Shown here one piece after another: positions 1-64,000 of a DNA stretch of 64,000 nucleotides; position 1 is the first letter of the stretch, and the number at the start of each line of letters is the position of its first letter. The stretch spans positions 62,001 through 126,000 of the forward strand of contig NZ_JACNMO010000002.1 of the NCBI RefSeq assembly GCF_020622345.1. Reading direction: 5' to 3'. The notes below the pieces were generated by a model. The model did no database searches, had not been told where the DNA came from, and was given only the letters and a program-made list of their open reading frames with translations. Source of the stretch: Roseobacter weihaiensis (lineage in GTDB: Bacteria > Pseudomonadota > Alphaproteobacteria > Rhodobacterales > Rhodobacteraceae). The position numbers and the translations under genes are program-made.

Positions 1-783
1 GCGCGCCTCACCGCGCCGGAGGGGCATCACTTCAGCGGTCATGGCAGTTTTTCGGCAGCGGGCGATCTGCTGTTCACAGCCGAAAACGACTATGAGGCCG
101 GGCGTGGTATGGTGGGCGTCTGGGACGCACGGCGCGGATACGCCCGCCTCGCAAGCTTTCCGTCGGGGGGCACGGGACCACATGATCTGCTCTGCCTGCC
201 GGATGGCCGAACCCTGCTGGTGGCCAATGGCGGGATCGAAACCCATCCCGAGACAGGGCGCGCCAAGCTGAACCTGCCCAGCATGCGGCCCAACCTGAGC
301 TATCTGACGCTGGAGGGCGCGCTTTTGGAACAGGTCGGCCCCCCGGCGGCCTGGCACAAGAACTCTCTGCGCCACCTGGCTGTGCGCGGGGATGGGCTGG
401 TGGCGGTTGCGGCCCAATGGCAGGGCGATCTGGCGCAAACGCCGCCGTTGCTGGCCACGCACAGACGTGGCGCGGCGCTGCAGTTCCACAAGGCCGGCGA
501 AACGCACGAGCGGGACATGCAAGGCTACGCAGGCAGCATCGCGTTTTCAGGCAGCGGCGACGCGATTGCGATAACCGGGCCACGCGGTGGGGTCGGGTTG
601 ATCTTTTCCGCCAGCGGGCGGCTCGAAACGACAGTGCAGGAGCCTGACATCTGCGGTGTTGCGGCGGCTGCGGACGGGTTCGCCTTTACCTCCGGGCTCG
701 GCTTATTTCGCGCGGGGCGACCTGCGCAGCCTGAAATCGTCCGCCACAGGGTTGCCTGGGACAACCACCTGATCCAAATCTGA
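1..783 (+). CDS. DUF1513 family protein, 5'-truncated by window edge
   Basis: The reading frame is open from base 1, so the start lies outside the window; 260 codons are visible. The visible part begins with an EGHHFSGHG-like stretch and contains ENDYEAGRG, GGTGPHDLL and LLVANGGIETHPETG, which I recognise as DUF1513 motifs, a family expected to form a beta-propeller-like fold in the periplasm. In other proteobacteria this family often sits at the end of an iron-regulated cluster with imelysin and di-haem oxidoreductase genes; those would be upstream and cannot be seen here. The biochemical role is unknown. An internal ATG at 109 is in frame but falls inside conserved sequence, so it is not the true start. 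Confidence 0.8.
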   Translation, partial: ARLTAPEGHHFSGHGSFSAAGDLLFTAENDYEAGRGMVGVWDARRGYARLASFPSGGTGPHDLLCLPDGRTLLVANGGIETHPETGRAKLNLPSMRPNLSYLTLEGALLEQVGPPAAWHKNSLRHLAVRGDGLVAVAAQWQGDLAQTPPLLATHRRGAALQFHKAGETHERDMQGYAGSIAFSGSGDAIAITGPRGGVGLIFSASGRLETTVQEPDICGVAAAADGFAFTSGLGLFRAGRPAQPEIVRHRVAWDNHLIQI

Positions 784-890
784 GCGAATTCATCCCCGGT
801 GACCGCCGCACGTCAGCCAATGCCACACTCTCAGATTAATACGACGTTAAGAATTGTAAACTAGGACACCCCTTCCCAAAGGGGGAAATT

Positions 891-1790
891 CTGATTTTCA
901 AACTAAAACAGTGCGTACTCATCCTTGCGATCATCACCAGCTCAACCGGCTTTTCCGGTGTGATGCCAACTCACTCCGCCGAAGCGCAAGAGATTACACC
1001 GGAAACGGATGCCCGGAACCGGATCAACTATTCCGGGCGGCAACGGATGCTGACACAGCAGATCGCCCGAAATGCGTGCTTTGTCATGGCAGACATCGAA
1101 CCTGAACGCTTTGCCGCAAAGGCGGAAACTGCCGCGCAGCAATTTGACACGGCTCTTGTGGCGCTGCGAGACGGGGATGCCGAACTGGGGTTGCTTGCGG
1201 AAACCAATGACGAAGTACTCAAGGATCTTGAAGCGGTCGAAACGCTCTGGTCGACGCTTGGACCGGCCGTTCGTCAGATCGCGGCAGGTGATCTGCACTC
1301 CGTTCCGATGTTGCAGATGATCCGCCTGAACCTTCAAACCCTCACGGAAATGCATGAGACGGTTTTGCTGATCCAAAGCGTCTATGGGGATGGCTCCATC
1401 CCGGCTAATCTGGCGCGGACAATCAATCTGGCGGGTCGGCAGCGCATGTTATCCCAAAAGGCATCGAAGGAAGTCTGCCTTTACGTTCTGGGGATCTCTG
1501 GCGGCGGTGGGAAGATTGCAGAGATTGATGCCACCATTGGCGCGTTCGACAGGGCCATGGCTGAGCTGCTGGAAGGATCGAAAAAACAGGGCATCCTTGC
1601 GCCCCCCAACCGGCAGATCAAGAAACAACTGGAACGTACGGAGAAAGCCTGGCGTATGTTTAAAACCCTGATGATCGAGTTTGAAAAGAACCCGGACCTG
1701 CCTGCGGGGGAGCGCGTGCGGCTTGCCAATCTGAGCGATCAGGTTTTGCTTGAAATGGACCTTGCTGTCCGGATGTATTCAGAGCTCTAG
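891..1790 (+). CDS. Exported PilJ-type (type IV pili methyl-accepting N-terminal domain) protein, non-standard start
   Basis: The product has two related halves, each with an N/R-x-x-GRQRML-T/S-Q-type motif (NYSGRQRMLTQQIA and NLAGRQRMLSQKAS), typical of the all-helical sensor domain of PilJ-like and NarX-like proteins. No membrane anchor, HAMP or signalling domain follows, so it is probably a secreted or periplasmic stand-alone sensor-domain protein of unknown ligand. The first ordinary start codons in frame (GTG 960, ATG 963) would cut off a clear signal peptide. Reading from CTG 891 gives a short basic start, a hydrophobic run CVLILAIITSS and an A-E-A cleavage site, with a GGGGGA ribosome site at 881-886. 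I therefore infer initiation at CTG 891 or ATT 894. Family certain, start less so. Confidence 0.7.
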   Translation: MIFKLKQCVLILAIITSSTGFSGVMPTHSAEAQEITPETDARNRINYSGRQRMLTQQIARNACFVMADIEPERFAAKAETAAQQFDTALVALRDGDAELGLLAETNDEVLKDLEAVETLWSTLGPAVRQIAAGDLHSVPMLQMIRLNLQTLTEMHETVLLIQSVYGDGSIPANLARTINLAGRQRMLSQKASKEVCLYVLGISGGGGKIAEIDATIGAFDRAMAELLEGSKKQGILAPPNRQIKKQLERTEKAWRMFKTLMIEFEKNPDLPAGERVRLANLSDQVLLEMDLAVRMYSEL

Positions 1791-1916
1791 CGACGGGCAT
1801 GGCGGGGTGTTGGTCAGATAGGATCAACGCCCTCTTGCACCTTTCTGCAGAGGCACATAGAAGAGCGGAAATTTGATGCCCGCGCCTTTCGGCGCGCTTT
1901 ACCCTATGGAGCACAC

Positions 1917-3248
1917 ATGCAGGTCACCGAGACGCTGAACGAAGGTCTGAAACGCAGCTATTCAATCACCGTCACGGCGGAAGAGCTGGCGACTAAGGTC
2001 GACGAAAAACTCGCCGAGGCCCAGCCTGAGGTTGAAATGAAGGGGTTTCGCAAAGGCAAGGTGCCCATGGCGCTGCTGAAAAAGCAATTTGGTCAGCGCG
2101 TGATCGGTGAAGCGATGCAGGAAAGCATCGATGGCGCCATGAACGACCATTTTAAGACATCCGGTGACCGCCCGGCGATGCAGCCCGAGGTCAAGATGAC
2201 CAACGAAGACTGGAAAGAGGGCGACGACGTCGAGGTCTCCATGTCGTACGAAGCACTGCCAGACATCCCAGAGCTTGACTATGGCAAGGTCAAGCTGGAG
2301 AAAATGACGGTCAAGGCGGATGACGCGGCCGTTGACGAGGCGCTTGGCAATCTGGCGGAGACCGCGCAGGACTTCAAAGCCCGCAAGAAAGGCTCCAAGG
2401 CCAAAGACGGCGACCAGATCATAATGGATTTCGTCGGCAAAGTGGAGGGTGAGGCGTTTGACGGCGGGTCGGCGGAGGATTACCCGCTGGTGCTGGGGTC
2501 AAATTCCTTCATCCCCGGTTTCGAAGAGCAACTGGTTGGCGCCAAGGCGGGCGAGGAGAAGGCCGTGACGGTAACCTTCCCGGCAGAGTATCAGGCCGAG
2601 CATCTGGCCGGTAAAGAGGCGATCTTTGACTGCACGATCAAGGACGTCAAAGAGCCGGTTGCCGCTGAGATCAACGATGAGTTGGCAAAGAAGTTCGGGG
2701 CCGAGGACCTTGCGGGTCTGAAATCCCAGATTTCCGAGCGTCTGGAAGCGGAATATGCCGGGGCTGCGCGGGCGGTGATGAAGCGCTCCTTGCTGGACGC
2801 GCTGGACGAAATGGTAACCTTCGATCTGCCGCCCTCGCTGGTCGAGGCAGAGGCCAAGCAGATCGCCCACCAGCTCTGGCATGAAGAGAACCCGGATGTG
2901 GAAGGCCACGACCACCCAGAGATCGAGGCCACCGAAGAGCACACCAAGCTTGCGGAACGCCGGGTGCGTCTGGGCCTTTTGTTGGCCGAGATCGGTCAGA
3001 AGGCAGAAGTTGAGGTTTCCGACGCGGAGATGACGCAGGCGATCATGAACCAGGCACGCCAGTATCCGGGTCAGGAGCGCCAATTCTTTGAATTCGTGCA
3101 GCAAAACCAGCAGATGCAGCAACAGATGCGCGCCCCGATCTTTGAAGACAAGGTCGTGGATCACGTCTTTGACAAGGCGACAGTTTCAGAGAAAGAGGTG
3201 TCAAAAGAGGAACTTCAGAAAGCTGTTGAGGCGCTGGAAGAAGAATAA
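1917..3248 (+). CDS. tig: Trigger factor, ribosome-associated chaperone
   Basis: Cytosolic folding chaperone that docks at the ribosome exit tunnel and has prolyl isomerase activity. The 443-residue protein has the usual three-part layout: an N-terminal ribosome-binding domain with the signature KGFRKGKVP near residue 45, a central FKBP-type domain at about 155-240 ([21 protein letters not shown]), and a helical C-terminal chaperone region. A GGAG motif lies about 9 bases before the ATG. The C-terminus is rich in Gln and Glu, as in alphaproteobacterial relatives. The gene is transcribed alone and ends at the hairpin at 3302-3334. Convergent with the rpsF operon. Confidence 0.97.
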
Positions 3249-3301
3249 AACTCTGCTGTCCCTGAGCCCGATAGGGGCAACGACCACTGGTCTGAACTGA
3301 C

Positions 3302-3334
3302 AAAAACGCGCCGGGCAGTACCCTGCGCGTTTTT
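3302..3334 (+). terminator. Intrinsic terminator after tig
   Basis: AAAAACGCG pairs with CGCGTTTTT around an inner GGG/CCC hairpin, followed by a T-rich run. It lies 53 bases after the tig stop codon. The A-tract on the left makes it able to work from both sides. Confidence 0.8.
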
Positions 3335-3376
3335 CTTTTCTACCAGCTTGGGATGTCAACGTCAGGCGCCGTCACG

Positions 3377-3409
3377 AAAAAAGCCGCGCAACTCAGGCGC
3401 GGCTTTTTT
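3377..3409 (-). terminator. Bidirectional terminator after rplI
   Basis: A perfect stem GCCGCGC/GCGCGGC with a 7-base loop is flanked by six A and six T. It lies just beyond the rplI stop codon and, with 3302-3334, separates the convergent tig and ribosomal-protein transcripts. Confidence 0.88.
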
Positions 3410-3430
3410 CGGTTTCTTGAACAGGCGCGA

Positions 3431-4072
3431 TCAGGTCGCGGAGGGTGTCGTATCCGTTTGTGCGTCTTCGGCAGGTGTTTCAATGCCTGCGGCTTCTGCC
3501 AGTTCTTCGTCATCGGAGGCCGCGGCACCGATGTCTTCGAACAGCTCCTGGATTTCGAAATCAGCAGCAGCCTCTTCTTCAGCGGCCAACTCCTGGATCG
3601 ACTTGCCGGAGGCTTGAAGCTCAGCTTCTTCAGGGGAGCGTGCCACGTTCAATTCGATCATGGCGTCTACTTCCGGGTGCAGAACGATCTGCACGGAATG
3701 CAGGCCCAGTTCTTTGATCGGCTCCAGCACGACTTGCTTGCGGTCAACCGAAAAACCCTCTGCCGTGGCAGCTTCAGCCGCGTCACGGGTGGTGACAGAG
3801 CCGTAAAGCGCGCCTGAATCCGAGGCAGAGCGAATCACGATAAACTGCTGACCGTTCAGTTTTTCGGCCAGGCTTTCCGCTTCTTTCCTGGTTTCAAGAT
3901 TGCGGGCCTCAAGCTGTGCTTTCTGATCTTCGAAAGCCGCGATATTGGCTTTGGAGGCCGACAGGGCCTTGCCTTGTGGCAGCAGGAAGTTGCGGGCGTA
4001 GCCGGGTTTCACATCGACGACTTCGCCCATCTGTCCGAGCTTTGCGACACGTTCGAGAAGGATGACTTGCAT
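3431..4072 (-). CDS. rplI: 50S ribosomal protein L9
   Basis: Component of the large ribosomal subunit that binds 23S rRNA near the L1 stalk. The N-terminal signature runs [31 protein letters not shown] in type, with the GYARNFL core near residue 25. A long helix and a C-terminal domain follow. At 213 residues it is much longer than the approximately 150 residues of E. coli L9: after about residue 150 comes a strongly acidic, Ala/Glu-rich low-complexity tail, common in Rhodobacterales but of unknown role. Third gene of the rpsF-rpsR-rplI operon, 10 bases after rpsR, and closed by the hairpin at 3377-3409. Confidence 0.96.
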
Positions 4073-4082
4073 GGTGTTCTCC

Positions 4083-4310
4083 TTACTTCACGGCGTAGGG
4101 CAGCAGCGCCAGAAAGCGGGCGCGTTTGATGGCACGGGCCAGCTCGCGTTGCTTCTTGGCAGAGACTGCAGTGATGCGGGAGGGCACGATCTTGCCACGC
4201 TCAGAAATGTAGCGCTGCAGCAGACGTGTGTCTTTGTAGTCAATCTTTGGCGCGTTGTCGCCCGAGAAGGGGCAGACTTTGCGACGGCGGAAAAATGGTT
4301 TTGTGGCCAT
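4083..4310 (-). CDS. rpsR: 30S ribosomal protein S18
   Basis: Small-subunit protein that forms a heterodimer with S6 on the platform of the 30S subunit. The 75-residue product carries the S18 core [19 protein letters not shown] in type, and the conserved PSRIT and [18 protein letters not shown] stretch. Length is normal. It sits between rpsF (26 bases upstream) and rplI (10 bases downstream), the standard bacterial order. Confidence 0.97.
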
Positions 4311-4336
4311 GGGTTATGTCCTTTTCCTAAAGCTGA

Positions 4337-4699
4337 TCAACGGCGTTCGCGGCGGTCGCCACGATCCCCGCGCTCTTCGCGTTTTTGCATCTGAACCGAT
4401 GGCAGTTCGGCATGCGCATCGACCTTGATGGTCAGGACGCGCATCACATCGTCATGCAGACGCATCAGGCGCTCCATCTCCTGCACGGCCGGGGCCGGTG
4501 CGTCAGAGCGCAGGAAGGCATAATGGCCCTTGCGGTTCTTGTTGATCTTGTACGCCATGGTTTTGACGCCCCAGTACTCGTGATCCACGAGCTGGCCGCC
4601 GTTGTCGGACAAAACGGTTCCAAAGTGTTCAATCAGCCCTTCGGCCTGTGTGTTGGACAGGTCCTGACGGGCGATCATAACATGCTCATACAAAGGCAT
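4337..4699 (-). CDS. rpsF: 30S ribosomal protein S6
   Basis: First gene of the rpsF-rpsR-rplI operon. The product binds 16S rRNA together with S18. The N-terminus MPLYEHVMIARQDLS, the YWGVKTMAYKINKNRKGHY region and the VLTIKVD strand are characteristic. The last 15 or so residues are almost only R, E, D and G (REERGDRGDRRERR), a charged tail typical of alphaproteobacterial S6. The promoter must lie in the 270-base gap shared with the plus-strand gene at 4970. Confidence 0.97.
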   Translation of the reverse strand: MPLYEHVMIARQDLSNTQAEGLIEHFGTVLSDNGGQLVDHEYWGVKTMAYKINKNRKGHYAFLRSDAPAPAVQEMERLMRLHDDVMRVLTIKVDAHAELPSVQMQKREERGDRGDRRERR

Positions 4700-4969
4700 G
4701 TGTGTTCCTCATTTATATCAAGGCGCATTTCAAAGGCAGGGCTTTTGCCTTTTGCCGCCCCACCACGAGAGACTGCGCGGTTCAAACAGTTTGCAAAAGG
4801 AAAAGCCCGTATACACGCTTTGCGGTGTGGCGCAAGAGCGGTGGTTTCGCAGGGGGCGGCGGATCGCATCTTTTGCGTAAAATCACCCTTTCAGCGCCAA
4901 GAACCTGTCTCATTTCGGTCTCTTTTGTCCCGTTAGCTTCTCGTTAACCATGAATGAGGATGTTTTAGT

Positions 4970-5458
4970 ATGACAAGCGCAGCCGACCCCGCGAATTTTG
5001 AATCAATCGGACCTCAGCCCGTCCGGGCTGTTGACGGCGGTCGCATGCTGTGGCGCGCCCTGCAGGGTGTTCTGGGAGGGGCGTTGGTGATGGCGGCTTT
5101 TGGCCTGTGGTTCGCGCCCGGTGCCAATTGGGGGCATGATGTCCTGCTGCTGAAGCTATTGGGCTCTGCGGTTGCGGGGATGGTCGGCATCGGGTGTCTG
5201 CAGGGCTTTGTGCGGCCCATACCTCCAAAGGTCGAGATCGACACCATTTGCCATGAAGTCCGGCTTGTGCGGATCCGCGGCAAGGAGCGGCAGATCCTGG
5301 ATCGTTGCAGTTTTGCGGATCTGACCCTGGTGGAGAATTCCGGCACGCATGTGCAACTGTGGGGAAAGAACAAGACCCTTTTGGCCGAAGTCGCCGCAAC
5401 AGATCGCGTTTCGCACCGCAGCCTTGTGACAGCGCTGCGTGTTGCGGGCAAACTTTAA
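4970..5458 (+). CDS. Hypothetical two-helix inner-membrane protein
   Basis: A 162-residue protein of no family I can name. Residues about 26-47 and 52-80 are hydrophobic and predict two membrane helices with a very short turn. The remaining 80 residues are soluble and look like beta strands (KVEIDTICHEVRLVRIRG, FADLTLVENSGTHVQLWG, TLLAEVAA). The layout recalls small bacterial PH-like domain proteins, but that is only an impression. The ATG follows a conserved-looking ATGAATGAGGATG stretch, with GAGG about 12 bases upstream. It stands alone between the rpsF operon and yceI. Confidence 0.75.
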   Translation: MTSAADPANFESIGPQPVRAVDGGRMLWRALQGVLGGALVMAAFGLWFAPGANWGHDVLLLKLLGSAVAGMVGIGCLQGFVRPIPPKVEIDTICHEVRLVRIRGKERQILDRCSFADLTLVENSGTHVQLWGKNKTLLAEVAATDRVSHRSLVTALRVAGKL

Positions 5459-5495
5459 CCGACGCTATTTGTCTAACACGCACCATCTTTTGAAA

Positions 5496-5526
5496 TTATG
5501 CGCGCAATGTTCATTTGCGCGCATAA
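5496..5526. promoter_or_regulatory. Long perfect inverted repeat upstream of yceI
   Basis: Arms TTATGCGCGCAA (5496-5507) and TTGCGCGCATAA (5515-5526) are perfect reverse complements around a 7-base spacer. It lies 38 bases after one gene and 76 bases before yceI. There is no T-run after it, so it looks more like a protein-binding site for the yceI promoter than an intrinsic terminator. Function inferred only. Confidence 0.55.
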
Positions 5527-5601
5527 CCTGTTCGTGATCCGCGTTTGTCTTTGAGCTGAATTACCCCATTTAAAAGAATTAGCAGCAACTCGGAGATTCA
5601 A

Positions 5602-6174
5602 ATGATGAAACCCCTTCTTCTTGCCACAGCATTCGCCACCAGCGCCTCTTTCGCGGCTGCGGCTGATCGATACGTGCTGGATTCCAGTCACAGCCAGGTA
5701 CTGTTCAGCTATGACCACCTTGGATTTTCCACGACTTTCGGCATGTTCTCCGGCTTTGAGGGAGAGATCATGTTTGACGCGGAAAATCCTGCGGCCTCTT
5801 CCGTCACCGTATCGATGCCGACCCGGAGCATGTTCACCGGTTGGGAAGAACGTGAAGAGCATTTCATGTCCGAAGATTTCTTTGGCGCGACGGAAGAGGA
5901 CGTTATCACCTTTACCTCCACCGCGATTGAGGTGACGGGCGAGGATACCGCCAAGATCAGCGGCGATCTCACGATGAATGACATCACCCAGCCCGTCGTG
6001 CTGGACGCCGTTCTGAACCAGACGGGCATGCACCCGATGGCCAATCAGGAGTGGGCAGGGTTTGATGCCACAACGACGCTGCTGCGGTCTGATTTCGGAT
6101 TGGGGCGGGCTGCTCCCTTTGTCAGCGACGAGGTTGAAGTGAGAATCTCGATCGAGGCGATGAAAGCAGAGTAG
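5602..6174 (+). CDS. YceI family periplasmic lipid-binding-type protein
   Basis: A 190-residue protein with a clear Sec signal peptide (MMKPLLLATAFATSASFAAA, cleaved near residue 21) followed by a single YceI domain. Landmarks are YVLDSSHSQVLFSYDHLGFS, the FTSTAIEVTG strand and DLTMNDITQPVVLD. The family folds as a lipocalin-like barrel that binds polyisoprenoid or amide lipids in the periplasm; the natural ligand here is unknown. A GGAG ribosome site stands 6 bases before the first ATG. The second YceI domain encoded convergently at 6242-7441 suggests a common role, perhaps in isoprenoid quinone or lipid handling, but this is inference. Confidence 0.93.
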   Translation: MMKPLLLATAFATSASFAAAADRYVLDSSHSQVLFSYDHLGFSTTFGMFSGFEGEIMFDAENPAASSVTVSMPTRSMFTGWEEREEHFMSEDFFGATEEDVITFTSTAIEVTGEDTAKISGDLTMNDITQPVVLDAVLNQTGMHPMANQEWAGFDATTTLLRSDFGLGRAAPFVSDEVEVRISIEAMKAE

Positions 6175-6196
6175 AACCACACATCTCGCAGAGATC

Positions 6197-6229
6197 AAAA
6201 AGCCGCGCCACGGTTGTGCGGCTTTTTTT
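6197..6229. terminator. Bidirectional terminator between the two YceI genes
   Basis: AAAAAGCCGC and GCGGCTTTTTTT form a stem flanked by A and T runs, directly between the convergent yceI (ends 6174) and cytochrome b561-YceI (ends 6242) genes. Confidence 0.85.
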
Positions 6230-6241
6230 ATTGCCCTGGTG

Positions 6242-7441
6242 TCACCCGCCCTCAACCGCTGTCAGCGCGACCGTCACCTCGACCGCAAAGCCCAACGACC
6301 CTTCGTCCGGCTGGGAGTTGCCGATGTTGAACTCCCGACGGTCGAGGGTCAGACCGCCCTGCATGGCGGCGACATTCTCTGCCAAATCAAGGGTGAAGGG
6401 CAGTGTCACGGGCAGCGTCTGATCCTTGATCGTGAGTGTTCCGACAGCCGCATAGCCGTCCGGGCCGCGTTCAATGGTTGCGTTGAACTGGGCTGTGGGG
6501 AAGGCTTCGGCGTTGAAAAAGTCTGTTCCCAGGGCTTCGGAAGTTACCGAACCGAGGGTCAGGGAGCCGATGGAGACGATCACCTCAACGGAGCCTGCGG
6601 TCCCTGTTTCGACCGCTTCATCAAAGCTGATGGCGGCGGTCCAGTCTGAAAAGCTGCCGGTGACCGGGCCGCCCAGCTGGGTCACGGTGATCTCAAGCGT
6701 GCCGTCCTGAACCGCCCAGTCCGATTGAACGGCCTCCAACGCGGCGGCCTGCACACTGCTGTCGTGTCTCTGGTAGACGCCCAGACCCGACCCGATGGCA
6801 AGCGCGCCCGCCCAAACCGTCAGAGCGGCCACGATGGGCAGGACCCCTTTGTGCCCATCGCGCAGATCCGGCACAGAAGGCTGGCCCGGCAGCATCCGGC
6901 GCAAGGTGGCATCGCGGTCGATGATGTGGTGTTTGAGCGCACCGGCGATGTGCAGCAGGATTGAAATGACAAGCACCCGTTCAAAAACGAGGTGCAGCCC
7001 GGCGGTTGTTGCCGCAAGCGTTTCAGATTTTGGCACAAGCGGCAGGTTCTGTCCGAAGGGCCACCAGATCGGCGCGAACCCGGCGGTCGAGGCGTGATGC
7101 ACCCAGCCGGACAGCGGAACCAGCAACAAGGACCCGTAAAGCAGCCAGTGCACGGTCTGTGCGGCCCAGGTCTCAAACTTGCGATCCGGATGCAGCCCGG
7201 CAGGTTTGGGCTGGCTGATGGCCCAGAGAATCCGCGCGAGGGCCACGAAGAACACCGTGACACCGAGGGTCTTGTGCAGGGAAAAGAACCAGGCCTTGCG
7301 GGCAAGTTCTTCGGAGGTGTCATAGGGCAGGTCATTGGCAAAGATGCCCAGCGGGATCAGGGTCAGGATCAGCAGGGCGGTCGACCAGTGCAGGGTTTTG
7401 GCCACGGCACCGTAATGACGGTCGGTATTGGAAAGGGGCAT
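6242..7441 (-). CDS. Cytochrome b561 / YceI domain fusion protein
   Basis: A 399-residue inner-membrane protein with two parts. Residues about 5-180 are a four-helix cytochrome b561 domain; haem-ligand histidines are visible in AKTLHWSTALL, FSLHKTLGV, TVHWLLYGSLL and ILLHIAGALKHH. After a helix at about residue 200 comes a periplasmic YceI domain (residues about 225-399, ending in RREFNIGNSQPDEGSLGFAVEVTVAL). I chose the ATG at 7441 because GGAG lies 7 bases upstream; a longer in-frame extension to 7519 has no ribosome site and adds a non-conserved, Cys-rich stretch. The fusion links transmembrane electron transfer to a lipid-binding domain; fusions of this type occur in other proteobacteria. 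Substrate unknown. Confidence 0.92.
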   Translation of the reverse strand: MPLSNTDRHYGAVAKTLHWSTALLILTLIPLGIFANDLPYDTSEELARKAWFFSLHKTLGVTVFFVALARILWAISQPKPAGLHPDRKFETWAAQTVHWLLYGSLLLVPLSGWVHHASTAGFAPIWWPFGQNLPLVPKSETLAATTAGLHLVFERVLVISILLHIAGALKHHIIDRDATLRRMLPGQPSVPDLRDGHKGVLPIVAALTVWAGALAIGSGLGVYQRHDSSVQAAALEAVQSDWAVQDGTLEITVTQLGGPVTGSFSDWTAAISFDEAVETGTAGSVEVIVSIGSLTLGSVTSEALGTDFFNAEAFPTAQFNATIERGPDGYAAVGTLTIKDQTLPVTLPFTLDLAENVAAMQGGLTLDRREFNIGNSQPDEGSLGFAVEVTVALTAVEGG

Positions 7442-7643
7442 CGGACATCTCCGGTCAGTCTTTCTGTCCCATGTAGAGTAAGAATGCGATCTGTCACAAC
7501 AATCTGCCTGAACGCACATATGCTGCGCGGGATCGTGAGGTGTTGAAGCAACGGCCGAGGCTGAATCGCGGGCACTGACCGTTGCCCTTGCGGCACGGGC
7601 AGGCTAAGCGGAGCTTCAGACTTACGATCAGGGGGCGCATTTC

Positions 7644-8576
7644 ATGAGCATTGCATTTGTCTTTCCAGGCCAGGGGGCGCAGACCATCGGGATGGGCCGG
7701 GCGCTGGCGCAGGCCTATCCGGCGGCGCAGGCTGTCTTTGACGAGGTGGATGAGGCCCTGGGCGAGCGTCTGAGCGGTCTGATCTGGGACGGCGACATCG
7801 AGACGCTGACCCTGACCGAGAATGCGCAACCGGCGCTGATGGCGACCTCGATGGCGGCGATCCGCGCGCTGGAGACGGAAGGGATCGGGCTGGAGGCTGT
7901 CTCTTACGTGGCGGGTCACAGTCTTGGGGAGTATTCGGCGCTGGCCGCCGCAGGCACTTTTTCAATTGCGGACACCGCGCGTCTGTTGCGCACGCGGGGG
8001 CTGGCCATGCAACAGGCCGTCCCCGTCGGGCAAGGGGCCATGGCGGCGGTTCTGGGGCTGGATTTCGACACGGTCACGGAGGTGGCGGCCCGCGCGGCGG
8101 AGGGTCAGGTCTGCCAGGTCGCAAACGAGAATGATCCTGCGCAGAACGTGGTTTCGGGGGACAAGGCCGCGGTGGAGCGGGCCTGCGCGCTGGCCAAGGA
8201 GGCCGGAGCAAAGCGCGCCGTGATGCTGCCGGTCTCGGCACCGTTTCACTGCGCCCTGATGGCCCCTGCCGCGGAAAAGATGGCGCAGGCGCTGGAGAGC
8301 GTCGAGATGCGCGCCCCGGCGGTCCCGCTTGTTGCCAATGTTTGTGCCGAGGCGGTCAGCGATCCCGTGCAGATCAGGGCCTTGCTGATCCAGCAGGTTA
8401 CCGGTCAAGTGCGCTGGAAGACCTCTGTTGAATGGATGGCGGTTCAGGGTGTGACCGCGTTTTGGGAGATCGGCGCGGGCAAGGCGCTCAGCGGCATGAT
8501 CCGGCGCATCGCCAGGGAGGCAGGATCACGCGCCATCGGAACCCCCGAAGATATCAAAGCGGCACAGGATGCCTGA
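7644..8576 (+). CDS. fabD: Malonyl-CoA:ACP transacylase
   Basis: Transfers malonyl from CoA to acyl carrier protein, supplying the extender unit of fatty-acid synthesis. The 310-residue protein shows the FPGQGAQ start, the nucleophile motif GHSLGEYSAL with Ser93, and the catalytic His202 in PVSAPFHCALM. Length is normal. A GGGGG-type ribosome site precedes the ATG. It begins the type II fatty-acid synthase group here and is followed 14 bases later by fabG. Confidence 0.97.
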   Translation: MSIAFVFPGQGAQTIGMGRALAQAYPAAQAVFDEVDEALGERLSGLIWDGDIETLTLTENAQPALMATSMAAIRALETEGIGLEAVSYVAGHSLGEYSALAAAGTFSIADTARLLRTRGLAMQQAVPVGQGAMAAVLGLDFDTVTEVAARAAEGQVCQVANENDPAQNVVSGDKAAVERACALAKEAGAKRAVMLPVSAPFHCALMAPAAEKMAQALESVEMRAPAVPLVANVCAEAVSDPVQIRALLIQQVTGQVRWKTSVEWMAVQGVTAFWEIGAGKALSGMIRRIAREAGSRAIGTPEDIKAAQDA

Positions 8577-8590
8577 GGAAGGATATTGAG

Positions 8591-9328
8591 ATGTTTGATC
8601 TGACAGGAAAAAACGCACTGGTCACCGGCGCATCGGGCGGCATCGGCGCCGAGATTGCCCGAACCCTGCACGCGGCAGGAGCGGCTGTAGGCCTCTCGGG
8701 CACGCGCGTTGACCCTTTGGAGGCGCTGGCCGCTGATCTGGGCGACCGCGCCCATGTGCTGCCGTGCAACTTGTCGGATATGACGGCGGTGGAGGCGCTG
8801 CCGAAGACCGCGGTCGAGGCAATGGGATCGGTTGACATCCTGGTCAACAACGCCGGGATCACCCGCGACAATCTCTTCATGCGGATGTCTGATGAGGAGT
8901 GGCAGTCCGTGCTGGACGTGAACCTGACCGCCACCTTCAAGCTTTGCAAAGGGGTAATGCGCGGCATGATGAAGGCCCGTTGGGGACGGATCGTGAATAT
9001 CTCCAGCGTTGTCGGAGCGACGGGTAATCCGGGGCAGGCCAATTACGCGGCCTCCAAGGCGGGCATGGTGGGGATGTCCAAAAGCCTCGCCTATGAGGTG
9101 GCCAGCCGCGGGATTACTGTAAACGCCGTAGCACCCGGTTTTATCGAGACGGCGATGACAGACAAGCTGACCGACGACCAGAAGGCTGGAATCATGGGTC
9201 AAATTCCCGCCGGTCGTATGGGGACAGCATCAGAGATCGCCTCGGGTGTTTTGTATCTGGCCAGTCCCGAAGCCGCTTACGTGACGGGCACGACCTTGCA
9301 TGTGAACGGCGGCATGGCCATGTTATAA
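8591..9328 (+). CDS. fabG: 3-oxoacyl-ACP reductase
   Basis: NADPH-dependent short-chain dehydrogenase that reduces 3-oxoacyl-ACP during chain elongation. The 245-residue protein has the Rossmann motif TGASGGIG (12-19), NNAG (86-89), catalytic Ser139, Tyr152 and Lys156 (YAASK), and the C-terminal GTTLHVNGGMAML ending typical of FabG. The ATG at 8591 follows GGATATTGAG; an upstream in-frame extension to 8432 overlaps fabD and is not credible. Cotranscription with fabD is likely. Confidence 0.97.
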   Translation: MFDLTGKNALVTGASGGIGAEIARTLHAAGAAVGLSGTRVDPLEALAADLGDRAHVLPCNLSDMTAVEALPKTAVEAMGSVDILVNNAGITRDNLFMRMSDEEWQSVLDVNLTATFKLCKGVMRGMMKARWGRIVNISSVVGATGNPGQANYAASKAGMVGMSKSLAYEVASRGITVNAVAPGFIETAMTDKLTDDQKAGIMGQIPAGRMGTASEIASGVLYLASPEAAYVTGTTLHVNGGMAML

Positions 9329-9581
9329 GCCGGATTGGCAGCCCCTGCAGGTGACACGTACAATGCGTTTGCCATCACTGCAGCTTGTGTTAAAGGGGGC
9401 GCAGTTTTTACCCGGCGTTTGTAGTTGCTGCGCCAACACTCCCTGTTGTTGTCAGGCGTTATGCCTGGCCTTGCGGGGATCGAGCCGCCCCTTTTGGGGC
9501 ATACGCATGTGTATCCGGCAGCGCGCCGGGCCCATGCAACCGAAACGGGCCAGATCTGGTCTGAATGAATGAGGGACTATT

Positions 9582-9815
9582 ATGAGCGACATCGCAGATC
9601 GCGTGAAGAAAATCGTTGTGGAACACCTTGGTGTCGAAGAGGATAAAGTGGCCGAGAGTGCATCGTTTATCGATGATCTGGGCGCGGACAGCCTCGACAC
9701 TGTCGAGCTTGTAATGGCCTTTGAAGAAGAATTCGGCATCGAAATTCCCGATGACGCGGCCGAGACCATCCAGACCTTTGGCGACGCGGTAAAGTTCATC
9801 ACCGAAGCGTCCTGA
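9582..9815 (+). CDS. acpP: Acyl carrier protein
   Basis: The 77-residue acidic carrier holds growing acyl chains on a phosphopantetheine arm attached to Ser37 in the motif [18 protein letters not shown]. It serves FabD, FabG and FabF encoded alongside. The ATG follows GAGGGACTATT. The 253-base gap after fabG holds no gene I can support, but it includes a GCCCC-TTTT-GGGGC hairpin at 9487-9500 and probably a separate promoter, since ACP is made in large excess. A strong terminator follows at 9848-9885. Confidence 0.98.
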
Positions 9816-9847
9816 GCCGCACACCGGCATTCTCCGGTGAATCGTAT

Positions 9848-9885
9848 AAAATGGCGCCTCTCCTGTTGTAGGGAGGCGCCATTTT
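9848..9885 (+). terminator. Intrinsic terminator after acpP
   Basis: A 13-base-pair stem (AAAATGGCGCCTC with GAGGCGCCATTTT) follows the acpP stop by 32 bases. It separates acpP from the GNAT gene and fabF, so these need their own promoter or read-through. Confidence 0.88.
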
Positions 9886-9988
9886 CATGACCGGGCTTCT
9901 CGGGGGGGTTGAATTGGCAGGGATATCTGCGCCATGGTTGCAGGCAGAGGGCGTCAAGCCCCGCTCCGCGAACTGAGGCAGAAATACT

Positions 9989-10522
9989 ATGTCGCGCACG
10001 ATACCAACGATTAATACGCATCGCCTGACACTGAGAGGCATGCGGGCAGAAGATTTCAATCGGTTTGCCGAGATTTGGGCGATGCCTGAGGTTGTCGCTC
10101 ACATTGACGGCGCACCCTGGCCGCGCAGCAAGTCCTGGGCTGCCTTCCTGCGCCATGCCGGCCATTGGCAAATCACTGGTTTTGGGCAATGGGCCATTCA
10201 TCGACACCGCGATCCGGATATGTCGGGGCAGGTTGGCTTTTTCTACGCCAAACGTGATCTCGGACCGGATTTTGATGATGTGCCCGAAGCGGGCTGGGTG
10301 CTGGCCCCCGAGGCGCACGGCCAGGGTTACGCGCGCGAAGCTGTGCGGGCTGCGCATGATTGGTTCGACCGTGTTGTGACCGGGCGGTTGGTCTGCCTGA
10401 TTGATCCGCGCAATGCCGCCTCACTGAGAATTGCCGAGGAGGTCGGCTACACCTTGTTGCGGGAGACGACCTATAAGGGGGAGCCGGTCACGCTGATGGA
10501 GCGCAAGGGTCCGCCACAGTAG
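9989..10522 (+). CDS. GNAT family N-acetyltransferase
   Basis: A 177-residue protein of the RimJ/RimL-like branch of acetyltransferases. It opens with IPTINTHRLTLRGMRAEDFNRFAEI, and the acetyl-CoA-binding segment is APEAHGQGYAREAVRAAHDW near residues 108-127, followed by IDPRNAASLRIAEEVGYTLL. The acceptor substrate cannot be told; protein N-termini or small amines are typical for this branch. A GAGGCAG ribosome site precedes the ATG. It lies between acpP and fabF, which are usually adjacent, so it is an insertion into the fatty-acid group. Confidence 0.9.
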   Translation: MSRTIPTINTHRLTLRGMRAEDFNRFAEIWAMPEVVAHIDGAPWPRSKSWAAFLRHAGHWQITGFGQWAIHRHRDPDMSGQVGFFYAKRDLGPDFDDVPEAGWVLAPEAHGQGYAREAVRAAHDWFDRVVTGRLVCLIDPRNAASLRIAEEVGYTLLRETTYKGEPVTLMERKGPPQ

Positions 10523-10601
10523 GGCGGCGGGACTTGATCGGCACTTGCACAGAAACGGCGGCTCACTGTATGGGGGGACAAGAATTGAAGGGGGCATCGC
10601 G

Positions 10602-11861
10602 ATGCGCAGAGTAGTTGTCACAGGGCTTGGCCTGGTTACGCCGCTGGCGGATGGGGTCGAGGCAAGCTGGGCCAGAATTCTGGACGGCCAGTCCGGCGCG
10701 GGGCAGATCACCGGCTTTGATCCCAGCAATCTGGTGACCCAATATGCCTGCGAAGTGCCCCTGGGCGACGGCAGTGACGGAACCTTTAACGCTGACGCCT
10801 ACATGGCCCCGAAAGAGCAGCGCAAAGTGGATACGTTTATTCTATTTGGTCTGGCGGCCGCGGAGCAGGCGGTCAAGGACGCAGGCTGGCAGCCTCAGGA
10901 CAAAGAGAGCCTGGAGCGCACCGGCGTGCTGATCGGTTCTGGTATCGGTGGGCTGAACTCCATTGCCAATACGGCGGTGATGATGGCCGAAAAGGGTCCG
11001 CGCCGGGTCAGCCCCTTCTTTGTCCCCGGCGCGTTGATCAACCTGATCTCGGGTCAGGTGAGCATCAAATACGGCTTCAAGGGACCGAACCATTCGGTTG
11101 TGACGGCCTGTTCGACCGGCGCGCATGCGATTGGGGATGCGAGCCGCCTCATTCAGCACGGGGATGCGGACGTTATGATTGCGGGCGGGGCCGAGGCGGC
11201 CGTTTGCGAGATCGGGATTGCGGGCTTTAACGCGTGCAAGGCGCTGTCGACCAAGCGGGGCGATGACCCGCAAAAGGCCAGCCGCCCCTATGATGCGGAT
11301 CGGGACGGGTTTGTCATGGGCGAAGGGGCGGGCATCGTTGTGCTGGAAGAATATGAGCACGCCAAGGCCCGCGGGGCAAAGATCTACGCCGAAGTGATGG
11401 GCTATGGCCTGTCGGGGGATGCGTATCACATCACGGCGCCCTCCGAGGACGGCGAGGGCGGCGAACGCTCCATGCGCAACGCGCTGCGCAACGCGGGGCT
11501 TGAGCCTAAGGACATCGACTATATCAATGCCCACGGCACCTCGACCATGGCCGACACCATTGAGCTTGGCGCGGTGGAGCGGATGCTGGGCGCACATGCG
11601 GGGGGCGTCACGATGTCCTCGACCAAATCAGCGACAGGGCATCTTTTGGGGGCGGCGGGGGCCATTGAGGCGATTTTCTCGGTCCTTGCGATCCGCGATC
11701 AGGTGGCACCACCCACGATCAATCTTGATAATCCGGCTGTGGAGACGAAAGTTGATCTGGCCCCCAACGCCAAGCGGCCGCGCGAGATTAACGTGGCCTT
11801 GTCGAATTCCTTCGGGTTCGGCGGGACCAACGCCAGCATCATATTCGGGAAGATCGGATAA
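10602..11861 (+). CDS. fabF: 3-oxoacyl-ACP synthase II
   Basis: Condensing enzyme that elongates acyl-ACP with malonyl-ACP. The 419-residue protein has the active-site Cys170 in VTACSTGAHAIGDA, and the histidines in INAHGTST and KSATGHLLGAAG. The C-terminal NSFGFGGTNAS glycine loop is present. I start at ATG 10602 (MRRVVVTGLG) with GAAGGGGG upstream; the frame extends back to 10545 but those residues are not part of the family. The stop codon overlaps the mltG start by one base (TAATG), so the two are translationally coupled. Confidence 0.97.
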   Translation: MRRVVVTGLGLVTPLADGVEASWARILDGQSGAGQITGFDPSNLVTQYACEVPLGDGSDGTFNADAYMAPKEQRKVDTFILFGLAAAEQAVKDAGWQPQDKESLERTGVLIGSGIGGLNSIANTAVMMAEKGPRRVSPFFVPGALINLISGQVSIKYGFKGPNHSVVTACSTGAHAIGDASRLIQHGDADVMIAGGAEAAVCEIGIAGFNACKALSTKRGDDPQKASRPYDADRDGFVMGEGAGIVVLEEYEHAKARGAKIYAEVMGYGLSGDAYHITAPSEDGEGGERSMRNALRNAGLEPKDIDYINAHGTSTMADTIELGAVERMLGAHAGGVTMSSTKSATGHLLGAAGAIEAIFSVLAIRDQVAPPTINLDNPAVETKVDLAPNAKRPREINVALSNSFGFGGTNASIIFGKIG

Positions 11862-13027
11862 TGTGGCGTCATATCGCTTCAAATGCGGTGACCCTGCTGA
11901 TTGTGCTGCTGTTCCTGGTGGCGGGCCTGATCCTGTGGGGGAAAACGCAGTACGACGGGGCGGGTCCGTTGACATCGGCCTATTGCGTGGATGTGCCGAG
12001 CGGGTCGACCATGCGGGCGGTCAGCGAAACCCTTGAGGCGGACGGGGTTGTCAGCTCCGGGGCGATCTTTCGCATGGGGGCGGAGTATTCAGATAAGTCC
12101 GACCAGTTGAAAGCCGGGAGTTTTCTGGTGCCGGCCGAGGCTTCCATGGCACAGGTCGTAGACGCCATTACCCGCGGTGGCGCGAGCACTTGTGGCACCG
12201 AGGTGATCTACCGGATTGGGGTGAACCGGGTCGGCGTGCAACTGCGCGAGCTTGATCCTCAGACCAACCAACTGGTTGAGCTGGCCAATTTTAACCCGGT
12301 TGAGGACGCGGCCCCCGAGGCCTATCAGGATCGTAAGACCGCCGCCGGGACCCGGTTCCGCGTGGCATTGGCCGAAGGCGTGACCTCCTGGCAGGTGGTC
12401 GAGAGCCTGAAGGCGATGGATATCCTGGAAGGGACCGTGGAGACCCTGCCGCCCGAGGGCGCGCTGGCACCCGACAGCTACGAAGTACGCCCCGGTGACA
12501 CGCGGGACGCCATTTTGGACCGGATGCAGGTCGTGCAAGAGCAGCGCGTCGCGGAGGCTTGGGATGCGCGGGCGGAGAACCTGCCAATCGCCAGCCCCGA
12601 AGAGCTGCTGGTGCTTGCTTCCATCATCGAAAAGGAAACCGCCGTCGCGGATGAGCGCAGACAGGTGGCAAGCGTCTTTATCAACCGCTTGAATCGTGGT
12701 ATGCGTCTGCAAACGGACCCGACAGTGATCTATGGGGTGACAGAGGGCCGGGGCATTCTGGGCCGGGGTCTGCGTCAGAGCGAGCTGCGCGCGGCGACAC
12801 CTTGGAACACCTATGTGATCGAGGGCCTGCCGCCGACACCGATTGCCAATCCCGGCATGGCCAGCCTGCAGGCCGCAGCGCAGCCGCTGGAGACGCCGTA
12901 TATCTTCTTTGTTGCGGATGGCACGGGCGGGCACGCTTTTGCCGAAACACTGGCCGAGCACAACCGGAACGTCGCGGTCTGGCGCCGTATTGAGGCCGAA
13001 CGCGCGGAGCAATCCGATAACAACTGA
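11861..13027 (+). CDS. mltG: Endolytic murein transglycosylase MltG
   Basis: Inner-membrane lytic transglycosylase that cuts nascent glycan strands and sets their length. A single N-terminal membrane helix (residues about 7-29, NAVTLLIVLLFLVAGLILWG) is followed by a LysM-like region and the YceG catalytic domain. The catalytic glutamate is in LASIIEKETAV and the conserved QTDPTVIYG and NTYVIEGLPPTPIANPG follow. Length (388) is in the usual range. It starts on the last base of the fabF stop. The fabF-mltG pairing is common in Rhodobacteraceae. It is the last gene before the GTA. Confidence 0.95.
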   Translation: MWRHIASNAVTLLIVLLFLVAGLILWGKTQYDGAGPLTSAYCVDVPSGSTMRAVSETLEADGVVSSGAIFRMGAEYSDKSDQLKAGSFLVPAEASMAQVVDAITRGGASTCGTEVIYRIGVNRVGVQLRELDPQTNQLVELANFNPVEDAAPEAYQDRKTAAGTRFRVALAEGVTSWQVVESLKAMDILEGTVETLPPEGALAPDSYEVRPGDTRDAILDRMQVVQEQRVAEAWDARAENLPIASPEELLVLASIIEKETAVADERRQVASVFINRLNRGMRLQTDPTVIYGVTEGRGILGRGLRQSELRAATPWNTYVIEGLPPTPIANPGMASLQAAAQPLETPYIFFVADGTGGHAFAETLAEHNRNVAVWRRIEAERAEQSDNN

Positions 13028-13172
13028 TGCACCATGTGCATAGGGTTTGCAGGCGTAATTCGCCTTAGATGACGAATGGAAACGAGCGCCTCAAAGGTCC
13101 CTTGTCCGTCAGCATGGTGGCAAAACGTTAATGGCACCGTACGGTGGGTAGTTGTTAACAAATTGATTTTCC

Positions 13173-13201
13173 TTGACTTTGCGAACGGTCACACGTATAA
13201 C
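13173..13201 (+). promoter_or_regulatory. Predicted sigma-70-type promoter ahead of the GTA, with dyad over the -10 box
   Basis: TTGACT (13173-13178) and TATAAC (13196-13201) are 17 bases apart, near ideal for a housekeeping promoter. An inverted repeat GTCACA (13188-13193) and TGTGAC (13203-13208), spacer 9, brackets the -10 box and looks like a repressor site. Transcription would begin near 13207-13209, just before the terminator at 13227-13263. It is the only strong promoter I see before orfg1, but whether it drives the GTA is unproven. Confidence 0.6.
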
Positions 13202-13226
13202 TTGTGACATGCTAGAAGAAGTGGGC

Positions 13227-13263
13227 AAGCGACCCCGGGGACAGCCCCGATGGGTCGCTTTTT
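13227..13263 (+). terminator. Strong intrinsic terminator in the GTA leader (possible attenuator or small-RNA end)
   Basis: AAGCGACCC pairs with GGGTCGCTT; an inner CGGGG/CCCCG stem with an ACAG loop extends it, giving about 14 pairs with a 2-base bulge, then five T. It lies about 20 bases after the predicted start point and 47 bases before orfg1. A transcript from the upstream promoter would stop after roughly 57 bases unless antitermination occurs. Confidence 0.8.
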
Positions 13264-13309
13264 CGTTTCTCTCGTGCGGAGACTACGCGCATGAGAGGTA
13301 AAAACCTGA

Positions 13310-13654
13310 ATGACTTTACTAACCCCAGAGCACGTAGCGTCCGAAACTGAAGACCTTTTGAATTCGGTCATCGGATCCATAAAAGACCTGCGCCAAGAGA
13401 TCGAGGACCTCAAAGAAAAGGTCCGCGCAGGTGAAGGATTGGAAAAGACGCAAAACAGCAGGACGGTGGCCTCGGCAACGACGCTGCTGAAAACCTGTCA
13501 GGAAGTGGAGAACCGTCTTGTCGAATGTCGCAGCAAATCAGCCGGAATCGCAAAAGGAGGCTATGCCCTCGATCTTGGGCGGGCCCGGGCTGAGATCGGG
13601 TGCAAGCTGGATCGGCTCCGCTGCACAGCACGTGCAGGACGCCTTCCTGAATGA
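13310..13654 (+). CDS. GTA gp1, terminase small-subunit-like protein
   Basis: First gene of the GTA cluster; in Rhodobacter capsulatus this position (orfg1) encodes a protein that works with the large terminase in packaging host DNA. The 114-residue product is helical, with a likely coiled coil at residues 20-45 (LNSVIGSIKDLRQEIEDLKEKV) and the family segment AGIAKGGYALDLGRARAEIG near 80-100. The last 92-137 bases overlap the terminase gene in another frame, and the conserved C-terminal segment falls in that overlap. Ribosome site AGAGG is 11 bases before the ATG, which is loose. A 19-codon frame (13291-13350) overlaps its start and has a better-spaced GGAG. Confidence 0.85.
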   Translation: MTLLTPEHVASETEDLLNSVIGSIKDLRQEIEDLKEKVRAGEGLEKTQNSRTVASATTLLKTCQEVENRLVECRSKSAGIAKGGYALDLGRARAEIGCKLDRLRCTARAGRLPE

Positions 13655-14933
13655 CTTAACCGAGGGAGAGCTTCTGGCTCTCCCTTACCTGTTTGAGTTT
13701 TGGGCCATGGACCACCAACTGCCCCCCGAGGGCGATTGGCGGACATGGGTCATCATGGGGGGCCGGGGAGCCGGAAAAACCCGGGCCGGGGCCGAATGGG
13801 TCCGGGCCCAGGTCGAGGGGTCGAAGCCGCTTGACGAAGGGCGCGCGCGCCGTGTCGCCTTGGTGGGAGAGACAATCGAGCAGGTTCGCGAAGTGATGAT
13901 TTTCGGCGACAGCGGGATTCTGGCCTGCTCGCCGGAGGACAGGCGCCCGGTCTGGGAGGCCGGGCGCAAGAGATTGGTTTGGCCGAACGGGGCGATTGCG
14001 ACGATCCATTCCGCTTTTGACCCCGAGGGGTTGCGCGGGCCGCAATTCGACGCGGCCTGGGTAGATGAGTTGGCCAAGTGGAAAAAGGCACAAGACACCT
14101 GGGACATGTTGCAGTTCGCGCTGCGTCTGGGCGACAAACCCCAGGTTTGCGTCACAACGACGCCGCGCAACGTGGGCGTCTTGAAGACTTTACTGAAATC
14201 GCCGTCAACCGTCGTGACACACGCGCCAACCGAGGCCAATGCGGCCAATCTGGCAAATTCTTTTCTGGACGAGGTGCGGGCGCGCTATGCGGGGACCCGT
14301 CTGGGCCGGCAGGAATTGGACGGCGTTCTTCTGGAAGACGCCGAAGGGGCGTTGTGGACAACCGCCGGGCTGGAGGCCTTGCGGTGTGAGACCCTGCCTG
14401 AGTTGGACCGCATCGTGGTTGCAGTGGATCCTTCAACCACCAGCACTGCCGCATCAGATGAGTGCGGGATTGTCGTTGCGGGTGTAAAGATGAGCGGGGC
14501 GCCCCAGGATTGGCGTGCCTATGTTCTGGCCGATTGCACGGTGCAGGGGGCGAGCCCGTCAGGATGGGCGCAAGCAGCGATCAGCGCCATGGAGCGATAT
14601 GGCGCGGACCGGCTCGTGGCAGAAGTCAATCAGGGCGGGCAGATGGTGGCGGAAGTCCTTCGTCAGGTTGATCCATTGGTTCCCTTCAAGGGTGTGCATG
14701 CCAGCCGTGGCAAGGTGGCCCGCGCCGAGCCTGTCGCGGCCCTCTATGAGCAGGGGCGCGTGCGGCATATGCGGGCGTTGGACGCCTTGGAAGACCAGAT
14801 GTGCCGGATGACGGTGCAGGGCTATGAAGGCCAGGGTTCTCCCGACCGGGTGGATGCGCTGGTCTGGGCGCTGCACGAGCTGATGATCGAGCCTGTGGCG
14901 AAGTGGCGCGCGCCGCGTGTGCGCTCGCTTTAG
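13563..14933 (+). CDS. GTA gp2, terminase large subunit
   Basis: DNA-packaging motor: an ATPase with a C-terminal nuclease that cuts host DNA into headful pieces. Walker A is GGRGAGKT (residues about 66-73), preceded by the family block LPYLFEFWAMDHQLPPEGDWRTW in type. Walker B-like FDAAWVDELAKW follows, and the nuclease part shows VVAVDPSTTS and VAEVNQGG. I chose ATG 13563 because AAAGGAGG lies just before it, though only 2 bases away; a TTG at 13518 with GGAG 7 bases upstream is a real alternative and would add 15 residues. Either start overlaps gp1 substantially. Intact, as expected for a functional GTA. Confidence 0.93.
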   Translation: MPSILGGPGLRSGASWIGSAAQHVQDAFLNDLTEGELLALPYLFEFWAMDHQLPPEGDWRTWVIMGGRGAGKTRAGAEWVRAQVEGSKPLDEGRARRVALVGETIEQVREVMIFGDSGILACSPEDRRPVWEAGRKRLVWPNGAIATIHSAFDPEGLRGPQFDAAWVDELAKWKKAQDTWDMLQFALRLGDKPQVCVTTTPRNVGVLKTLLKSPSTVVTHAPTEANAANLANSFLDEVRARYAGTRLGRQELDGVLLEDAEGALWTTAGLEALRCETLPELDRIVVAVDPSTTSTAASDECGIVVAGVKMSGAPQDWRAYVLADCTVQGASPSGWAQAAISAMERYGADRLVAEVNQGGQMVAEVLRQVDPLVPFKGVHASRGKVARAEPVAALYEQGRVRHMRALDALEDQMCRMTVQGYEGQGSPDRVDALVWALHELMIEPVAKWRAPRVRSL

Positions 14934-15029
14934 GGCGATTTGAGAACCTTACCGGAGTGTTAATCGCACGGACGTGTCGATGACCACTTCGTCAGGAATT
15001 TACAGGATATTCGATGCTGCAAGAACAAA

Positions 15030-15061
15030 CCGGTTCCGGGGTCAGATCCCCAGCCGGCATT
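15030..15061 (+). other. Hairpin in the gap before the portal gene
   Basis: CCGG...CCGG and GGGG/CCCC form a two-part stem with a TCAGAT loop (15030-15057), followed by a short T-run. It is in the 162-base gap between gp2 and gp3, one of only two sizeable gaps in the GTA. It could be a weak terminator or processing site; function unproven. Confidence 0.35.
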
Positions 15062-15095
15062 TTGATCTGCGGCACTGACTTGAGGAGCGAACGAC

Positions 15096-16274
15096 ATGGG
15101 TTTCAACTTTCTACGGCGCGGCGCTCAGGCAGAGGTGCCAGAGCAGAAGGCGAGCGCTACAGGGCCCGTGGTGGCCTATCAGACCTCCGGCCGGGTGGCG
15201 TGGAGCCCCCGGGATGCGGTATCGCTGACCCGTACCGGCTTCTCGGGCAACCCGGTTGGCTTTCGATCGGTGAAGCTGATCGCAGAAGCGGCGGCAGCCT
15301 TGCCATTGGTGTTGCAGGATGCCGATCAACGCTACGACATGCACCCGCTGGCTGATCTCGTGGCGCGGCCCAATCCGATGCAGGGCAGGGCAGAGCTGCT
15401 GGAAGCGCTTTATGCGCAGATGCTGCTCACGGGGAACGGCTATGTGGAGGCTGTCGCAGGCGATCTGGGTGTGCCGGATGAATTGCATGTGCTGCGGTCA
15501 GACCGGATGAGTGTCGTGCCCGGCCCAGACGGCTGGCCGGTCGCTTATGAATACGCGGTCGGAGGCCGCAAGCACCGGTTTGACGCCAGCGGGCCTGTGG
15601 TGCCGGTCTGCCATATCAAGAATTTTCATCCGCAGGATGACCACTACGGCTTCAGCCCGATGCAAGCCGCCGCCATGGCCGTGGATGTGCATAACTCCGC
15701 CAGCCGCTGGTCCAAGGCGCTGCTCGACAATGCGGCGCGTCCGTCAGGGGCTATTGTCTACCGGGGGGCGGAAGGTCAGGGCACCATGGCCACAGATCAG
15801 TATGAGCGGCTGGTCAGCGAGATGGAGAGCCATCACCAGGGCGCGCGCAATGCGGGCCGCCCCATGCTGCTGGAAGGCGGGCTGGACTGGAAGCCTATGG
15901 GGTTTTCGCCCTCCGACATGGAATTCCAGAAAACCAAGGAGGCCGCCGCGCGTGAGATCGCCCTGGCCTTTGGGGTGCCGCCGATGCTTTTGGGCATCCA
16001 GGGCGATGCGACCTATTCGAATTATCAGGAGGCACACCGCGCCTTTTATCGCCTGACCGTGTTGCCACTGGCCACGCGGGTCACGGCGGCGCTGGCCCAT
16101 TGGCTGGCGCGTCACACCGGGGAAGCGATTGAGATCAAGCCCGATCTCGATCAGGTGCCGGCGCTCGCCACAGAGCGCGACGCGCAGTGGAACCGGGTGG
16201 CGTCGGCAGATTTTCTGACCCAAGCGGAAAAACGCGCCCTGCTCGGGTTGCCTGCGGTGAGTGCGGATGAGTGA
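15096..16274 (+). CDS. GTA gp3, portal protein
   Basis: Forms the twelve-subunit ring at one capsid vertex through which DNA enters and leaves. The 392-residue protein belongs to the HK97-type portal family: SVKLIAEAAAALPLVL near residue 65, LYAQMLLTGNGYVE, HIKNFHPQDDHYGFSPMQAA, and the C-terminal REIALAFGVPPMLLGI with TYSNYQEAHRAFY. GGAGCG stands 8 bases before the ATG. It follows a 162-base gap after gp2 and overlaps g3.5 by 8 bases. Confidence 0.95.
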   Translation: MGFNFLRRGAQAEVPEQKASATGPVVAYQTSGRVAWSPRDAVSLTRTGFSGNPVGFRSVKLIAEAAAALPLVLQDADQRYDMHPLADLVARPNPMQGRAELLEALYAQMLLTGNGYVEAVAGDLGVPDELHVLRSDRMSVVPGPDGWPVAYEYAVGGRKHRFDASGPVVPVCHIKNFHPQDDHYGFSPMQAAAMAVDVHNSASRWSKALLDNAARPSGAIVYRGAEGQGTMATDQYERLVSEMESHHQGARNAGRPMLLEGGLDWKPMGFSPSDMEFQKTKEAAAREIALAFGVPPMLLGIQGDATYSNYQEAHRAFYRLTVLPLATRVTAALAHWLARHTGEAIEIKPDLDQVPALATERDAQWNRVASADFLTQAEKRALLGLPAVSADE

Positions 16275-16488
16275 TCCGGGGTTTGAGCGCTTTGAATGCG
16301 CCCCCGGCCTTCGGTTGCAAGCACACGAGCGGGTCGCGCAAATCCAGCACGACAATCTGCTCAAGCGGCTCGACCGCGTTGAAGAGATGATGGAACGGCT
16401 GGAAAAACGCCTTTGGCTGACCGTCTACGGCATTGTGGCGATGATCTTGGGTCAAGGGCTGCAATCAATACTGGCAGCGGTGCCGTGA
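16267..16488 (+). CDS. GTA gp3.5, small membrane-associated protein
   Basis: A 73-residue protein found between portal and protease genes in Rhodobacter-type GTAs (orfg3.5). Residues 25-45 form an amphipathic helix rich in charged residues (LLKRLDRVEEMMERLEKRL), and residues about 47-68 are hydrophobic (WLTVYGIVAMILGQGLQSILA), predicting one membrane helix. The ATG at 16267 overlaps the gp3 stop by 8 bases; a GTG at 16261 is also possible. Its function is not known to me. The helix-plus-membrane-anchor shape is compatible with a holin or a membrane adaptor, but that is speculation. Confidence 0.8.
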   Translation: MSDPGFERFECAPGLRLQAHERVAQIQHDNLLKRLDRVEEMMERLEKRLWLTVYGIVAMILGQGLQSILAAVP

Positions 16489-16523
16489 AGAGGGTTCCGA
16501 GCGAAGTTCTGAGGAGAGATGTG

Positions 16524-17081
16524 ATGGAGTATGAAACCGGCCTGGAGCGCAAGTTTGCGCGCTTTGGCGATGATGTGGAGGTGCGCGATGGCCGTGTTAT
16601 CTGTGGCTATGCGAGCCTATTTGGCGCCGTCGATCAGGGCAATGATGTGGTGGCCTCGGGCGCCTACGCTGCGTCCCTGGCGTCGCTGACGCAAAAGGGT
16701 GGGCGTGTGAAGATGCTCTGGCAACATGATCCCGCACAGCCCATTGGTATCTGGGATGAGGTGCGCGAGGACGCAAAGGGTCTTTGGGTAAAGGGCCGCT
16801 TGCTGGAGAGCGTCGAAAAGGGCCGTGAGGCCATGGCGCTGATCGAGGCAGGTGCCATCGACGGTCTGTCGATCGGGTACCGCACCCGCAAAGCCACAAA
16901 GAACGCTGAGGGCCAGAGGCTCTTGACGGAACTGGAGCTTTGGGAGGTGTCGCTTGTGACCTTCCCGATGCTGCCCAGTGCGCGGATTACGGCAAAGTCA
17001 GAAGACACTGATCTGGACCGTTCTCTGCGTGACATGGCCGCCGCCTTCAAAGGTGCGCGCGCCGATCTGGCGCGCCGCTGA
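16524..17081 (+). CDS. GTA gp4, prohead maturation protease
   Basis: HK97-type serine protease that trims the capsid protein during head assembly. The 185-residue protein has GYASLFGAVDQGNDVVASGAY near the N-terminus, the catalytic histidine in MLWQHDPAQPIG and the serine in IDGLSIGYRTRKA. GAGGAGAG lies a few bases before ATG 16524; the frame extends back to 16413 but that part overlaps g3.5 and is not conserved. It is followed 67 bases later by its substrate, gp5. Confidence 0.94.
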   Translation: MEYETGLERKFARFGDDVEVRDGRVICGYASLFGAVDQGNDVVASGAYAASLASLTQKGGRVKMLWQHDPAQPIGIWDEVREDAKGLWVKGRLLESVEKGREAMALIEAGAIDGLSIGYRTRKATKNAEGQRLLTELELWEVSLVTFPMLPSARITAKSEDTDLDRSLRDMAAAFKGARADLARR

Positions 17082-17148
17082 CGCGCTCCTGTCGTTGCGG
17101 TCGGGCAGAAGACGCCTGACCTGAACACTACAATTTGAGGAATTTGCC

Positions 17149-18327
17149 ATGAGCAAGACCGAAGCAAAGGCGGCGGGCGGGATAGGTTTGTCCCCCGCCG
17201 AGGACGTCAGACAGGCCGTAATGGGCTTTGTGACTGATTTCAAAGAGTTCCAAACCGACATTGATACAAAACTTCAACAAACAGAAGAGCGACTGACCAT
17301 GCTGGACCGTAAAACAAATACCCCTCAACGTACGCCTCTTGGTGGGTCGGTAGACGCCGGCGCACCGCATCAGAAAGCTTTTAACGCGTACCTGCGTTCA
17401 GGAGATGATGATGGCCTGCGCGGCCTTGAGATGGAAGTGAAATCCCTGTCGACGGCCGTGAACTCGGACGGGGGCTATCTGGTGGACCCTCAGACCTCCG
17501 AAACCGTGCAGTCGGTGCTGAAGGCCGCAGCGTCCGTGCGCGCAATTGCGTCGGTCGTGAATGTGGAGGCCACGTCCTACGACGTGCTTGTCGATCACAC
17601 CGACGTGGGGGCCGGCTGGGCGACCGAAACGGGCACCCTGTCCGAAACCGATACACCTCAGATTGATCGGATCACCATCCCGTTGCACGAGCTGAGCGCG
17701 TTGCCAAAGGCATCACAGCGTCTGTTGGATGACAGTGCTTTCGACATTGAGGGGTGGTTGGCGAACCGGATTGCGGATAAATTCGCTCGCGCCGAAGCGG
17801 CGGCTTTCATCTCCGGTGATGGGGTCGACAAACCCAAGGGCATTCTGGATCACACCGCCGTGGACAATGAAATCTGGTCCTGGGGCAACATCGGTTATGT
17901 GCCCACCGGCAATGCGGGTGATGTGACACCGGAAGCAGTGGTGGATGTGATCTATGCACTTGGCGCGCAGTACCGCGCGAACGCCACCTTTGTCATGAAC
18001 TCCAAGACCGCAGGTCTGATCCGCAAGCTGAAAGACGCGGACGGTCGTTTCCTGTGGTCTGATGGGCTGGCAGCCGCAGAACCTGCGCGTCTGATGGGGT
18101 ACCCGGTTCTGATCGCGGAGGACATGCCTGACCCTGCCGACGGGGCCGATGCCATTGCCTTTGGTGATTTCGAGGCGGGCTACACGATCGCTGAGCGCCC
18201 AGATCTGCGCGTTCTGCGGGACCCCTTCAGCGCCAAGCCACACGTGCTCTTTTACGCCACCAAGCGGGTTGGTGGAGATGTGAGCGATTTTGCGGCCATC
18301 AAACTTCTGAAATTCGCGGCGTCCTAA
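17149..18327 (+). CDS. GTA gp5, major capsid protein
   Basis: HK97-fold shell protein. The N-terminal 100 or so residues are helical and charged (FVTDFKEFQTDIDTKLQQTEERLTMLD), matching the scaffolding (delta) segment that gp4 removes. The mature protein would begin near the SLSTAVNSDGGYLVDP block, followed by TLSETDTPQIDRI and the C-terminal FGDFEAGYTIAERPDLRVLRDPF. Length 392 fits GTA capsids. A TGAGGAA ribosome site precedes the ATG. Needed in the largest copy number of all head proteins, and followed by a structured gap at 18328-18489. Confidence 0.96.
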   Translation: MSKTEAKAAGGIGLSPAEDVRQAVMGFVTDFKEFQTDIDTKLQQTEERLTMLDRKTNTPQRTPLGGSVDAGAPHQKAFNAYLRSGDDDGLRGLEMEVKSLSTAVNSDGGYLVDPQTSETVQSVLKAAASVRAIASVVNVEATSYDVLVDHTDVGAGWATETGTLSETDTPQIDRITIPLHELSALPKASQRLLDDSAFDIEGWLANRIADKFARAEAAAFISGDGVDKPKGILDHTAVDNEIWSWGNIGYVPTGNAGDVTPEAVVDVIYALGAQYRANATFVMNSKTAGLIRKLKDADGRFLWSDGLAAAEPARLMGYPVLIAEDMPDPADGADAIAFGDFEAGYTIAERPDLRVLRDPFSAKPHVLFYATKRVGGDVSDFAAIKLLKFAAS

Positions 18328-18341
18328 CGGAGGCTGCGATA

Positions 18342-18389
18342 CCGGTGCCTGGCCTTTGGGTCAGGCGATCCGGGCCGGGTGCGTACCCG
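18342..18389 (+). other. Two adjacent hairpins after the capsid gene
   Basis: Hairpin one: GCCTGGCC (18347-18354) pairs with GGTCAGGC (18359-18366), loop TTTG, extended by flanking CCGG blocks. Hairpin two: CGGGT/ACCCG with a GCGT loop (18376-18389). Both sit in the 162-base gap between capsid gp5 and neck gp6. No T-run follows, so this is more like an RNA-processing or 3'-end-stabilising element than a terminator; role inferred. Confidence 0.45.
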
Positions 18390-18489
18390 TAGATGCTGTG
18401 TTGTCTAGCTGTTCCCCTCCGACCGAGCAATGCAAGCAGGATGTGCACCCGGCAACTGATACCGGGGGGATGATTTTTGGAGACCTTCC

Positions 18490-19089
18490 ATGATGTTGAT
18501 CGAAGAAACGACGGTGCCGGATGCGGCACTCCCGGTCGAAGCCTTCAAAGCGCATCTCCGACTGGGCACAGGCTTTGGTCAGGGGACAACGCAGGATGAA
18601 GTTCTGACGGGCTTTTTACGCGCTGCGCTATCCGCCATTGAAGCCCGCACCGGCAAGGTTCTGGTTGCGCGCAGCTTTTCGTGGACGTTGAGCTTCTGGC
18701 GTGACCGCGATGCGCAAGGGCTGCCGGTCGCCCCGGTGAACGCCATTTCGCGGGTTGCTACAGTTGAACGCAACGGGACACAAACAGATGTCAGTGCGAC
18801 CAGCTACTGGTTGGAACGCGACAGCCAGCGCCCCAGACTGCGCGCGACCGGTGCCAGTTTGCCGATGATTCCGACAGGCGGGGCGGTGGTGATCGACTTT
18901 GAAGCAGGCTTCGGCGCCGGATGGGATGACATCCCGTCTGACCTGCAACAAGCCGTTTTCCTGCTGGCTGCGCATTACTATGAGTATCGCCATGAAACCA
19001 GCCTGGGCGACGGATGCATGCCCTTTGGCGTCACCAGCTTGATTGAACGCTACAAGGTCATGCGGCTTGGCGGAGGGGGGCTGAGATGA
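18490..19089 (+). CDS. GTA gp6, head-tail connector protein
   Basis: Adaptor that joins the portal to the tail, of the HK97 gp6-like class. The 199-residue protein carries LPVEAFKAHLRLGTG near the start, LSAIEARTGKVLVARSFSWTL, and IPSDLQQAVFLLAAHYYEYRHE near residue 160, the usual pattern of this family. A GGAGACC ribosome site precedes the ATG. It ends in an ATGA overlap with gp7, so translation is coupled. Confidence 0.88.
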   Translation: MMLIEETTVPDAALPVEAFKAHLRLGTGFGQGTTQDEVLTGFLRAALSAIEARTGKVLVARSFSWTLSFWRDRDAQGLPVAPVNAISRVATVERNGTQTDVSATSYWLERDSQRPRLRATGASLPMIPTGGAVVIDFEAGFGAGWDDIPSDLQQAVFLLAAHYYEYRHETSLGDGCMPFGVTSLIERYKVMRLGGGGLR

Positions 19090-19424
19090 CCGCTCCTCGG
19101 TTGAGCCGGCGGCTTATCCTTGAAGCGCCTGAGCGTGTGGGAGACGGCAGCGGTGGTTTTGTGATCGAGTGGCAGACCTTGGGGTTACTTTGGGCTCAGA
19201 TCGTGCCGCGCACGGGACGTGAAACGGCCACATCCGGGGCCGCCATCTCTCAGATGAGCTACCGCATCATCGTGCGTGGCGCGCCGTCTGGATCAATTGA
19301 AAGACCAAAGCCGGAGCAGAGATTTCGCGAAGGTGATCGTTTGTTTCTCATTCAGGCTGTTGCCGAGGAGGACCCGGAAGGTCGTTACCTTGCCTGCTTT
19401 GCAACAGAGGAGACTGCGATATGA
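19086..19424 (+). CDS. GTA gp7, head-tail stopper/adaptor
   Basis: A 112-residue protein of the phage head closure (SPP1 gp16-like) type, beginning APRLSRRLILEAPERVGDGSGGFVIEW, with the strand motif SYRIIVRGAPSG and the end REGDRLFLIQAVAEEDPEGRYLACFA. It should seal the neck below the connector. It overlaps gp6 and gp8 by four bases each (ATGA), a tight translational chain. Confidence 0.87.
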   Translation: MTAPRLSRRLILEAPERVGDGSGGFVIEWQTLGLLWAQIVPRTGRETATSGAAISQMSYRIIVRGAPSGSIERPKPEQRFREGDRLFLIQAVAEEDPEGRYLACFATEETAI

Positions 19425-19831
19425 GCTATGCCATGTCGGGCGCGCTTCAGGCCGCCATCTACGGGGCATTGGGTGCTGATGGAACCCTGGCCGCGTTGGT
19501 AGGGGCAGATATCTACGATGCTGTGCCGACCGGAAACATGCCGGAAACCTACGTCAGCCTTGGCCGGGAACGGGTCAGTGACGCCTCTGACCAGACAGGC
19601 AACGGTGCATTGCACCGGCTGGAAATCTCTGTCTTTACCACTCAGCCAGGCTTTGCCGGGGCCAAGGCGGTCGCCGCTGCGATCTCGGATGTCTTGCACG
19701 ATGCCGAATTGACGCTCAGCCGGGGACGGTTGGTGTTCTTGCATTTTGAGCGCGCCGAGGCACGCCGGATCGATGCAAGTGCGGCGCGCGAGATCGTGTT
19801 GCGGTTTCGCGCACGTGTGGACGACCAATGA
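19421..19831 (+). CDS. GTA gp8, tail terminator protein (DUF3168)
   Basis: A 136-residue protein of the DUF3168 family that caps the tail tube at its head-proximal end. It shows LQAAIYGALGADGTLAALVG, IYDAVPTGNMPETYVSLGRE and LHRLEISVFT, in the family order, and ends FERAEARRIDASAAREIVLRFRARV in type. Overlaps gp7 by four bases; 30 bases separate it from gp9. Confidence 0.88.
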   Translation: MSYAMSGALQAAIYGALGADGTLAALVGADIYDAVPTGNMPETYVSLGRERVSDASDQTGNGALHRLEISVFTTQPGFAGAKAVAAAISDVLHDAELTLSRGRLVFLHFERAEARRIDASAAREIVLRFRARVDDQ

Positions 19832-19861
19832 CACTTTTCACTTTTTGATAGGAGACAACCC

Positions 19862-20275
19862 ATGGGTGCTCAGAACGGAAAGGACCTTTTGATTAAGGTC
19901 GATATGGCCGCAGATGGTCAGTTCACCACATTGGCAGGGCTGCGCGCAACGCGGGTGAGCTTCAACGCCGAAACGATTGATGTGACCAGCCTGGAGAGCC
20001 AGGGCGGCTGGCGTGAGCTGTTGTCCGGTGCAGGCGTGCGGTCTGTGTCGATCAGCGGATCCGGCGTTTTTCGCGATGCGGATACAGATGAACGCGCCCG
20101 ACAGCTCTTTTTTGATGGCGAAGCCCCGAACTTTCAGGTGGTGATTCCGGATTTTGGCATTGTCGAAGGCCCCTTTCAGGTGACGGCAATCGAATACAGC
20201 GGCAGCCATAATGGTGAAGCGACCTACGAGCTGTCTCTGGCCAGTGCCGGCAACCTGACGTTCACGGCGATCTGA
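19862..20275 (+). CDS. GTA gp9, major tail tube protein
   Basis: Forms the stacked rings of the siphovirus-like tail. The 137-residue protein has MGAQNGKDLLIKVD, the SFNAETIDVTSLES segment typical of tail-tube proteins of this group, and a repeated-strand C-terminal half (FQVTAIEYSGSHNGEATYELSLASAG). A TAGGAGAC ribosome site stands close to the ATG, stronger than in neighbouring genes, which fits a high-copy product. Confidence 0.92.
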   Translation: MGAQNGKDLLIKVDMAADGQFTTLAGLRATRVSFNAETIDVTSLESQGGWRELLSGAGVRSVSISGSGVFRDADTDERARQLFFDGEAPNFQVVIPDFGIVEGPFQVTAIEYSGSHNGEATYELSLASAGNLTFTAI

Positions 20276-20277
20276 TC

Positions 20278-20595
20278 ATGGCCAATCCATGGAGGGGAGA
20301 AGTGTCGTTGTGGATCAACGGCGAGAGCCATGTCATGCGTCTGACACTGGGCGCATTGGCCGAGCTTGAAACGACACTTGACGAGCAATCGCTTGTGGCT
20401 TTGGTGGAGCGATTTGAGGCTAATCGCTTTTCCAGCCGCGATGTCATCGCCCTGTTGGAAGCCGGGCTGCAGGGTGGACAATCCGCTCTGCCGAAAGGGG
20501 CGCTGATGGATGCAGAGATTGCGGGTGGCCCTTTGGCGGCGGCACGGGCAGCGGCGGAGCTTTTGGCCCGCGCCTTTGTCCTGCCTGAGACGTGA
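20278..20595 (+). CDS. GTA gp10, tail assembly chaperone-type protein
   Basis: A 105-residue protein of the GTA gp10 family. It begins NPWRGEVSLWINGESHVMRLTLGALAELE; the LTLGALAELE block is common to tail assembly chaperones that load onto the tape measure. It starts 2 bases after the gp9 stop and overlaps g10.1 by four bases (GTGA). In many phages the two chaperone frames are joined by ribosomal slippage; here the second is a separate small gene with its own GTG start. Confidence 0.85.
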   Translation: MANPWRGEVSLWINGESHVMRLTLGALAELETTLDEQSLVALVERFEANRFSSRDVIALLEAGLQGGQSALPKGALMDAEIAGGPLAAARAAAELLARAFVLPET

Positions 20596-20777
20596 ACCGG
20601 ATCGAATGGCCCGCCTTGATGCGGGCGGGTTTGCAGCAGTTGGGGTTGCGACCGGATGAATTCTGGACGCTCACGCCTGCGGAGTTGCAGGTGATGCTTG
20701 GCGATCCGGCAAAGACCGGCCCGCTTCTGAGCAACGGGCTGGAGGCGCTTATGACCGCCTATCCTGACAAGACATAG
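20592..20777 (+). CDS. GTA gp10.1, small tail assembly protein
   Basis: A 61-residue protein starting at GTG 20592 inside the gp10 stop. The sequence IEWPALMRAGLQQLGLRPDEFWTLTPAEL is characteristic of the short phage chaperone family found just before tape measure genes. It probably works with gp10 to hold the tape measure during tail building. No ATG is available in frame upstream, so the GTG start and coupling to gp10 look right. Confidence 0.85.
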   Translation: MNRIEWPALMRAGLQQLGLRPDEFWTLTPAELQVMLGDPAKTGPLLSNGLEALMTAYPDKT

Positions 20778-20791
20778 AAGGGACCAACACG

Positions 20792-21451
20792 ATGACCGAT
20801 GATGATGATTATGATGACCTGGCAGAGGGTGCGGAGCGCCTGAATGACACCTTGGGTCAGACGAGTGTTCTGGTCACGGGCTTTGACGGTGAGTTGCGCC
20901 GGATGCAGAGCTCTCTGGAAGCCACGAGCAAAAATGTTGCTGCGATGGAGCGTGGATTTGGCAATGGATTGCGCCGGGCTTTTGACGGCGTTATCTTTGA
21001 TGGTGTCAAGCTTTCCGACGCGCTGAGTACCATCAGAGAGAGCATGGTCAACACCGCCTATAGTGCTGCGATCCGCCCTGTCACAAGCGGGCTGGGAAGT
21101 GCGCTGGCCAATAGCGTCGGTGGTTTTGTGGAAAACATCTTGCCCTTTGCGAACGGCGCGCCCTTCAGCCAAGGGCGGGTGATGCCCTTTGCCACGGGCG
21201 GTGTTGTCAGCAGCACCACGCCTTTCGGGATGCGCGGTGGCATGGGCGTTATGGGGGAGGCAGGACCGGAGGCGATCATGCCGCTCGCGCGCGGGGCCGA
21301 TGGCAAACTTGGGGTGCGGGGTGCGGGTGGCGGTGGCCAGACCATTGTCATGAACATCACCACGCCGGACGTGCAGGGGTTCCAGCGCTCGCAAGGACAG
21401 ATTGCAGCTCAGATGACACGCGCGTTGGGGCGTGGCCAGCGCAACCGGTAA
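20792..21451 (+). CDS. GTA gp11, tape measure protein
   Basis: Sets tail length. At 219 residues it is short, in keeping with the short tail of Rhodobacter-type GTAs. An acidic N-terminus (DDDDYDDLAEGAERLND) leads to a helical region up to about residue 90, then a glycine-rich hydrophobic stretch and the family motif FATGGVVSSTTPFGMRGGMGVMGEAGPEAIMPLARG, shared with many phage tape measures. GAAGGGACC lies before the ATG. Confidence 0.9.
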   Translation: MTDDDDYDDLAEGAERLNDTLGQTSVLVTGFDGELRRMQSSLEATSKNVAAMERGFGNGLRRAFDGVIFDGVKLSDALSTIRESMVNTAYSAAIRPVTSGLGSALANSVGGFVENILPFANGAPFSQGRVMPFATGGVVSSTTPFGMRGGMGVMGEAGPEAIMPLARGADGKLGVRGAGGGGQTIVMNITTPDVQGFQRSQGQIAAQMTRALGRGQRNR

Positions 21452-21466
21452 AGGAGGGACAGTTAG

Positions 21467-22099
21467 ATGCAGTTTCATGATGTAAGATTTCCGGCAGCTT
21501 TGAGCTTTGGCTCGGTTGGCGGACCGGAGCGACGCACGGACGTGGTCACCATCAGCAACGGGTTTGAGGAGCGCAACTCGCCCTGGGCGCATTCGCGCAG
21601 ACGCTATGACGCCGGTGTGGGCATGCGATCCCTGGATGACGTGGAGACGATGATCGCATTTTTCGAAGCACGGTACGGTCAGTTGTTCGCCTTCCGCTGG
21701 AAGGACTGGTCCGACTACAGGTCGTGCAAACCGTCACTGGACATCACCGCCTTCGATCAGGAACTGGGTACGGGCGATGACGAACAGATGCAATTTGAAA
21801 TCGCGAAGACATATCGCTCTGGAGAATACTCCTACACGCGTCCCATCAAGAAACCTGTGGCAGGCACAGTGCGGGTCGGCTTGGGGTCTGATGAAGCGCA
21901 GGAAGGAACCGATTTCACGGTCGATCTGGCAACGGGGGTGATAACCTTTGCAACGCCACCGGCCATGGGTCTGCCGATAACAGCCGGTTTTGAGTTCGAT
22001 GTGCCGGTGCGGTTTGACACTGGCAGCATTCAAACCAGTGTCGCTAGCTTCCAGGCCGGAGAGATTCCGACGGTGCCGATCATCGAGGTGCGGGTTTGA
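21467..22099 (+). CDS. GTA gp12, distal tail protein (DUF2460)
   Basis: First protein of the baseplate, a ring at the tail tip. The 210-residue product matches DUF2460: FHDVRFPAALSFGSVGGPERRTDVV, the RRYDAGVGMRSLDDVETMIAFFEARYGQL block near residue 45, WKDWSDYRSC, and a C-terminal FDVPVRFDT. A strong AAGGAGGG ribosome site is present. The stop overlaps the gp13 start by one base (TGATG). Confidence 0.93.
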   Translation: MQFHDVRFPAALSFGSVGGPERRTDVVTISNGFEERNSPWAHSRRRYDAGVGMRSLDDVETMIAFFEARYGQLFAFRWKDWSDYRSCKPSLDITAFDQELGTGDDEQMQFEIAKTYRSGEYSYTRPIKKPVAGTVRVGLGSDEAQEGTDFTVDLATGVITFATPPAMGLPITAGFEFDVPVRFDTGSIQTSVASFQAGEIPTVPIIEVRV

Positions 22100-22986
22100 T
22101 GGCTGACATGCATGCAGGGTTGAAAGCCCATTTGAAAAGTGGCTTGACCACCATCGCTCACGCCTGGGCGATAGAACGCAAAGACGGCACGATACTGGGG
22201 TTTACCGATCACGACCGCGATCTCAGCTTTGAGGGTATAACTTTCCGTGCAGACACAGGACTCACCGCGTTGTCGCTGGCGCAGAGCACGGGGTTGTCTG
22301 TCGACAATACCGAAGCCCTTGGGGCGCTGAGCGATTTGTCAATTCGTGAAGACGAAATTGAACAGGGGCGCTTTGACGGTGCTGAGGTTCGGGCTTGGAT
22401 GGTGAACTGGACCGATGTCAGTCAACGACGCTTGCAGTTTCGCGGCCTCATCGGAGAGCTCAGCCGCGCGGATGGTGGCTTTCAAGCCGAACTTCGCGGG
22501 CTGACAGAAGCACTGAATCGTCCGCTGGGAAGGGTGTACCAGAAACCCTGTACCGCTGTGCTCAGCGATAGTGCCTGCCGATTTGACGTAACGAAACCTG
22601 GTTTTTCAATCGAGCTGGCGGTTGAATATACGGACCAGTCGCGGATTTTCCGATGGGAAGGGTTTGACGGCTTCGAACAGGACTGGTTCGCCCGCGGGCG
22701 GCTCGAAGTCCTTGAAGGTCCGGCAGCCGGGCTTTGGGGGATGGTGAAACAGGACCGGCTGGAGGGTGAAACCCGCACGATTGAGCTGTGGGAGCCGATA
22801 CGAAGCCCGCTGGCCTATGGTGTCACCGTTCGATTGATCGCCGGATGCGACAAACGCAGTGAAACATGCAGGCTGAAATTCCAAAACCTCGCCAATTTTC
22901 AGGGCTTCCCGGATCTGCCGGAAGATGACTGGATGATGGCTGTGCCGAAATCCTCCGGGGCCAATACGGGCGGGAGCAGAAGATGA
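22099..22986 (+). CDS. GTA gp13, tail hub protein (DUF2163)
   Basis: Baseplate hub protein of the DUF2163 family. The 295-residue product has TIAHAWAIERKDGTILGFTDHDRDLSFEG near the start and ends AGCDKRSETCRLKFQNLANFQGFPDLPEDDW in type. Four cysteines, C151, C160, C250 and C257, are placed like those of lambda gpL-type hubs, which bind an iron-sulfur cluster; such a cluster here is an inference from spacing. I start at ATG 22099, joined to gp12; a TTG three bases earlier is less likely. Overlaps gp14 by four bases. Confidence 0.92.
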   Translation: MADMHAGLKAHLKSGLTTIAHAWAIERKDGTILGFTDHDRDLSFEGITFRADTGLTALSLAQSTGLSVDNTEALGALSDLSIREDEIEQGRFDGAEVRAWMVNWTDVSQRRLQFRGLIGELSRADGGFQAELRGLTEALNRPLGRVYQKPCTAVLSDSACRFDVTKPGFSIELAVEYTDQSRIFRWEGFDGFEQDWFARGRLEVLEGPAAGLWGMVKQDRLEGETRTIELWEPIRSPLAYGVTVRLIAGCDKRSETCRLKFQNLANFQGFPDLPEDDWMMAVPKSSGANTGGSRR

Positions 22987-23429
22987 CCACGCTTCAAAAC
23001 GCAATTGTTATCGAAGCCCGCCGTTGGATCGGAACGCCTTACATCCACCAGTCCTCGGTGTTTGGGGCGGGGGCGGACTGTCTGGGTCTTTTGCGGGGGA
23101 TTTGGCGCACGGTGTACGGCGATGAACCAGAGGCCGTTCCGGCCTATTCGATGGATTGGTCTGAACCGCAGGGTGAGGAACGGCTATGGGCGGCGGCGTT
23201 GCGACATTTGACGCCGAAACCGCTTGCTGCGGAAGCTCCAGCGGACGTGCTGCTCTTTCGAATGCGACAAGGATCCGTTGCCAAACACCTGGGGGTCGTC
23301 TCCGGCGTTGGCAAAGCTGCGCGTTTCATACACGCCTATTCGAAATACGGGGTCATTGAGAGCCCCCTAAGTCTACCTTGGCGGCGTCGCATTGTGGCGC
23401 GGTTTTCATTTCCTGAGGAGGTCAGCTAA
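22983..23429 (+). CDS. GTA gp14, NlpC/P60-type tail peptidase
   Basis: Cell-wall peptidase at the tail tip, thought to open peptidoglycan during DNA delivery. The 148-residue protein has the catalytic cysteine C33 in GADCLGLLRGIWR and the histidine H102 in SVAKHLGVVSG, both at the spacing expected for the phage NlpC/P60 group. The frame overlaps gp13 (ATGA) and shares one base with gp15. Intact catalytic residues argue that this GTA has not decayed. Confidence 0.93.
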   Translation: MTTLQNAIVIEARRWIGTPYIHQSSVFGAGADCLGLLRGIWRTVYGDEPEAVPAYSMDWSEPQGEERLWAAALRHLTPKPLAAEAPADVLLFRMRQGSVAKHLGVVSGVGKAARFIHAYSKYGVIESPLSLPWRRRIVARFSFPEEVS

Positions 23430-26400
23430 TGGCCACGATTGTTTTATCCGCTGTCGGAGGGGCTGTTGGCAGCTCCTTGGGCGGCACCGTTGCCGGCCTT
23501 TCAACGGCAGTCATCGGACGCGCGGTGGGTGCCACCGTCGGCAAGGTGATTGACCAGAGTGTTTTAGGCACCGGCTCTGAGGTGATTGAAACTGGCCGTG
23601 TGGACCGGTTTCGGCTCTCGAACGCGGGTGAGGGTGAACCGATTTCGCAGGTATATGGACGCATCCGTCTGGGAGGGCAGGTCATTTGGGCGTCCGACTT
23701 CGCCGAAGACGTGGCCATCACCACGAGCGGTGGCGGCGGCGGTGGGGGTAAAGGCGCACCGAGCCAGCCAAAAACAACGACGCGAAGCTACAGCTATTCC
23801 GTCAACATCGCGGTGGCGATCTGTGAAGGAGAGATCACGCGCATTGGCCGGGTTTGGGCCAATGGAGAAGAGGTTGCCCCCGACGATCTCAACATGAGAA
23901 TTTACAAGGGACATAAAGATCAGCTGCCTGATCCGGTCATGGAAGCGATCGAAGGGGCAGGCAAGGTACCTGCTTACCGCGGTACGGCATATGTGGTCTT
24001 TGAGAACCTGGATCTTGAGCCCTTTGGCAACCGGGTTCCGCAATTCTCGTTCGAGATATCAAGACCTGAGCAGCGCGACGAAGAAGACGCGGCGATTGCG
24101 CCAACCTATGGCATTAGATCTGTCGCACTGATCCCCGGGACCGGTGAGTACTCGCTTGCCACGACGCCGGTTTACTACTCATCCGGACCTGGCAGCCGCT
24201 GGAGCGCGAACCTGAACTCCCCGACGGAGAAAACAGATTTTGCTGTGTCGCTGGAAACGATGGGGGACGAGTTACCCAATTGCGAAGCCGTCTCGCTTGT
24301 GGTGTCTTGGTTTGGCAATGATCTGCGCTGCGGCAGTTGTTCGGTGCGTCCAAGGGTCGAAAAAAAGCTCTATGATGCGCCAAACATGCCCTGGACCGTT
24401 GCCGGGGTGACCCGCCCGTCAGCTCAGGAGATGCCGCTGCAGGACGGGCGGCCCATTTATGGCGGAACGCCGACGGACCAGTCCGTTATTCAAGCCATCA
24501 AGGCCATGCGCGCCTCGGGTAAACAGGTCATGTTTTATCCGTTTATCCTGATGGATCAGCTTGAAAACAACACCTTGCCCAACCCTTACGCGCCGGAGCA
24601 AAATCAACCGAAGCTACCTTGGCGTGGGCGCATAACCCTCTCGACGGCTCCCGGTGTGAGCGGCTCCCCCGATGGCACACCCGCTGCAGAAACAGAAGTG
24701 GATGCATTTTTTGGCAAAGCCAGAGCCAAGCATTTTAGCGTTTCTGGTGGTCAGGTCTTTTACGCGGGTCCGCAGGAATGGACGCTCAGCCGTTTTGTCT
24801 TGCATTATGCTGCCCTTTGCACCGCGGCCGGTGGCGTTGAGGCGTTTTGTATCAGTTCCGAGATGCGCGGGCTGACCCAGATCCGGGCAGAGAACAATCG
24901 GTTTGTCGCCGTGGAACGGCTCAGAGATCTCGCAGCTCAGGTGCGTGCGCTGTTGGGCCCTCGGACCAAAATCAGCTATGCGTCGGATTGGAGCGAGTAT
25001 TTCGGCTACCAGCCGCAGGACGGTTCCAATGATCGCTTCTTTCATCTTGACCCTTTTTGGGCCGATCCAAATATCGATTTCATCGGCATCGATAATTACA
25101 TGCCCCTTTCGGATTGGCGGGATGGCGATCTCCATGCGGATGCGGATGTTGGAACGATCTACGACCTGGACTACCTGCGCAGCAATATCGCGGGGGGCGA
25201 GGGGTATGACTGGTTCTACGCCTCCGACGCGGCGCGGGCGGCACAGATCCGCACGCCGATAGAAGACGGTGCACATAGTGAGCCTTGGGTCTTTCGCTAC
25301 AAGGATTTGCGCAACTGGTGGGAAAACCAACATTTTGACCGTATTGATGGTGTCCGGCAACCAACGCCCACCGCGTGGACACCTGGATCCAAGCCGTTCT
25401 GGTTTACGGAATTGGGATGTGCCTCCATCGACAAGGGCACCAACCAGCCAAACAAATTCGTTGACGTCAAGTCGTCTGAAAGCAGCCTGCCGCATTATTC
25501 CAATGGCGCGCGCGATGATCTCATCCAAAGCCAGTACCTGCGCGCGATGGTGTCTTATTGGGACGCGCCCGAGAACAATCCGGTCTCATCAGTTTACAAC
25601 GCACCGATGGTGAATATGGACCGTGCGTTCGTCTGGGCCTGGGACGCGCGTCCCTATCCCTATTTCCCAAACAATCTCTCGCTATGGAGCGATGCGGAAA
25701 ACTACGGTCGCGGGCATTGGATCAACGGGCGGACCTCGGCGCGCGCGTTGTCCTCTATTGTTGCGGAGATTTGCCTGAAGGCTGGTTTGACCGCCTTTGA
25801 TACATCCAAGCTCTACGGAGTGGTGCGCGGCTATATCGTCAGTGACGTTTCAGAAGCGCGGGCCTCTTTGCAGCCCTTGATGCTGCGGTACTCCTTTGAT
25901 GCCATTGAACGCGACGGCGTGTTGGTCTTTCGCATGCGGAACGGACGCGGGGCGATTGATCTTGATCGTGAAACACTGGCCCTGTCGACCGAACTCGACG
26001 GCACGGTAGAGCAGATGCGGAAAGCGGATGCTGAGATATCAGGTCGCGTCAGGCTGAGATTCCTGCAAGCGGATGCGGCTTTTGACGCTCTGGCTGAAGA
26101 AGCGGTTCTGGCGGATGAGCGGACCCATTCGGTCGCAACCTCCGAAGTCCCGATTGCACTCACAAGAGTCGAAGGACGCCAGGTCGTGGAACGTTGGCTC
26201 ACAGAGGCACGGGTCGCGCGGGATGCCATTCGATTTGCCTTGCCGCCGTCGATGATGACATTGGGGGCAGGGGATGTCATCGCGCTGAACGGTGAACAAC
26301 AGGAAGGCCGGGCTCTCTACCGGATTGACCGTGTCGAGCAGGGGGCTCTTCAGCTGGCTGAGGCAGTGCGGATTGATCCTGAAGTCTATGTGCCCGCCAA

Positions 26401-27379
26401 CCTGTCGGAAGAAGTGGAAAGCCCCAAACCATTCGTTCCGCCAGTGCCTGTGTTTCCGCTCTTTCTGGACTTGCCCCTTATCTCTGGGGACGAGGTGCCG
26501 CATGCGCCGTACTTTGCGGCCACCGCGCAGCCTTGGCCAGGCTCCGTCGCCGTGTATCAGTCACCAAGTGAAAGTGACTACCGGCTGCTCAACATCATTG
26601 GCGCGCGGTCAATCATTGGCACAACGCAAAACAGTCTGGATGGTGCGCCCTCTGGACGTTTTGACAATGGAAAAGCGCTGCAGGTCAAGCTGATGAGCGG
26701 CGCTTTGAGTTCGGTCAATGACCAAACCTTGCTGAGTGGTGCCAATCTTGCCGCCATCGGGGACGGCTCACCGGGGAACTGGGAGCTCTTTCAATTTGCG
26801 CAGGCAGACCTTGTCGATGTGGATACCTACCAGCTCAGCCGGCGGTTGCGCGGTCAGCTTGGCAGCGATGGATTGATGCCTGAGGCATGGCCGGAAGGGT
26901 CGTGGTTTGTATTGCTGAATGGCTTTCCGGAACAGATCGATCTGTCGCGCAATCTGCGCGGGGTAGCACAGAGCTACCGGATCGGGCCCGCGCGCCGATC
27001 GGTGTTTGATCCGTCTTATGTTGAACGAACAGATGCCTTTGATGGCAATGGGTTACGGCCTTATGCTCCAACACACCTGCGCGCGGCAACCAATGCAAGC
27101 GGCGGGATCGAATTGACCTGGATTCGCCGCACCCGTGTTGACGGTGATACATGGGACACGCCCGAAATACCCCTCGGCGAAGAGGCAGAAAGCTATATGA
27201 TCCGTGTGTTCAAAGGCGGGACGCTGTTGCGAGAAACGATCGTGACGCAGTCACTGTGGGCCTATCCGTTGTCGGAACAGGCAGCAGACGGTCTGACCGG
27301 AGCATTTGAGGTTCAAGTGGCGCAGATCTCGGCGGTCTATGGTCCAGGTCTGAGCGCAAAGTTGCCCCTTTCCGTGTAG
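23429..27379 (+). CDS. GTA gp15, baseplate megatron / host specificity protein
   Basis: The largest GTA protein, 1316 residues, forming the central baseplate hub and receptor-contact region. The first 50 residues are hydrophobic and glycine-rich (VGGAVGSSLGGTVAGLSTAVIGRAVG). A GTA TIM-barrel-like glycoside hydrolase-type domain follows at about 430-740 (ISYASDWSEYFGYQPQDGSNDRFFHLDPFW, FWFTELGCASIDKGTNQPNKF), then the phage-tail baseplate hub domains, and a C-terminal region with fibronectin-like strands. The full length is unbroken. It ends the structural cluster; cysE follows 126 bases later. Whether the barrel is an active hydrolase cannot be judged by eye. Confidence 0.95.
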   Translation: MATIVLSAVGGAVGSSLGGTVAGLSTAVIGRAVGATVGKVIDQSVLGTGSEVIETGRVDRFRLSNAGEGEPISQVYGRIRLGGQVIWASDFAEDVAITTSGGGGGGGKGAPSQPKTTTRSYSYSVNIAVAICEGEITRIGRVWANGEEVAPDDLNMRIYKGHKDQLPDPVMEAIEGAGKVPAYRGTAYVVFENLDLEPFGNRVPQFSFEISRPEQRDEEDAAIAPTYGIRSVALIPGTGEYSLATTPVYYSSGPGSRWSANLNSPTEKTDFAVSLETMGDELPNCEAVSLVVSWFGNDLRCGSCSVRPRVEKKLYDAPNMPWTVAGVTRPSAQEMPLQDGRPIYGGTPTDQSVIQAIKAMRASGKQVMFYPFILMDQLENNTLPNPYAPEQNQPKLPWRGRITLSTAPGVSGSPDGTPAAETEVDAFFGKARAKHFSVSGGQVFYAGPQEWTLSRFVLHYAALCTAAGGVEAFCISSEMRGLTQIRAENNRFVAVERLRDLAAQVRALLGPRTKISYASDWSEYFGYQPQDGSNDRFFHLDPFWADPNIDFIGIDNYMPLSDWRDGDLHADADVGTIYDLDYLRSNIAGGEGYDWFYASDAARAAQIRTPIEDGAHSEPWVFRYKDLRNWWENQHFDRIDGVRQPTPTAWTPGSKPFWFTELGCASIDKGTNQPNKFVDVKSSESSLPHYSNGARDDLIQSQYLRAMVSYWDAPENNPVSSVYNAPMVNMDRAFVWAWDARPYPYFPNNLSLWSDAENYGRGHWINGRTSARALSSIVAEICLKAGLTAFDTSKLYGVVRGYIVSDVSEARASLQPLMLRYSFDAIERDGVLVFRMRNGRGAIDLDRETLALSTELDGTVEQMRKADAEISGRVRLRFLQADAAFDALAEEAVLADERTHSVATSEVPIALTRVEGRQVVERWLTEARVARDAIRFALPPSMMTLGAGDVIALNGEQQEGRALYRIDRVEQGALQLAEAVRIDPEVYVPANLSEEVESPKPFVPPVPVFPLFLDLPLISGDEVPHAPYFAATAQPWPGSVAVYQSPSESDYRLLNIIGARSIIGTTQNSLDGAPSGRFDNGKALQVKLMSGALSSVNDQTLLSGANLAAIGDGSPGNWELFQFAQADLVDVDTYQLSRRLRGQLGSDGLMPEAWPEGSWFVLLNGFPEQIDLSRNLRGVAQSYRIGPARRSVFDPSYVERTDAFDGNGLRPYAPTHLRAATNASGGIELTWIRRTRVDGDTWDTPEIPLGEEAESYMIRVFKGGTLLRETIVTQSLWAYPLSEQAADGLTGAFEVQVAQISAVYGPGLSAKLPLSV

Positions 27380-27505
27380 GATGATAAGATCATTCCATTC
27401 AAACCCGCCTCCGGCTCATGTCGAAACGTAATACAATGCATCACAGCTTTGCGTTTGGTTTCCGGCCCCTGGATGAGGTAGGGATGGCGTGAAAGGATGA
27501 TCTTC

Positions 27506-28315
27506 ATGGCGAAACTTCAACAGACCATCGCAGCAGTTGACCCCGCTTGGGATCAGATTTGTGCAGAGGCACGGCAGGCGGCACAAGACGAGCCACTGAT
27601 GGGCGGTTTTTTGCATGCCTGTATCCTGCATCACAAAAGCATCGAAAAAGCGCTTTCTTATCGGATCGCAGCCAAGCTTGCCTCGAACGAGATGTCGATG
27701 GTTGTCGTCCGTGAAATGGTCGAAGATGCGTATGCCGCCGACACATCGCTGGTGCAAGCAGCGCGTGCGGATCTCGTCGCGATCTATCAGCGCGATCCGG
27801 CGTGCCACCGCCTGTTGCAACCGATCCTGTACTTCAAAGGCTATCAGGCCATGCAGGCTTATCGCGTCGGCCATTACCTTTGGAAGAACGGACACCGTGA
27901 CCTTGCCTATTTCGTGCAGATGCGCGTTTCTGAAATTTTTGGGGTGGATATTCACCCGGCAGCTCAGATCGGCAAGGGGATCATGATTGATCATGCGCAT
28001 TCGATCGTGATCGGCGAGACGGCCGTGGTCGGCGACAATGTGTCGATGCTGCATTCGGTCACCCTTGGCGGGACCGGTAAGGAAGAAGAGGACCGTCATC
28101 CAAAAATCGGTGACGGTGTTCTGATCGGTGCCGGTGCCAAGGTGCTGGGGAACCTCAAGGTCGGCAATTGCAGCCGCATTGCTGCCGGCTCGGTTGTTCT
28201 GGAAGAGGTGCCACCCTGCAAAACCGTGGCGGGTATCCCGGCACGTATCGTTGGGGAGGCGGGCTGCGACCAGCCCTCTGTCTCGATGAACCACATGCTG
28301 GGCCCGGACGCCTGA
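27506..28315 (+). CDS. cysE: Serine O-acetyltransferase
   Basis: Makes O-acetylserine from serine and acetyl-CoA, the first step of cysteine synthesis. The 269-residue protein has the N-terminal helical domain (WDQICAEARQAAQDEPLMGGFLHACILHH), then a left-handed parallel helix of hexapeptide repeats (IHPAAQIGKGIMIDHAHSIVIGETAVVGDNVSMLHSVTLGGT). I chose ATG 27506 because GAAAGGA sits about 9 bases before it; ATG 27497 is too close. A cysE gene next to the GTA is a frequent arrangement in Rhodobacterales. Ends at the hairpin 28338-28366. Confidence 0.96.
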   Translation: MAKLQQTIAAVDPAWDQICAEARQAAQDEPLMGGFLHACILHHKSIEKALSYRIAAKLASNEMSMVVVREMVEDAYAADTSLVQAARADLVAIYQRDPACHRLLQPILYFKGYQAMQAYRVGHYLWKNGHRDLAYFVQMRVSEIFGVDIHPAAQIGKGIMIDHAHSIVIGETAVVGDNVSMLHSVTLGGTGKEEEDRHPKIGDGVLIGAGAKVLGNLKVGNCSRIAAGSVVLEEVPPCKTVAGIPARIVGEAGCDQPSVSMNHMLGPDA

Positions 28316-28337
28316 AACCAATAGCACTAAGACATTG

Positions 28338-28366
28338 AAAAGCCGGAGGTTTGCGCCTCCGGCTTT
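28338..28366. terminator. Bidirectional terminator between cysE and pdhC
   Basis: AAAAGCCGGAGG pairs with CCTCCGGCTTTT across a short TTTGCG-type loop. It is shared by the convergent cysE (plus) and pdhABC (minus) transcripts. Confidence 0.88.
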
Positions 28367-28403
28367 TCTGTTGTGGCTCAGCCGACGCTTTAGCGCGCAG
28401 ATG

Positions 28404-29708
28404 TCACGCCAGCATCGTCATTGGATTTTCCAGATTTTCCTTGATCGCCGTGAGAAGCTGCGCCCCCAGCGCGCCATCGATGACCCGGTGATCCACGGAC
28501 AAGGTGACGGACATCACGGTCGCGACGTCCAACTCGCCATCTTTCCCAACGACGGGCTTCTTGACCCCTGCACCGACCGCCAGAATAGCGCCATGCGGTG
28601 GATTGATGACCGCGTCGAAGTTGTCGATGCCGAACATCCCAAGGTTGGAGATTGCAAAGCTGCCGCCCTGATACTCATGTGGTGCCAGCTTTCGGTCCCG
28701 CGCGCGCGCGGCCAGATCCTTCATTTCTGCGGAGAGGGCCGACAGGCTCTTCATTTCCGCATCCTTCAGAACAGGGGTAAAGAGCCCGCCCTCAATGGCC
28801 ACAGCGACAGCCACGTCGGAGGGGGTAAGTTTCAGGATCCGATCACCTGCCCAGACCGCATTGGCATCCGGCACGGCCTGCAAGGCGAGCGCACAGGCCT
28901 TGATGATGAAATCGTTCACGGAAAGCTTCACGCCGCGTGCTTCGAGCTGTTTGTTCAATTCTCCGCGGAATTTGAGCAGCGCGTCAAGTTCGATATCGCG
29001 ACGCAGGTAAAAATGCGGGATCGACTGCTTGGCCTCGGTCAGCCTGGCGGCGATGGTCTTGCGCATCCCGTTGAGGCTGATTTCCTCGTACTCACGGCCC
29101 TGATACATCGCCATGACCACATCAGCCGAGGGGCCGCTCGCGGGAGCCGCGGAGGATGCCGGTGCAGTGGCTGGTTTTGCCGCTTCTGGTTTGGAGGCTT
29201 CGGCTGTTGCGTTCTCCACATCCGCCTTGACGATGCGACCGCGGGGGCCGGAGCCTTTGATGGTGGCAAGGTCCAGTCCCTTGTCGGCGGCGATACGGCG
29301 CGCGAGGGGGGAGGCGAAAACGCGGTTGCCGTCCGCTGATTTGGGGGCCGGCAGCGCTGCGGCAGGGGCAGGGGCAGGCGCCTCGGCGGCCGCTGGGGCC
29401 TCCTCGTTGCCCGCGTCGGACGCCTCCGGGTTGGCGGCGACCTTACCGATGTCATCGGTGCTTTCACCTTCTTCGAGCAGGACTGCGATGGCGGTGTTGA
29501 CCTTCACGCCTTCGGCGCCTTCGGCCACAAGAATCTTGCCGATGGTGCCTTCGTCCACCGCTTCGAATTCCATGGTGGCCTTATCGGTTTCGATCTCCGC
29601 CATGATATCCCCGGAGGAGACGGTATCGCCTTCTTTCACATGCCATTTGGCGAGTGTGCCTTCTTCCATCGTGGGCGAGAGCGCGGGCATGAGAATTTCA
29701 GTCGGCAT
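28404..29708 (-). CDS. pdhC: Pyruvate dehydrogenase E2, dihydrolipoamide acetyltransferase
   Basis: Core of the pyruvate dehydrogenase complex; passes the acetyl group from lipoamide to CoA. The 434-residue protein has an N-terminal lipoyl domain with the modified lysine in [12 protein letters not shown] (about residues 37-48), an Ala/Pro-rich linker, the peripheral-subunit-binding domain ([17 protein letters not shown]), a second linker, and the catalytic domain ending in [16 protein letters not shown] with the active-site histidine. Last gene of pdhA-pdhB-pdhC, 12 bases after pdhB. Confidence 0.97.
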
Positions 29709-29720
29709 GGTGGGCGCTCC

Positions 29721-31097
29721 TCAGGCGTAGGTGACTTGGCGGACGGCGGCGATCACCTCATCGGTGGTGACCAGTGCCAGTTTTTCAAGATTGGCGGCAT
29801 AGGGCATCGGAACATCCTTGCCGGTGCAGTTTATGACAGGCGCATCGAGGTAATCAAACGCCTCCTGCATAATGACAGAAGAGATGTAATTTCCAACGGA
29901 TCCTTGTGGCCAGCCTTCCTCGACCGTCACGCAGCGATTTGTCTTCATGACCGACTTCAGGATGCTCGCGGTATCCATCGGGCGCAGGGTGCGCAGATCG
30001 ATGACCTCGGCGCTGATGCCACCTTCGGCAAGCTTGTCGGCGGCTGCCAGGGCGTAGGTCATCCCGATGCCGAAGCTGACAATGGTGACGTCCTCGCCTT
30101 CACGCCAGATCCGTGCCTTTCCAAACGGGACCGTATAGTCGTCAAGCTCCGGGACATCAAAGCTCCGACCGTATAGAATTTCATTCTCCAGAAAGATCAC
30201 CGGGTTAGGGTCCCGGATCGCTGTTTTCATCAGCCCTTTGTAGTCGGAGGCGGAGTAGGGCATTGCAACCTTCAGGCCGGGAACCTGCATGAACCAGGCC
30301 GCATAGTCCTGGGAGTGCTGCGCCCCGACCCGGGCCGCCGCACCGTTTGGTCCGCGAAACACCATCGGCGCCCCCATCTGACCGCCCGACATATAGAGGG
30401 TTTTGGCCGCCGAGTTGATGATCTGGTCCATGGCTTGCATGGCGAAGTTGAAGGTCATGAACTCCACGATGGGTTTCAACCCGCCAAAGGCGGCTCCCAC
30501 ACCGATACCGGCAAAACCGTGTTCGGTGATCGGCGTGTCGATCACGCGTTTGGCACCGAACTCATCCAGCATGCCCTGCGAGATTTTATAGGCGCCCTCG
30601 TATTCCGCCACCTCTTCGCCCATCAGGAAAACGCTGTCATCGCGGCGCATTTCTTCGGCCATGCCGTCACGCAAGGCCTCCCGCACAGTCTGCTGTTTCA
30701 GGGTTGTGCCCTCTGGCCAATCCGGGGAGGTGTCCGTTTGAGGGGCGGCGGGCGCCTCGGCGGCCCCTGCCGGGGACACCTCCTTGCCCGCGTCGACCGC
30801 GGGGGCGGCCTCCGGCGCAGCCGCGGGTGTTGTATCGATGTCATCAGCGCTTTCGCCCTCGTCAAGCAGCACGGCGATGGCGGTGTTCACCTTGACGCCT
30901 TCGGTACCCTCTTCGACCAGGATCTTGCCGATCGTGCCTTCATCCACGGCCTCGAATTCCATCGTCGCCTTGTCGGTTTCGATCTCGGCCATGATATCCC
31001 CGGAGGAGACGGTGTCCCCTTCCTTCACGAGCCACTTGGCAAGCGTGCCTTCTTCCATGGTGGGCGAGAGGGCGGGCATCAGAATTTCAGTTGCCAT
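29721..31097 (-). CDS. pdhB: Pyruvate dehydrogenase E1 beta with N-terminal lipoyl domain
   Basis: Beta subunit of the decarboxylating E1 component. An 80-residue lipoyl domain ([17 protein letters not shown]) is fused in front of the usual transketolase-like E1-beta domain, which starts near residue 125 ([35 protein letters not shown]). This fusion is typical of alphaproteobacteria. The lipoyl domain is almost identical to that of pdhC over its first 80 residues, showing duplication or gene conversion. It begins 3 bases after the pdhA stop. Confidence 0.97.
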
Positions 31098-31100
31098 GGA

Positions 31101-32111
31101 TCAAGCCTCCTGCGGAATTTCTGTGGCGTAGATATCGGTCCAAAGCTCTTCGAGCGCAGGCTCCGGTGAGGTTTTGGCAAACTCGGCGCTTTCGTTCACG
31201 ATCTCCTTGATCTCCTTGTCGATCGCCTTGAGGTCTTCTTCGCTTGCATGTTTGCCGGTCAGCAACATGGAGCGTACGGCCTCAATCGGGTCCCGCTCGT
31301 CGCGCATTTTCTGCACCTCTTCGCGGGTGCGGTACTTTGCCGGGTCCGACATCGAATGGCCCCGGTAGCGGTAGGTCTTGATCTCCAGAATGTAGGGCCC
31401 GTCACCAGCGCGGCAGACGGCGACAGCCTTTTCGCCGGCGGCTTTGACCGCCAGCACATCCATGCCGTCGACTTCCTCGCCCTTGATGCCGTAGGCGGCG
31501 CCGCGTTCCCAGTAAGAGGGCGAATGGGTGGAGCGTTTGGTCGAGGTGCCCATGGCGTATTGGTTGTTCTCGATCACGAAGACCACTGGCAGGTTCCACA
31601 GCTCGGCCATGTTGTAGGCTTCATAGACCTGACCCTGGTTGGCGGCACCATCGCCGAAATAGGTAAAGGTGACCCGGTCGTTGCCTTTGTACTTGTCGGA
31701 AAACGCAAGACCCGCGCCCAAAGGCACCTGGGCCGCTACAATGCCGTGGCCGCCGTAAAAGTGTTTCTCTTTCGAGAACATGTGCATCGAGCCGCCCTTG
31801 CCTTTGGAATAGCCGCCCTCGCGGCCTGTCAGTTCCGCCATCACGCCGCTCGGGTCCATCCCACAGGCCAGCATATGGCCGTGGTCGCGATAGGAGGTGA
31901 TGCGTTTGTCGCCCTCTTCTGCGGCAGCTTCCAGCCCCACGACAACGGCTTCCTGACCAATATAGAGATGACAAAAACCGCCGATAAGCCCCATGCCGTA
32001 GAGTTGTCCGGCTTTTTCTTCAAACCGTCGGATCAACAGCATATCCCTGTAGTATGCCTTTAATTCATCGGCTGAAACATTGGGCTTTTTCGCCGCTTTT
32101 CGCGTTGCCAT
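31101..32111 (-). CDS. pdhA: Pyruvate dehydrogenase E1 alpha
   Basis: Thiamine-diphosphate-dependent subunit that decarboxylates pyruvate. The 336-residue protein has the GDGAANQGQVYEAYNMAELWNLPVVFVIENN thiamine-binding block in type, the phosphorylation-loop-like region KRSTHSPSYWERG and RGHSMSDPAKYRTREEV. First gene of the pdhABC operon, preceded by GGAAAGGAT and, 38 bases upstream, by the palindrome at 32149-32168 that is also found before lpd. Confidence 0.97.
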   Translation of the reverse strand: MATRKAAKKPNVSADELKAYYRDMLLIRRFEEKAGQLYGMGLIGGFCHLYIGQEAVVVGLEAAAEEGDKRITSYRDHGHMLACGMDPSGVMAELTGREGGYSKGKGGSMHMFSKEKHFYGGHGIVAAQVPLGAGLAFSDKYKGNDRVTFTYFGDGAANQGQVYEAYNMAELWNLPVVFVIENNQYAMGTSTKRSTHSPSYWERGAAYGIKGEEVDGMDVLAVKAAGEKAVAVCRAGDGPYILEIKTYRYRGHSMSDPAKYRTREEVQKMRDERDPIEAVRSMLLTGKHASEEDLKAIDKEIKEIVNESAEFAKTSPEPALEELWTDIYATEIPQEA

Positions 32112-32148
32112 AGGTCGGATATCCTTTCCACAACACCCCTCGGGGTAG

Positions 32149-32168
32149 ATAGTTTAGCATTAAACTAT
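32149..32168. promoter_or_regulatory. Palindromic operator upstream of pdhA, shared with lpd
   Basis: ATAGTTTA and TAAACTAT flank a 4-base GCAT centre. The same 8-base arms with the same 4-base spacing recur at 45809-45828 upstream of lpd. A shared regulator of the pyruvate dehydrogenase genes is the simple reading; its identity is unknown. Confidence 0.7.
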
Positions 32169-32245
32169 TCATTATCGGATTCGGAGCCGTATTGCGAGCA
32201 TCAATCTGGGTTGCGACTATTTTGCCGCGAACTGCCCGGATGAAC

Positions 32246-32545
32246 TTACCGGATCACGATCTCATCGGCCCGGATCAGGCCCAGAACCCGGCGCGCCTGC
32301 TCGTCCAGCAGATCAAGATCAAGATAGTCATCGGACAAGCGCCGGGTCAGGTTTTCCATGCGGCCCACGTCGGCCTGAACCTGCGTCAACTGGACCCGCA
32401 AAAGGTCCGCCTCTGCGCTGATCTCGGCCCGGCGGAACAGGCCGAAGTCTCCCTGCACGGCGGCAAAGGTGAAATAGGTCGCCAAGCCCAGTGCGAGGGT
32501 AAAAAACACGAAGGTGCCGAATGCGGGACGCGTACTGCGGTTCAT
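32246..32545 (-). CDS. FtsB/DivIC-like septum formation initiator
   Basis: A 99-residue single-pass membrane protein with the FtsB/DivIC layout. A short cytoplasmic start is followed by a membrane helix (residues about 9-29, GTFVFFTLALGLATYFTFAAV), then a periplasmic coiled coil (EADLLRVQLTQVQADVGRMENLTRRL) and a C-terminal DLLDEQARRVLGLIRADEIV segment. In other bacteria FtsB bridges FtsL and FtsQ at the division site. I start at ATG 32545, with GAGG about 8 bases upstream; an extension to 32620 is Pro/Arg-rich and not family-like. It is 134 bases upstream of pdhA, on the same strand. Confidence 0.9.
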   Translation of the reverse strand: MNRSTRPAFGTFVFFTLALGLATYFTFAAVQGDFGLFRRAEISAEADLLRVQLTQVQADVGRMENLTRRLSDDYLDLDLLDEQARRVLGLIRADEIVIR

Positions 32546-32660
32546 CTTGACTGCCTCTGATCGCCTCTTTTCGGGCGTGATGGGACTATTGCACAAGCGG
32601 GGCGGTCTGTGAATCCCCATTTTGTCACAAAACTCAGGAAAAACGGGGTTTTAGGGGGTT

Positions 32661-33848
32661 TTATGCCTCCAGGGCGGCGACGCCGGGCAGGGTCTTGCCC
32701 TCCATCCATTCCAGAAAGGCCCCGCCTGCCGTGGAGATATAGGTGAAATCAGCCGCAGCGCCGGCCTGGTTGAGAGCGGCGACGGTGTCCCCCCCGCCTG
32801 CGACCGAAATCAGGGCACCCGCTTTGGTGCGGGCCGCGGCCTCCCGTGCGGCGGCGGTTGTGGCCTGATCGAAGGGGGCGATTTCAAAGGCCCCCAGCGG
32901 GCCGTTCCAGATCAGTGTCTTCAGTTCGGCAAAGGCTTCGGTAATCGCCTTGAGGCTTGCGGGGCCGGTGTCCAGCACCATCTGGTCTGGGGCCAGTTCG
33001 GTCTGCGGGGTCAGCGCAACGACCTCATGCGGGGCCCCGCTTTCAAAGCGCCGCGCCACCAGCCCGTCCACCGGCAGCAGCAGGCGGCAACCGGCCTTGT
33101 CCGCCGCTGTCAGGATCGATCTTGCCGTGTCGATGAAATCGGGCTCCATCAGAGAGGCCCCCAGTTTGGCGCCCTGGGCCGCGAGGAACGTGTTGGCCAT
33201 GCCGCCGCCGATGATCAGAACGTCCAGCCGCCCCACGAGGTTTTCCAGCAGCGCGATCTTGGTCGAGACCTTGGCCCCGCCGACCACCGCGCCCACGGGC
33301 CGCTCCGGCGTGGAGAGGGCCGCCTCCAGTGCCGAAAGCTCCGCCTGCATCAGGCGCCCGGCGCAGGATGGCAACAGCTTTGCCACCCCGGTGGTCGACG
33401 CATGCGCCCGGTGTGCGGCGGAAAAGGCGTCATTGCAAAAGACATCCCCCAGACTGGCGAGAAAGGCGGCCATCGCGGGATCGTTGGCCTCTTCGCCCTC
33501 GGCAAAGCGAGTGTTTTCGACCAAGACCACGCTGCCTTTCGGCAAGGCTTCCAGCGCCTCCGCGTCTGGCCGCTCCATGAAGGTGACGGGGTGACCAAGC
33601 GCCTTCTCCAACGCGGGTAGGGTGATGCGCAGGGACATCTCGGGCACGACCTGACCCTTGGGGCGACCGAAATGGGCCAGCATGACCGGCAGGCCCCCGG
33701 CGGCAAGAATGTCCCGGATTGTCGGAACGATGCGGTCGATCCGGGTGGTGTCTGTCACCTGCCCGTCCTCGACCGGTACGTTGATATCCACCCGGACCAG
33801 CACGCGTTTGTCGGCCAGCGCCATATCGTCGAGTGTCTTCCAGCCCAT
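32661..33848 (-). CDS. pgk: Phosphoglycerate kinase
   Basis: Glycolytic/gluconeogenic kinase that interconverts 1,3-bisphosphoglycerate with ADP and 3-phosphoglycerate with ATP. The 395-residue protein has [19 protein letters not shown] near residue 20, [11 protein letters not shown], the nucleotide-binding [16 protein letters not shown], and the C-terminal [16 protein letters not shown]. Length is normal. It is likely co-transcribed with the ftsB-like gene 115 bases downstream. gap lies about 24 kb away in this window, not adjacent. Confidence 0.97.
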
Positions 33849-33978
33849 CCGCCTGTCCTTTGTCTGCTACCCGGTGCCCCTTTGTGTTGCGCTAATCCGC
33901 GCCGAGGTCAACCGACCGGCTTGGCAATCTTGCGCCCACGGCTTAGGTATTCCGCGAGAATGACAACAGGAGCGCCCC

Positions 33979-34485
33979 ATGGCCGAGATCAAAGACCCCG
34001 AAAACACAATTCTAATGGAGCTGAAGGACGGCACCGTGACAATTGAATTGCTGCCAGATGTTGCGCCCAAACACGTCGAGCGGATGAAGCATCTCGCGCG
34101 CGCGGGCGAGTACGACAACGTGGCCTTCCACCGGGTGATCGAAGGCTTCATGGCCCAGACCGGGGACGTGCAGCATGGCGATATGGAAGATGGCTTCAAC
34201 CTGCGCATGGCGGGCACCGGCGGGTCCGATCTGGATAATGTCCCGGCAGAGTTCTCAAAGATCCCGCATGCGCGCGGGTCGATCGGGGCTGCCCGCTCGC
34301 AGAACCCCGACAGCGCCAACAGCCAGTTCTTTATCAACTTCAAGGACAATGACTTCCTCAACGGCCAGTATACCGTTTACGGGCAGGTGATCGAAGGCAT
34401 GGAACATGTGGATGCCATCACGCGAGGGGAGCCGCCCGCCGAACCTGACCGGATGATTTCGGTCAAGGTGGCTGCAGATGTATAA
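33979..34485 (+). CDS. Cytoplasmic cyclophilin, peptidyl-prolyl isomerase
   Basis: A 168-residue prolyl isomerase with the cyclophilin core: DVAPKHVERMKHLARAGEYDNVAFHRVIEGFMAQTGD, ARSQNPDSANSQFFINF and FLNGQYTVYGQVIEGM. No signal peptide, so cytoplasmic. AGGAGC lies 9 bases before the ATG. Its last 8 bases overlap the next gene, a second cyclophilin that is exported, so the pair serves both sides of the inner membrane from one transcript. Confidence 0.95.
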   Translation: MAEIKDPENTILMELKDGTVTIELLPDVAPKHVERMKHLARAGEYDNVAFHRVIEGFMAQTGDVQHGDMEDGFNLRMAGTGGSDLDNVPAEFSKIPHARGSIGAARSQNPDSANSQFFINFKDNDFLNGQYTVYGQVIEGMEHVDAITRGEPPAEPDRMISVKVAADV

Positions 34486-35023
34486 GGCTGTTGTCGCGTC
34501 ACTGATGCTGGCCAGCCCGGCGCTGGCCACCGGCATTGAAATCACGGTCGCGGGTGAGGCCAGCGGAACAATCACCGTCGATCTGCTGGAGGATGTGGCC
34601 CCCGCCCATGTGGAACGGATCACCGCGCTGACCGAAAGCGGAGCCTATGACGGTGTTGTGTTTCACCGGGTGATCGATGGCTTCATGGCGCAGACCGGCG
34701 ATGTGGAGTTCGGCAAGATCGGCGGCGACATGCGACGGGCGGGCACCGGCAGTTCCGACCAGCCTGATCTGGCGGCCGAATTTTCCGATGTGCCCTTTGA
34801 TCGCGGTGTTGTCGGCATGGCGCGCGCCCAAAGCCCCGACAGCGCCAACAGCCAATTCTTTATCATGTTCAGCGAAGGCTATTTCCTCAACGGTCAGTAC
34901 ACGGTTGTCGGCCGCGTGACCGAGGGGCTGGAGGTGCTGGATGCGATCAAGCGTGGCGAAGGTCGCAACGGGGCCGTCATCGGCGCGCCCGATGTGATGC
35001 AGACGGTGACGGTCACCGAGTAA
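34478..35023 (+). CDS. Periplasmic cyclophilin, peptidyl-prolyl isomerase
   Basis: A 181-residue cyclophilin that begins with a Sec signal peptide (MYKAVVASLMLASPALATG, cleaved near residue 17). The catalytic core (FHRVIDGFMAQTGD, ARAQSPDSANSQFFIMF, FLNGQYTVVGRVTEG) is very like that of the upstream gene, so the two look like a tandem duplication with one copy gaining or keeping an export signal. The start overlaps the previous stop by 8 bases. Probably helps fold exported proteins. Confidence 0.95.
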   Translation: MYKAVVASLMLASPALATGIEITVAGEASGTITVDLLEDVAPAHVERITALTESGAYDGVVFHRVIDGFMAQTGDVEFGKIGGDMRRAGTGSSDQPDLAAEFSDVPFDRGVVGMARAQSPDSANSQFFIMFSEGYFLNGQYTVVGRVTEGLEVLDAIKRGEGRNGAVIGAPDVMQTVTVTE

Positions 35024-35167
35024 GCTGCGGGGCCCTTGACGCAATGGGTGTCACCAGTGCGAAAAATGTCTGTCACGTCTTTGTCTGGGTTGAGCGAGGG
35101 CCTTCAAGGTTCTCGCCTTATCCCGCGATTTCCAAGTGCAGATTGAATGAACGAAGAGGAAATTGCC

Positions 35168-35728
35168 GTGCAGGTAGAGGTCCGTTGGCAGGCTTGGAGT
35201 GGTGACGGTCTCGAGCATTGCGTGGCCAGAGAGAGCGAAGGCGGTCTTGTTCTGAGCGGTGCCGTTGTCGGGGCCAGGGGCACGAAATACGGTGCCTTTT
35301 ACGATGTCCGCACAGACGCTTTGTTTCGAACCAGAGAGGTTCGCGTCACCTATGCCGACGGTGCGTTTCTGCATGTCGAGGCGGATGGTGAGGGCACGTG
35401 GCGCGATGTGCTTGGCCGTGCGCCTTTGCCCGAGCTTAGCGGCTGCATTGATGTCGATATTGGTGTGACGCCGGCGACCAATACATTGCCGGTCAAGCGC
35501 CTCGATCTGGCGGGTGGTCAGAGCTGCGATATCCTCGCGGCCTATGTCCCTTTGCCCAGTCAGATTGGTGACCGGTTCACGCCCACCTGCGCCAAACAGC
35601 GGTACACCTGCCTTGAGCCGGGGCGAAAGTATCGCTACGAGGGATTGTTCCGCAATTTCACAGCGGTCCTGGAGGTCGACGCGAACGGGCTTGTGCTGGA
35701 CTACCCCGAGACTTTTCGACGGATTTGA
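35168..35728 (+). CDS. Putative glycolipid-binding protein (DUF1089-like)
   Basis: A 186-residue protein that resembles the putative glycolipid-binding family (PF06475): VRWQAWSGDGLEHCVARE at the start, VTYADGAFLHVEADGEGTWRDVLG in the middle, and CIDVDIGVTPATNTLPVKRLDL, then QRYTCLEPGRKYRYEGLFRNFTA near the end. No signal peptide or membrane helix. I prefer GTG 35168 because GAAGAGGA lies 7 bases upstream and the domain starts at once; ATG 35147 gives seven more residues but has no ribosome site. The ligand is unproven; the family name rests on fold. Confidence 0.82.
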   Translation: MQVEVRWQAWSGDGLEHCVARESEGGLVLSGAVVGARGTKYGAFYDVRTDALFRTREVRVTYADGAFLHVEADGEGTWRDVLGRAPLPELSGCIDVDIGVTPATNTLPVKRLDLAGGQSCDILAAYVPLPSQIGDRFTPTCAKQRYTCLEPGRKYRYEGLFRNFTAVLEVDANGLVLDYPETFRRI

Positions 35729-35879
35729 TATCTTCTTTGCGATCAGCTTGGTGTCCTGAGGTTGATACAAACCATAAAAAAGAGCCAAGCACCTTCGCGC
35801 TCAGCTCATTCAAGATTTCGCATCGATCAGAACCCGCGACGTGTTTGCCGCAGTCTTTAACCCGCGCGTCCGGTCAGGA

Positions 35880-36377
35880 CTAAGAGGCCGGGTTTGCCTT
35901 GGCCGCGGGGGCGGTCTTGGCACCGGGGTTCAGCGGATCGTCCTGGCGTTGCACGGAGCCTTCGAAGTGGGCGCCGGATTCGATGGCGATTGTTTTGTGG
36001 ATGATGTCGCCCTCGACCCGCGCCGTGGAGGTCAGGCGGACCTTGAGGCCCCGCACGCGACCGACGATGCGCCCGTTGACGACCACATCGTCTGCCACAA
36101 CTTCCCCTTTGATGGTCGCGGTTTCGCCAATGGTCAGCAGATGCGCGCGGATGTCGCCCTCGACCGTGCCTTCAACCTGAATGTCGCCCGTGGTCTTCAT
36201 GTTGCCGGTGACATGCAGGTCCGCCGACAGAACAGAGGCGGGGGGCTTGGCCTTTGGGGGTGTTGAGGCCTTGTATTCGGTTTGCTTCGGTGCCGCAGGC
36301 GCAGAGGTTGCCGCTGCTGGCGCTTCGGTCTCGCCCGTTTTAGAGGCAGGTTCGTTGATTTTGCTTTTAGAAAACAT
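35880..36377 (-). CDS. Bactofilin, polymer-forming cytoskeletal protein
   Basis: A 165-residue bactofilin. The N-terminal 50 residues are Ala/Pro-rich linker; the core (about 55-145) is the right-handed beta helix rich in repeats such as VTGNMKTTGDIQVEGTVEGDIRAHLLTIGETATIKGEV. Bactofilins polymerise without nucleotides and often position cell-wall enzymes. The gene overlaps the end of an upstream M23 peptidase by 11 bases, a pairing seen widely, in which the peptidase is thought to be placed by the filament. Confidence 0.94.
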   Translation of the reverse strand: MFSKSKINEPASKTGETEAPAAATSAPAAPKQTEYKASTPPKAKPPASVLSADLHVTGNMKTTGDIQVEGTVEGDIRAHLLTIGETATIKGEVVADDVVVNGRIVGRVRGLKVRLTSTARVEGDIIHKTIAIESGAHFEGSVQRQDDPLNPGAKTAPAAKANPAS

Positions 36378-37698
36378 CTTGTGCAGCCTTGATATAGGTC
36401 ATGGGGTTTACAGCTTTTCCACCCACGCGCACCTCATAGTGAAGGTGCACGCCGGTCACCCGTCCAGATGCTCCCATATCACCAATATGATCTCCGCGCG
36501 AGACCCTTTGCCCAACTTTGACGTGAATTTTTGAAAGATGTGCGTAACGGGTCTCGATCCCGAAGTCGTGCTCGATTTTTACCAGCCGTCCGTAGCCGGA
36601 GGACCAGCCCGCTTCGGTGACCACACCGTCTGCGGTGGCATGCAGATGGGTGCCGAGGGGGGCGGCGAAATCGACGCCCTTGTGCATCCGGCGACCGCCG
36701 GTTTTGGGATCGCGCCGGAACCCGTAGTCACTGGTAAAGCGGAAGCCCTGTTTCACGGGCAGCGCAAAGGGGGCCTTTTCGGCCGCAATCCGGTAGAGGT
36801 TGAGCGTATCCATATGTCCCAGCAGACGGTTGGCGCGCTCCATATCCTCTGTGGGTTCCAGGTTCCGGCTGGAGAAAGACAATGGCGTCAGTGGGCCGCC
36901 CTGACCGGAATAGCCGCGCCGCACCTGATCCAGAATGCGATCTGTCGGCAAACCCGCATCACGGAACATTTTATCGAGCGGGGCCACCGAGACCGTCATG
37001 GCTTCTTCCAGCTTTCGGAAAATCTGGTCGTTGTCTTCCTTCATCAATGCGATCTCAAGCGCCAGCTCATCCGCCTTGTGCAGCGCGTCCTGCGCATCGG
37101 CCACAACCTCGTCCCGTTCGGCGGCAGTCCGCGCAAGCGCCTGGGACAGGAAATCGACAGGGGCGCCGTTTTCCTTTGCCGCGAGCATCGTATCAACCGA
37201 CGATGTCGTCACATCGCTCTCGAACGCAGCCAGTGCGGTCAGCGCATCTTCGCGTTCGTTGATCGTGCGCCGCAAGGCACTCTGAATAACTTCAATGCCG
37301 GTTTCCAACTCATGGCGGCGCGTTTCGGAGGCCAGCAGCTCGGATTGCATCACCGAGATCTGATCGAGTGCTGCATTGAACCGCTCCTGGGCGGCCAGCG
37401 CCTCGGCGGCACGATTATCGCGTTGGGCGGCGAGATCGTTGAGCCGCGCCTGATATGTTGTTTGATCGCGCTTGGCCTGTTCGCGAAAATTCCCGGCGCC
37501 GATACTGTCCATCAACAGTACCGCCGTCGCCACGATGGCCCACGCCACCACGAGCGACCCTCCTGCAAAGGCAAAAAGCTGCGTTTCCGGACGCAACCGT
37601 ATGAAGCGGGTGTCGGTATCAGACTTCAAAAAAACGCGCCGCTCAGGAAAAACCTGCTCCAGCGCGCTGTGAATTCTGATCGCCAGACGTGTCCGCAT
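36367..37698 (-). CDS. M23 family metallopeptidase, membrane-anchored
   Basis: A 443-residue inner-membrane protein: cytoplasmic start, one membrane helix near residues 42-65 (FAGGSLVVAWAIVATAVLLM), a long periplasmic coiled coil (about 70-240), and a C-terminal LytM/M23 peptidase domain. Zinc ligands are visible in MHKGVDFAAPLG and in GVHLHYEVRVGG. It should cut peptide cross-links or activate another hydrolase. Partner bactofilin follows with an 11-base overlap, and both genes probably act in cell shape. Confidence 0.94.
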   Translation of the reverse strand: MRTRLAIRIHSALEQVFPERRVFLKSDTDTRFIRLRPETQLFAFAGGSLVVAWAIVATAVLLMDSIGAGNFREQAKRDQTTYQARLNDLAAQRDNRAAEALAAQERFNAALDQISVMQSELLASETRRHELETGIEVIQSALRRTINEREDALTALAAFESDVTTSSVDTMLAAKENGAPVDFLSQALARTAAERDEVVADAQDALHKADELALEIALMKEDNDQIFRKLEEAMTVSVAPLDKMFRDAGLPTDRILDQVRRGYSGQGGPLTPLSFSSRNLEPTEDMERANRLLGHMDTLNLYRIAAEKAPFALPVKQGFRFTSDYGFRRDPKTGGRRMHKGVDFAAPLGTHLHATADGVVTEAGWSSGYGRLVKIEHDFGIETRYAHLSKIHVKVGQRVSRGDHIGDMGASGRVTGVHLHYEVRVGGKAVNPMTYIKAAQDVF

Positions 37699-37879
37699 AG
37701 AGGTGCCTTACTCGCCATTTCTTGGCTGCGTCAGGTCAAGACCACCCGGCGCGGCTTTTCGTGAACGTGATTAGACAGCGGCGTCAGGGGGGGCAAGCCT
37801 CTTTCGGCATGGGTCGTCTACTTGAAGTTGAATTGTTGTAAATGGGCAAAAAATCGCCGGTTTTCCGGTCCTTCGGCGG

Positions 37880-38689
37880 TTAACCGGTCGCTGTCAGGGG
37901 CCAGTAGAAGTCTGGTGGAATACCGGCCTCTGCACGTTTTTCTTCGTTGAAAGGTGGTTTGAGCGCGCCATGGAAATAACGCCGGACCAGCGCGTGAAAC
38001 CGCTCCTTTGGGTCTTCGTCGTGCCGCCCGCACAGAAAGTGAAACCACTTGGACCCATAGGCGACATGGGCCACTTCTTCGGCGTAGATGGTCTCAAGGG
38101 CTTCGACGGCCTGAGGTGCCTTGGCCTTGCGGAAAATCTCAATCATGCCGGGTGTCACATCAAGGCCACGCGCCTCCAGGACCATCGGCACAACGGCCAG
38201 ACGCCCCATCAGATCCTCTGCTGTATCTTCGGCGGCGCGCCACATTCCCGCATGGGCGGGGAGTGCGCCATAGTGACTTCCAAGCACTTCAAGACAGTCG
38301 CACATCAGATTGAAATGCTTGGATTCCTCATCCGCTGCCTTTACCCAGTCGTCGTAAAATCCCAAGGGCATCTTCACATCGGCAAAGCGCGCGATAATGT
38401 CCCAATGCAGATCGACCGCGTTCAACTCGATATGCGCCACCGCGTGCAAGAGCGCGATCCGCCCCTCGACCGTCCCGGGCTTGCGCCGGGGCACGTCGCG
38501 CGGGCTCAAAAGCTCGGGGCGGGCAGGGCGTGCCAGGTGCAGGGGCGGCGAAGCTTCGCCGATCTCCAGCGTCCGGCCAGCGGCGCGCGCGGTTTGCCAT
38601 TCCTCGGCAAAAGCACGGGACCGCGCGGTTTTCTCGCGCCCGTCGGCCGTGCGCAGCACCGCCTCGGCCATCTGCGCCAGAGGCATCAC
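37880..38689 (-). CDS. DUF455 family ferritin-like protein
   Basis: A 269-residue protein of the DUF455 group. Carboxylate and histidine residues fit a di-metal four-helix bundle: LLHAVAHIELNAVDLHWDI (about 90-110), KAADEESKHFNLMCDCL, and the second half ETIYAEEVAHVAYGSKWFHFLC with an E-E-x-x-H pattern. The reaction is unknown. It overlaps the stop of the peroxiredoxin gene by four bases, so the two are coupled, which suggests a link to peroxide or oxygen stress. Confidence 0.9.
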   Translation of the reverse strand: MMPLAQMAEAVLRTADGREKTARSRAFAEEWQTARAAGRTLEIGEASPPLHLARPARPELLSPRDVPRRKPGTVEGRIALLHAVAHIELNAVDLHWDIIARFADVKMPLGFYDDWVKAADEESKHFNLMCDCLEVLGSHYGALPAHAGMWRAAEDTAEDLMGRLAVVPMVLEARGLDVTPGMIEIFRKAKAPQAVEALETIYAEEVAHVAYGSKWFHFLCGRHDEDPKERFHALVRRYFHGALKPPFNEEKRAEAGIPPDFYWPLTATG

Positions 38690-39147
38690 AGCGCGCGCAC
38701 CGCCTCAAGCACCGCCTCCACATGCCCCGGCACTTTCACCTTGTTCCAGACCTGCGCAACCGTGCCGTCTGCGGCGATCAGGTAGGTCGTGCGTTCGATC
38801 CCCATGTATTTCTTGCCATACATGTTTTTCTCTTTCCACACGCCGTAATCCTCGCAGGTTGTGCCGTGTTCGTCGGAAAGGAGCGGGATCTTTAGCTCAC
38901 GTTTAGCTGTGAACTTTTCATGGCTGGCCATGCTGTCCTTGGAAATGCCGAAGACCTGCGCGCCGGCGGCGTCGAAGTCCGCGCGGTTTTCGGAAAAGCC
39001 CACGCTTTCCTTTGTGCATCCGGGCGTGTCGTCTCGGGGATAGAAAAACAGCACCACAGGCTGGCCTTTGAGGTCTGACAGCGTCACATTATCGCCGCCG
39101 GTGCTGGGCAGGGTAAAGTCGGGGGCAGGTTGGGAAATCTCTGGCAT
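38686..39147 (-). CDS. bcp: Thioredoxin-dependent peroxiredoxin, Bcp type
   Basis: Cytosolic peroxidase of the AhpC/TSA family. The 153-residue protein shows PAPDFTLPSTGGDNVTL and the peroxidatic cysteine Cys44 in FYPRDDTPGCTKESVGF. The second cysteine that E. coli Bcp carries five residues later is replaced by Val (CTKESV), so it probably acts by the one-Cys route. I start at ATG 39147; the frame runs to 39213 without a ribosome site. The stop is fused by four bases to DUF455. Confidence 0.94.
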   Translation of the reverse strand: MPEISQPAPDFTLPSTGGDNVTLSDLKGQPVVLFFYPRDDTPGCTKESVGFSENRADFDAAGAQVFGISKDSMASHEKFTAKRELKIPLLSDEHGTTCEDYGVWKEKNMYGKKYMGIERTTYLIAADGTVAQVWNKVKVPGHVEAVLEAVRAL

Positions 39148-39256
39148 CACACTCTCTTGGGTTTTCAGTATCCTATAGGGGTGACATAGTAGGGCCGTGC
39201 AGTCCACAGCCAAGGCCTGATCCGCTTATTAAGAGCCAAATCCAACCGCCGCGCCC

Positions 39257-42200
39257 ATGAGGCAGAGATCTGATTTGCAACAAGACACGCCCCTGACCCC
39301 ACATCAGCGCCGCAAGCGGCGACGCAAGCGCACCTTTGTCTGGACGGCTGCGCTTTTCGTCGTGCTGTTGAGCGGGGCGACTGCCAGCGCATTTTGGCTT
39401 CAGGGGCGCGAGCTGCTGGCACCGCCCTGGCTGCGCGACCGCATTGCCGCGCAGATCGAGATTGCATTGCCGGAGGCCAATATCCGTTTCGGGGACGTGG
39501 TGGCGGTGATTGACGACAACTGGCGACCGCAGTTCTGGATCCGCGATGTGGGTATTCTGAACCCCGAGGGGGCTCAGGTCATCTCCCTGTCGGACGTGCA
39601 GGCAGGGCTGGACAAGTCCGCCCTTCTGGAGGGGCGGGTGAGCCTCAAGCGGCTTGAGATCAGCGGGGTCATTATCAGCATGCGCCGTACGCGGGACGGT
39701 GCGATTGATCTGCGCGTGGGCTTGAACGCGGGCGCATGGATGCTTCAGGCCCCGAACCTTGCCGAGCTGGTGACTGACCTTGACGAGCTTTTGCTGAGCC
39801 CCGGCCTCGTTGACCTGCAAGAGATGGACGTGCGCGCCATCACGCTGCGCTATGAGGATTTGCGGGCGGAACGCGCCTGGACCGTGGATGGCGGGCACAT
39901 GCGGCTGACGCGCGACAAGGAGGTTCTGCAGATCGCGGTTGATCTCGCGCTCTTGGATGGGGATGCGCAAGTGGCCACTTTGGCTGCGAATTACGCGGGC
40001 CGGATCGGTCAGCGGGCCTCCGACTTCGGGATGACGATCAGCAACCTCAAAGCGCGCGACATCGCTTCGCAGGGGGCGGCCTTTTCGTGGCTCGGGGCCT
40101 TGGACGCGCCGATCTCGGGGGCCCTGCGCGGCGGGCTGAATGAAGATGGCAGTTTCGATCCGCTCAATGCCACGCTGCAGATCGGCGCGGGCGTGATCCA
40201 GCCGACCCCCGAGGCCCGGCCGATCCCGATCACCGGGGCCAGCAGCTATTTCACCTACCTGCCTGACACGCGGACCCTGCGATTTGACCAGTTCTCGGTC
40301 GACAGCCAGTGGGGGCGCGGCCAGCTCGAAGGGCAGGCGGTTCTGGGACCGGCCTCGGAAGGCCAGATCGAAGACCTTGTCGGCCAGTTCCGCCTCTCGG
40401 GCTTGCAGATCAATCCGGCAGGGTTTTACCCCGAGCCCGTGCAGATCGACGCCGCCGAGATGGATTTTCACCTCAGCCTTGCGCCTTTTGCCCTGCGTGT
40501 GGGCCGTTTGGATATCAACGATCAGGGCCGGATCTTCACCGCCGACGGGGTGGTTTCTGTTGGTCAGAAAGGGTGGGATATCGCGGTGGACGCGCAGATG
40601 ACTGCACTGAAGCCCGACCGCCTGATGGAGCTCTGGCCAGAGGCGCTGAAGCCCAAAACCCGAAACTGGATCAGCGAGAATGTGCTCGACGCTCAGATTG
40701 CTGATGCCAATGCCGCCATCCGGATGGAGCAGGGCGGCAAACCGCGATTTTCCCTGGGCTTTGATTTTGACGAGGCAGATGTCCGGTTCCTCAAGACCAT
40801 GCCGCCGATAGAGGATGCCAAGGGGCACGCTTCCCTGGTGAATGACCGCTTCGTCGTGGTGATTGACCAAGGAGGGGCAATCGCGCCGCAGGGCGGCTTC
40901 GTGGACGCCACCGGGACCGCGTTCATCGTGCCTGACGCCACCGTCAAACCTGACCCGCCCGGTGTGGTACGGCTGGCGGCAAACGGGTCGGTCACCGCAG
41001 CGCTTTCTTTGCTGGACCAACCCCCCTTGCAGGTGATGCAGAAGGCCGAGCTGCCGGTTGATGTGGCAGAGGGCGCGCTTGCGGTGGCGGGAACCATTTC
41101 CATGCCGTTGCAAAAGGATGCGCCAAAGGAGCTGATAGAATTCGATCTGACGGGCGAGTTGATTGATGTCAGCAGTGACAAGCTTGTCGAGGATCGCAAG
41201 CTCTCCGCCCCGCGCCTGCAGGTTGTTGCCGACGAAACCGAAGTTCAGATTGCCGGGAACGCAACACTTGAGGGGGTGCCACTGCAGGTGGTCTGGCGTC
41301 AGCCGATCGGAGAGCCGGGACAGGCGCTGTCCAGCCAGGTCGCCGGAACGGTCGAGATCAACCAGCAGACGCTTGAAGCCTTTGGCATAGACCTGCCACC
41401 GGGCACGTTCAGCGGCAGCGGGACAGGGCAGATCACGCTTGATTTGCAAAGGGGCGCACCGCCGACGCTTGCGGTCACGTCCAATCTGGAAGGGCTGGGC
41501 ATCAGTTTACCTCCAATCGGTTGGTCGAAGGCCGCAGCAACACAAGGCCAGCTCAATCTCAACGCAACACTCGGAGAGACGCCAAGGGTCGACGCGATCA
41601 CACTGACTGCACCGGGGCTGTCGGCCACGGGCGAGATCACGCTAACACCTGATGGCGCGCTTGAGCGCCTGCGTCTGGCGCGGGTCCAGGTGGGCAACTG
41701 GCTCGACGCGCCGGTTGATCTTGTCGGGCGCGGTGCCGGGCGCCCGGTCGGTGTGGTGTTGCGGGGCGGCACGCTCGACCTGCGCCGGGCCGATCTGGGC
41801 GGCGGCGGTGGCCAGTCCGGGGCGTCGGCACCGCTGACGGTGGCGCTCGACCGCTTGCAGGTCAGCGACACGATTGCGATCACGGATCTGCGGGGCACGT
41901 TCTCGACCACCGGCGGGCTGGCGGGCGATTTTCAGGGGGCCATCAACGGGGCGGCGGCGGTCTCTGGGCGGGTGACGCCGCAGAACGGGCGCAGCGCGAT
42001 TGAACTGCGCGCCAATGACGCCGGGCGTGTTTTTGCCGCGGCCGGGCTGCTGCAACAGGCGCGTGACGGGCGGCTGGATCTGACGCTCGTGCCGGTTGGG
42101 ACCGGGGGGGCGTTCGATGGCAAGCTTCGGGTGGCAAACGCGCGCATCACCGATGCCCCGGCCATGGCGGCCCTGCTCAATTCGATCAGCATCGTGGGTC

Positions 42201-42634
42201 TCATCAATGAACTGAATGGCGATGGCATCTATTTTTCTGAAATCAACGCCGATTTTCGGCTGACCCCGTCGCGCATCACCCTGCGCGAAGCCAGTGCCGT
42301 GGGCTCTTCCATGGGGCTGTCGATGGACGGCGTTTTTGACCCGGACACCGGCCGCGTGAATATGGAGGGGGTGATCTCGCCCGTTTACCTGCTCAACAGC
42401 GTTGGCAGTATTCTTACCCGTCCGGGTGAGGGTCTTTTCGGCTTTAACTATTCCATCACCGGCACCGCCCAGAACCCGCAGGTTTTTGTCAATCCGCTGA
42501 CGGCCCTGGCGCCGGGGATGTTGCGCAACCTCTTTCGCGGCGCGCAGCCCGAGGTGCCGCTGGAAGCAGGCGAGCCGGTGCCCGTGCCGGAGCCGCGCAG
42601 GCGGCCGGTTGTGACCCATGGGGAAGATCGCTAA
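39257..42634 (+). CDS. AsmA-like / DUF3971 large envelope protein
   Basis: An 1125-residue protein of the YhdP/TamB-like AsmA superfamily, thought to bridge inner and outer membranes and carry phospholipids. Basic residues (RRKRRRKRTFVWT) precede one membrane helix (residues about 25-49), and the rest is repetitive beta-rich sequence expected to form a long groove: the DUF3971 block lies near 130-450 (FSVDSQWGRGQLEGQAVLG), and an AsmA-like C-terminal part at about 880-1100 (ALLNSISIVGLINELNGDGIYFSEINADF). The end is Pro/Arg-rich. queA begins 9 bases later. The exact substrate is unknown. Confidence 0.9.
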   Translation: MRQRSDLQQDTPLTPHQRRKRRRKRTFVWTAALFVVLLSGATASAFWLQGRELLAPPWLRDRIAAQIEIALPEANIRFGDVVAVIDDNWRPQFWIRDVGILNPEGAQVISLSDVQAGLDKSALLEGRVSLKRLEISGVIISMRRTRDGAIDLRVGLNAGAWMLQAPNLAELVTDLDELLLSPGLVDLQEMDVRAITLRYEDLRAERAWTVDGGHMRLTRDKEVLQIAVDLALLDGDAQVATLAANYAGRIGQRASDFGMTISNLKARDIASQGAAFSWLGALDAPISGALRGGLNEDGSFDPLNATLQIGAGVIQPTPEARPIPITGASSYFTYLPDTRTLRFDQFSVDSQWGRGQLEGQAVLGPASEGQIEDLVGQFRLSGLQINPAGFYPEPVQIDAAEMDFHLSLAPFALRVGRLDINDQGRIFTADGVVSVGQKGWDIAVDAQMTALKPDRLMELWPEALKPKTRNWISENVLDAQIADANAAIRMEQGGKPRFSLGFDFDEADVRFLKTMPPIEDAKGHASLVNDRFVVVIDQGGAIAPQGGFVDATGTAFIVPDATVKPDPPGVVRLAANGSVTAALSLLDQPPLQVMQKAELPVDVAEGALAVAGTISMPLQKDAPKELIEFDLTGELIDVSSDKLVEDRKLSAPRLQVVADETEVQIAGNATLEGVPLQVVWRQPIGEPGQALSSQVAGTVEINQQTLEAFGIDLPPGTFSGSGTGQITLDLQRGAPPTLAVTSNLEGLGISLPPIGWSKAAATQGQLNLNATLGETPRVDAITLTAPGLSATGEITLTPDGALERLRLARVQVGNWLDAPVDLVGRGAGRPVGVVLRGGTLDLRRADLGGGGGQSGASAPLTVALDRLQVSDTIAITDLRGTFSTTGGLAGDFQGAINGAAAVSGRVTPQNGRSAIELRANDAGRVFAAAGLLQQARDGRLDLTLVPVGTGGAFDGKLRVANARITDAPAMAALLNSISIVGLINELNGDGIYFSEINADFRLTPSRITLREASAVGSSMGLSMDGVFDPDTGRVNMEGVISPVYLLNSVGSILTRPGEGLFGFNYSITGTAQNPQVFVNPLTALAPGMLRNLFRGAQPEVPLEAGEPVPVPEPRRRPVVTHGEDR

Positions 42635-42643
42635 ACGGGCCGC

Positions 42644-43693
42644 ATGAAGCTCAGCGATTTTGATTTCGACCTGCCCGAAGACCTGATTGCGACCCGCCCC
42701 GCGGTGCCGCGCTCCTCGGCGCGGCTGCTGGTGGCGCAGGGGTGCAACATCACCGATGCGGGCGTTTCGGATCTGCCGGATTGGCTGGCCCCCGGGGACC
42801 GTCTGGTGATCAATGACACCCGTGTGATCCCCGCGCGGCTGACCGGGGCGCGGCACCGCGACACGGCCCAGGGTCCGATGCAGGCGCGCATCGAGGTCAC
42901 GCTGCTGGAGCCGCGGGCGGATGGCACGTGGTCGGCCCTGATCAAACCGCTCAAGAAGGTCCGCATTGGCGAAGAGATCCTCTTTTCTGACAATCTGCGT
43001 GCAGAGCTGACCGCCGTGGCGGATGGCCAGGGGGCATTGGCGTTCAATCTGACGGGCGATGATTTCGACCGTGCGCTGAACGCGGCGGGCGCCATGCCGC
43101 TGCCGCCCTATATTGCCGCCAAGCGCCCGGCGGATGCGCAGGACAAATCCGACTATCAGACCGTCTTTGCCCGCAACAAGGGGGCTGTTGCCGCCCCCAC
43201 CGCCTCGCTGCATTTCGACGACGCCCTTCTGGAGGCCCTGGCCGCGCGCGGGGTCGGTTTTTCCTTTGTGACGCTTCACGTCGGTGCGGGCACATTCCTG
43301 CCGGTCAAGGTGGAAGACGTCACGACCCACAAGATGCATGCTGAATGGGGGCGGGTCAGCGCGCAGGCCGCGGCCGAGATTGCCGCGACCAAGGCGGCAG
43401 GCAATCGCGTGATCCCCGTGGGGACCACCGCCCTGCGGCTGATCGAGACCGCCGGGCGCGACGGGCAGATCAAACCCTGGGAGGGTGACACGGATATCTT
43501 CATCTACCCCGGCTTCAGGTTCCAGGTTGCCGACGCGCTGATGACCAATTTCCATTTGCCAAAGTCAACACTGATGATGCTGGTCTCGGCCCTGATGGGA
43601 TATGAGGTCGTGCGGCAGATATACGCCCATGCCATTGAGGAAAAATACAGGTTTTTCTCCTATGGAGATGCATCGCTTCTGATCCCCGGTTGA
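42644..43693 (+). CDS. queA: tRNA preQ1(34) S-adenosylmethionine ribosyltransferase-isomerase
   Basis: Penultimate enzyme of queuosine synthesis; moves the ribosyl part of AdoMet onto preQ1 in tRNA. The 349-residue protein has the start [23 protein letters not shown], the [13 protein letters not shown] block near residue 55, [23 protein letters not shown] in the middle, and [20 protein letters not shown] with [18 protein letters not shown] near the end. Length is normal. It starts 9 bases after the AsmA-like gene and is probably cotranscribed. Confidence 0.97.
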
Positions 43694-43765
43694 CGGCACG
43701 GTCTTATTGCGACGCCGCGACGTCGCACACGGGCGTGACACCCCGGTGCGTATCTTTCATCACGG

Positions 43766-43786
43766 AAAGGGGGGCAGGCCCCTTTT
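43766..43786 (+). terminator. Candidate terminator between queA and MFS gene
   Basis: AAAGGGG pairs with CCCCTTT over a GGCAGG loop, followed by TTTT. A second perfect dyad, TGCGACG/CGTCGCA (43708-43727), lies just before it. The first could end the queA transcript; the second may be a binding site. Confidence 0.5.
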
Positions 43787-43806
43787 CGGGCTCATGGAGG
43801 CAGGAG

Positions 43807-45072
43807 ATGCTACAGGTCTTATCCAGCGCTTGGGCGCTTTTGCTGGGCATGTGCCTGCTGATGGTCGGAAATGGCATGCAAGGCACGCTCCTGGGCATTC
43901 GGGGCGAGATCGAAGGTTTTTCCACGCTGGAGATGTCGATCGTGATGTCGGCCTATTTCGTCGGCTTTCTGGGCGGCTCGCGGATGGCACCGGGCATGAT
44001 CCGGCGGGTCGGGCACGTGCGGGTCTTTGCTGCCCTTGCCTCGCTGATCTCGGCGGTGATGATCCTCTACCCCACAGTGACCGAGGTCTGGCTCTGGACG
44101 CTGGGGCGGGTGCTGATCGGGTTTTGCTTTTCCGCCGTCTATGTGACCGCGGAAAGCTGGCTCAACAATGCGGCCAACAATGAAAACCGGGGCCAGACCC
44201 TGTCGCTTTACATGATTGTGCAGACGGCGGGCATCGTGGTCAGCCAGGCGCTGCTGCTGGCTGCTGACCCCTCGGGCTATGTGCTCTTTGTCATTCCTTC
44301 GGTGCTGGTCTCGATTGCGGTGACCCCGATCCTGCTGGCGGTCAGCCCGACCCCGGCCTTTGATACCACCAAACCGATGAGCCTGAGGACGCTGGGGCAG
44401 TATTCCCCGCTGGGCTGCGTGGGGATGTTCCTGCTGGGCGGGATCTTTTCGGCACAGTTCGGCATGGCCTCTGTTTACGGGGCCAAGGCGGGGTTGAGCG
44501 TGGCGCAGATCTCGACCTTCGTGGCGACGTTCTTCGTGGGTTCGATGCTGTTGCAATACCCCATCGGCTGGATCTCCGACCGGATGGATCGCCGGTTCCT
44601 GATCCTCATCGTTTCGGCCATCGGGGCGGCCGGGTCGGTGCTGGGCATGATTTTGGGCCATCAGTTCGCGCTCTTGCTGGTGTCGGCCTTTGTGGTCGGG
44701 GGGATGTCGAACCCGCTCTATTCGCTGCTCATCGCCCATACCAACGATTTTCTGGAGCATGAGGACATGGCTGCCGCCTCCGGTGGTCTGATCTTTATCA
44801 ACGGGCTCGGGGCCATCGCGGGGCCGCTCATCACGGGCTATATGATGGATGTGGCCGGTCCGGGAGGCTTTTACCTGTTTACCGCGGTGCTCTTTCTGGC
44901 GCTTGTGATATACGCCGGCTACCGCGCCACCCGGCGCCGGGGGATCGCGGTTGAGGATACCGGTGCGTATGTGCCGGTGGCTCCCAGTTACACCTCAGTT
45001 GCGCTGGAATATGCTCAAGAATACGCCATTGAAAGCGACAAAGAGGATGAAAATGCAGGAAATGGCCGATGA
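43807..45072 (+). CDS. MFS transporter
   Basis: A 421-residue major facilitator with about twelve membrane helices, beginning MLQVLSSAWALLLGMCLLMVGNGMQGTLLG. The loop after helix two (GFLGGSRMAPGMIRRVGHVRVF) and the GYATR-like loop WISDRMDRRFLI fit the family; it resembles the YcaD/UMF2-type group. The long tail after helix twelve is acidic (about residues 375-421). I start at ATG 43807 with GGAGGCAGGAG upstream; the frame runs to 43690 but that stretch holds hairpins. Substrate cannot be told. Confidence 0.9.
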   Translation: MLQVLSSAWALLLGMCLLMVGNGMQGTLLGIRGEIEGFSTLEMSIVMSAYFVGFLGGSRMAPGMIRRVGHVRVFAALASLISAVMILYPTVTEVWLWTLGRVLIGFCFSAVYVTAESWLNNAANNENRGQTLSLYMIVQTAGIVVSQALLLAADPSGYVLFVIPSVLVSIAVTPILLAVSPTPAFDTTKPMSLRTLGQYSPLGCVGMFLLGGIFSAQFGMASVYGAKAGLSVAQISTFVATFFVGSMLLQYPIGWISDRMDRRFLILIVSAIGAAGSVLGMILGHQFALLLVSAFVVGGMSNPLYSLLIAHTNDFLEHEDMAAASGGLIFINGLGAIAGPLITGYMMDVAGPGGFYLFTAVLFLALVIYAGYRATRRRGIAVEDTGAYVPVAPSYTSVALEYAQEYAIESDKEDENAGNGR

Positions 45073-45165
45073 ATGTGTCGCGGTGACGTAAAAAGTGACT
45101 AGGTTAATGGTGTATTTCATGGAAAACTTCCCATGTGGTTGTGAGTGATTTTTGGGAGAGGTGGT

Positions 45166-45750
45166 ATGACAGTCCCTGAGGACGTTCTGAGTTTCTGGTT
45201 GGATGAGATTGGCCCCAAGGGCTGGTACGAGGCTTCTGATACGCTGGATCAGACAATCCGAGAGCGGTTCGAGCCGGCGTTGGCCGGCGCCACCGAAGGC
45301 CGTTTCTCCTTGTGGCTGACATATCCGTCCGGCGCTCTGGCCTATATCATTCTGACCGATCAGTTCTCTCGGAACATGTACCGCGATACCGGGCAGGCCT
45401 TTGCCACGGACCGCCTGGGACTTGCGGCTGCAAAATCCGCGATCAACAACGGCTGGGACTGCAGGATTGATGAGCCGGCCCGTCAGTTCTTTTACCTGCC
45501 CCTGATGCATTCGGAGAACCTGTGCGATCAGGACCGCTGCGTCCGGCTGATGTGCGAGCGGATGCCGGAGCACGGAAAACAGAATCTGCTGCATGCCCGT
45601 GCGCACCGCGCCGTGATCCGTGATTTTGGCCGCTTTCCAACGCGCAATGCAGCCCTCGGGCGGGCGTCGACCCAGCCGGAACTGGACTACCTCGCACAGG
45701 GTGGCTACGGGACAATCGTCAGAGACCTGCAAGGGGCCAAGGCGGCCTGA
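45166..45750 (+). CDS. DUF924 family protein
   Basis: A 194-residue protein of the DUF924 family, with the N-terminal VLSFWLDEIGPKGWYEASDTLDQTIRERFE block, LAYIILTDQFSRNMYRDTGQAFATD near residue 65, FFYLPLMHSENLCDQDR, and HRAVIRDFGRFPTRNAALGR near 150. The fold is predicted all-helical (TPR-like); the role is unknown. GGGAGAGG lies before ATG 45166; an in-frame ATG at 45145 has no ribosome site. Stands alone between MFS and lpd. Confidence 0.92.
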   Translation: MTVPEDVLSFWLDEIGPKGWYEASDTLDQTIRERFEPALAGATEGRFSLWLTYPSGALAYIILTDQFSRNMYRDTGQAFATDRLGLAAAKSAINNGWDCRIDEPARQFFYLPLMHSENLCDQDRCVRLMCERMPEHGKQNLLHARAHRAVIRDFGRFPTRNAALGRASTQPELDYLAQGGYGTIVRDLQGAKAA

Positions 45751-45806
45751 CGCCGGTCTGCCGCGCGCCAGCTTTCGCGCGCAGCATCATATTGCCGTGC
45801 CCAGGG

Positions 45807-45830
45807 ATATAGTTTAACGGTAAACTATAT
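45807..45830. promoter_or_regulatory. Palindromic operator upstream of lpd, shared with pdhA
   Basis: ATATAGTTTA and TAAACTATAT are perfect 10-base arms around an ACGG centre, 28 bases before the lpd start. The inner 8-base arms and spacing match the site before pdhA at 32149-32168. Confidence 0.7.
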
Positions 45831-45858
45831 TCCGAATTCCGGCGTGCGAGGATAGACC

Positions 45859-47253
<1,395 letters not shown>

Positions 47254-47270
47254 CGGCAACAGAATCGCAT

Positions 47271-47302
47271 AAAAAAAGCGGAGCGAAAGCTCCGCTTTTT
47301 TT
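47271..47302. terminator. Bidirectional terminator between lpd and VPLPA-CTERM gene
   Basis: AAAAAAAGCGGAGC and GCTCCGCTTTTTTT form a near-perfect stem with a GAAA-type tetraloop, flanked by A and T runs, between convergent genes. Confidence 0.9.
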
Positions 47303-47343
47303 GTTTTCTTTGTGCCGGCGCCTGATCGTGCCGGACGGTGCCC

Positions 47344-47991
47344 TTAAGACTTGCGGCGGGCGCGCAGGGCGCCCAAACCACCAACCCCGGCCAACAACAG
47401 CAGCGCGGAGGCTGGCAGTGGAACCGGCGTGACGGAGTTGACAGAAATCGCATCGATGTCAAAACCGTCTGTCGAGGATGTGCCCGCAAAGAAGGATTGC
47501 GAGATATCGCGGAAGCCCAGGAAGGCAAAGGTGCCAGCAAACGACAGCGACGTGCTGACGCCGCGTGTACCGTCATTCACCCCTGACTGGTTGTCAGCAA
47601 TGCCCAGCGACGTAAAGGTGATGCCGTCGTTGGAACCGAAGATTTCAACGGCTTCCTGATGTTGTGCGGAACCGCTGGCATTTGTGATCTCGATCACGAT
47701 AGCAGGTCCTTGGAAAGTCGGATCAAACTCGACGACAAGTGTGCCGCCCAGACCAAGCGAGAAAAAATCATCGTCGCCTGCGCCTGTGCCATCTTCAAAA
47801 ATCTCGATGTTGCCGGTGTCGTTACGATTCGCATCCGAGCTGCACGAAAAGCTTGACCCAGTCAGCCCGGTGCCGGTGCCGCCGCAATCGGATTCAATGC
47901 CGATAACCGCTGCCGATGCTGCCCCTGTCATAAAGGCTGATGCCGTCAAGGCACTTAAAAATATTGCTTTCAAACTCACATTTCGCTCCAT
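47344..47991 (-). CDS. VPLPA-CTERM sorting domain protein
   Basis: A 215-residue secreted protein. A signal peptide (SLKAIFLSALTASAFMTGAASA, residues about 6-27) is followed by a beta-rich, Asp/Asn/Gly-rich body with two cysteines (DCGG, FSCSS), and the C-terminal sorting signal VPLPASALLLLAGVGGLGALRARRKS in type: motif, hydrophobic helix, basic tail. Such tails are the proposed substrate of exosortase-type enzymes in Rhodobacteraceae; none is in this window. The body may be a surface or matrix protein. A 19-base palindrome (48039-48057) lies 48 bases upstream of its start. Confidence 0.92.
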   Translation of the reverse strand: MERNVSLKAIFLSALTASAFMTGAASAAVIGIESDCGGTGTGLTGSSFSCSSDANRNDTGNIEIFEDGTGAGDDDFFSLGLGGTLVVEFDPTFQGPAIVIEITNASGSAQHQEAVEIFGSNDGITFTSLGIADNQSGVNDGTRGVSTSLSFAGTFAFLGFRDISQSFFAGTSSTDGFDIDAISVNSVTPVPLPASALLLLAGVGGLGALRARRKS

Positions 47992-48038
47992 TTACCTGTG
48001 GCATGCTCTGGATTGCTCATCATTCCGAAACAGCCACG

Positions 48039-48057
48039 TTTCGTGTTTAACACGAAA
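48039..48057. promoter_or_regulatory. Perfect palindrome upstream of VPLPA-CTERM gene
   Basis: TTTCGTGTT and AACACGAAA are perfect 9-base arms around a single T. It lies in the 347-base divergent gap between the VPLPA-CTERM gene and uvrA and looks like a dimeric repressor site. A second, smaller dyad TTAATC-AAA-GATTAA is at 48094-48108. Regulator unknown. Confidence 0.55.
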
Positions 48058-48258
48058 AGGTGAATAAGGGCTTTGGACCAGTGTGCCAAGGCCTTAATCA
48101 AAGATTAAAGCAGATCGCGTCGCTTTTTTTAACCATGGTTCAATTTCTACACTTGCTTGCTGTTCAAAGACACATTTTTGGGCACCTGACCGGGGCATGC
48201 CCAGTATCATATCGGAAATTGGACTTCTTGCCGGCATGTCGAGGCCCGGGCGATTTTT

Positions 48259-48273
48259 GTTCACGCCATGTTC
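48259..48273 (+). promoter_or_regulatory. SOS box (LexA site) before uvrA
   Basis: GTTC-ACGCCAT-GTTC is an exact match to the GTTC-N7-GTTC box known for LexA of Rhodobacter and other alphaproteobacteria. It lies 66 bases before the uvrA start codon. Confidence 0.8.
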
Positions 48274-48338
48274 TCATTTTTTGATTGGCTATCGGGGCCA
48301 TAAATTCTATGTGTTACGCGGTGGCAAAGGGATGTCTG

Positions 48339-51218
<2,880 letters not shown>

Positions 51219-51545
51219 CTAGTCGTATTGGTGATCCAGCGTATGCGACTGGCCGTTCTCGCCGTCGATGCGTTTGGCGTATATTTCACGTGGAAAGTCG
51301 TCATCGACGACGCCATGCACCGTGACGGGCATCCCTTGTTGGACCGGCATCCGATTGGGGCCGATGTAAACGGGGATCTGTCCGGTGTGGTCTTTCAGCA
51401 CGAATGTATCTTCATCGGTGATCTGATGCACGATACCGCTGACGGTGACCCAGCTATCCGCCTCCACTGCGGAAATGGTTTGCCCCGCGAAGACAGTGCT
51501 TGGCGCCGCGAGCAGAAGGCAGGTGATCCACAATCCGTTTTTCAT
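51219..51545 (-). CDS. Periplasmic OB-fold (BOF/YgiW-like) protein
   Basis: A 108-residue exported protein: signal peptide MKNGLWITCLLLAAPSTVFA (1-20), then an OB-fold domain with VSGIVHQITDEDTFVLKDHTGQIPVYIG and MPVTVHGVVDDDFPREIYAKRI, as in YgiW/YdeI stress proteins. The usual family role is tolerance to oxidative or metal stress; the ligand is unknown. The true start is ATG 51545: the frame continues to 51815 but that part overlaps the small gene at 51548-51691 in another frame. Two bases separate it from that gene, so they form one unit. Confidence 0.87.
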   Translation of the reverse strand: MKNGLWITCLLLAAPSTVFAGQTISAVEADSWVTVSGIVHQITDEDTFVLKDHTGQIPVYIGPNRMPVQQGMPVTVHGVVDDDFPREIYAKRIDGENGQSHTLDHQYD

Positions 51546-51547
51546 CT

Positions 51548-51691
51548 CTAGTCCAGCGCCGCGCCAAGCATAACGAGGACCACAAGACCTGCGAGCATGA
51601 ATGCCCAAGCCGGCGCTGTCAGAGAGACCTCCGACTTCAAACGGGTCATCAGTGTATTGAGGTTGAGAGGTGTTGTTTTTTGATCTTGCAT
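51548..51691 (-). CDS. Small single-pass membrane protein, 47 residues
   Basis: This short gene has an excellent ribosome site, AGGAG 7 bases before the ATG, and stops 2 bases before the OB-fold gene. The product starts MQDQKTTPLNLNTLMTRL, and residues about 24-45 form one membrane helix (APAWAFMLAGLVVLVMLGAAL). I know no family for it. The tight spacing and shared strand argue that it is translated with the OB-fold protein, perhaps as a membrane partner. Confidence 0.75.
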   Translation of the reverse strand: MQDQKTTPLNLNTLMTRLKSEVSLTAPAWAFMLAGLVVLVMLGAALD

Positions 51692-51815
51692 TGTCTTCTC
51701 CTAATCCTGATTGTTTCAATCGGGATATGGGGATTGCTGGTCGGGTTACAAGGCGCGGGAGGATGCAAAAGCCATGGGCGTTTTGTCTGCTCGGCGGTCT
51801 TTCGCCGAGGGTCAT

Positions 51816-52697
51816 TCAGCGCCGGTCGCGATCCGCGAACCGCGGCAGCATGGCGGAGAAATCCTGACCGCGCCCCCCTTCGTCTTCGACGAATTGACGG
51901 TAAAGCTCCAGCGCGCGGGCCCCCATGGGGGTATCGGCGTTCACAGCTTCCGCCGCCTGTTGGGAGAGCCTTAGATCCTTGAGCATCAGTTCCGCTGCGA
52001 AACCGGGCTTGTAGCCATTGTCAGCCGGGCTCTGTGGGCCCACGCCCGGTGCCGGGCAATAGGCGTTCATCGACCAGCTGTAGCCAGAGGATGTGCTGAC
52101 AACGTCAAACATTTTTTGACGGTCGAGCCCCAGCTTGTCAGCCAGCGCGAAGGCTTCGCAGGTGGCGATCATGGTCGCCCCGAGGATCATGTTGTTGCAG
52201 ATCTTGGCCGCTTGTCCGGCCCCCGCCGCCCCGCAATGCACCGCCTTTTGCCCCATGATGTCAAAGAGCGGTTGGGCCGCGGCAAAGGCGGCCTCCGACC
52301 CGCCGGCCATGAAGGTGAGTGTGCCGGCGGCTGCCCCGCCGACGCCGCCAGAGACCGGCGCATCGACAAAGTTGAGGCCGTGGCTGGCAGCCTGCCGGGC
52401 CACGTCGCGCGTGCTTTGCACATCGACGGTCGAGCAATCCAGAAACAGGGCCCCCGGCTTCATCTGGGGCAAAAGCTCCTGCGCGACGGCGCGCAGGATC
52501 TCGCCATCGGGCAGCATCGTCAACACCACATCCGCGTCGTGCACCGCCTCGGGGCCGCTGTTTGCCGCCGCAACGCCCTTGGCGGTGGTGCCTGCCGGGT
52601 CAAAGCCCGTGACTGTCATGCCTGCCTTGGCCAGATTTGCGGCCATCGGTGCGCCCATGTTTCCCAGCCCGATAAAGCCGATCTTTGGGTGTGTCAT
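51816..52697 (-). other. mmsB: Internal 3-hydroxyisobutyrate dehydrogenase (mmsB) region with its own start signals
   Basis: This is the dehydrogenase half of the fused frame, listed apart because ATG 52697 is preceded by AGGAG at a 6-base spacing, as a free-standing mmsB would be. The 293-residue product has the usual length of 3-hydroxyisobutyrate dehydrogenases: Rossmann motif at residues 8-14, substrate motif FVDAPVSGGVGGA, and catalytic lysine near 170. It oxidises 3-hydroxyisobutyrate to methylmalonate semialdehyde, the substrate of mmsA. Confidence 0.75.
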
Positions 52698-53738
52698 CGC
52701 GTTCTCCTCCAGCTTCAGTGCGTCTTTGCCCAGCGGCATCAGCATCTTGCTGACCGCGATCGCGGGGACACGCTGGTTGGCAAATTGCCACTGCGGGCAC
52801 CGGTCCTTGTCAATGATCGCGGCACGTATGCCTTCCAGAAGATCGCCATGCTCCATCGCGCGCGCGGTAAAGCGGTATTCCAGCTCCAGCGCCTTTTGGA
52901 TGGAGAGGGACGGGCCGCGCAGCCGGTGCAGGATCTCAACCGTACAGGCCATCGCCAGCGGTGCATTGCGCGCGAGCGTGGTCCGTGTGTCGATGGCAAA
53001 GGGGCTGTCGTCCTGTTCCAGCGTTGTCAGAATATCCCCAAGGGTCTCGCCGGCAAAATGGCGGTCGATGTCGCTTTGCAGGGCGTCAAGCCTGGCAGCG
53101 CCGGGGTCCGCAGCGCTGGTCAGAATGTCATCGGGGATGCCGCCTGTTTCCAGCGCTGTTGTCAGGTCCGGCCATGCCGTCTCAGGGATAAAATGATCGG
53201 CAAAGCCCGCGTAGATCGCATCCGCCGCGGCCATGCGCCAGCCTGTGGTGCCCAGGAATTCGCCGGACCGGCCGGGGGCCAGTGCCAGCATGAGCGAGCC
53301 GCCCACATCCGGCACCAACCCGATCCCGCATTCGGGCATCGCGATCTTGCTGCTTTCCCCGACAATACGGTGCGAGCCATGACAGCCCAGCCCGACCCCG
53401 CCGCCCATCGTGAACCCCTGCAGGAACGAAACGACAGATTTGGGGTAGTTGAAAATCTTGGCGTTCAGCCGGTATTCATCCGCCCAGAACCGTCTGCCGT
53501 AGGCGAAATCGCCCGCGCGCCCGGTCTCATAGAGCTCGGCAATATCGCCGCCCGCGCAAAACGCCTTGTCGCCCTCGGCATCCAGCACGATATGGGCAAC
53601 GCCCGGGTCATTGCGCCAACGGTCCAGGGCGGCTTCGATGTCGAGACACATCTGATAGGTCAGCGCATTCAGGGCCTGCGGGCGCCTCAATGTAATGCGC
53701 CCGGCCTGTCCTGCTGTGCGGATTGAGATATCGGTCAT
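51816..53738 (-). CDS. Fused 3-hydroxyisobutyryl-CoA hydrolase / 3-hydroxyisobutyrate dehydrogenase
   Basis: One uninterrupted 640-codon frame encodes two consecutive enzymes of valine breakdown. Residues 1-347 are a crotonase-fold hydrolase (ISIRTAGQAGRITLRRPQALNALTYQM, SFLQGFTMGGGVGLGCHGSHRI, MPECGIGLVPDVGGS). Residues 348-640 are the NAD-dependent dehydrogenase, with IGFIGLGNMGAPMAANLAKAGM and the catalytic lysine in GAGQAAKICNNMI. In most relatives these are separate genes. At the junction GGAGGAGAACGCG-ATG keeps a perfect ribosome site and start (52697), so a free dehydrogenase may also be made. Lies 80 bases after mmsA, same strand. A lost stop codon or sequencing error at the junction is the alternative to a real fusion. 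Confidence 0.88.
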   Translation of the reverse strand: MTDISIRTAGQAGRITLRRPQALNALTYQMCLDIEAALDRWRNDPGVAHIVLDAEGDKAFCAGGDIAELYETGRAGDFAYGRRFWADEYRLNAKIFNYPKSVVSFLQGFTMGGGVGLGCHGSHRIVGESSKIAMPECGIGLVPDVGGSLMLALAPGRSGEFLGTTGWRMAAADAIYAGFADHFIPETAWPDLTTALETGGIPDDILTSAADPGAARLDALQSDIDRHFAGETLGDILTTLEQDDSPFAIDTRTTLARNAPLAMACTVEILHRLRGPSLSIQKALELEYRFTARAMEHGDLLEGIRAAIIDKDRCPQWQFANQRVPAIAVSKMLMPLGKDALKLEENAMTHPKIGFIGLGNMGAPMAANLAKAGMTVTGFDPAGTTAKGVAAANSGPEAVHDADVVLTMLPDGEILRAVAQELLPQMKPGALFLDCSTVDVQSTRDVARQAASHGLNFVDAPVSGGVGGAAAGTLTFMAGGSEAAFAAAQPLFDIMGQKAVHCGAAGAGQAAKICNNMILGATMIATCEAFALADKLGLDRQKMFDVVSTSSGYSWSMNAYCPAPGVGPQSPADNGYKPGFAAELMLKDLRLSQQAAEAVNADTPMGARALELYRQFVEDEGGRGQDFSAMLPRFADRDRR

Positions 53739-53818
53739 CGCGGGCTCCTGTCGTGCCTGACATAGGATGAACGGCGGGGCACCGGCGATCTCTCTACCGG
53801 CCCCCCGCGTTGTCGGCT

Positions 53819-55318
53819 CTATTCCATGACCGGAATGGAGAATTCGCCGCCTTCCTTGATGCCCGAGGGCCAGCGCGCGGTGACGGTTTTCGTGCGGGTA
53901 TAGAATTTGAAGGCGTCCGGTCCGTGCTGGTTCAGATCGCCGAAGACGGATTTCTTCCAGCCGCCAAAGGTGTGGTAGGCCAGCGGCACCGGGATCGGCA
54001 CGTTGATGCCCACCATGCCCACATTGACCCGGTTGGCAAAATCGCGCGCCGCATCGCCATCGCGGGTAAAGATCGCGGTGCCGTTGCCATACTCATGATC
54101 CATCGCGAGGCCAAGCGCCTCTTCATAGCTTTCGGCCCGGACGGTCGACAGCACGGGGCCAAAGATTTCCTGGGTATAGATGTCCATGTCCTTTGTGACG
54201 TGGTCAAAAAGATGCGGCCCGATAAAGAACCCGTCCTCATAGCCCTGAAGGTTGAAGTTGCGCCCATCGACCACAAGCTTGGCCCCCTGATCGATGCCGG
54301 TCTGCACCAGACGTTCGATATTGGCCTTGGCGGCGGCGGTGACCACGGGGCCGTAATCCACGTCATTGCCCGCCGTGTAGGGGCCGACCTTGAGCTTTTC
54401 GATCCGCGGCACCAGCTTTTCGATCAGCCGGTCTGCGGTCTCATCGCCCACCGGCACGGCGACCGAGATGGCCATGCAGCGTTCGCCCGCCGCGCCATAG
54501 CCCGCCCCGATGAGCGCATCCGCAGCCTGATCCATATCCGCATCCGGCATGATGATCATGTGGTTCTTGGCCCCGCCGAAACACTGCACGCGTTTGCCAT
54601 TGGCACAACCGGTGCCGTAGATGTATTCGGCAATCGGGGTGGAGCCGACAAAGCCTACGGACTGGATCACGTCATGATGCAGGATCGCATCGACCGCTTC
54701 CTTGTCGCCGTTGACCACCTGCAGGACGCCCTTGGGCAGGCCCGCTTCCTCCATCAGTTCGGCCAGCATCAACGGCACCGAGGGGTCGCGCTCCGACGGT
54801 TTGAGGATGAAGGCGTTGCCGCAGGCAATCGCCGGGGCGAACATCCACATCGGGATCATTGCGGGAAAGTTGAAAGGGGTGATGCCCGCCGTCACCCCCA
54901 AAGCCTGACGCATGGAGTACATGTCGATCCCCGGACCGGCGCTGTCGGTGTATTCCCCTTTCAGCAGATGCGGGGCGCCGATGCAGTATTCCACCACCTC
55001 AAGGCCGCGCTGCACGTCGCCGGCGGCATCGGGCAGGGTCTTGCCGTGCTCGCGGCTCAATGCTTCGGCCAGTTTGTCCATGTCACGGTTCAGAAGGCCC
55101 ACGAATTTCATCAGCACCCGCGCCCGCCGCTGCGGGTTCACGGCGGCCCAGGCCGGTTGCACCCTGGCCGCAATTTCAACCGCCTTGGCGACCTCGTCGG
55201 ACGAGGCGAGCGGCACCTTGGCCTGCACCTCACCGGTCGCAGGGTTCATGACATCGGCAAACCGGCCAGAGATGCCTTTGACGTGGGTGCCGTCGATGTA
55301 ATGGGTGAGTTCTTGCAT
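53819..55318 (-). CDS. mmsA: Methylmalonate-semialdehyde dehydrogenase (CoA-acylating)
   Basis: Converts methylmalonate semialdehyde to propionyl-CoA with NAD and CoA in valine breakdown. The 499-residue aldehyde dehydrogenase shows GISGRFADVMNPATGEV near the start, the coenzyme region PFNFPAMIPMWMFAPAIACGN and the catalytic cysteine in GAAGERCMAISVAVPVG. I start at ATG 55318 (MQELTHYIDG) with AGGAGAG upstream; the frame extends to 55378 but into the divergent regulator's operator region. First gene of the unit with the fused hydrolase/dehydrogenase. Confidence 0.96.
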   Translation of the reverse strand: MQELTHYIDGTHVKGISGRFADVMNPATGEVQAKVPLASSDEVAKAVEIAARVQPAWAAVNPQRRARVLMKFVGLLNRDMDKLAEALSREHGKTLPDAAGDVQRGLEVVEYCIGAPHLLKGEYTDSAGPGIDMYSMRQALGVTAGITPFNFPAMIPMWMFAPAIACGNAFILKPSERDPSVPLMLAELMEEAGLPKGVLQVVNGDKEAVDAILHHDVIQSVGFVGSTPIAEYIYGTGCANGKRVQCFGGAKNHMIIMPDADMDQAADALIGAGYGAAGERCMAISVAVPVGDETADRLIEKLVPRIEKLKVGPYTAGNDVDYGPVVTAAAKANIERLVQTGIDQGAKLVVDGRNFNLQGYEDGFFIGPHLFDHVTKDMDIYTQEIFGPVLSTVRAESYEEALGLAMDHEYGNGTAIFTRDGDAARDFANRVNVGMVGINVPIPVPLAYHTFGGWKKSVFGDLNQHGPDAFKFYTRTKTVTARWPSGIKEGGEFSIPVME

Positions 55319-55427
55319 CGGTCTCTCCTTGCTGAGGCGAAAGGCCGGAGCGCCGGGGTGCTTTCGCGTGTTGGACAAAGCTTAGTCTTGCAAAAACCCG
55401 TCCGAAAGAGGAAAGAAGGCAAAGTGG

Positions 55428-55445
55428 TTTTGCATTTTTGCAAAA
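55428..55445. promoter_or_regulatory. Operator-like dyad between mmsA and its LysR gene
   Basis: TTTTGCA and TGCAAAA are perfect 7-base arms around TTTT. A further half site TTGCAAAA is at 55388-55395. The set sits in the divergent gap, as expected for a LysR regulator that controls mmsA and itself. Confidence 0.6.
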
Positions 55446-55459
55446 TGGAGGCGGCGCGC

Positions 55460-56356
55460 TTGCACAGCAATTGGGATGATCTGCGGCTGTTTCTGGCCGT
55501 TGCGCGGACGCAGAGCCTGTCCGGCGCCGGCAGGCTTTTGCGTCTTGACCCCGCCACCCTGGGGCGTCGTATGCAAAAGCTGGAGGCGGCGCTGCAGGCC
55601 ACGTTGTTCTCCAAGTCGCCGCAGGGCTATGCGCTGACGGACGCCGGGGCCGCGCTTCTGCTGCGTGCCGAACAGGCGGAGACGGCCATGCGGGCGGCCG
55701 TCGCGGATATCCCGGCGCAGGGCGACCGGCTAAAGGGCCAGATCCGCATCGGGGCACCGGATGGGGCCGCGAACTATCTGCTGCCGCAGGTCTGTGCTGC
55801 GATTGCCTTGGAAAACCCCGACCTCGAAATTCAGATCGTGGCCTTGCCACGTGTGTTTAACCTCTCCCGGCGCGAGGCGGATATGGCAATCGGCGTCAGC
55901 GCTCCCACCGCCGGGCGGCTGATCGTGCAGAAAATCACCGACTACCACCTGCATCTGGCCGCCTCGGAGGCTTATCTTTCCACAAACCCGCCGATCACCT
56001 GCGGCGCTGACCTGCGCGCCCACCGGATGGTCGGCTATATCCCCGACATGATCTTTGACCGCGAGCTGGATTATCTGGCCGACCTTGGGATCACGCGGGT
56101 GCCGCTGGCGTCAAATTCCGTCTCCGTTCAGCTCAATTTCATTCGTCAGGGGGGCGGGGTGGGAATTGTGCATGACTTTGCCCTGCCTGCCGCGTCAGGC
56201 GTGCGGCGCATTCTGGTGGAGGTGGTCAGCCTGACCCGGGCCTTCTACCTGATCCGCCACGAAGACGACCGCCGCAATGCCCGGCTGACCCGGTTTGCCG
56301 ATGCGCTCAGTGTCGGTGTAAGGGCGGAAGTCGCCCGTCTCGAAGCGCTGGCTTGA
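55460..56356 (+). CDS. LysR family transcriptional regulator
   Basis: A 298-residue regulator with an N-terminal winged helix (HSNWDDLRLFLAVARTQSLSGAGRLLRLDPATLGRRMQKLEAAL) and an effector-binding domain from about residue 90 (GQIRIGAPDGAANYLLPQV). I favour TTG 55460 because GGAGG lies 8 bases upstream and the protein then starts right at the conserved domain; ATG 55445 has no ribosome site and lies in the operator dyad. Divergent from mmsA, so it probably senses a valine-breakdown intermediate. The frame is open far upstream (to 53810) as antisense to mmsA, which is chance. Confidence 0.92.
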   Translation: MHSNWDDLRLFLAVARTQSLSGAGRLLRLDPATLGRRMQKLEAALQATLFSKSPQGYALTDAGAALLLRAEQAETAMRAAVADIPAQGDRLKGQIRIGAPDGAANYLLPQVCAAIALENPDLEIQIVALPRVFNLSRREADMAIGVSAPTAGRLIVQKITDYHLHLAASEAYLSTNPPITCGADLRAHRMVGYIPDMIFDRELDYLADLGITRVPLASNSVSVQLNFIRQGGGVGIVHDFALPAASGVRRILVEVVSLTRAFYLIRHEDDRRNARLTRFADALSVGVRAEVARLEALA

Positions 56357-56417
56357 CAGAAAACAACTTTACGGTGACCCTGAGCGGGATCACAACTCGT
56401 TTACCAAGAGGTGTCCT

Positions 56418-56852
56418 ATGCTTGTCTCGCAAATCCTGAAAACCAAAAAACTACACGATGTTGTGAGTGTCTCCCCTTCCATCACGGTGGCGGAAGCCGC
56501 GCGTATTCTGTCAGACAAGGGTATCGGCACCGTGGTTGTGTCGCGCACAGGCAAGACGGCGGACGGCATCCTGTCAGAGCGTGATATCGTCCGCGAAATC
56601 GGGGCCCGGGGGGCGGGATGTCTGACCCGTACGGTCGATACGCTGATGACCTCCAAGCTGGTCACCTGCAGCGTGAACGACAGATCCGACGAGATATTGA
56701 AACAGATGACGGAGGGACGTTTTCGCCACATGCCGGTGATCGAAGACGATACCCTGCTGGGCCTGATTTCTCTCGGCGATGTGGTCAAGGCGCGGCTGAT
56801 GGAACTCGCGATGGAGAAAGACGCCCTCGAAGGTATGATCATGGGTCACTGA
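56418..56852 (+). CDS. Tandem CBS domain protein
   Basis: A 144-residue cytosolic protein made of two CBS domains: TVAEAARILSDKGIGTVVVSRTGKTADGILSERDIVREI (about 24-62), and KLVTCSVNDRSDEILKQMTEGRFRHMPVIEDDTLLGLISLGDVVKARL (about 80-127). Such stand-alone pairs bind adenosyl ligands such as AMP or NAD(H) and act as energy sensors. A target cannot be named. GAGGTG precedes the ATG. It lies between the LysR gene and coaD. Confidence 0.94.
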   Translation: MLVSQILKTKKLHDVVSVSPSITVAEAARILSDKGIGTVVVSRTGKTADGILSERDIVREIGARGAGCLTRTVDTLMTSKLVTCSVNDRSDEILKQMTEGRFRHMPVIEDDTLLGLISLGDVVKARLMELAMEKDALEGMIMGH

Positions 56853-56939
56853 TGGCATAGCGGTACGCGCCGTTAACGGGTTGCAATACAACAGAAATAA
56901 TGGTCGGGTGAGCCATCCGTCCCAAGACAGGAGAGCCCG

Positions 56940-57443
56940 ATGCGCGTTGGCCTCTATCCCGGCACCTTTGACCCGATCACTTTAGGGCATCTTGACGTCA
57001 TAAGGCGGGCCAGCGCGTTGCTGGACAAGCTGGTGATTGGCGTTGCGATCAATCGTGACAAGGGGCCGCTTTTCAATCTTGAGGAACGGGTTGCGATGGT
57101 CGAAGCAGAATCGGTCAAGATCGCGAAGCGGACGGGTCTTGAGATTGCCGTGCACCCCTTCGAGAACCTGCTGATCGACTGCGCCCGTGATGTCGGCGCA
57201 TCGGTCATCGTGCGGGGGCTGCGGGCGGTGGCCGACTTTGAATATGAATACCAGATGGTGGGGATGAACCGTCAGCTTGATGACACGATCGAGACGGTGT
57301 TTCTGATGGCGGAGGCGCAGCATCAGGCGATCGCGAGCAAACTGGTCAAGGAAATCGCCCGCCTCGGCGGGGATGTCAGCAAATTCGTCACGCCCGAGGT
57401 CAATGCCGCCCTTTCGGGCAAGATCCAGAAGGTCTGTGGCTGA
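56940..57443 (+). CDS. coaD: Phosphopantetheine adenylyltransferase
   Basis: Penultimate step of coenzyme A synthesis: joins AMP to 4'-phosphopantetheine. The 167-residue protein has the nucleotidyltransferase motif YPGTFDPITLGHLDVI (residues 6-21), VIVRGLRAVADFEYEYQMVGMN near 85-105, and the end VSKFVTPEVNAALSGK. Length is normal. GGAGAGCCCG precedes the ATG. Confidence 0.97.
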   Translation: MRVGLYPGTFDPITLGHLDVIRRASALLDKLVIGVAINRDKGPLFNLEERVAMVEAESVKIAKRTGLEIAVHPFENLLIDCARDVGASVIVRGLRAVADFEYEYQMVGMNRQLDDTIETVFLMAEAQHQAIASKLVKEIARLGGDVSKFVTPEVNAALSGKIQKVCG

Positions 57444-57526
57444 GCGCGGTCGGGGATGGGCAGGCTGGTTTGAGCGGGGCGCGGCTTTTCCAACAGTCAA
57501 ATGGAGCCGCCAGCCGACGCGCGGTC

Positions 57527-57670
57527 TCAGCGCCAGAAGGCCATCCATTCGATCAATTCCAGCAGCTTCTTGGTCAGAAAAACGATGTGTTCCGTCCCGA
57601 ACACCAAAATGTCCAACAGGATCATACCGATCAGGAATGCCCCGAGATAGACAGCGATGCGGTTTGTCAT
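57527..57670 (-). CDS. Small single-pass membrane protein, 47 residues, downstream of gap
   Basis: A short gene with GGAAAG upstream of its ATG. Residues about 5-24 form one membrane helix (IAVYLGAFLIGMILLDILVFG), followed by an amphipathic helix (EHIVFLTKKLLELIEWMAFWR). It is 117 bases after the gap stop on the same strand. I recognise no family. The dense hydrophobic and charged pattern, with few alternative interpretations, supports it being real; conservation has not been tested. Confidence 0.68.
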   Translation of the reverse strand: MTNRIAVYLGAFLIGMILLDILVFGTEHIVFLTKKLLELIEWMAFWR

Positions 57671-57787
57671 GACGGCTTCTTTCCGGCTCTGCGGCTCAAT
57701 CGGGCAAGCGCGCCCCTGGAGGCCGCCTGCGCCCTATGCCAGCGTCACGCGCCACCCGCAAGCCTTGCTGCGTGATACCCGTCCGGT

Positions 57788-58789
57788 TTAGCCCAGCCGT
57801 CCCATGCACACAGCGACATCGGCCATCCGTGCAGAGAAAGCCCATTCGTTGTCGTACCAGGCCAGCACCCGCACCGTTTTGCCGCCGACAACTTTTGTCT
57901 GGTCGGGGGCCACGATGCAGCTGTGTTCGGTGTGATTGAAGTCGATCGAGACCTTGGCCTCCGCGTCATAGGCCAGCACGCGCGACATGGGGCCGCGTGC
58001 TGCTGCCTGCAGGGCGGCGTTGACCTCTTCGACGGTGACGTTCCTCGCGGCTTCAAAGGTCAGATCCACGGCAGAGACATTGGGCGTGGGCACCCGCATG
58101 GCCGTGCCATCGAGCTTGCCGGCCAGGTTTGGCAGCACTTCACCCAGAGCCTTCGCGGCGCCGGTTGAGGTCGGGATCATCGCCATCGCGGCGGCCCGCG
58201 CGCGATAGAGATCATCGTGGCGGCGGTCCAGCGTCGGCTGATCGCCGGTGTAGGAGTGGATCGTGGTCATGATACCCCGTTCGATCCCGATCGCCTCATC
58301 CAGAACCTTGGCCAGCGGGGCCAGACAGTTGGTCGTGCAGGATCCGTTCGAGATCACGGCATCCTTGGCAATCAGGTCGCGGTGGTTCACGCCAAAGACC
58401 ACCGTCCGGTCTACGTTCTTGGCCGGGGCGGAGATCAGCACACGTTCCGCGCCGCGCTCGATGTGGGCTTTGGCTTTCAGGCCGTCATTGTGCTTGCCGG
58501 TGCATTCCAGCACCACGTCGACGCCCTCCCAGTCAAGCTCGTGCATGTCATAGCTCGACATCACGCGGATCGGGCCACGGCCAAGATCGATGCTGTTGGC
58601 ACTGGTCACGACCTCGCCTGGAAAGCGGCCGTGGACGCTGTCGTATTTGATGAGATGGGCCGCCGTTGCCAGCGGTCCGGTGGCGTTGATCGCCACGACG
58701 TCGACGTCGTTGCGGCCAGAACTCACAATGTGAGACAGGGTACAGCGGCCGATGCGACCGAACCCGTTGATACCGACTTTGATGCTCAT
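57788..58789 (-). CDS. gap: Glyceraldehyde-3-phosphate dehydrogenase, type I
   Basis: Interconverts glyceraldehyde 3-phosphate and 1,3-bisphosphoglycerate. The 333-residue protein has GINGFGRIGR (6-15), catalytic Cys151 in SNGSCTTNCLAPL, and the end WYDNEWAFSARMADV. At the position of the NAD-selecting aspartate (IND in E. coli) it reads INATGP, followed by HLIKYDSVHG, closer to the enzymes that also use NADP. It may therefore be the biosynthetic form. A 221-base gap separates it from the divergent DUF808 gene. Confidence 0.96.
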   Translation of the reverse strand: MSIKVGINGFGRIGRCTLSHIVSSGRNDVDVVAINATGPLATAAHLIKYDSVHGRFPGEVVTSANSIDLGRGPIRVMSSYDMHELDWEGVDVVLECTGKHNDGLKAKAHIERGAERVLISAPAKNVDRTVVFGVNHRDLIAKDAVISNGSCTTNCLAPLAKVLDEAIGIERGIMTTIHSYTGDQPTLDRRHDDLYRARAAAMAMIPTSTGAAKALGEVLPNLAGKLDGTAMRVPTPNVSAVDLTFEAARNVTVEEVNAALQAAARGPMSRVLAYDAEAKVSIDFNHTEHSCIVAPDQTKVVGGKTVRVLAWYDNEWAFSARMADVAVCMGRLG

Positions 58790-59010
58790 GGCTGATGCGC
58801 TCCGAAGGTTTTCGTTGCGCCTTCTATACCTGCTCTGGGCCCTTCGGGAAATGGGTAAACGCCCTTGTTTTCCGTGTGTTAGCGTTAAACGTGCTGCAGT
58901 GCAGCTAAATGTTTGGGCTAACGCACGCTCAGGGAGATTATTGTCAACGCGGGAACAACAATCTACCTCGCCCGTTACCGAAGAGAGTCGGTCGAACAGG
59001 GAGACGGCAT

Positions 59011-59982
59011 ATGAGCGGGCTTTTGGCGCTATTGGACGATGTGGCAGGGATCGCGAAAGTGGCGGCAGCCTCCGTCGACGATGTGATCGGACAGGCGGCC
59101 AAGGCGGGGTCCAAAGCGGCAGGCGCCGTCATCGATGATGCCGCCGTCACCCCGAAATACGTGCAGGGATTTTCCGCCGACCGCGAGTTGCCGATCATCT
59201 GGCGCATTGCCAAGGGCTCCTTCATCAACAAGCTGGTCTATCTGTTGCCGATTGGCCTGGCGCTCAATCATTTCGCGCCCTGGAGCATCACCCCGCTGCT
59301 GATGATCGGGGGGGCTTATCTCTGCTTCGAGGGGGCCGAGAAGGTGGCGCATGTGCTGGGGGTCGGCGGGCACGGGCACACCGACCACCCCGCCGCCGCC
59401 GAAGAGCCCGAAGACCCCGCCCATCTGGAAGAAAAGAAAGCCGCCGGGGCGATCAAGACCGATTTCATTCTGTCGGCGGAGATCATGACCATCGCGCTGG
59501 CGGCGATCCCCGAAAGCACCTTCTGGATGGAGGCGGCAACCCTCGCCGCCGTGGCCATCATGATCACGGTCGCCGTCTACGGGGCTGTGGCGATGATCGT
59601 CAAGGCCGATGATGTGGGTCTTGCGATGGTCGCCAGGGGCCAGTTGGCCGTCACACGCGGGTTGGGGCGCGGTATCGTCAAGGCGATGCCCTACGTGATG
59701 AAAGCCCTCACGATCATCGGCACGGCTGCCATGCTCTGGGTCGGGGGCTCCATCGTGATCCACGGGCTTGAGGTGCTGGGGGCCGGGTTCCCGGGCCACC
59801 TGATCCACGACATCGCCTATATGATCGGGCATGCGTTGCCAGCGGGGGCGGTAGCCTTCGGTGAATGGGCCGCCAAGGCGACGCTGGATGGCCTTTTCGG
59901 ACTGGCGCTCGGGATGGCGCTGATTCCGGTGGGCGAGAAGCTTGTCACCCCGCTGTGGCGCAGGGTGTTCGCGCGGGCCTGA
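59011..59982 (+). CDS. DUF808 (YedI-like) inner-membrane protein
   Basis: A 323-residue membrane protein of the DUF808/YedI family. The start MSGLLALLDDVAGIAKVAAASVDDVIGQAAKAG is a family hallmark, followed by VTPKYVQGFSADRELPIIWRIAKGSFINKL and about six membrane helices, with a His-rich GGHGHTDH loop near residue 125. No reaction is known. I start at ATG 59011 with GGGAG 8 bases upstream; the frame reaches back to 58909 without a ribosome site. Confidence 0.94.
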   Translation: MSGLLALLDDVAGIAKVAAASVDDVIGQAAKAGSKAAGAVIDDAAVTPKYVQGFSADRELPIIWRIAKGSFINKLVYLLPIGLALNHFAPWSITPLLMIGGAYLCFEGAEKVAHVLGVGGHGHTDHPAAAEEPEDPAHLEEKKAAGAIKTDFILSAEIMTIALAAIPESTFWMEAATLAAVAIMITVAVYGAVAMIVKADDVGLAMVARGQLAVTRGLGRGIVKAMPYVMKALTIIGTAAMLWVGGSIVIHGLEVLGAGFPGHLIHDIAYMIGHALPAGAVAFGEWAAKATLDGLFGLALGMALIPVGEKLVTPLWRRVFARA

Positions 59983-60024
59983 GGTGAGGGAGGGCTGACG
60001 GCGGGACGCGCCCGCCGTCAGAGT

Positions 60025-62070
60025 TCAGACCCGCGGATCAGGCTGCCATTTGCCCGCCAGCAGGTCGCGGACCTTCTGCGCGGCCGCCTCGGCGGTGATC
60101 CCGAACTCCCTAAAGAGCGTGTCCGCAGGCGCCGAGGCCCCGAAACCGTGCATCCCGACAAAGCCGGATTTCTCGCGCTTGCCCCGCTCGCCAAAGAGCC
60201 AGCGGTCCCAGCCGAACCGAATGCCGGCCTCGATGGCGACCCGCACCGGCCCACCGGGCAGGACGCGTTTGCGGATGGCTTCGTCCTGCTCTTCGAAAAG
60301 CTCCCAGCAGGGCATGGAGACGACACGGGTGCCGATCCCTTCGGCCTGCAGGATGTCGCGGGCGGCCAGCGCCAGCGACACTTCCGAGCCCGTGGCCATC
60401 AGGATTGCCTGACGTTTGCCCTCGGCCTCTGCCAGCACATAGGCGCCCTGCGCGGTGAGGTTGCGGGTCTTGTGCTCGGTACGCACGGTGGGTAATCCCT
60501 GACGGGTCAGGGACAGCACCGATGGCGTTGTCTTGCTGCTCAGCGCGAGTTCCCAGGCTTCCGCCGTCTCGATGGTATCGGCGGGGCGGAACACATGGGT
60601 GTTGGGCGTCGCGCGGCTGATCGCCAGATGTTCGACGGGCTGGTGTGTCGGGCCATCCTCGCCCAGGCCGATGCTGTCATGGGTCATCACGAACACGGTG
60701 GGGATCTTCATCAGCGCGGCCAACCGCATCGCAGGACGGGCGTAATCGGTAAAGCACATGAAGGTGCCGCCATAGGGGCGCAATCCCCCGTGCAGTGCCA
60801 TGCCGTTCATCGCCGCGGCCATGCCATGCTCGCGAATACCCCAGTAGACATAGCGCCCGCCGCGGCTGTCCACGTCGAAAACGCCCAGGTCCCCGGTCTT
60901 GGTATTGTTCGAGCCGGTGAGATCCGCAGAGCCGCCCACGGTCTCGGGCATGATCGGGTTCACCACCTCCAGCACTTTTTCAGAGCTGGCCCGTGTCGCG
61001 AGCTTGGGCGCCGTTTCCGACATCTGCTTTTTGAACGCCTTGATCGTGGCGCTCAGTTTCTTGGGCACGTCCAGCGCATGGGCCCGGTTGAAGGTCTCGC
61101 GCTTGCCGCGGGGCAGGGTGTCAAAGCGCTCTTCCCAGGCGCGCCGCGCTGATTTGCCTTGCGCGCCGATGGCCTTCCAGGCGGCCTGCACGTCGCCCGG
61201 CACCTCGAAAGGCCCGGTCTTCCAGCCCCAGGCCGCTTTGGCCTCGATATTCTGCTCGGCGTTGGTCAGCGCGCCATGCCCCTTGGAGGTGTCCTGCGCA
61301 GCATGTCCCAGTGCGATATGCGTCTTGCAGGCAATCATTGTGGGCTGCTTGCTCTTTCTGGCCGTTGTGAGGGCTGCGTCGATTTCCTGCGGGTTGTGGC
61401 CGTCGATCTCGATCACCTCCCAGCCTGCGGAGACAAACCGCCCGACCTGATCGGTGCGGTCCGACAGGGTGACGGGCCCATCGATGGTGATGTTGTTATT
61501 GTCCCAGAGCACGATCAGCTTGGCGAGCTGATGCCGCCCGGCCAGTGTAATGGCCTCCTGGCTGACCCCTTCCATCAGGCAGCCATCGCCTGCAATGACG
61601 TAGGTGTAGTGATCCACGACCTTCTTGCCGTAATGTGCGCGCTGGATCTCTTCGGCCATGGCAAAGCCCACGGCGTTGGAAATGCCCTGTCCCAGCGGGC
61701 CGGTGGTGGTCTCGATACCGGTGGCGTGGCCATATTCGGGATGACCTGCAGTGATGGACCCCCATTGGCGGAAATTCTTGATCTGCTCCAGCGTCATGTC
61801 GGCGTAGCCGGTCAGGTGCAGCAGCGCATACAGCAGCATGGAGCCGTGGCCTGCCGAGAGAATGAACCGGTCGCGGTCGGGCCAATCGGGGGCTGTGGGG
61901 TCGAATTTCAGATGTTTTTCAAACAGAACCGTTGCCGCGTCGGCCATACCGATGGGCATGCCGGAATGACCGGAGTTTGCGGCGGCGACGGCGTCCAGCG
62001 TCAGGGCACGTATCGCATTGGCTTTGGACCAGTGGTCAGGGTTCGCGGCGGCGAGGGCTTTGAGATCCAC
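60025..62070 (-). CDS. tkt: Transketolase
   Basis: Thiamine-diphosphate enzyme that moves two-carbon units in the pentose phosphate pathway. The 681-residue protein has the N-terminal [34 protein letters not shown] block, the thiamine site [32 protein letters not shown] in type, the central [19 protein letters not shown] and the end [20 protein letters not shown]. Length is normal. It stands alone, divergent from the zapA pair, separated by 286 bases in which I see no other gene. Confidence 0.97.
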
Positions 62071-62356
62071 GTCGGGGGGGTTCCTTTGTCGGCTTGTGGC
62101 CCGAGGCGCGGGCCTTCTTTGATCTTGTCTTGGGTCTTTGCGGGTTGCATATCAGCCCGCCCGCAAAGATCAAGGGCGTCTGCCAGCGGCTTTTGGCACA
62201 ACACATGAAGACTTTCGCGCAAGCCTTTGATGTGGCTCAAAAGCGGGTTTGTTGTGCTGACGCGATAGGGGTACGGTGGGGCAACGGGGCGTCGATTCGT
62301 GGCCAGGCAATGGTCTTTCTTGGGCGCTCCGAGGGGCGTCAGGCAATGAGGTGGGC

Positions 62357-62848
62357 ATGAGTGATATTGAAGAGCTGAACAGCCGGATCATGGCGGCGAT
62401 GGACCGCGTGGCGCAGGGTGTTGAAGCGATAAGCCAGGCAGATACAGGCGAAGCGGAGGCCCTTGCCCGCGCGTTGGAGGAAGAAAAAGAGGTCAACGCG
62501 CAGCTTTCCGAACGGGTCCGCGTGCTGGGAGAGCGTCAGGAGCAGGCGGTTGCGGCGATGGAGGCAAAAACGCAGGCCGCCACCGAACGGCTGACGGCGC
62601 TGGACACCGAGCTTCAGCAGCTGCGCAAGGCCAACGGCATGCTGACCGAGGCCTGCGAAGCGCTGCGCGAGGCCAATGCGGCGGGTGTCGGAGAGCCGCA
62701 TCTGATCAACCAGTCGATGATGGCGGAGCTTGAATCGATCCGGGCCATGCGCAGCGCCGAGATGGCCGAGGCGCAGGAGATTATCACCGCCCTGACCCCG
62801 CTGTTGAATACGGGTTCGGGCTCATTGGAAGAAGAGGAGGCAGGCTGA
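62357..62848 (+). CDS. Coiled-coil protein encoded before zapA
   Basis: A 163-residue soluble protein, almost all helix and coiled coil (about residues 10-120: EEEKEVNAQLSERVRVLGERQEQAVAAMEAKTQAATERL). The end is acidic (SGSLEEEEAG). I start at ATG 62357, which begins MSDIEELNSRIMAAMDRV; the frame extends back to 62276 without support. The stop overlaps the zapA start by one base, so the two are coupled. The position suggests a role with ZapA at the division ring, perhaps like ZapB; this is inference. Confidence 0.78.
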   Translation: MSDIEELNSRIMAAMDRVAQGVEAISQADTGEAEALARALEEEKEVNAQLSERVRVLGERQEQAVAAMEAKTQAATERLTALDTELQQLRKANGMLTEACEALREANAAGVGEPHLINQSMMAELESIRAMRSAEMAEAQEIITALTPLLNTGSGSLEEEEAG

Positions 62849-63261
62849 TGCCGGAGGTACGTGTATCTATTGGCGGTCGGGATTTTGACGTGGCGTGCCA
62901 GGCGGGGGAGGAGCACTATCTTCGCACCGCCGCCCGCATGCTGGATGACGAGGCACAGGTGCTGTCGGATCAGGTGGGTCGCATGCCAGAGGCGCGCATG
63001 CTGCTGATGGCCGGGTTGATGCTGGCCGACAAGACCGCCAGTGTGGAAGACCGCGTCTCTGAAGTGCAGGCCCAGCTCGATGACGCGCAGGCGGAGTTGT
63101 CCGCGTTGAAGGCCGCGCAGACAGCGCCCGAGAAGGTCGAGGTTCCGGTGGTGCCCCAAAGTGTCACCGACACGCTGGCAGAGCTTGCCGCCCGCGCCGA
63201 GGCGCTTGCGGCCTCTGTCGAGGAAAAAGCCGCAGGCCAAGCAAAACTGGGCGTGACCTGA
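62848..63261 (+). CDS. zapA: Cell division protein ZapA
   Basis: A 137-residue FtsZ-binding protein that bundles division-ring filaments. The N-terminal globular part reads VRVSIGGRDFDVACQAGEEHYLRTAARMLDDEAQVL (about 4-40), then AGLMLADKTASVEDRVSEVQAQLDDAQAELSAL forms the coiled coil. The last 50 residues are an Ala/Glu-rich extension found in this class. GAGG lies before the ATG. Translationally joined to the coiled-coil gene. Confidence 0.9.
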   Translation: MPEVRVSIGGRDFDVACQAGEEHYLRTAARMLDDEAQVLSDQVGRMPEARMLLMAGLMLADKTASVEDRVSEVQAQLDDAQAELSALKAAQTAPEKVEVPVVPQSVTDTLAELAARAEALAASVEEKAAGQAKLGVT

Positions 63262-63296
63262 AAGAGCCCCGCCTGCGGCACTTTGGCCGGGACGGA

Positions 63297-63659
63297 TCAG
63301 CCGTTTGCTTCGCGGATTTTGTTTGCGGCATCCTTGTCAAAGCCGACGCCGTTTTCTTCCAGCAGGGTATCGAGTTCGCCCGACAGGGTCATTTCGGTGA
63401 TGATGTCGCATCCCCCCACAAACTCGCCCTTGACATAAAGCTGCGGGATCGTCGGCCAGTCGGAGAAATCCTTGATCCCCTGACGGATCGCGTCATCGGC
63501 CAGTACATTCACGTCAGAGAACTGCACGCCCATGTAATTGAGCACGCCCGCCACGCGGCTTGAAAACCCGCATTGTGGCATCTCCTTTGTGCCTTTCATG
63601 AACAGCACAACGTCGCTGGCGGAAATAGTGTCTTGGATCTGGGTAGTTGCATCGGTCAT
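63297..63659 (-). CDS. grxD: Monothiol glutaredoxin, Grx4 type
   Basis: Carries [2Fe-2S] clusters and delivers them to iron proteins. The 120-residue protein has the CGFS motif with Cys30 ([15 protein letters not shown]), the [39 protein letters not shown] block, and the usual length. It lies 64 bases downstream of bolA on the same strand; GrxD and BolA proteins form cluster-binding pairs, so the arrangement fits a shared task in iron-sulfur supply or iron sensing. Confidence 0.96.
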
Positions 63660-63723
63660 GGTACAGGGTCCTTGAAGCTATCGGTGGCCGCCGCGGTTTC
63701 TGGCAGCCTGATTGATGTGTTTG

Positions 63724-63960
63724 TCAGTCTGGCGCGCGGGTGGTGAGGGCCAGCGCATGCAGTTCGCCGTCTGCGCCGTCCATCTTGCCCTTGAGGGCCG
63801 CATAAACAGCGCGTTGCTGCTGAACACGATTCTTGCCGCGAAAGCTTTCATCCACGATCATGGCGGCCATATGTACGCCATCATCACCCTCGACCTGAAT
63901 CTTGGCATCAGGAAAGGTTTCGCGCAAAAGCTCTTCGATTTCGTGTGCTTGCATGGGCAT
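63724..63960 (-). CDS. BolA family protein
   Basis: A 78-residue BolA-like protein with the family layout: MQAHEIEELLRETFPDAKIQVEGDDGVHMAAMIVDESFRGKNRVQQQRAVYAAL in type, where a conserved histidine (GVHMAAMIV) can ligate a [2Fe-2S] cluster held jointly with glutaredoxin. It precedes grxD by 64 bases on the same strand and is likely co-transcribed. A short tail HALALTTRAPD follows. The start MPMQAHE has an alternative Met two residues later. Confidence 0.93.
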   Translation of the reverse strand: MPMQAHEIEELLRETFPDAKIQVEGDDGVHMAAMIVDESFRGKNRVQQQRAVYAALKGKMDGADGELHALALTTRAPD

Positions 63961-64000
63961 AGAGCGGCTCCATCTCCTATTCTTGATAGATGTAGTCGGA

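Follow-up and report, generated by a model that had tools for sequence, protein, structure and literature searches.

Fusion of neighbouring enzyme genes has been described for hisIE, where two consecutive-step enzymes are encoded in one operon and where the genes are described as approaching, overlapping and fusing, more than once in Bacteria (PMC1963479). The gene described here, a fusion of 3-hydroxyisobutyryl-CoA hydrolase and 3-hydroxyisobutyrate dehydrogenase from Roseobacter weihaiensis, resembles hisIE in that two consecutive-step enzymes of one operon have been fused repeatedly. Unlike hisIE, which belongs to histidine biosynthesis, the hydrolase and dehydrogenase are catabolic enzymes of the valine pathway, their halves are separate in most relatives classed, and reversals appear frequent. 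The fused gene also keeps the second gene's start signals. Where Rhodobacteraceae and other Alphaproteobacteria have hydrolase and mmsB as separate adjacent genes, these encode the same enzymes in the same order, with a Shine-Dalgarno (SD) sequence and a start codon at the dehydrogenase, but an intervening stop codon or a change of frame keeps them apart. Internal starts that lie in frame and give a short isoform are known from cheA and infB. The fused gene is like these in having one frame, two starts and products with a common C-terminal part, and unlike them in that the predicted short product is a complete enzyme which in many relatives is still a separate gene. No description of a hydrolase-dehydrogenase fusion was found in the open-access literature searched. 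The proteome of Roseobacter litoralis lists MmsA, and the term "hydroxyisobutyr" is absent from that paper (PMC4103551).

All coordinates are those of the window, i.e., the whole 64,000-nucleotide stretch of Roseobacter weihaiensis DNA that was analysed, and the features discussed are as follows.

51219-51575, minus strand: small gene downstream of the fused gene, NirD/YgiW/YdeI stress-tolerance OB-fold-like (37.9 bits, cut-off 35)
51816..52697, minus strand: dehydrogenase half, codons 348-640 plus stop, 3-hydroxyisobutyrate dehydrogenase of the MmsB type (TIGR01692, PF03446, PF14833, 5y8g_A)
52695..52697, minus strand: internal ATG start for the dehydrogenase half, at codon 348 (start codon in 58/58 fused genes)
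52703-52698, minus strand: 6-base spacer between AGGAG and the inner start (read from the sequence)
52704..52708, minus strand: internal Shine-Dalgarno AGGAG, within Glu-Glu codons (read from the sequence)
52698..53738, minus strand: hydrolase half, codons 1-347, 3-hydroxyisobutyryl-CoA hydrolase (NF004127, PF16113 ECH_2 and 4j2u_A matches)
53819..55318, minus strand: mmsA, CoA-acylating methylmalonate-semialdehyde dehydrogenase, 80 bases upstream of the fused gene (TIGR01722; start codon by eye)
55418..56356, plus strand: probable LysR-like regulator, divergent (LysR-type family matches; start by eye)

The fused frame of 640 codons runs on the minus strand from 53738 to 51816 and is uninterrupted through both complete domains. 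The original prediction, which gave no strand, had proposed a single 640-codon frame that joins a complete hydrolase (codons 1-347) to a complete dehydrogenase (codons 348-640), the two being consecutive enzymes of the valine pathway, and on all of these points it was borne out by profile matches. The NCBIfam hydrolase model NF004127 aligned to residues 3-342 with 360.1 bits (cut-off 274; profile positions 10-354 of 356), a full-length match to a HIBCH-type model, and the HIBADH equivalog model TIGR01692 aligned to residues 355-631 with 370.3 bits (cut-off 291.6; positions 1-284 of 288). The Pfam matches were concordant, with PF16113 ECH_2 at 345 bits on the hydrolase half and PF03446 and PF14833 on the dehydrogenase half. 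A single open frame that holds both domains entire and is found beyond one assembly can be regarded as a composite gene. The AGGAG that had been placed 6 bases from an ATG at 52697 is likewise there, at 52708-52704 and followed by the spacer at 52703-52698. Within the hydrolase half, the segment MPECGIGLVPD, nearly identical in 4j2u_A, contains a Glu/Asp pair 8 residues apart, a putative counterpart of the catalytic acid pair of plant CHY1 and human HIBCH.

The closest solved chains are 4j2u_A, aligned to residues 1-346, and 5y8g_A, aligned to residues 352-632, and of 34 distinct PDB sequences retrieved, not one spans both halves in its best stretch. Because the 4j2u_A alignment stops at residue 363 of that chain's 365, the hydrolase half extends to about its natural end. 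The dehydrogenase half, for its part, opens with its own start codon, so that next to nothing has been inserted between the two. An AlphaFold model of the fused chain (118 rows) had a mean pLDDT of 94.9 and a pTM of 0.72, with a pLDDT of 73 in the linker block 341-350. Each half is thus confidently folded in the model, while the pTM and linker values leave the relative placement of the halves unfixed, and channelling is neither supported nor excluded by it.

No other close copy of either half was found in the same genome, and as the next matches are only 25-37% identical, both valine steps probably depend on the fused gene. The upstream mmsA (TIGR01722, 643.1 bits, cut-off 448.5) lies on the same strand, and the MmsA step comes after the dehydrogenase step in the pathway. 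For the divergent LysR-like gene the best match was 68.9 bits, with all 25 matches listed below their cut-offs, and the small downstream gene has no evident tie to valine breakdown. Long antisense open frames also lie over the fused gene (52116-53726, plus strand, 536 codons; 52135-53196, plus strand, 353 codons), most likely as a by-product of codon composition.

The junction is open, i.e., fused, in all 19 same-genus genomes searched. In a family sample of 295 genomes, 257 of which had a match at 1e-60, 125 loci were classed: 31 are fused, 37 have an in-frame stop and 57 carry the second gene in another frame. This set is biased to high scorers and leaves 132 of the 257 matching genomes unclassed. 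Two of these, G119 (L173) and G245 (residues 1-525, from the listing), look open over the junction. Pooling the genus loci and the family sample with 80 named loci (the best 80 of 592) gave 234 loci, of which 220 fell into a class (61 fused, 86 in-frame stop, 73 other frame). The fused ones include loci of Sulfitobacter brevis (L055), Pelagimonas varians (L071) and Tropicibacter naphthalenivorans (L082). After removal of nine near-duplicates, 211 non-redundant loci remained (58 fused, 81 in-frame stop, 72 other frame), so that the two genes are separated by a stop or a frame difference at 153 of the 211; the named loci favour same-frame matches, and 58/211 is therefore not readable as a prevalence. 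At 39 of the 72 other-frame junctions the genes overlap by 4 bases. The 14 unclassed loci include the seven own-genome paralogue loci (L002-L008), two in which the hydrolase half was not found (L125 and L127), and five in which one or both halves were not found at the limit used (L172, L173, L203, L212 and L229); the hydrolase part of L173 contains a stretch of N and its junction is open, and L172 has a stop at the junction.

A class-wide search of 385 genomes, 140 of which matched at 1e-80, was made without classing junctions, and its only stop-free rows spanning the two halves in a single frame are those of G000 and G055, both Rhodobacteraceae. The plasmid search matched 313 records, and among the best 40 those with annotation name two genes. 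The Rhizobium leguminosarum plasmid NC_011370.1 carries at 8890-10763 a hydrolase-mmsB pair that is 57.5% identical to the Roseobacter weihaiensis gene, above the 46-50% identity of the other rhizobial rows among the matches listed, and possibly transferred from Rhodobacteraceae. A metagenome-assembled genome labelled Gammaproteobacteria (L125, among the best 80 of 592) has a 74%-identical dehydrogenase, perhaps through a binning error or transfer.

To the original prediction, the arrangement looked as if the first gene had recently lost its stop codon, and neither part of that view was supported: all 19 genus genomes searched share the fusion, and a state model prefers an other-frame junction as its origin (lnL -155.5 vs -166.1). 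Comparison with separate homologues, which had been suggested as a way to tell one lineage from many, revealed many fused/unfused changes. On a gene tree of 208 rows, with junction columns excluded and 3 short rows left out, at least 16 such changes are required, and 52 among the three states; the count is 14-23 on 24 resampled trees, 18 and 22 on the trees of each half alone, and at least 43 when labels are shuffled (200 shuffles, one tree). A single origin is rejected by these counts and by the AU test of one clade of all fused rows (p = 2.8e-5). Reversals within a fused group are seen at L146 and at L091/L209.

In the three-state model, a simple one whose rates are based on the tree of the genes themselves, the rate to the fused state is near zero from an in-frame stop and 0.45 from another frame. 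Forbidding the other-frame route to fusion costs 10.6 log units and forbidding the stop route costs nothing. As an origin from another frame needs an indel, this gap points to small indels. The dehydrogenase frame is already stop-free for 3 codons upstream of the start in 71 of the 72 other-frame rows, so that one small indel can join the genes. For example, junction length differs by a single base between L189 (59 bases, 4-base overlap) and its sister L020 (60 bases, fused). Fused and unfused sisters are also found in L189 and L021, in L175 and L010, and in L118 and L019/L055. Stop loss is disfavoured by the model as the main route, yet it is possible in places, since 13 of the 58 fused rows have an in-frame-stop row as their closest unfused relative, and the junction of the stop-type L029 has the same length, 63, as those of its fused neighbours L027, L031 and L150. 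The length measurement left out 15 outgroup rows beforehand, and 22 of the 196 rows were not anchorable. The junction is much longer, at 105 bases, in one fused row, L014 (G174), which has the usual dehydrogenase start; the remaining 57 fused rows have 57-72 bases. The sequences compared show that the fusion was gained or lost more than once, and it seems to be no recent accident, having apparently arisen and been lost many times in the Rhodobacteraceae, a mostly marine family.

That the second gene's start signals are preserved, as the original prediction also held, was confirmed, and across the 58 fused genes they look like a conserved working start. All 58 have an inner start codon (56 ATG, 1 GTG, 1 TTG) at one of two fixed places, in a linker that otherwise varies between species. 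An SD core (GGAG/GAGG/AGGA/GGGA) precedes 57 of the 58 inner starts, L076 being the sole gene without a clear one, vs 111 of 1421 other in-frame Met codons. Start codon and SD core occur together in the six-codon junction window of 57/58 fused genes vs 1257/32347 in-frame windows elsewhere (3.9%), and the SD hybridisation energies, scored for 56 of the 58, gave P = 8.6e-31. Glu codons in the linker are GAG:GAA 73:15 vs 842:933 elsewhere. With columns anchored by a constant distance to the GLGxMG motif, the anchored codon was ATG in 18 of 19 genus rows and GTG in one, with an entropy of 0.30 bits, and the two residues before it had 2.4 and 3.1 bits and the one after it 2.9; the 36 other fused rows had ATG in 35 and TTG in one (0.18 bits; the two residues before, 2.65 and 2.4). 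As 4-fold sites are only 39% identical within the genus (median), inheritance alone would be a poor explanation for the kept inner start. Inner start and SD are thus conserved above background.

The two departures from ATG, TTG in L143 (G153) and GTG in L039 (G295), occur in fused genes that have kept the SD, which suggests that it is the start property that is conserved rather than methionine. In 22 of the 58 fused rows the start lies 3 codons upstream of its usual place, a position taken in none of the 137 scored unfused rows that do not belong to the outgroup, with one row (L130) unscored. These 22 are the 19 genus members plus L010, L019 and L055, and all have an SD core. The inner start would thus appear free to move after fusion, with shared ancestry limiting the cases to about three lineages.

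Our preferred reading, to which we would give a probability of roughly 0.75, is that the gene genuinely encodes two enzymes and is translated from two starts, probably yielding the fusion plus a free dehydrogenase. The fused frame, the complete domains and the conserved inner start are plain features of the sequences. We infer from sequence the production of both proteins, their activities and the indel route. Translation from 53738 would give a 640-residue protein whose N-terminal half would free CoA from 3-hydroxyisobutyryl-CoA and whose C-terminal half would oxidise the released 3-hydroxyisobutyrate, and independent initiation at 52697 via the embedded AGGAG would give a free dehydrogenase of 293 residues, so that more dehydrogenase than hydrolase could be produced. 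The gene would have originated inside an operon with abutting or overlapping hydrolase and dehydrogenase genes, where a small frame-restoring indel would fuse the two at once, since the dehydrogenase frame upstream is already open. Such fusion would have been repeated in the Rhodobacteraceae, with some reversals, and retained in the genus of Roseobacter weihaiensis. Inner initiation may be weak where elongating ribosomes keep passing over the site, and the inner start signals could persist partly by inheritance.

If only the fused polypeptide were made, the inner SD and ATG would be functionless relics of an unfused ancestor, a situation compatible with a frame that is open throughout and with a fusion old enough in the genus for a relic to linger. 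We find this improbable, as all 58 start codons and 57 of the 58 SD cores have been kept among variable neighbouring residues and with genus 4-fold sites at 39% identity, and as a start that has moved 3 codons upstream in 22 of 58 genes, with an SD core in all 22, is not a simple relic. A sequencing or assembly error that deleted a stop or shifted the frame could be suspected in a draft genome of 91 contigs, but its likelihood is negligible, given that the fused frame is open in 58 non-redundant loci from many assemblies, single-contig genomes included (e.g., G055, G141 and G304); the open junction in 19/19 genus genomes and 31/125 classed family loci led us to reject such an artefact.

Compatible with two starts, and concerned with persistence, is the reading that a compact operon junction gave rise to the fusion as a near-neutral by-product tolerated by the proteins, with neither channelling nor a fixed ratio selected, which we put a little short of an even chance. 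It agrees with a loss rate like that of frame changes (fused to other 0.50 vs stop to other 0.55; equalising costs 0.6 log units), and the zero loss in the 19 genus rows plus L014 has a probability of 0.06 under rest-of-tree rates, which is suggestive only. It sits less well with a stop-to-fused rate near zero, although a single substitution suffices, and with how often a stop-type row has its stop in the two spacer codons, 34 of 66 rows outside the outgroup vs about 10% expected from base composition; given this excess, termination appears favoured in stop-type lineages, where fusing may carry a cost. The clade formed by the genus and L014 shows no fusion loss vs about 2.8 expected, and no spacer stop over 20 tips vs a neutral expectation of about 0.7-1.9; neither the rate test (P = 0.06) nor the spacer expectation is decisive for selection keeping the fusion there. 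Fused and stop states may each be stable in their own lineages. A bifunctional enzyme selected for channelling 3-hydroxyisobutyrate or for tethering the enzymes seems unlikely to us: the steps are consecutive, fusion appeared repeatedly and 19/19 genus genomes searched are fused, but the linker reaches only a few residues past the natural enzyme ends and differs between species, any shared cavity is hypothetical, reversals occur on the tree (L146; L091/L209 within a fused group), and 3-hydroxyisobutyrate is a stable acid. More tentatively than the near-neutral reading, we propose that the hydrolase-mmsB junction may be a naturally replicated two-way switch, in which small indels repeatedly turn abutting or overlapping genes into one dual-start gene whose inner start is then free to move, since the fusion covers dehydrogenase supply.

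The pathway concerned is ordinary catabolism of valine and possibly of 3-hydroxypropionate. One study describes, for acrylate resistance, valine-pathway enzymes that use acrylyl-CoA and 3-hydroxypropionyl-CoA as substrates (PMC4029986), and the fused gene could likewise take part there. In several lineages, fused and unfused forms of this enzyme pair occur in close relatives with the second start signals intact, a direct test bed for how operon genes fuse, for whether fusion is selected or tolerated, and for whether a separate second protein is still made. A free second protein from a fused gene would normally be missed by gene lists. If the junction is indeed a two-way switch, operon gene fusion would be frequent, reversible and mutation-driven, with many natural replicates.
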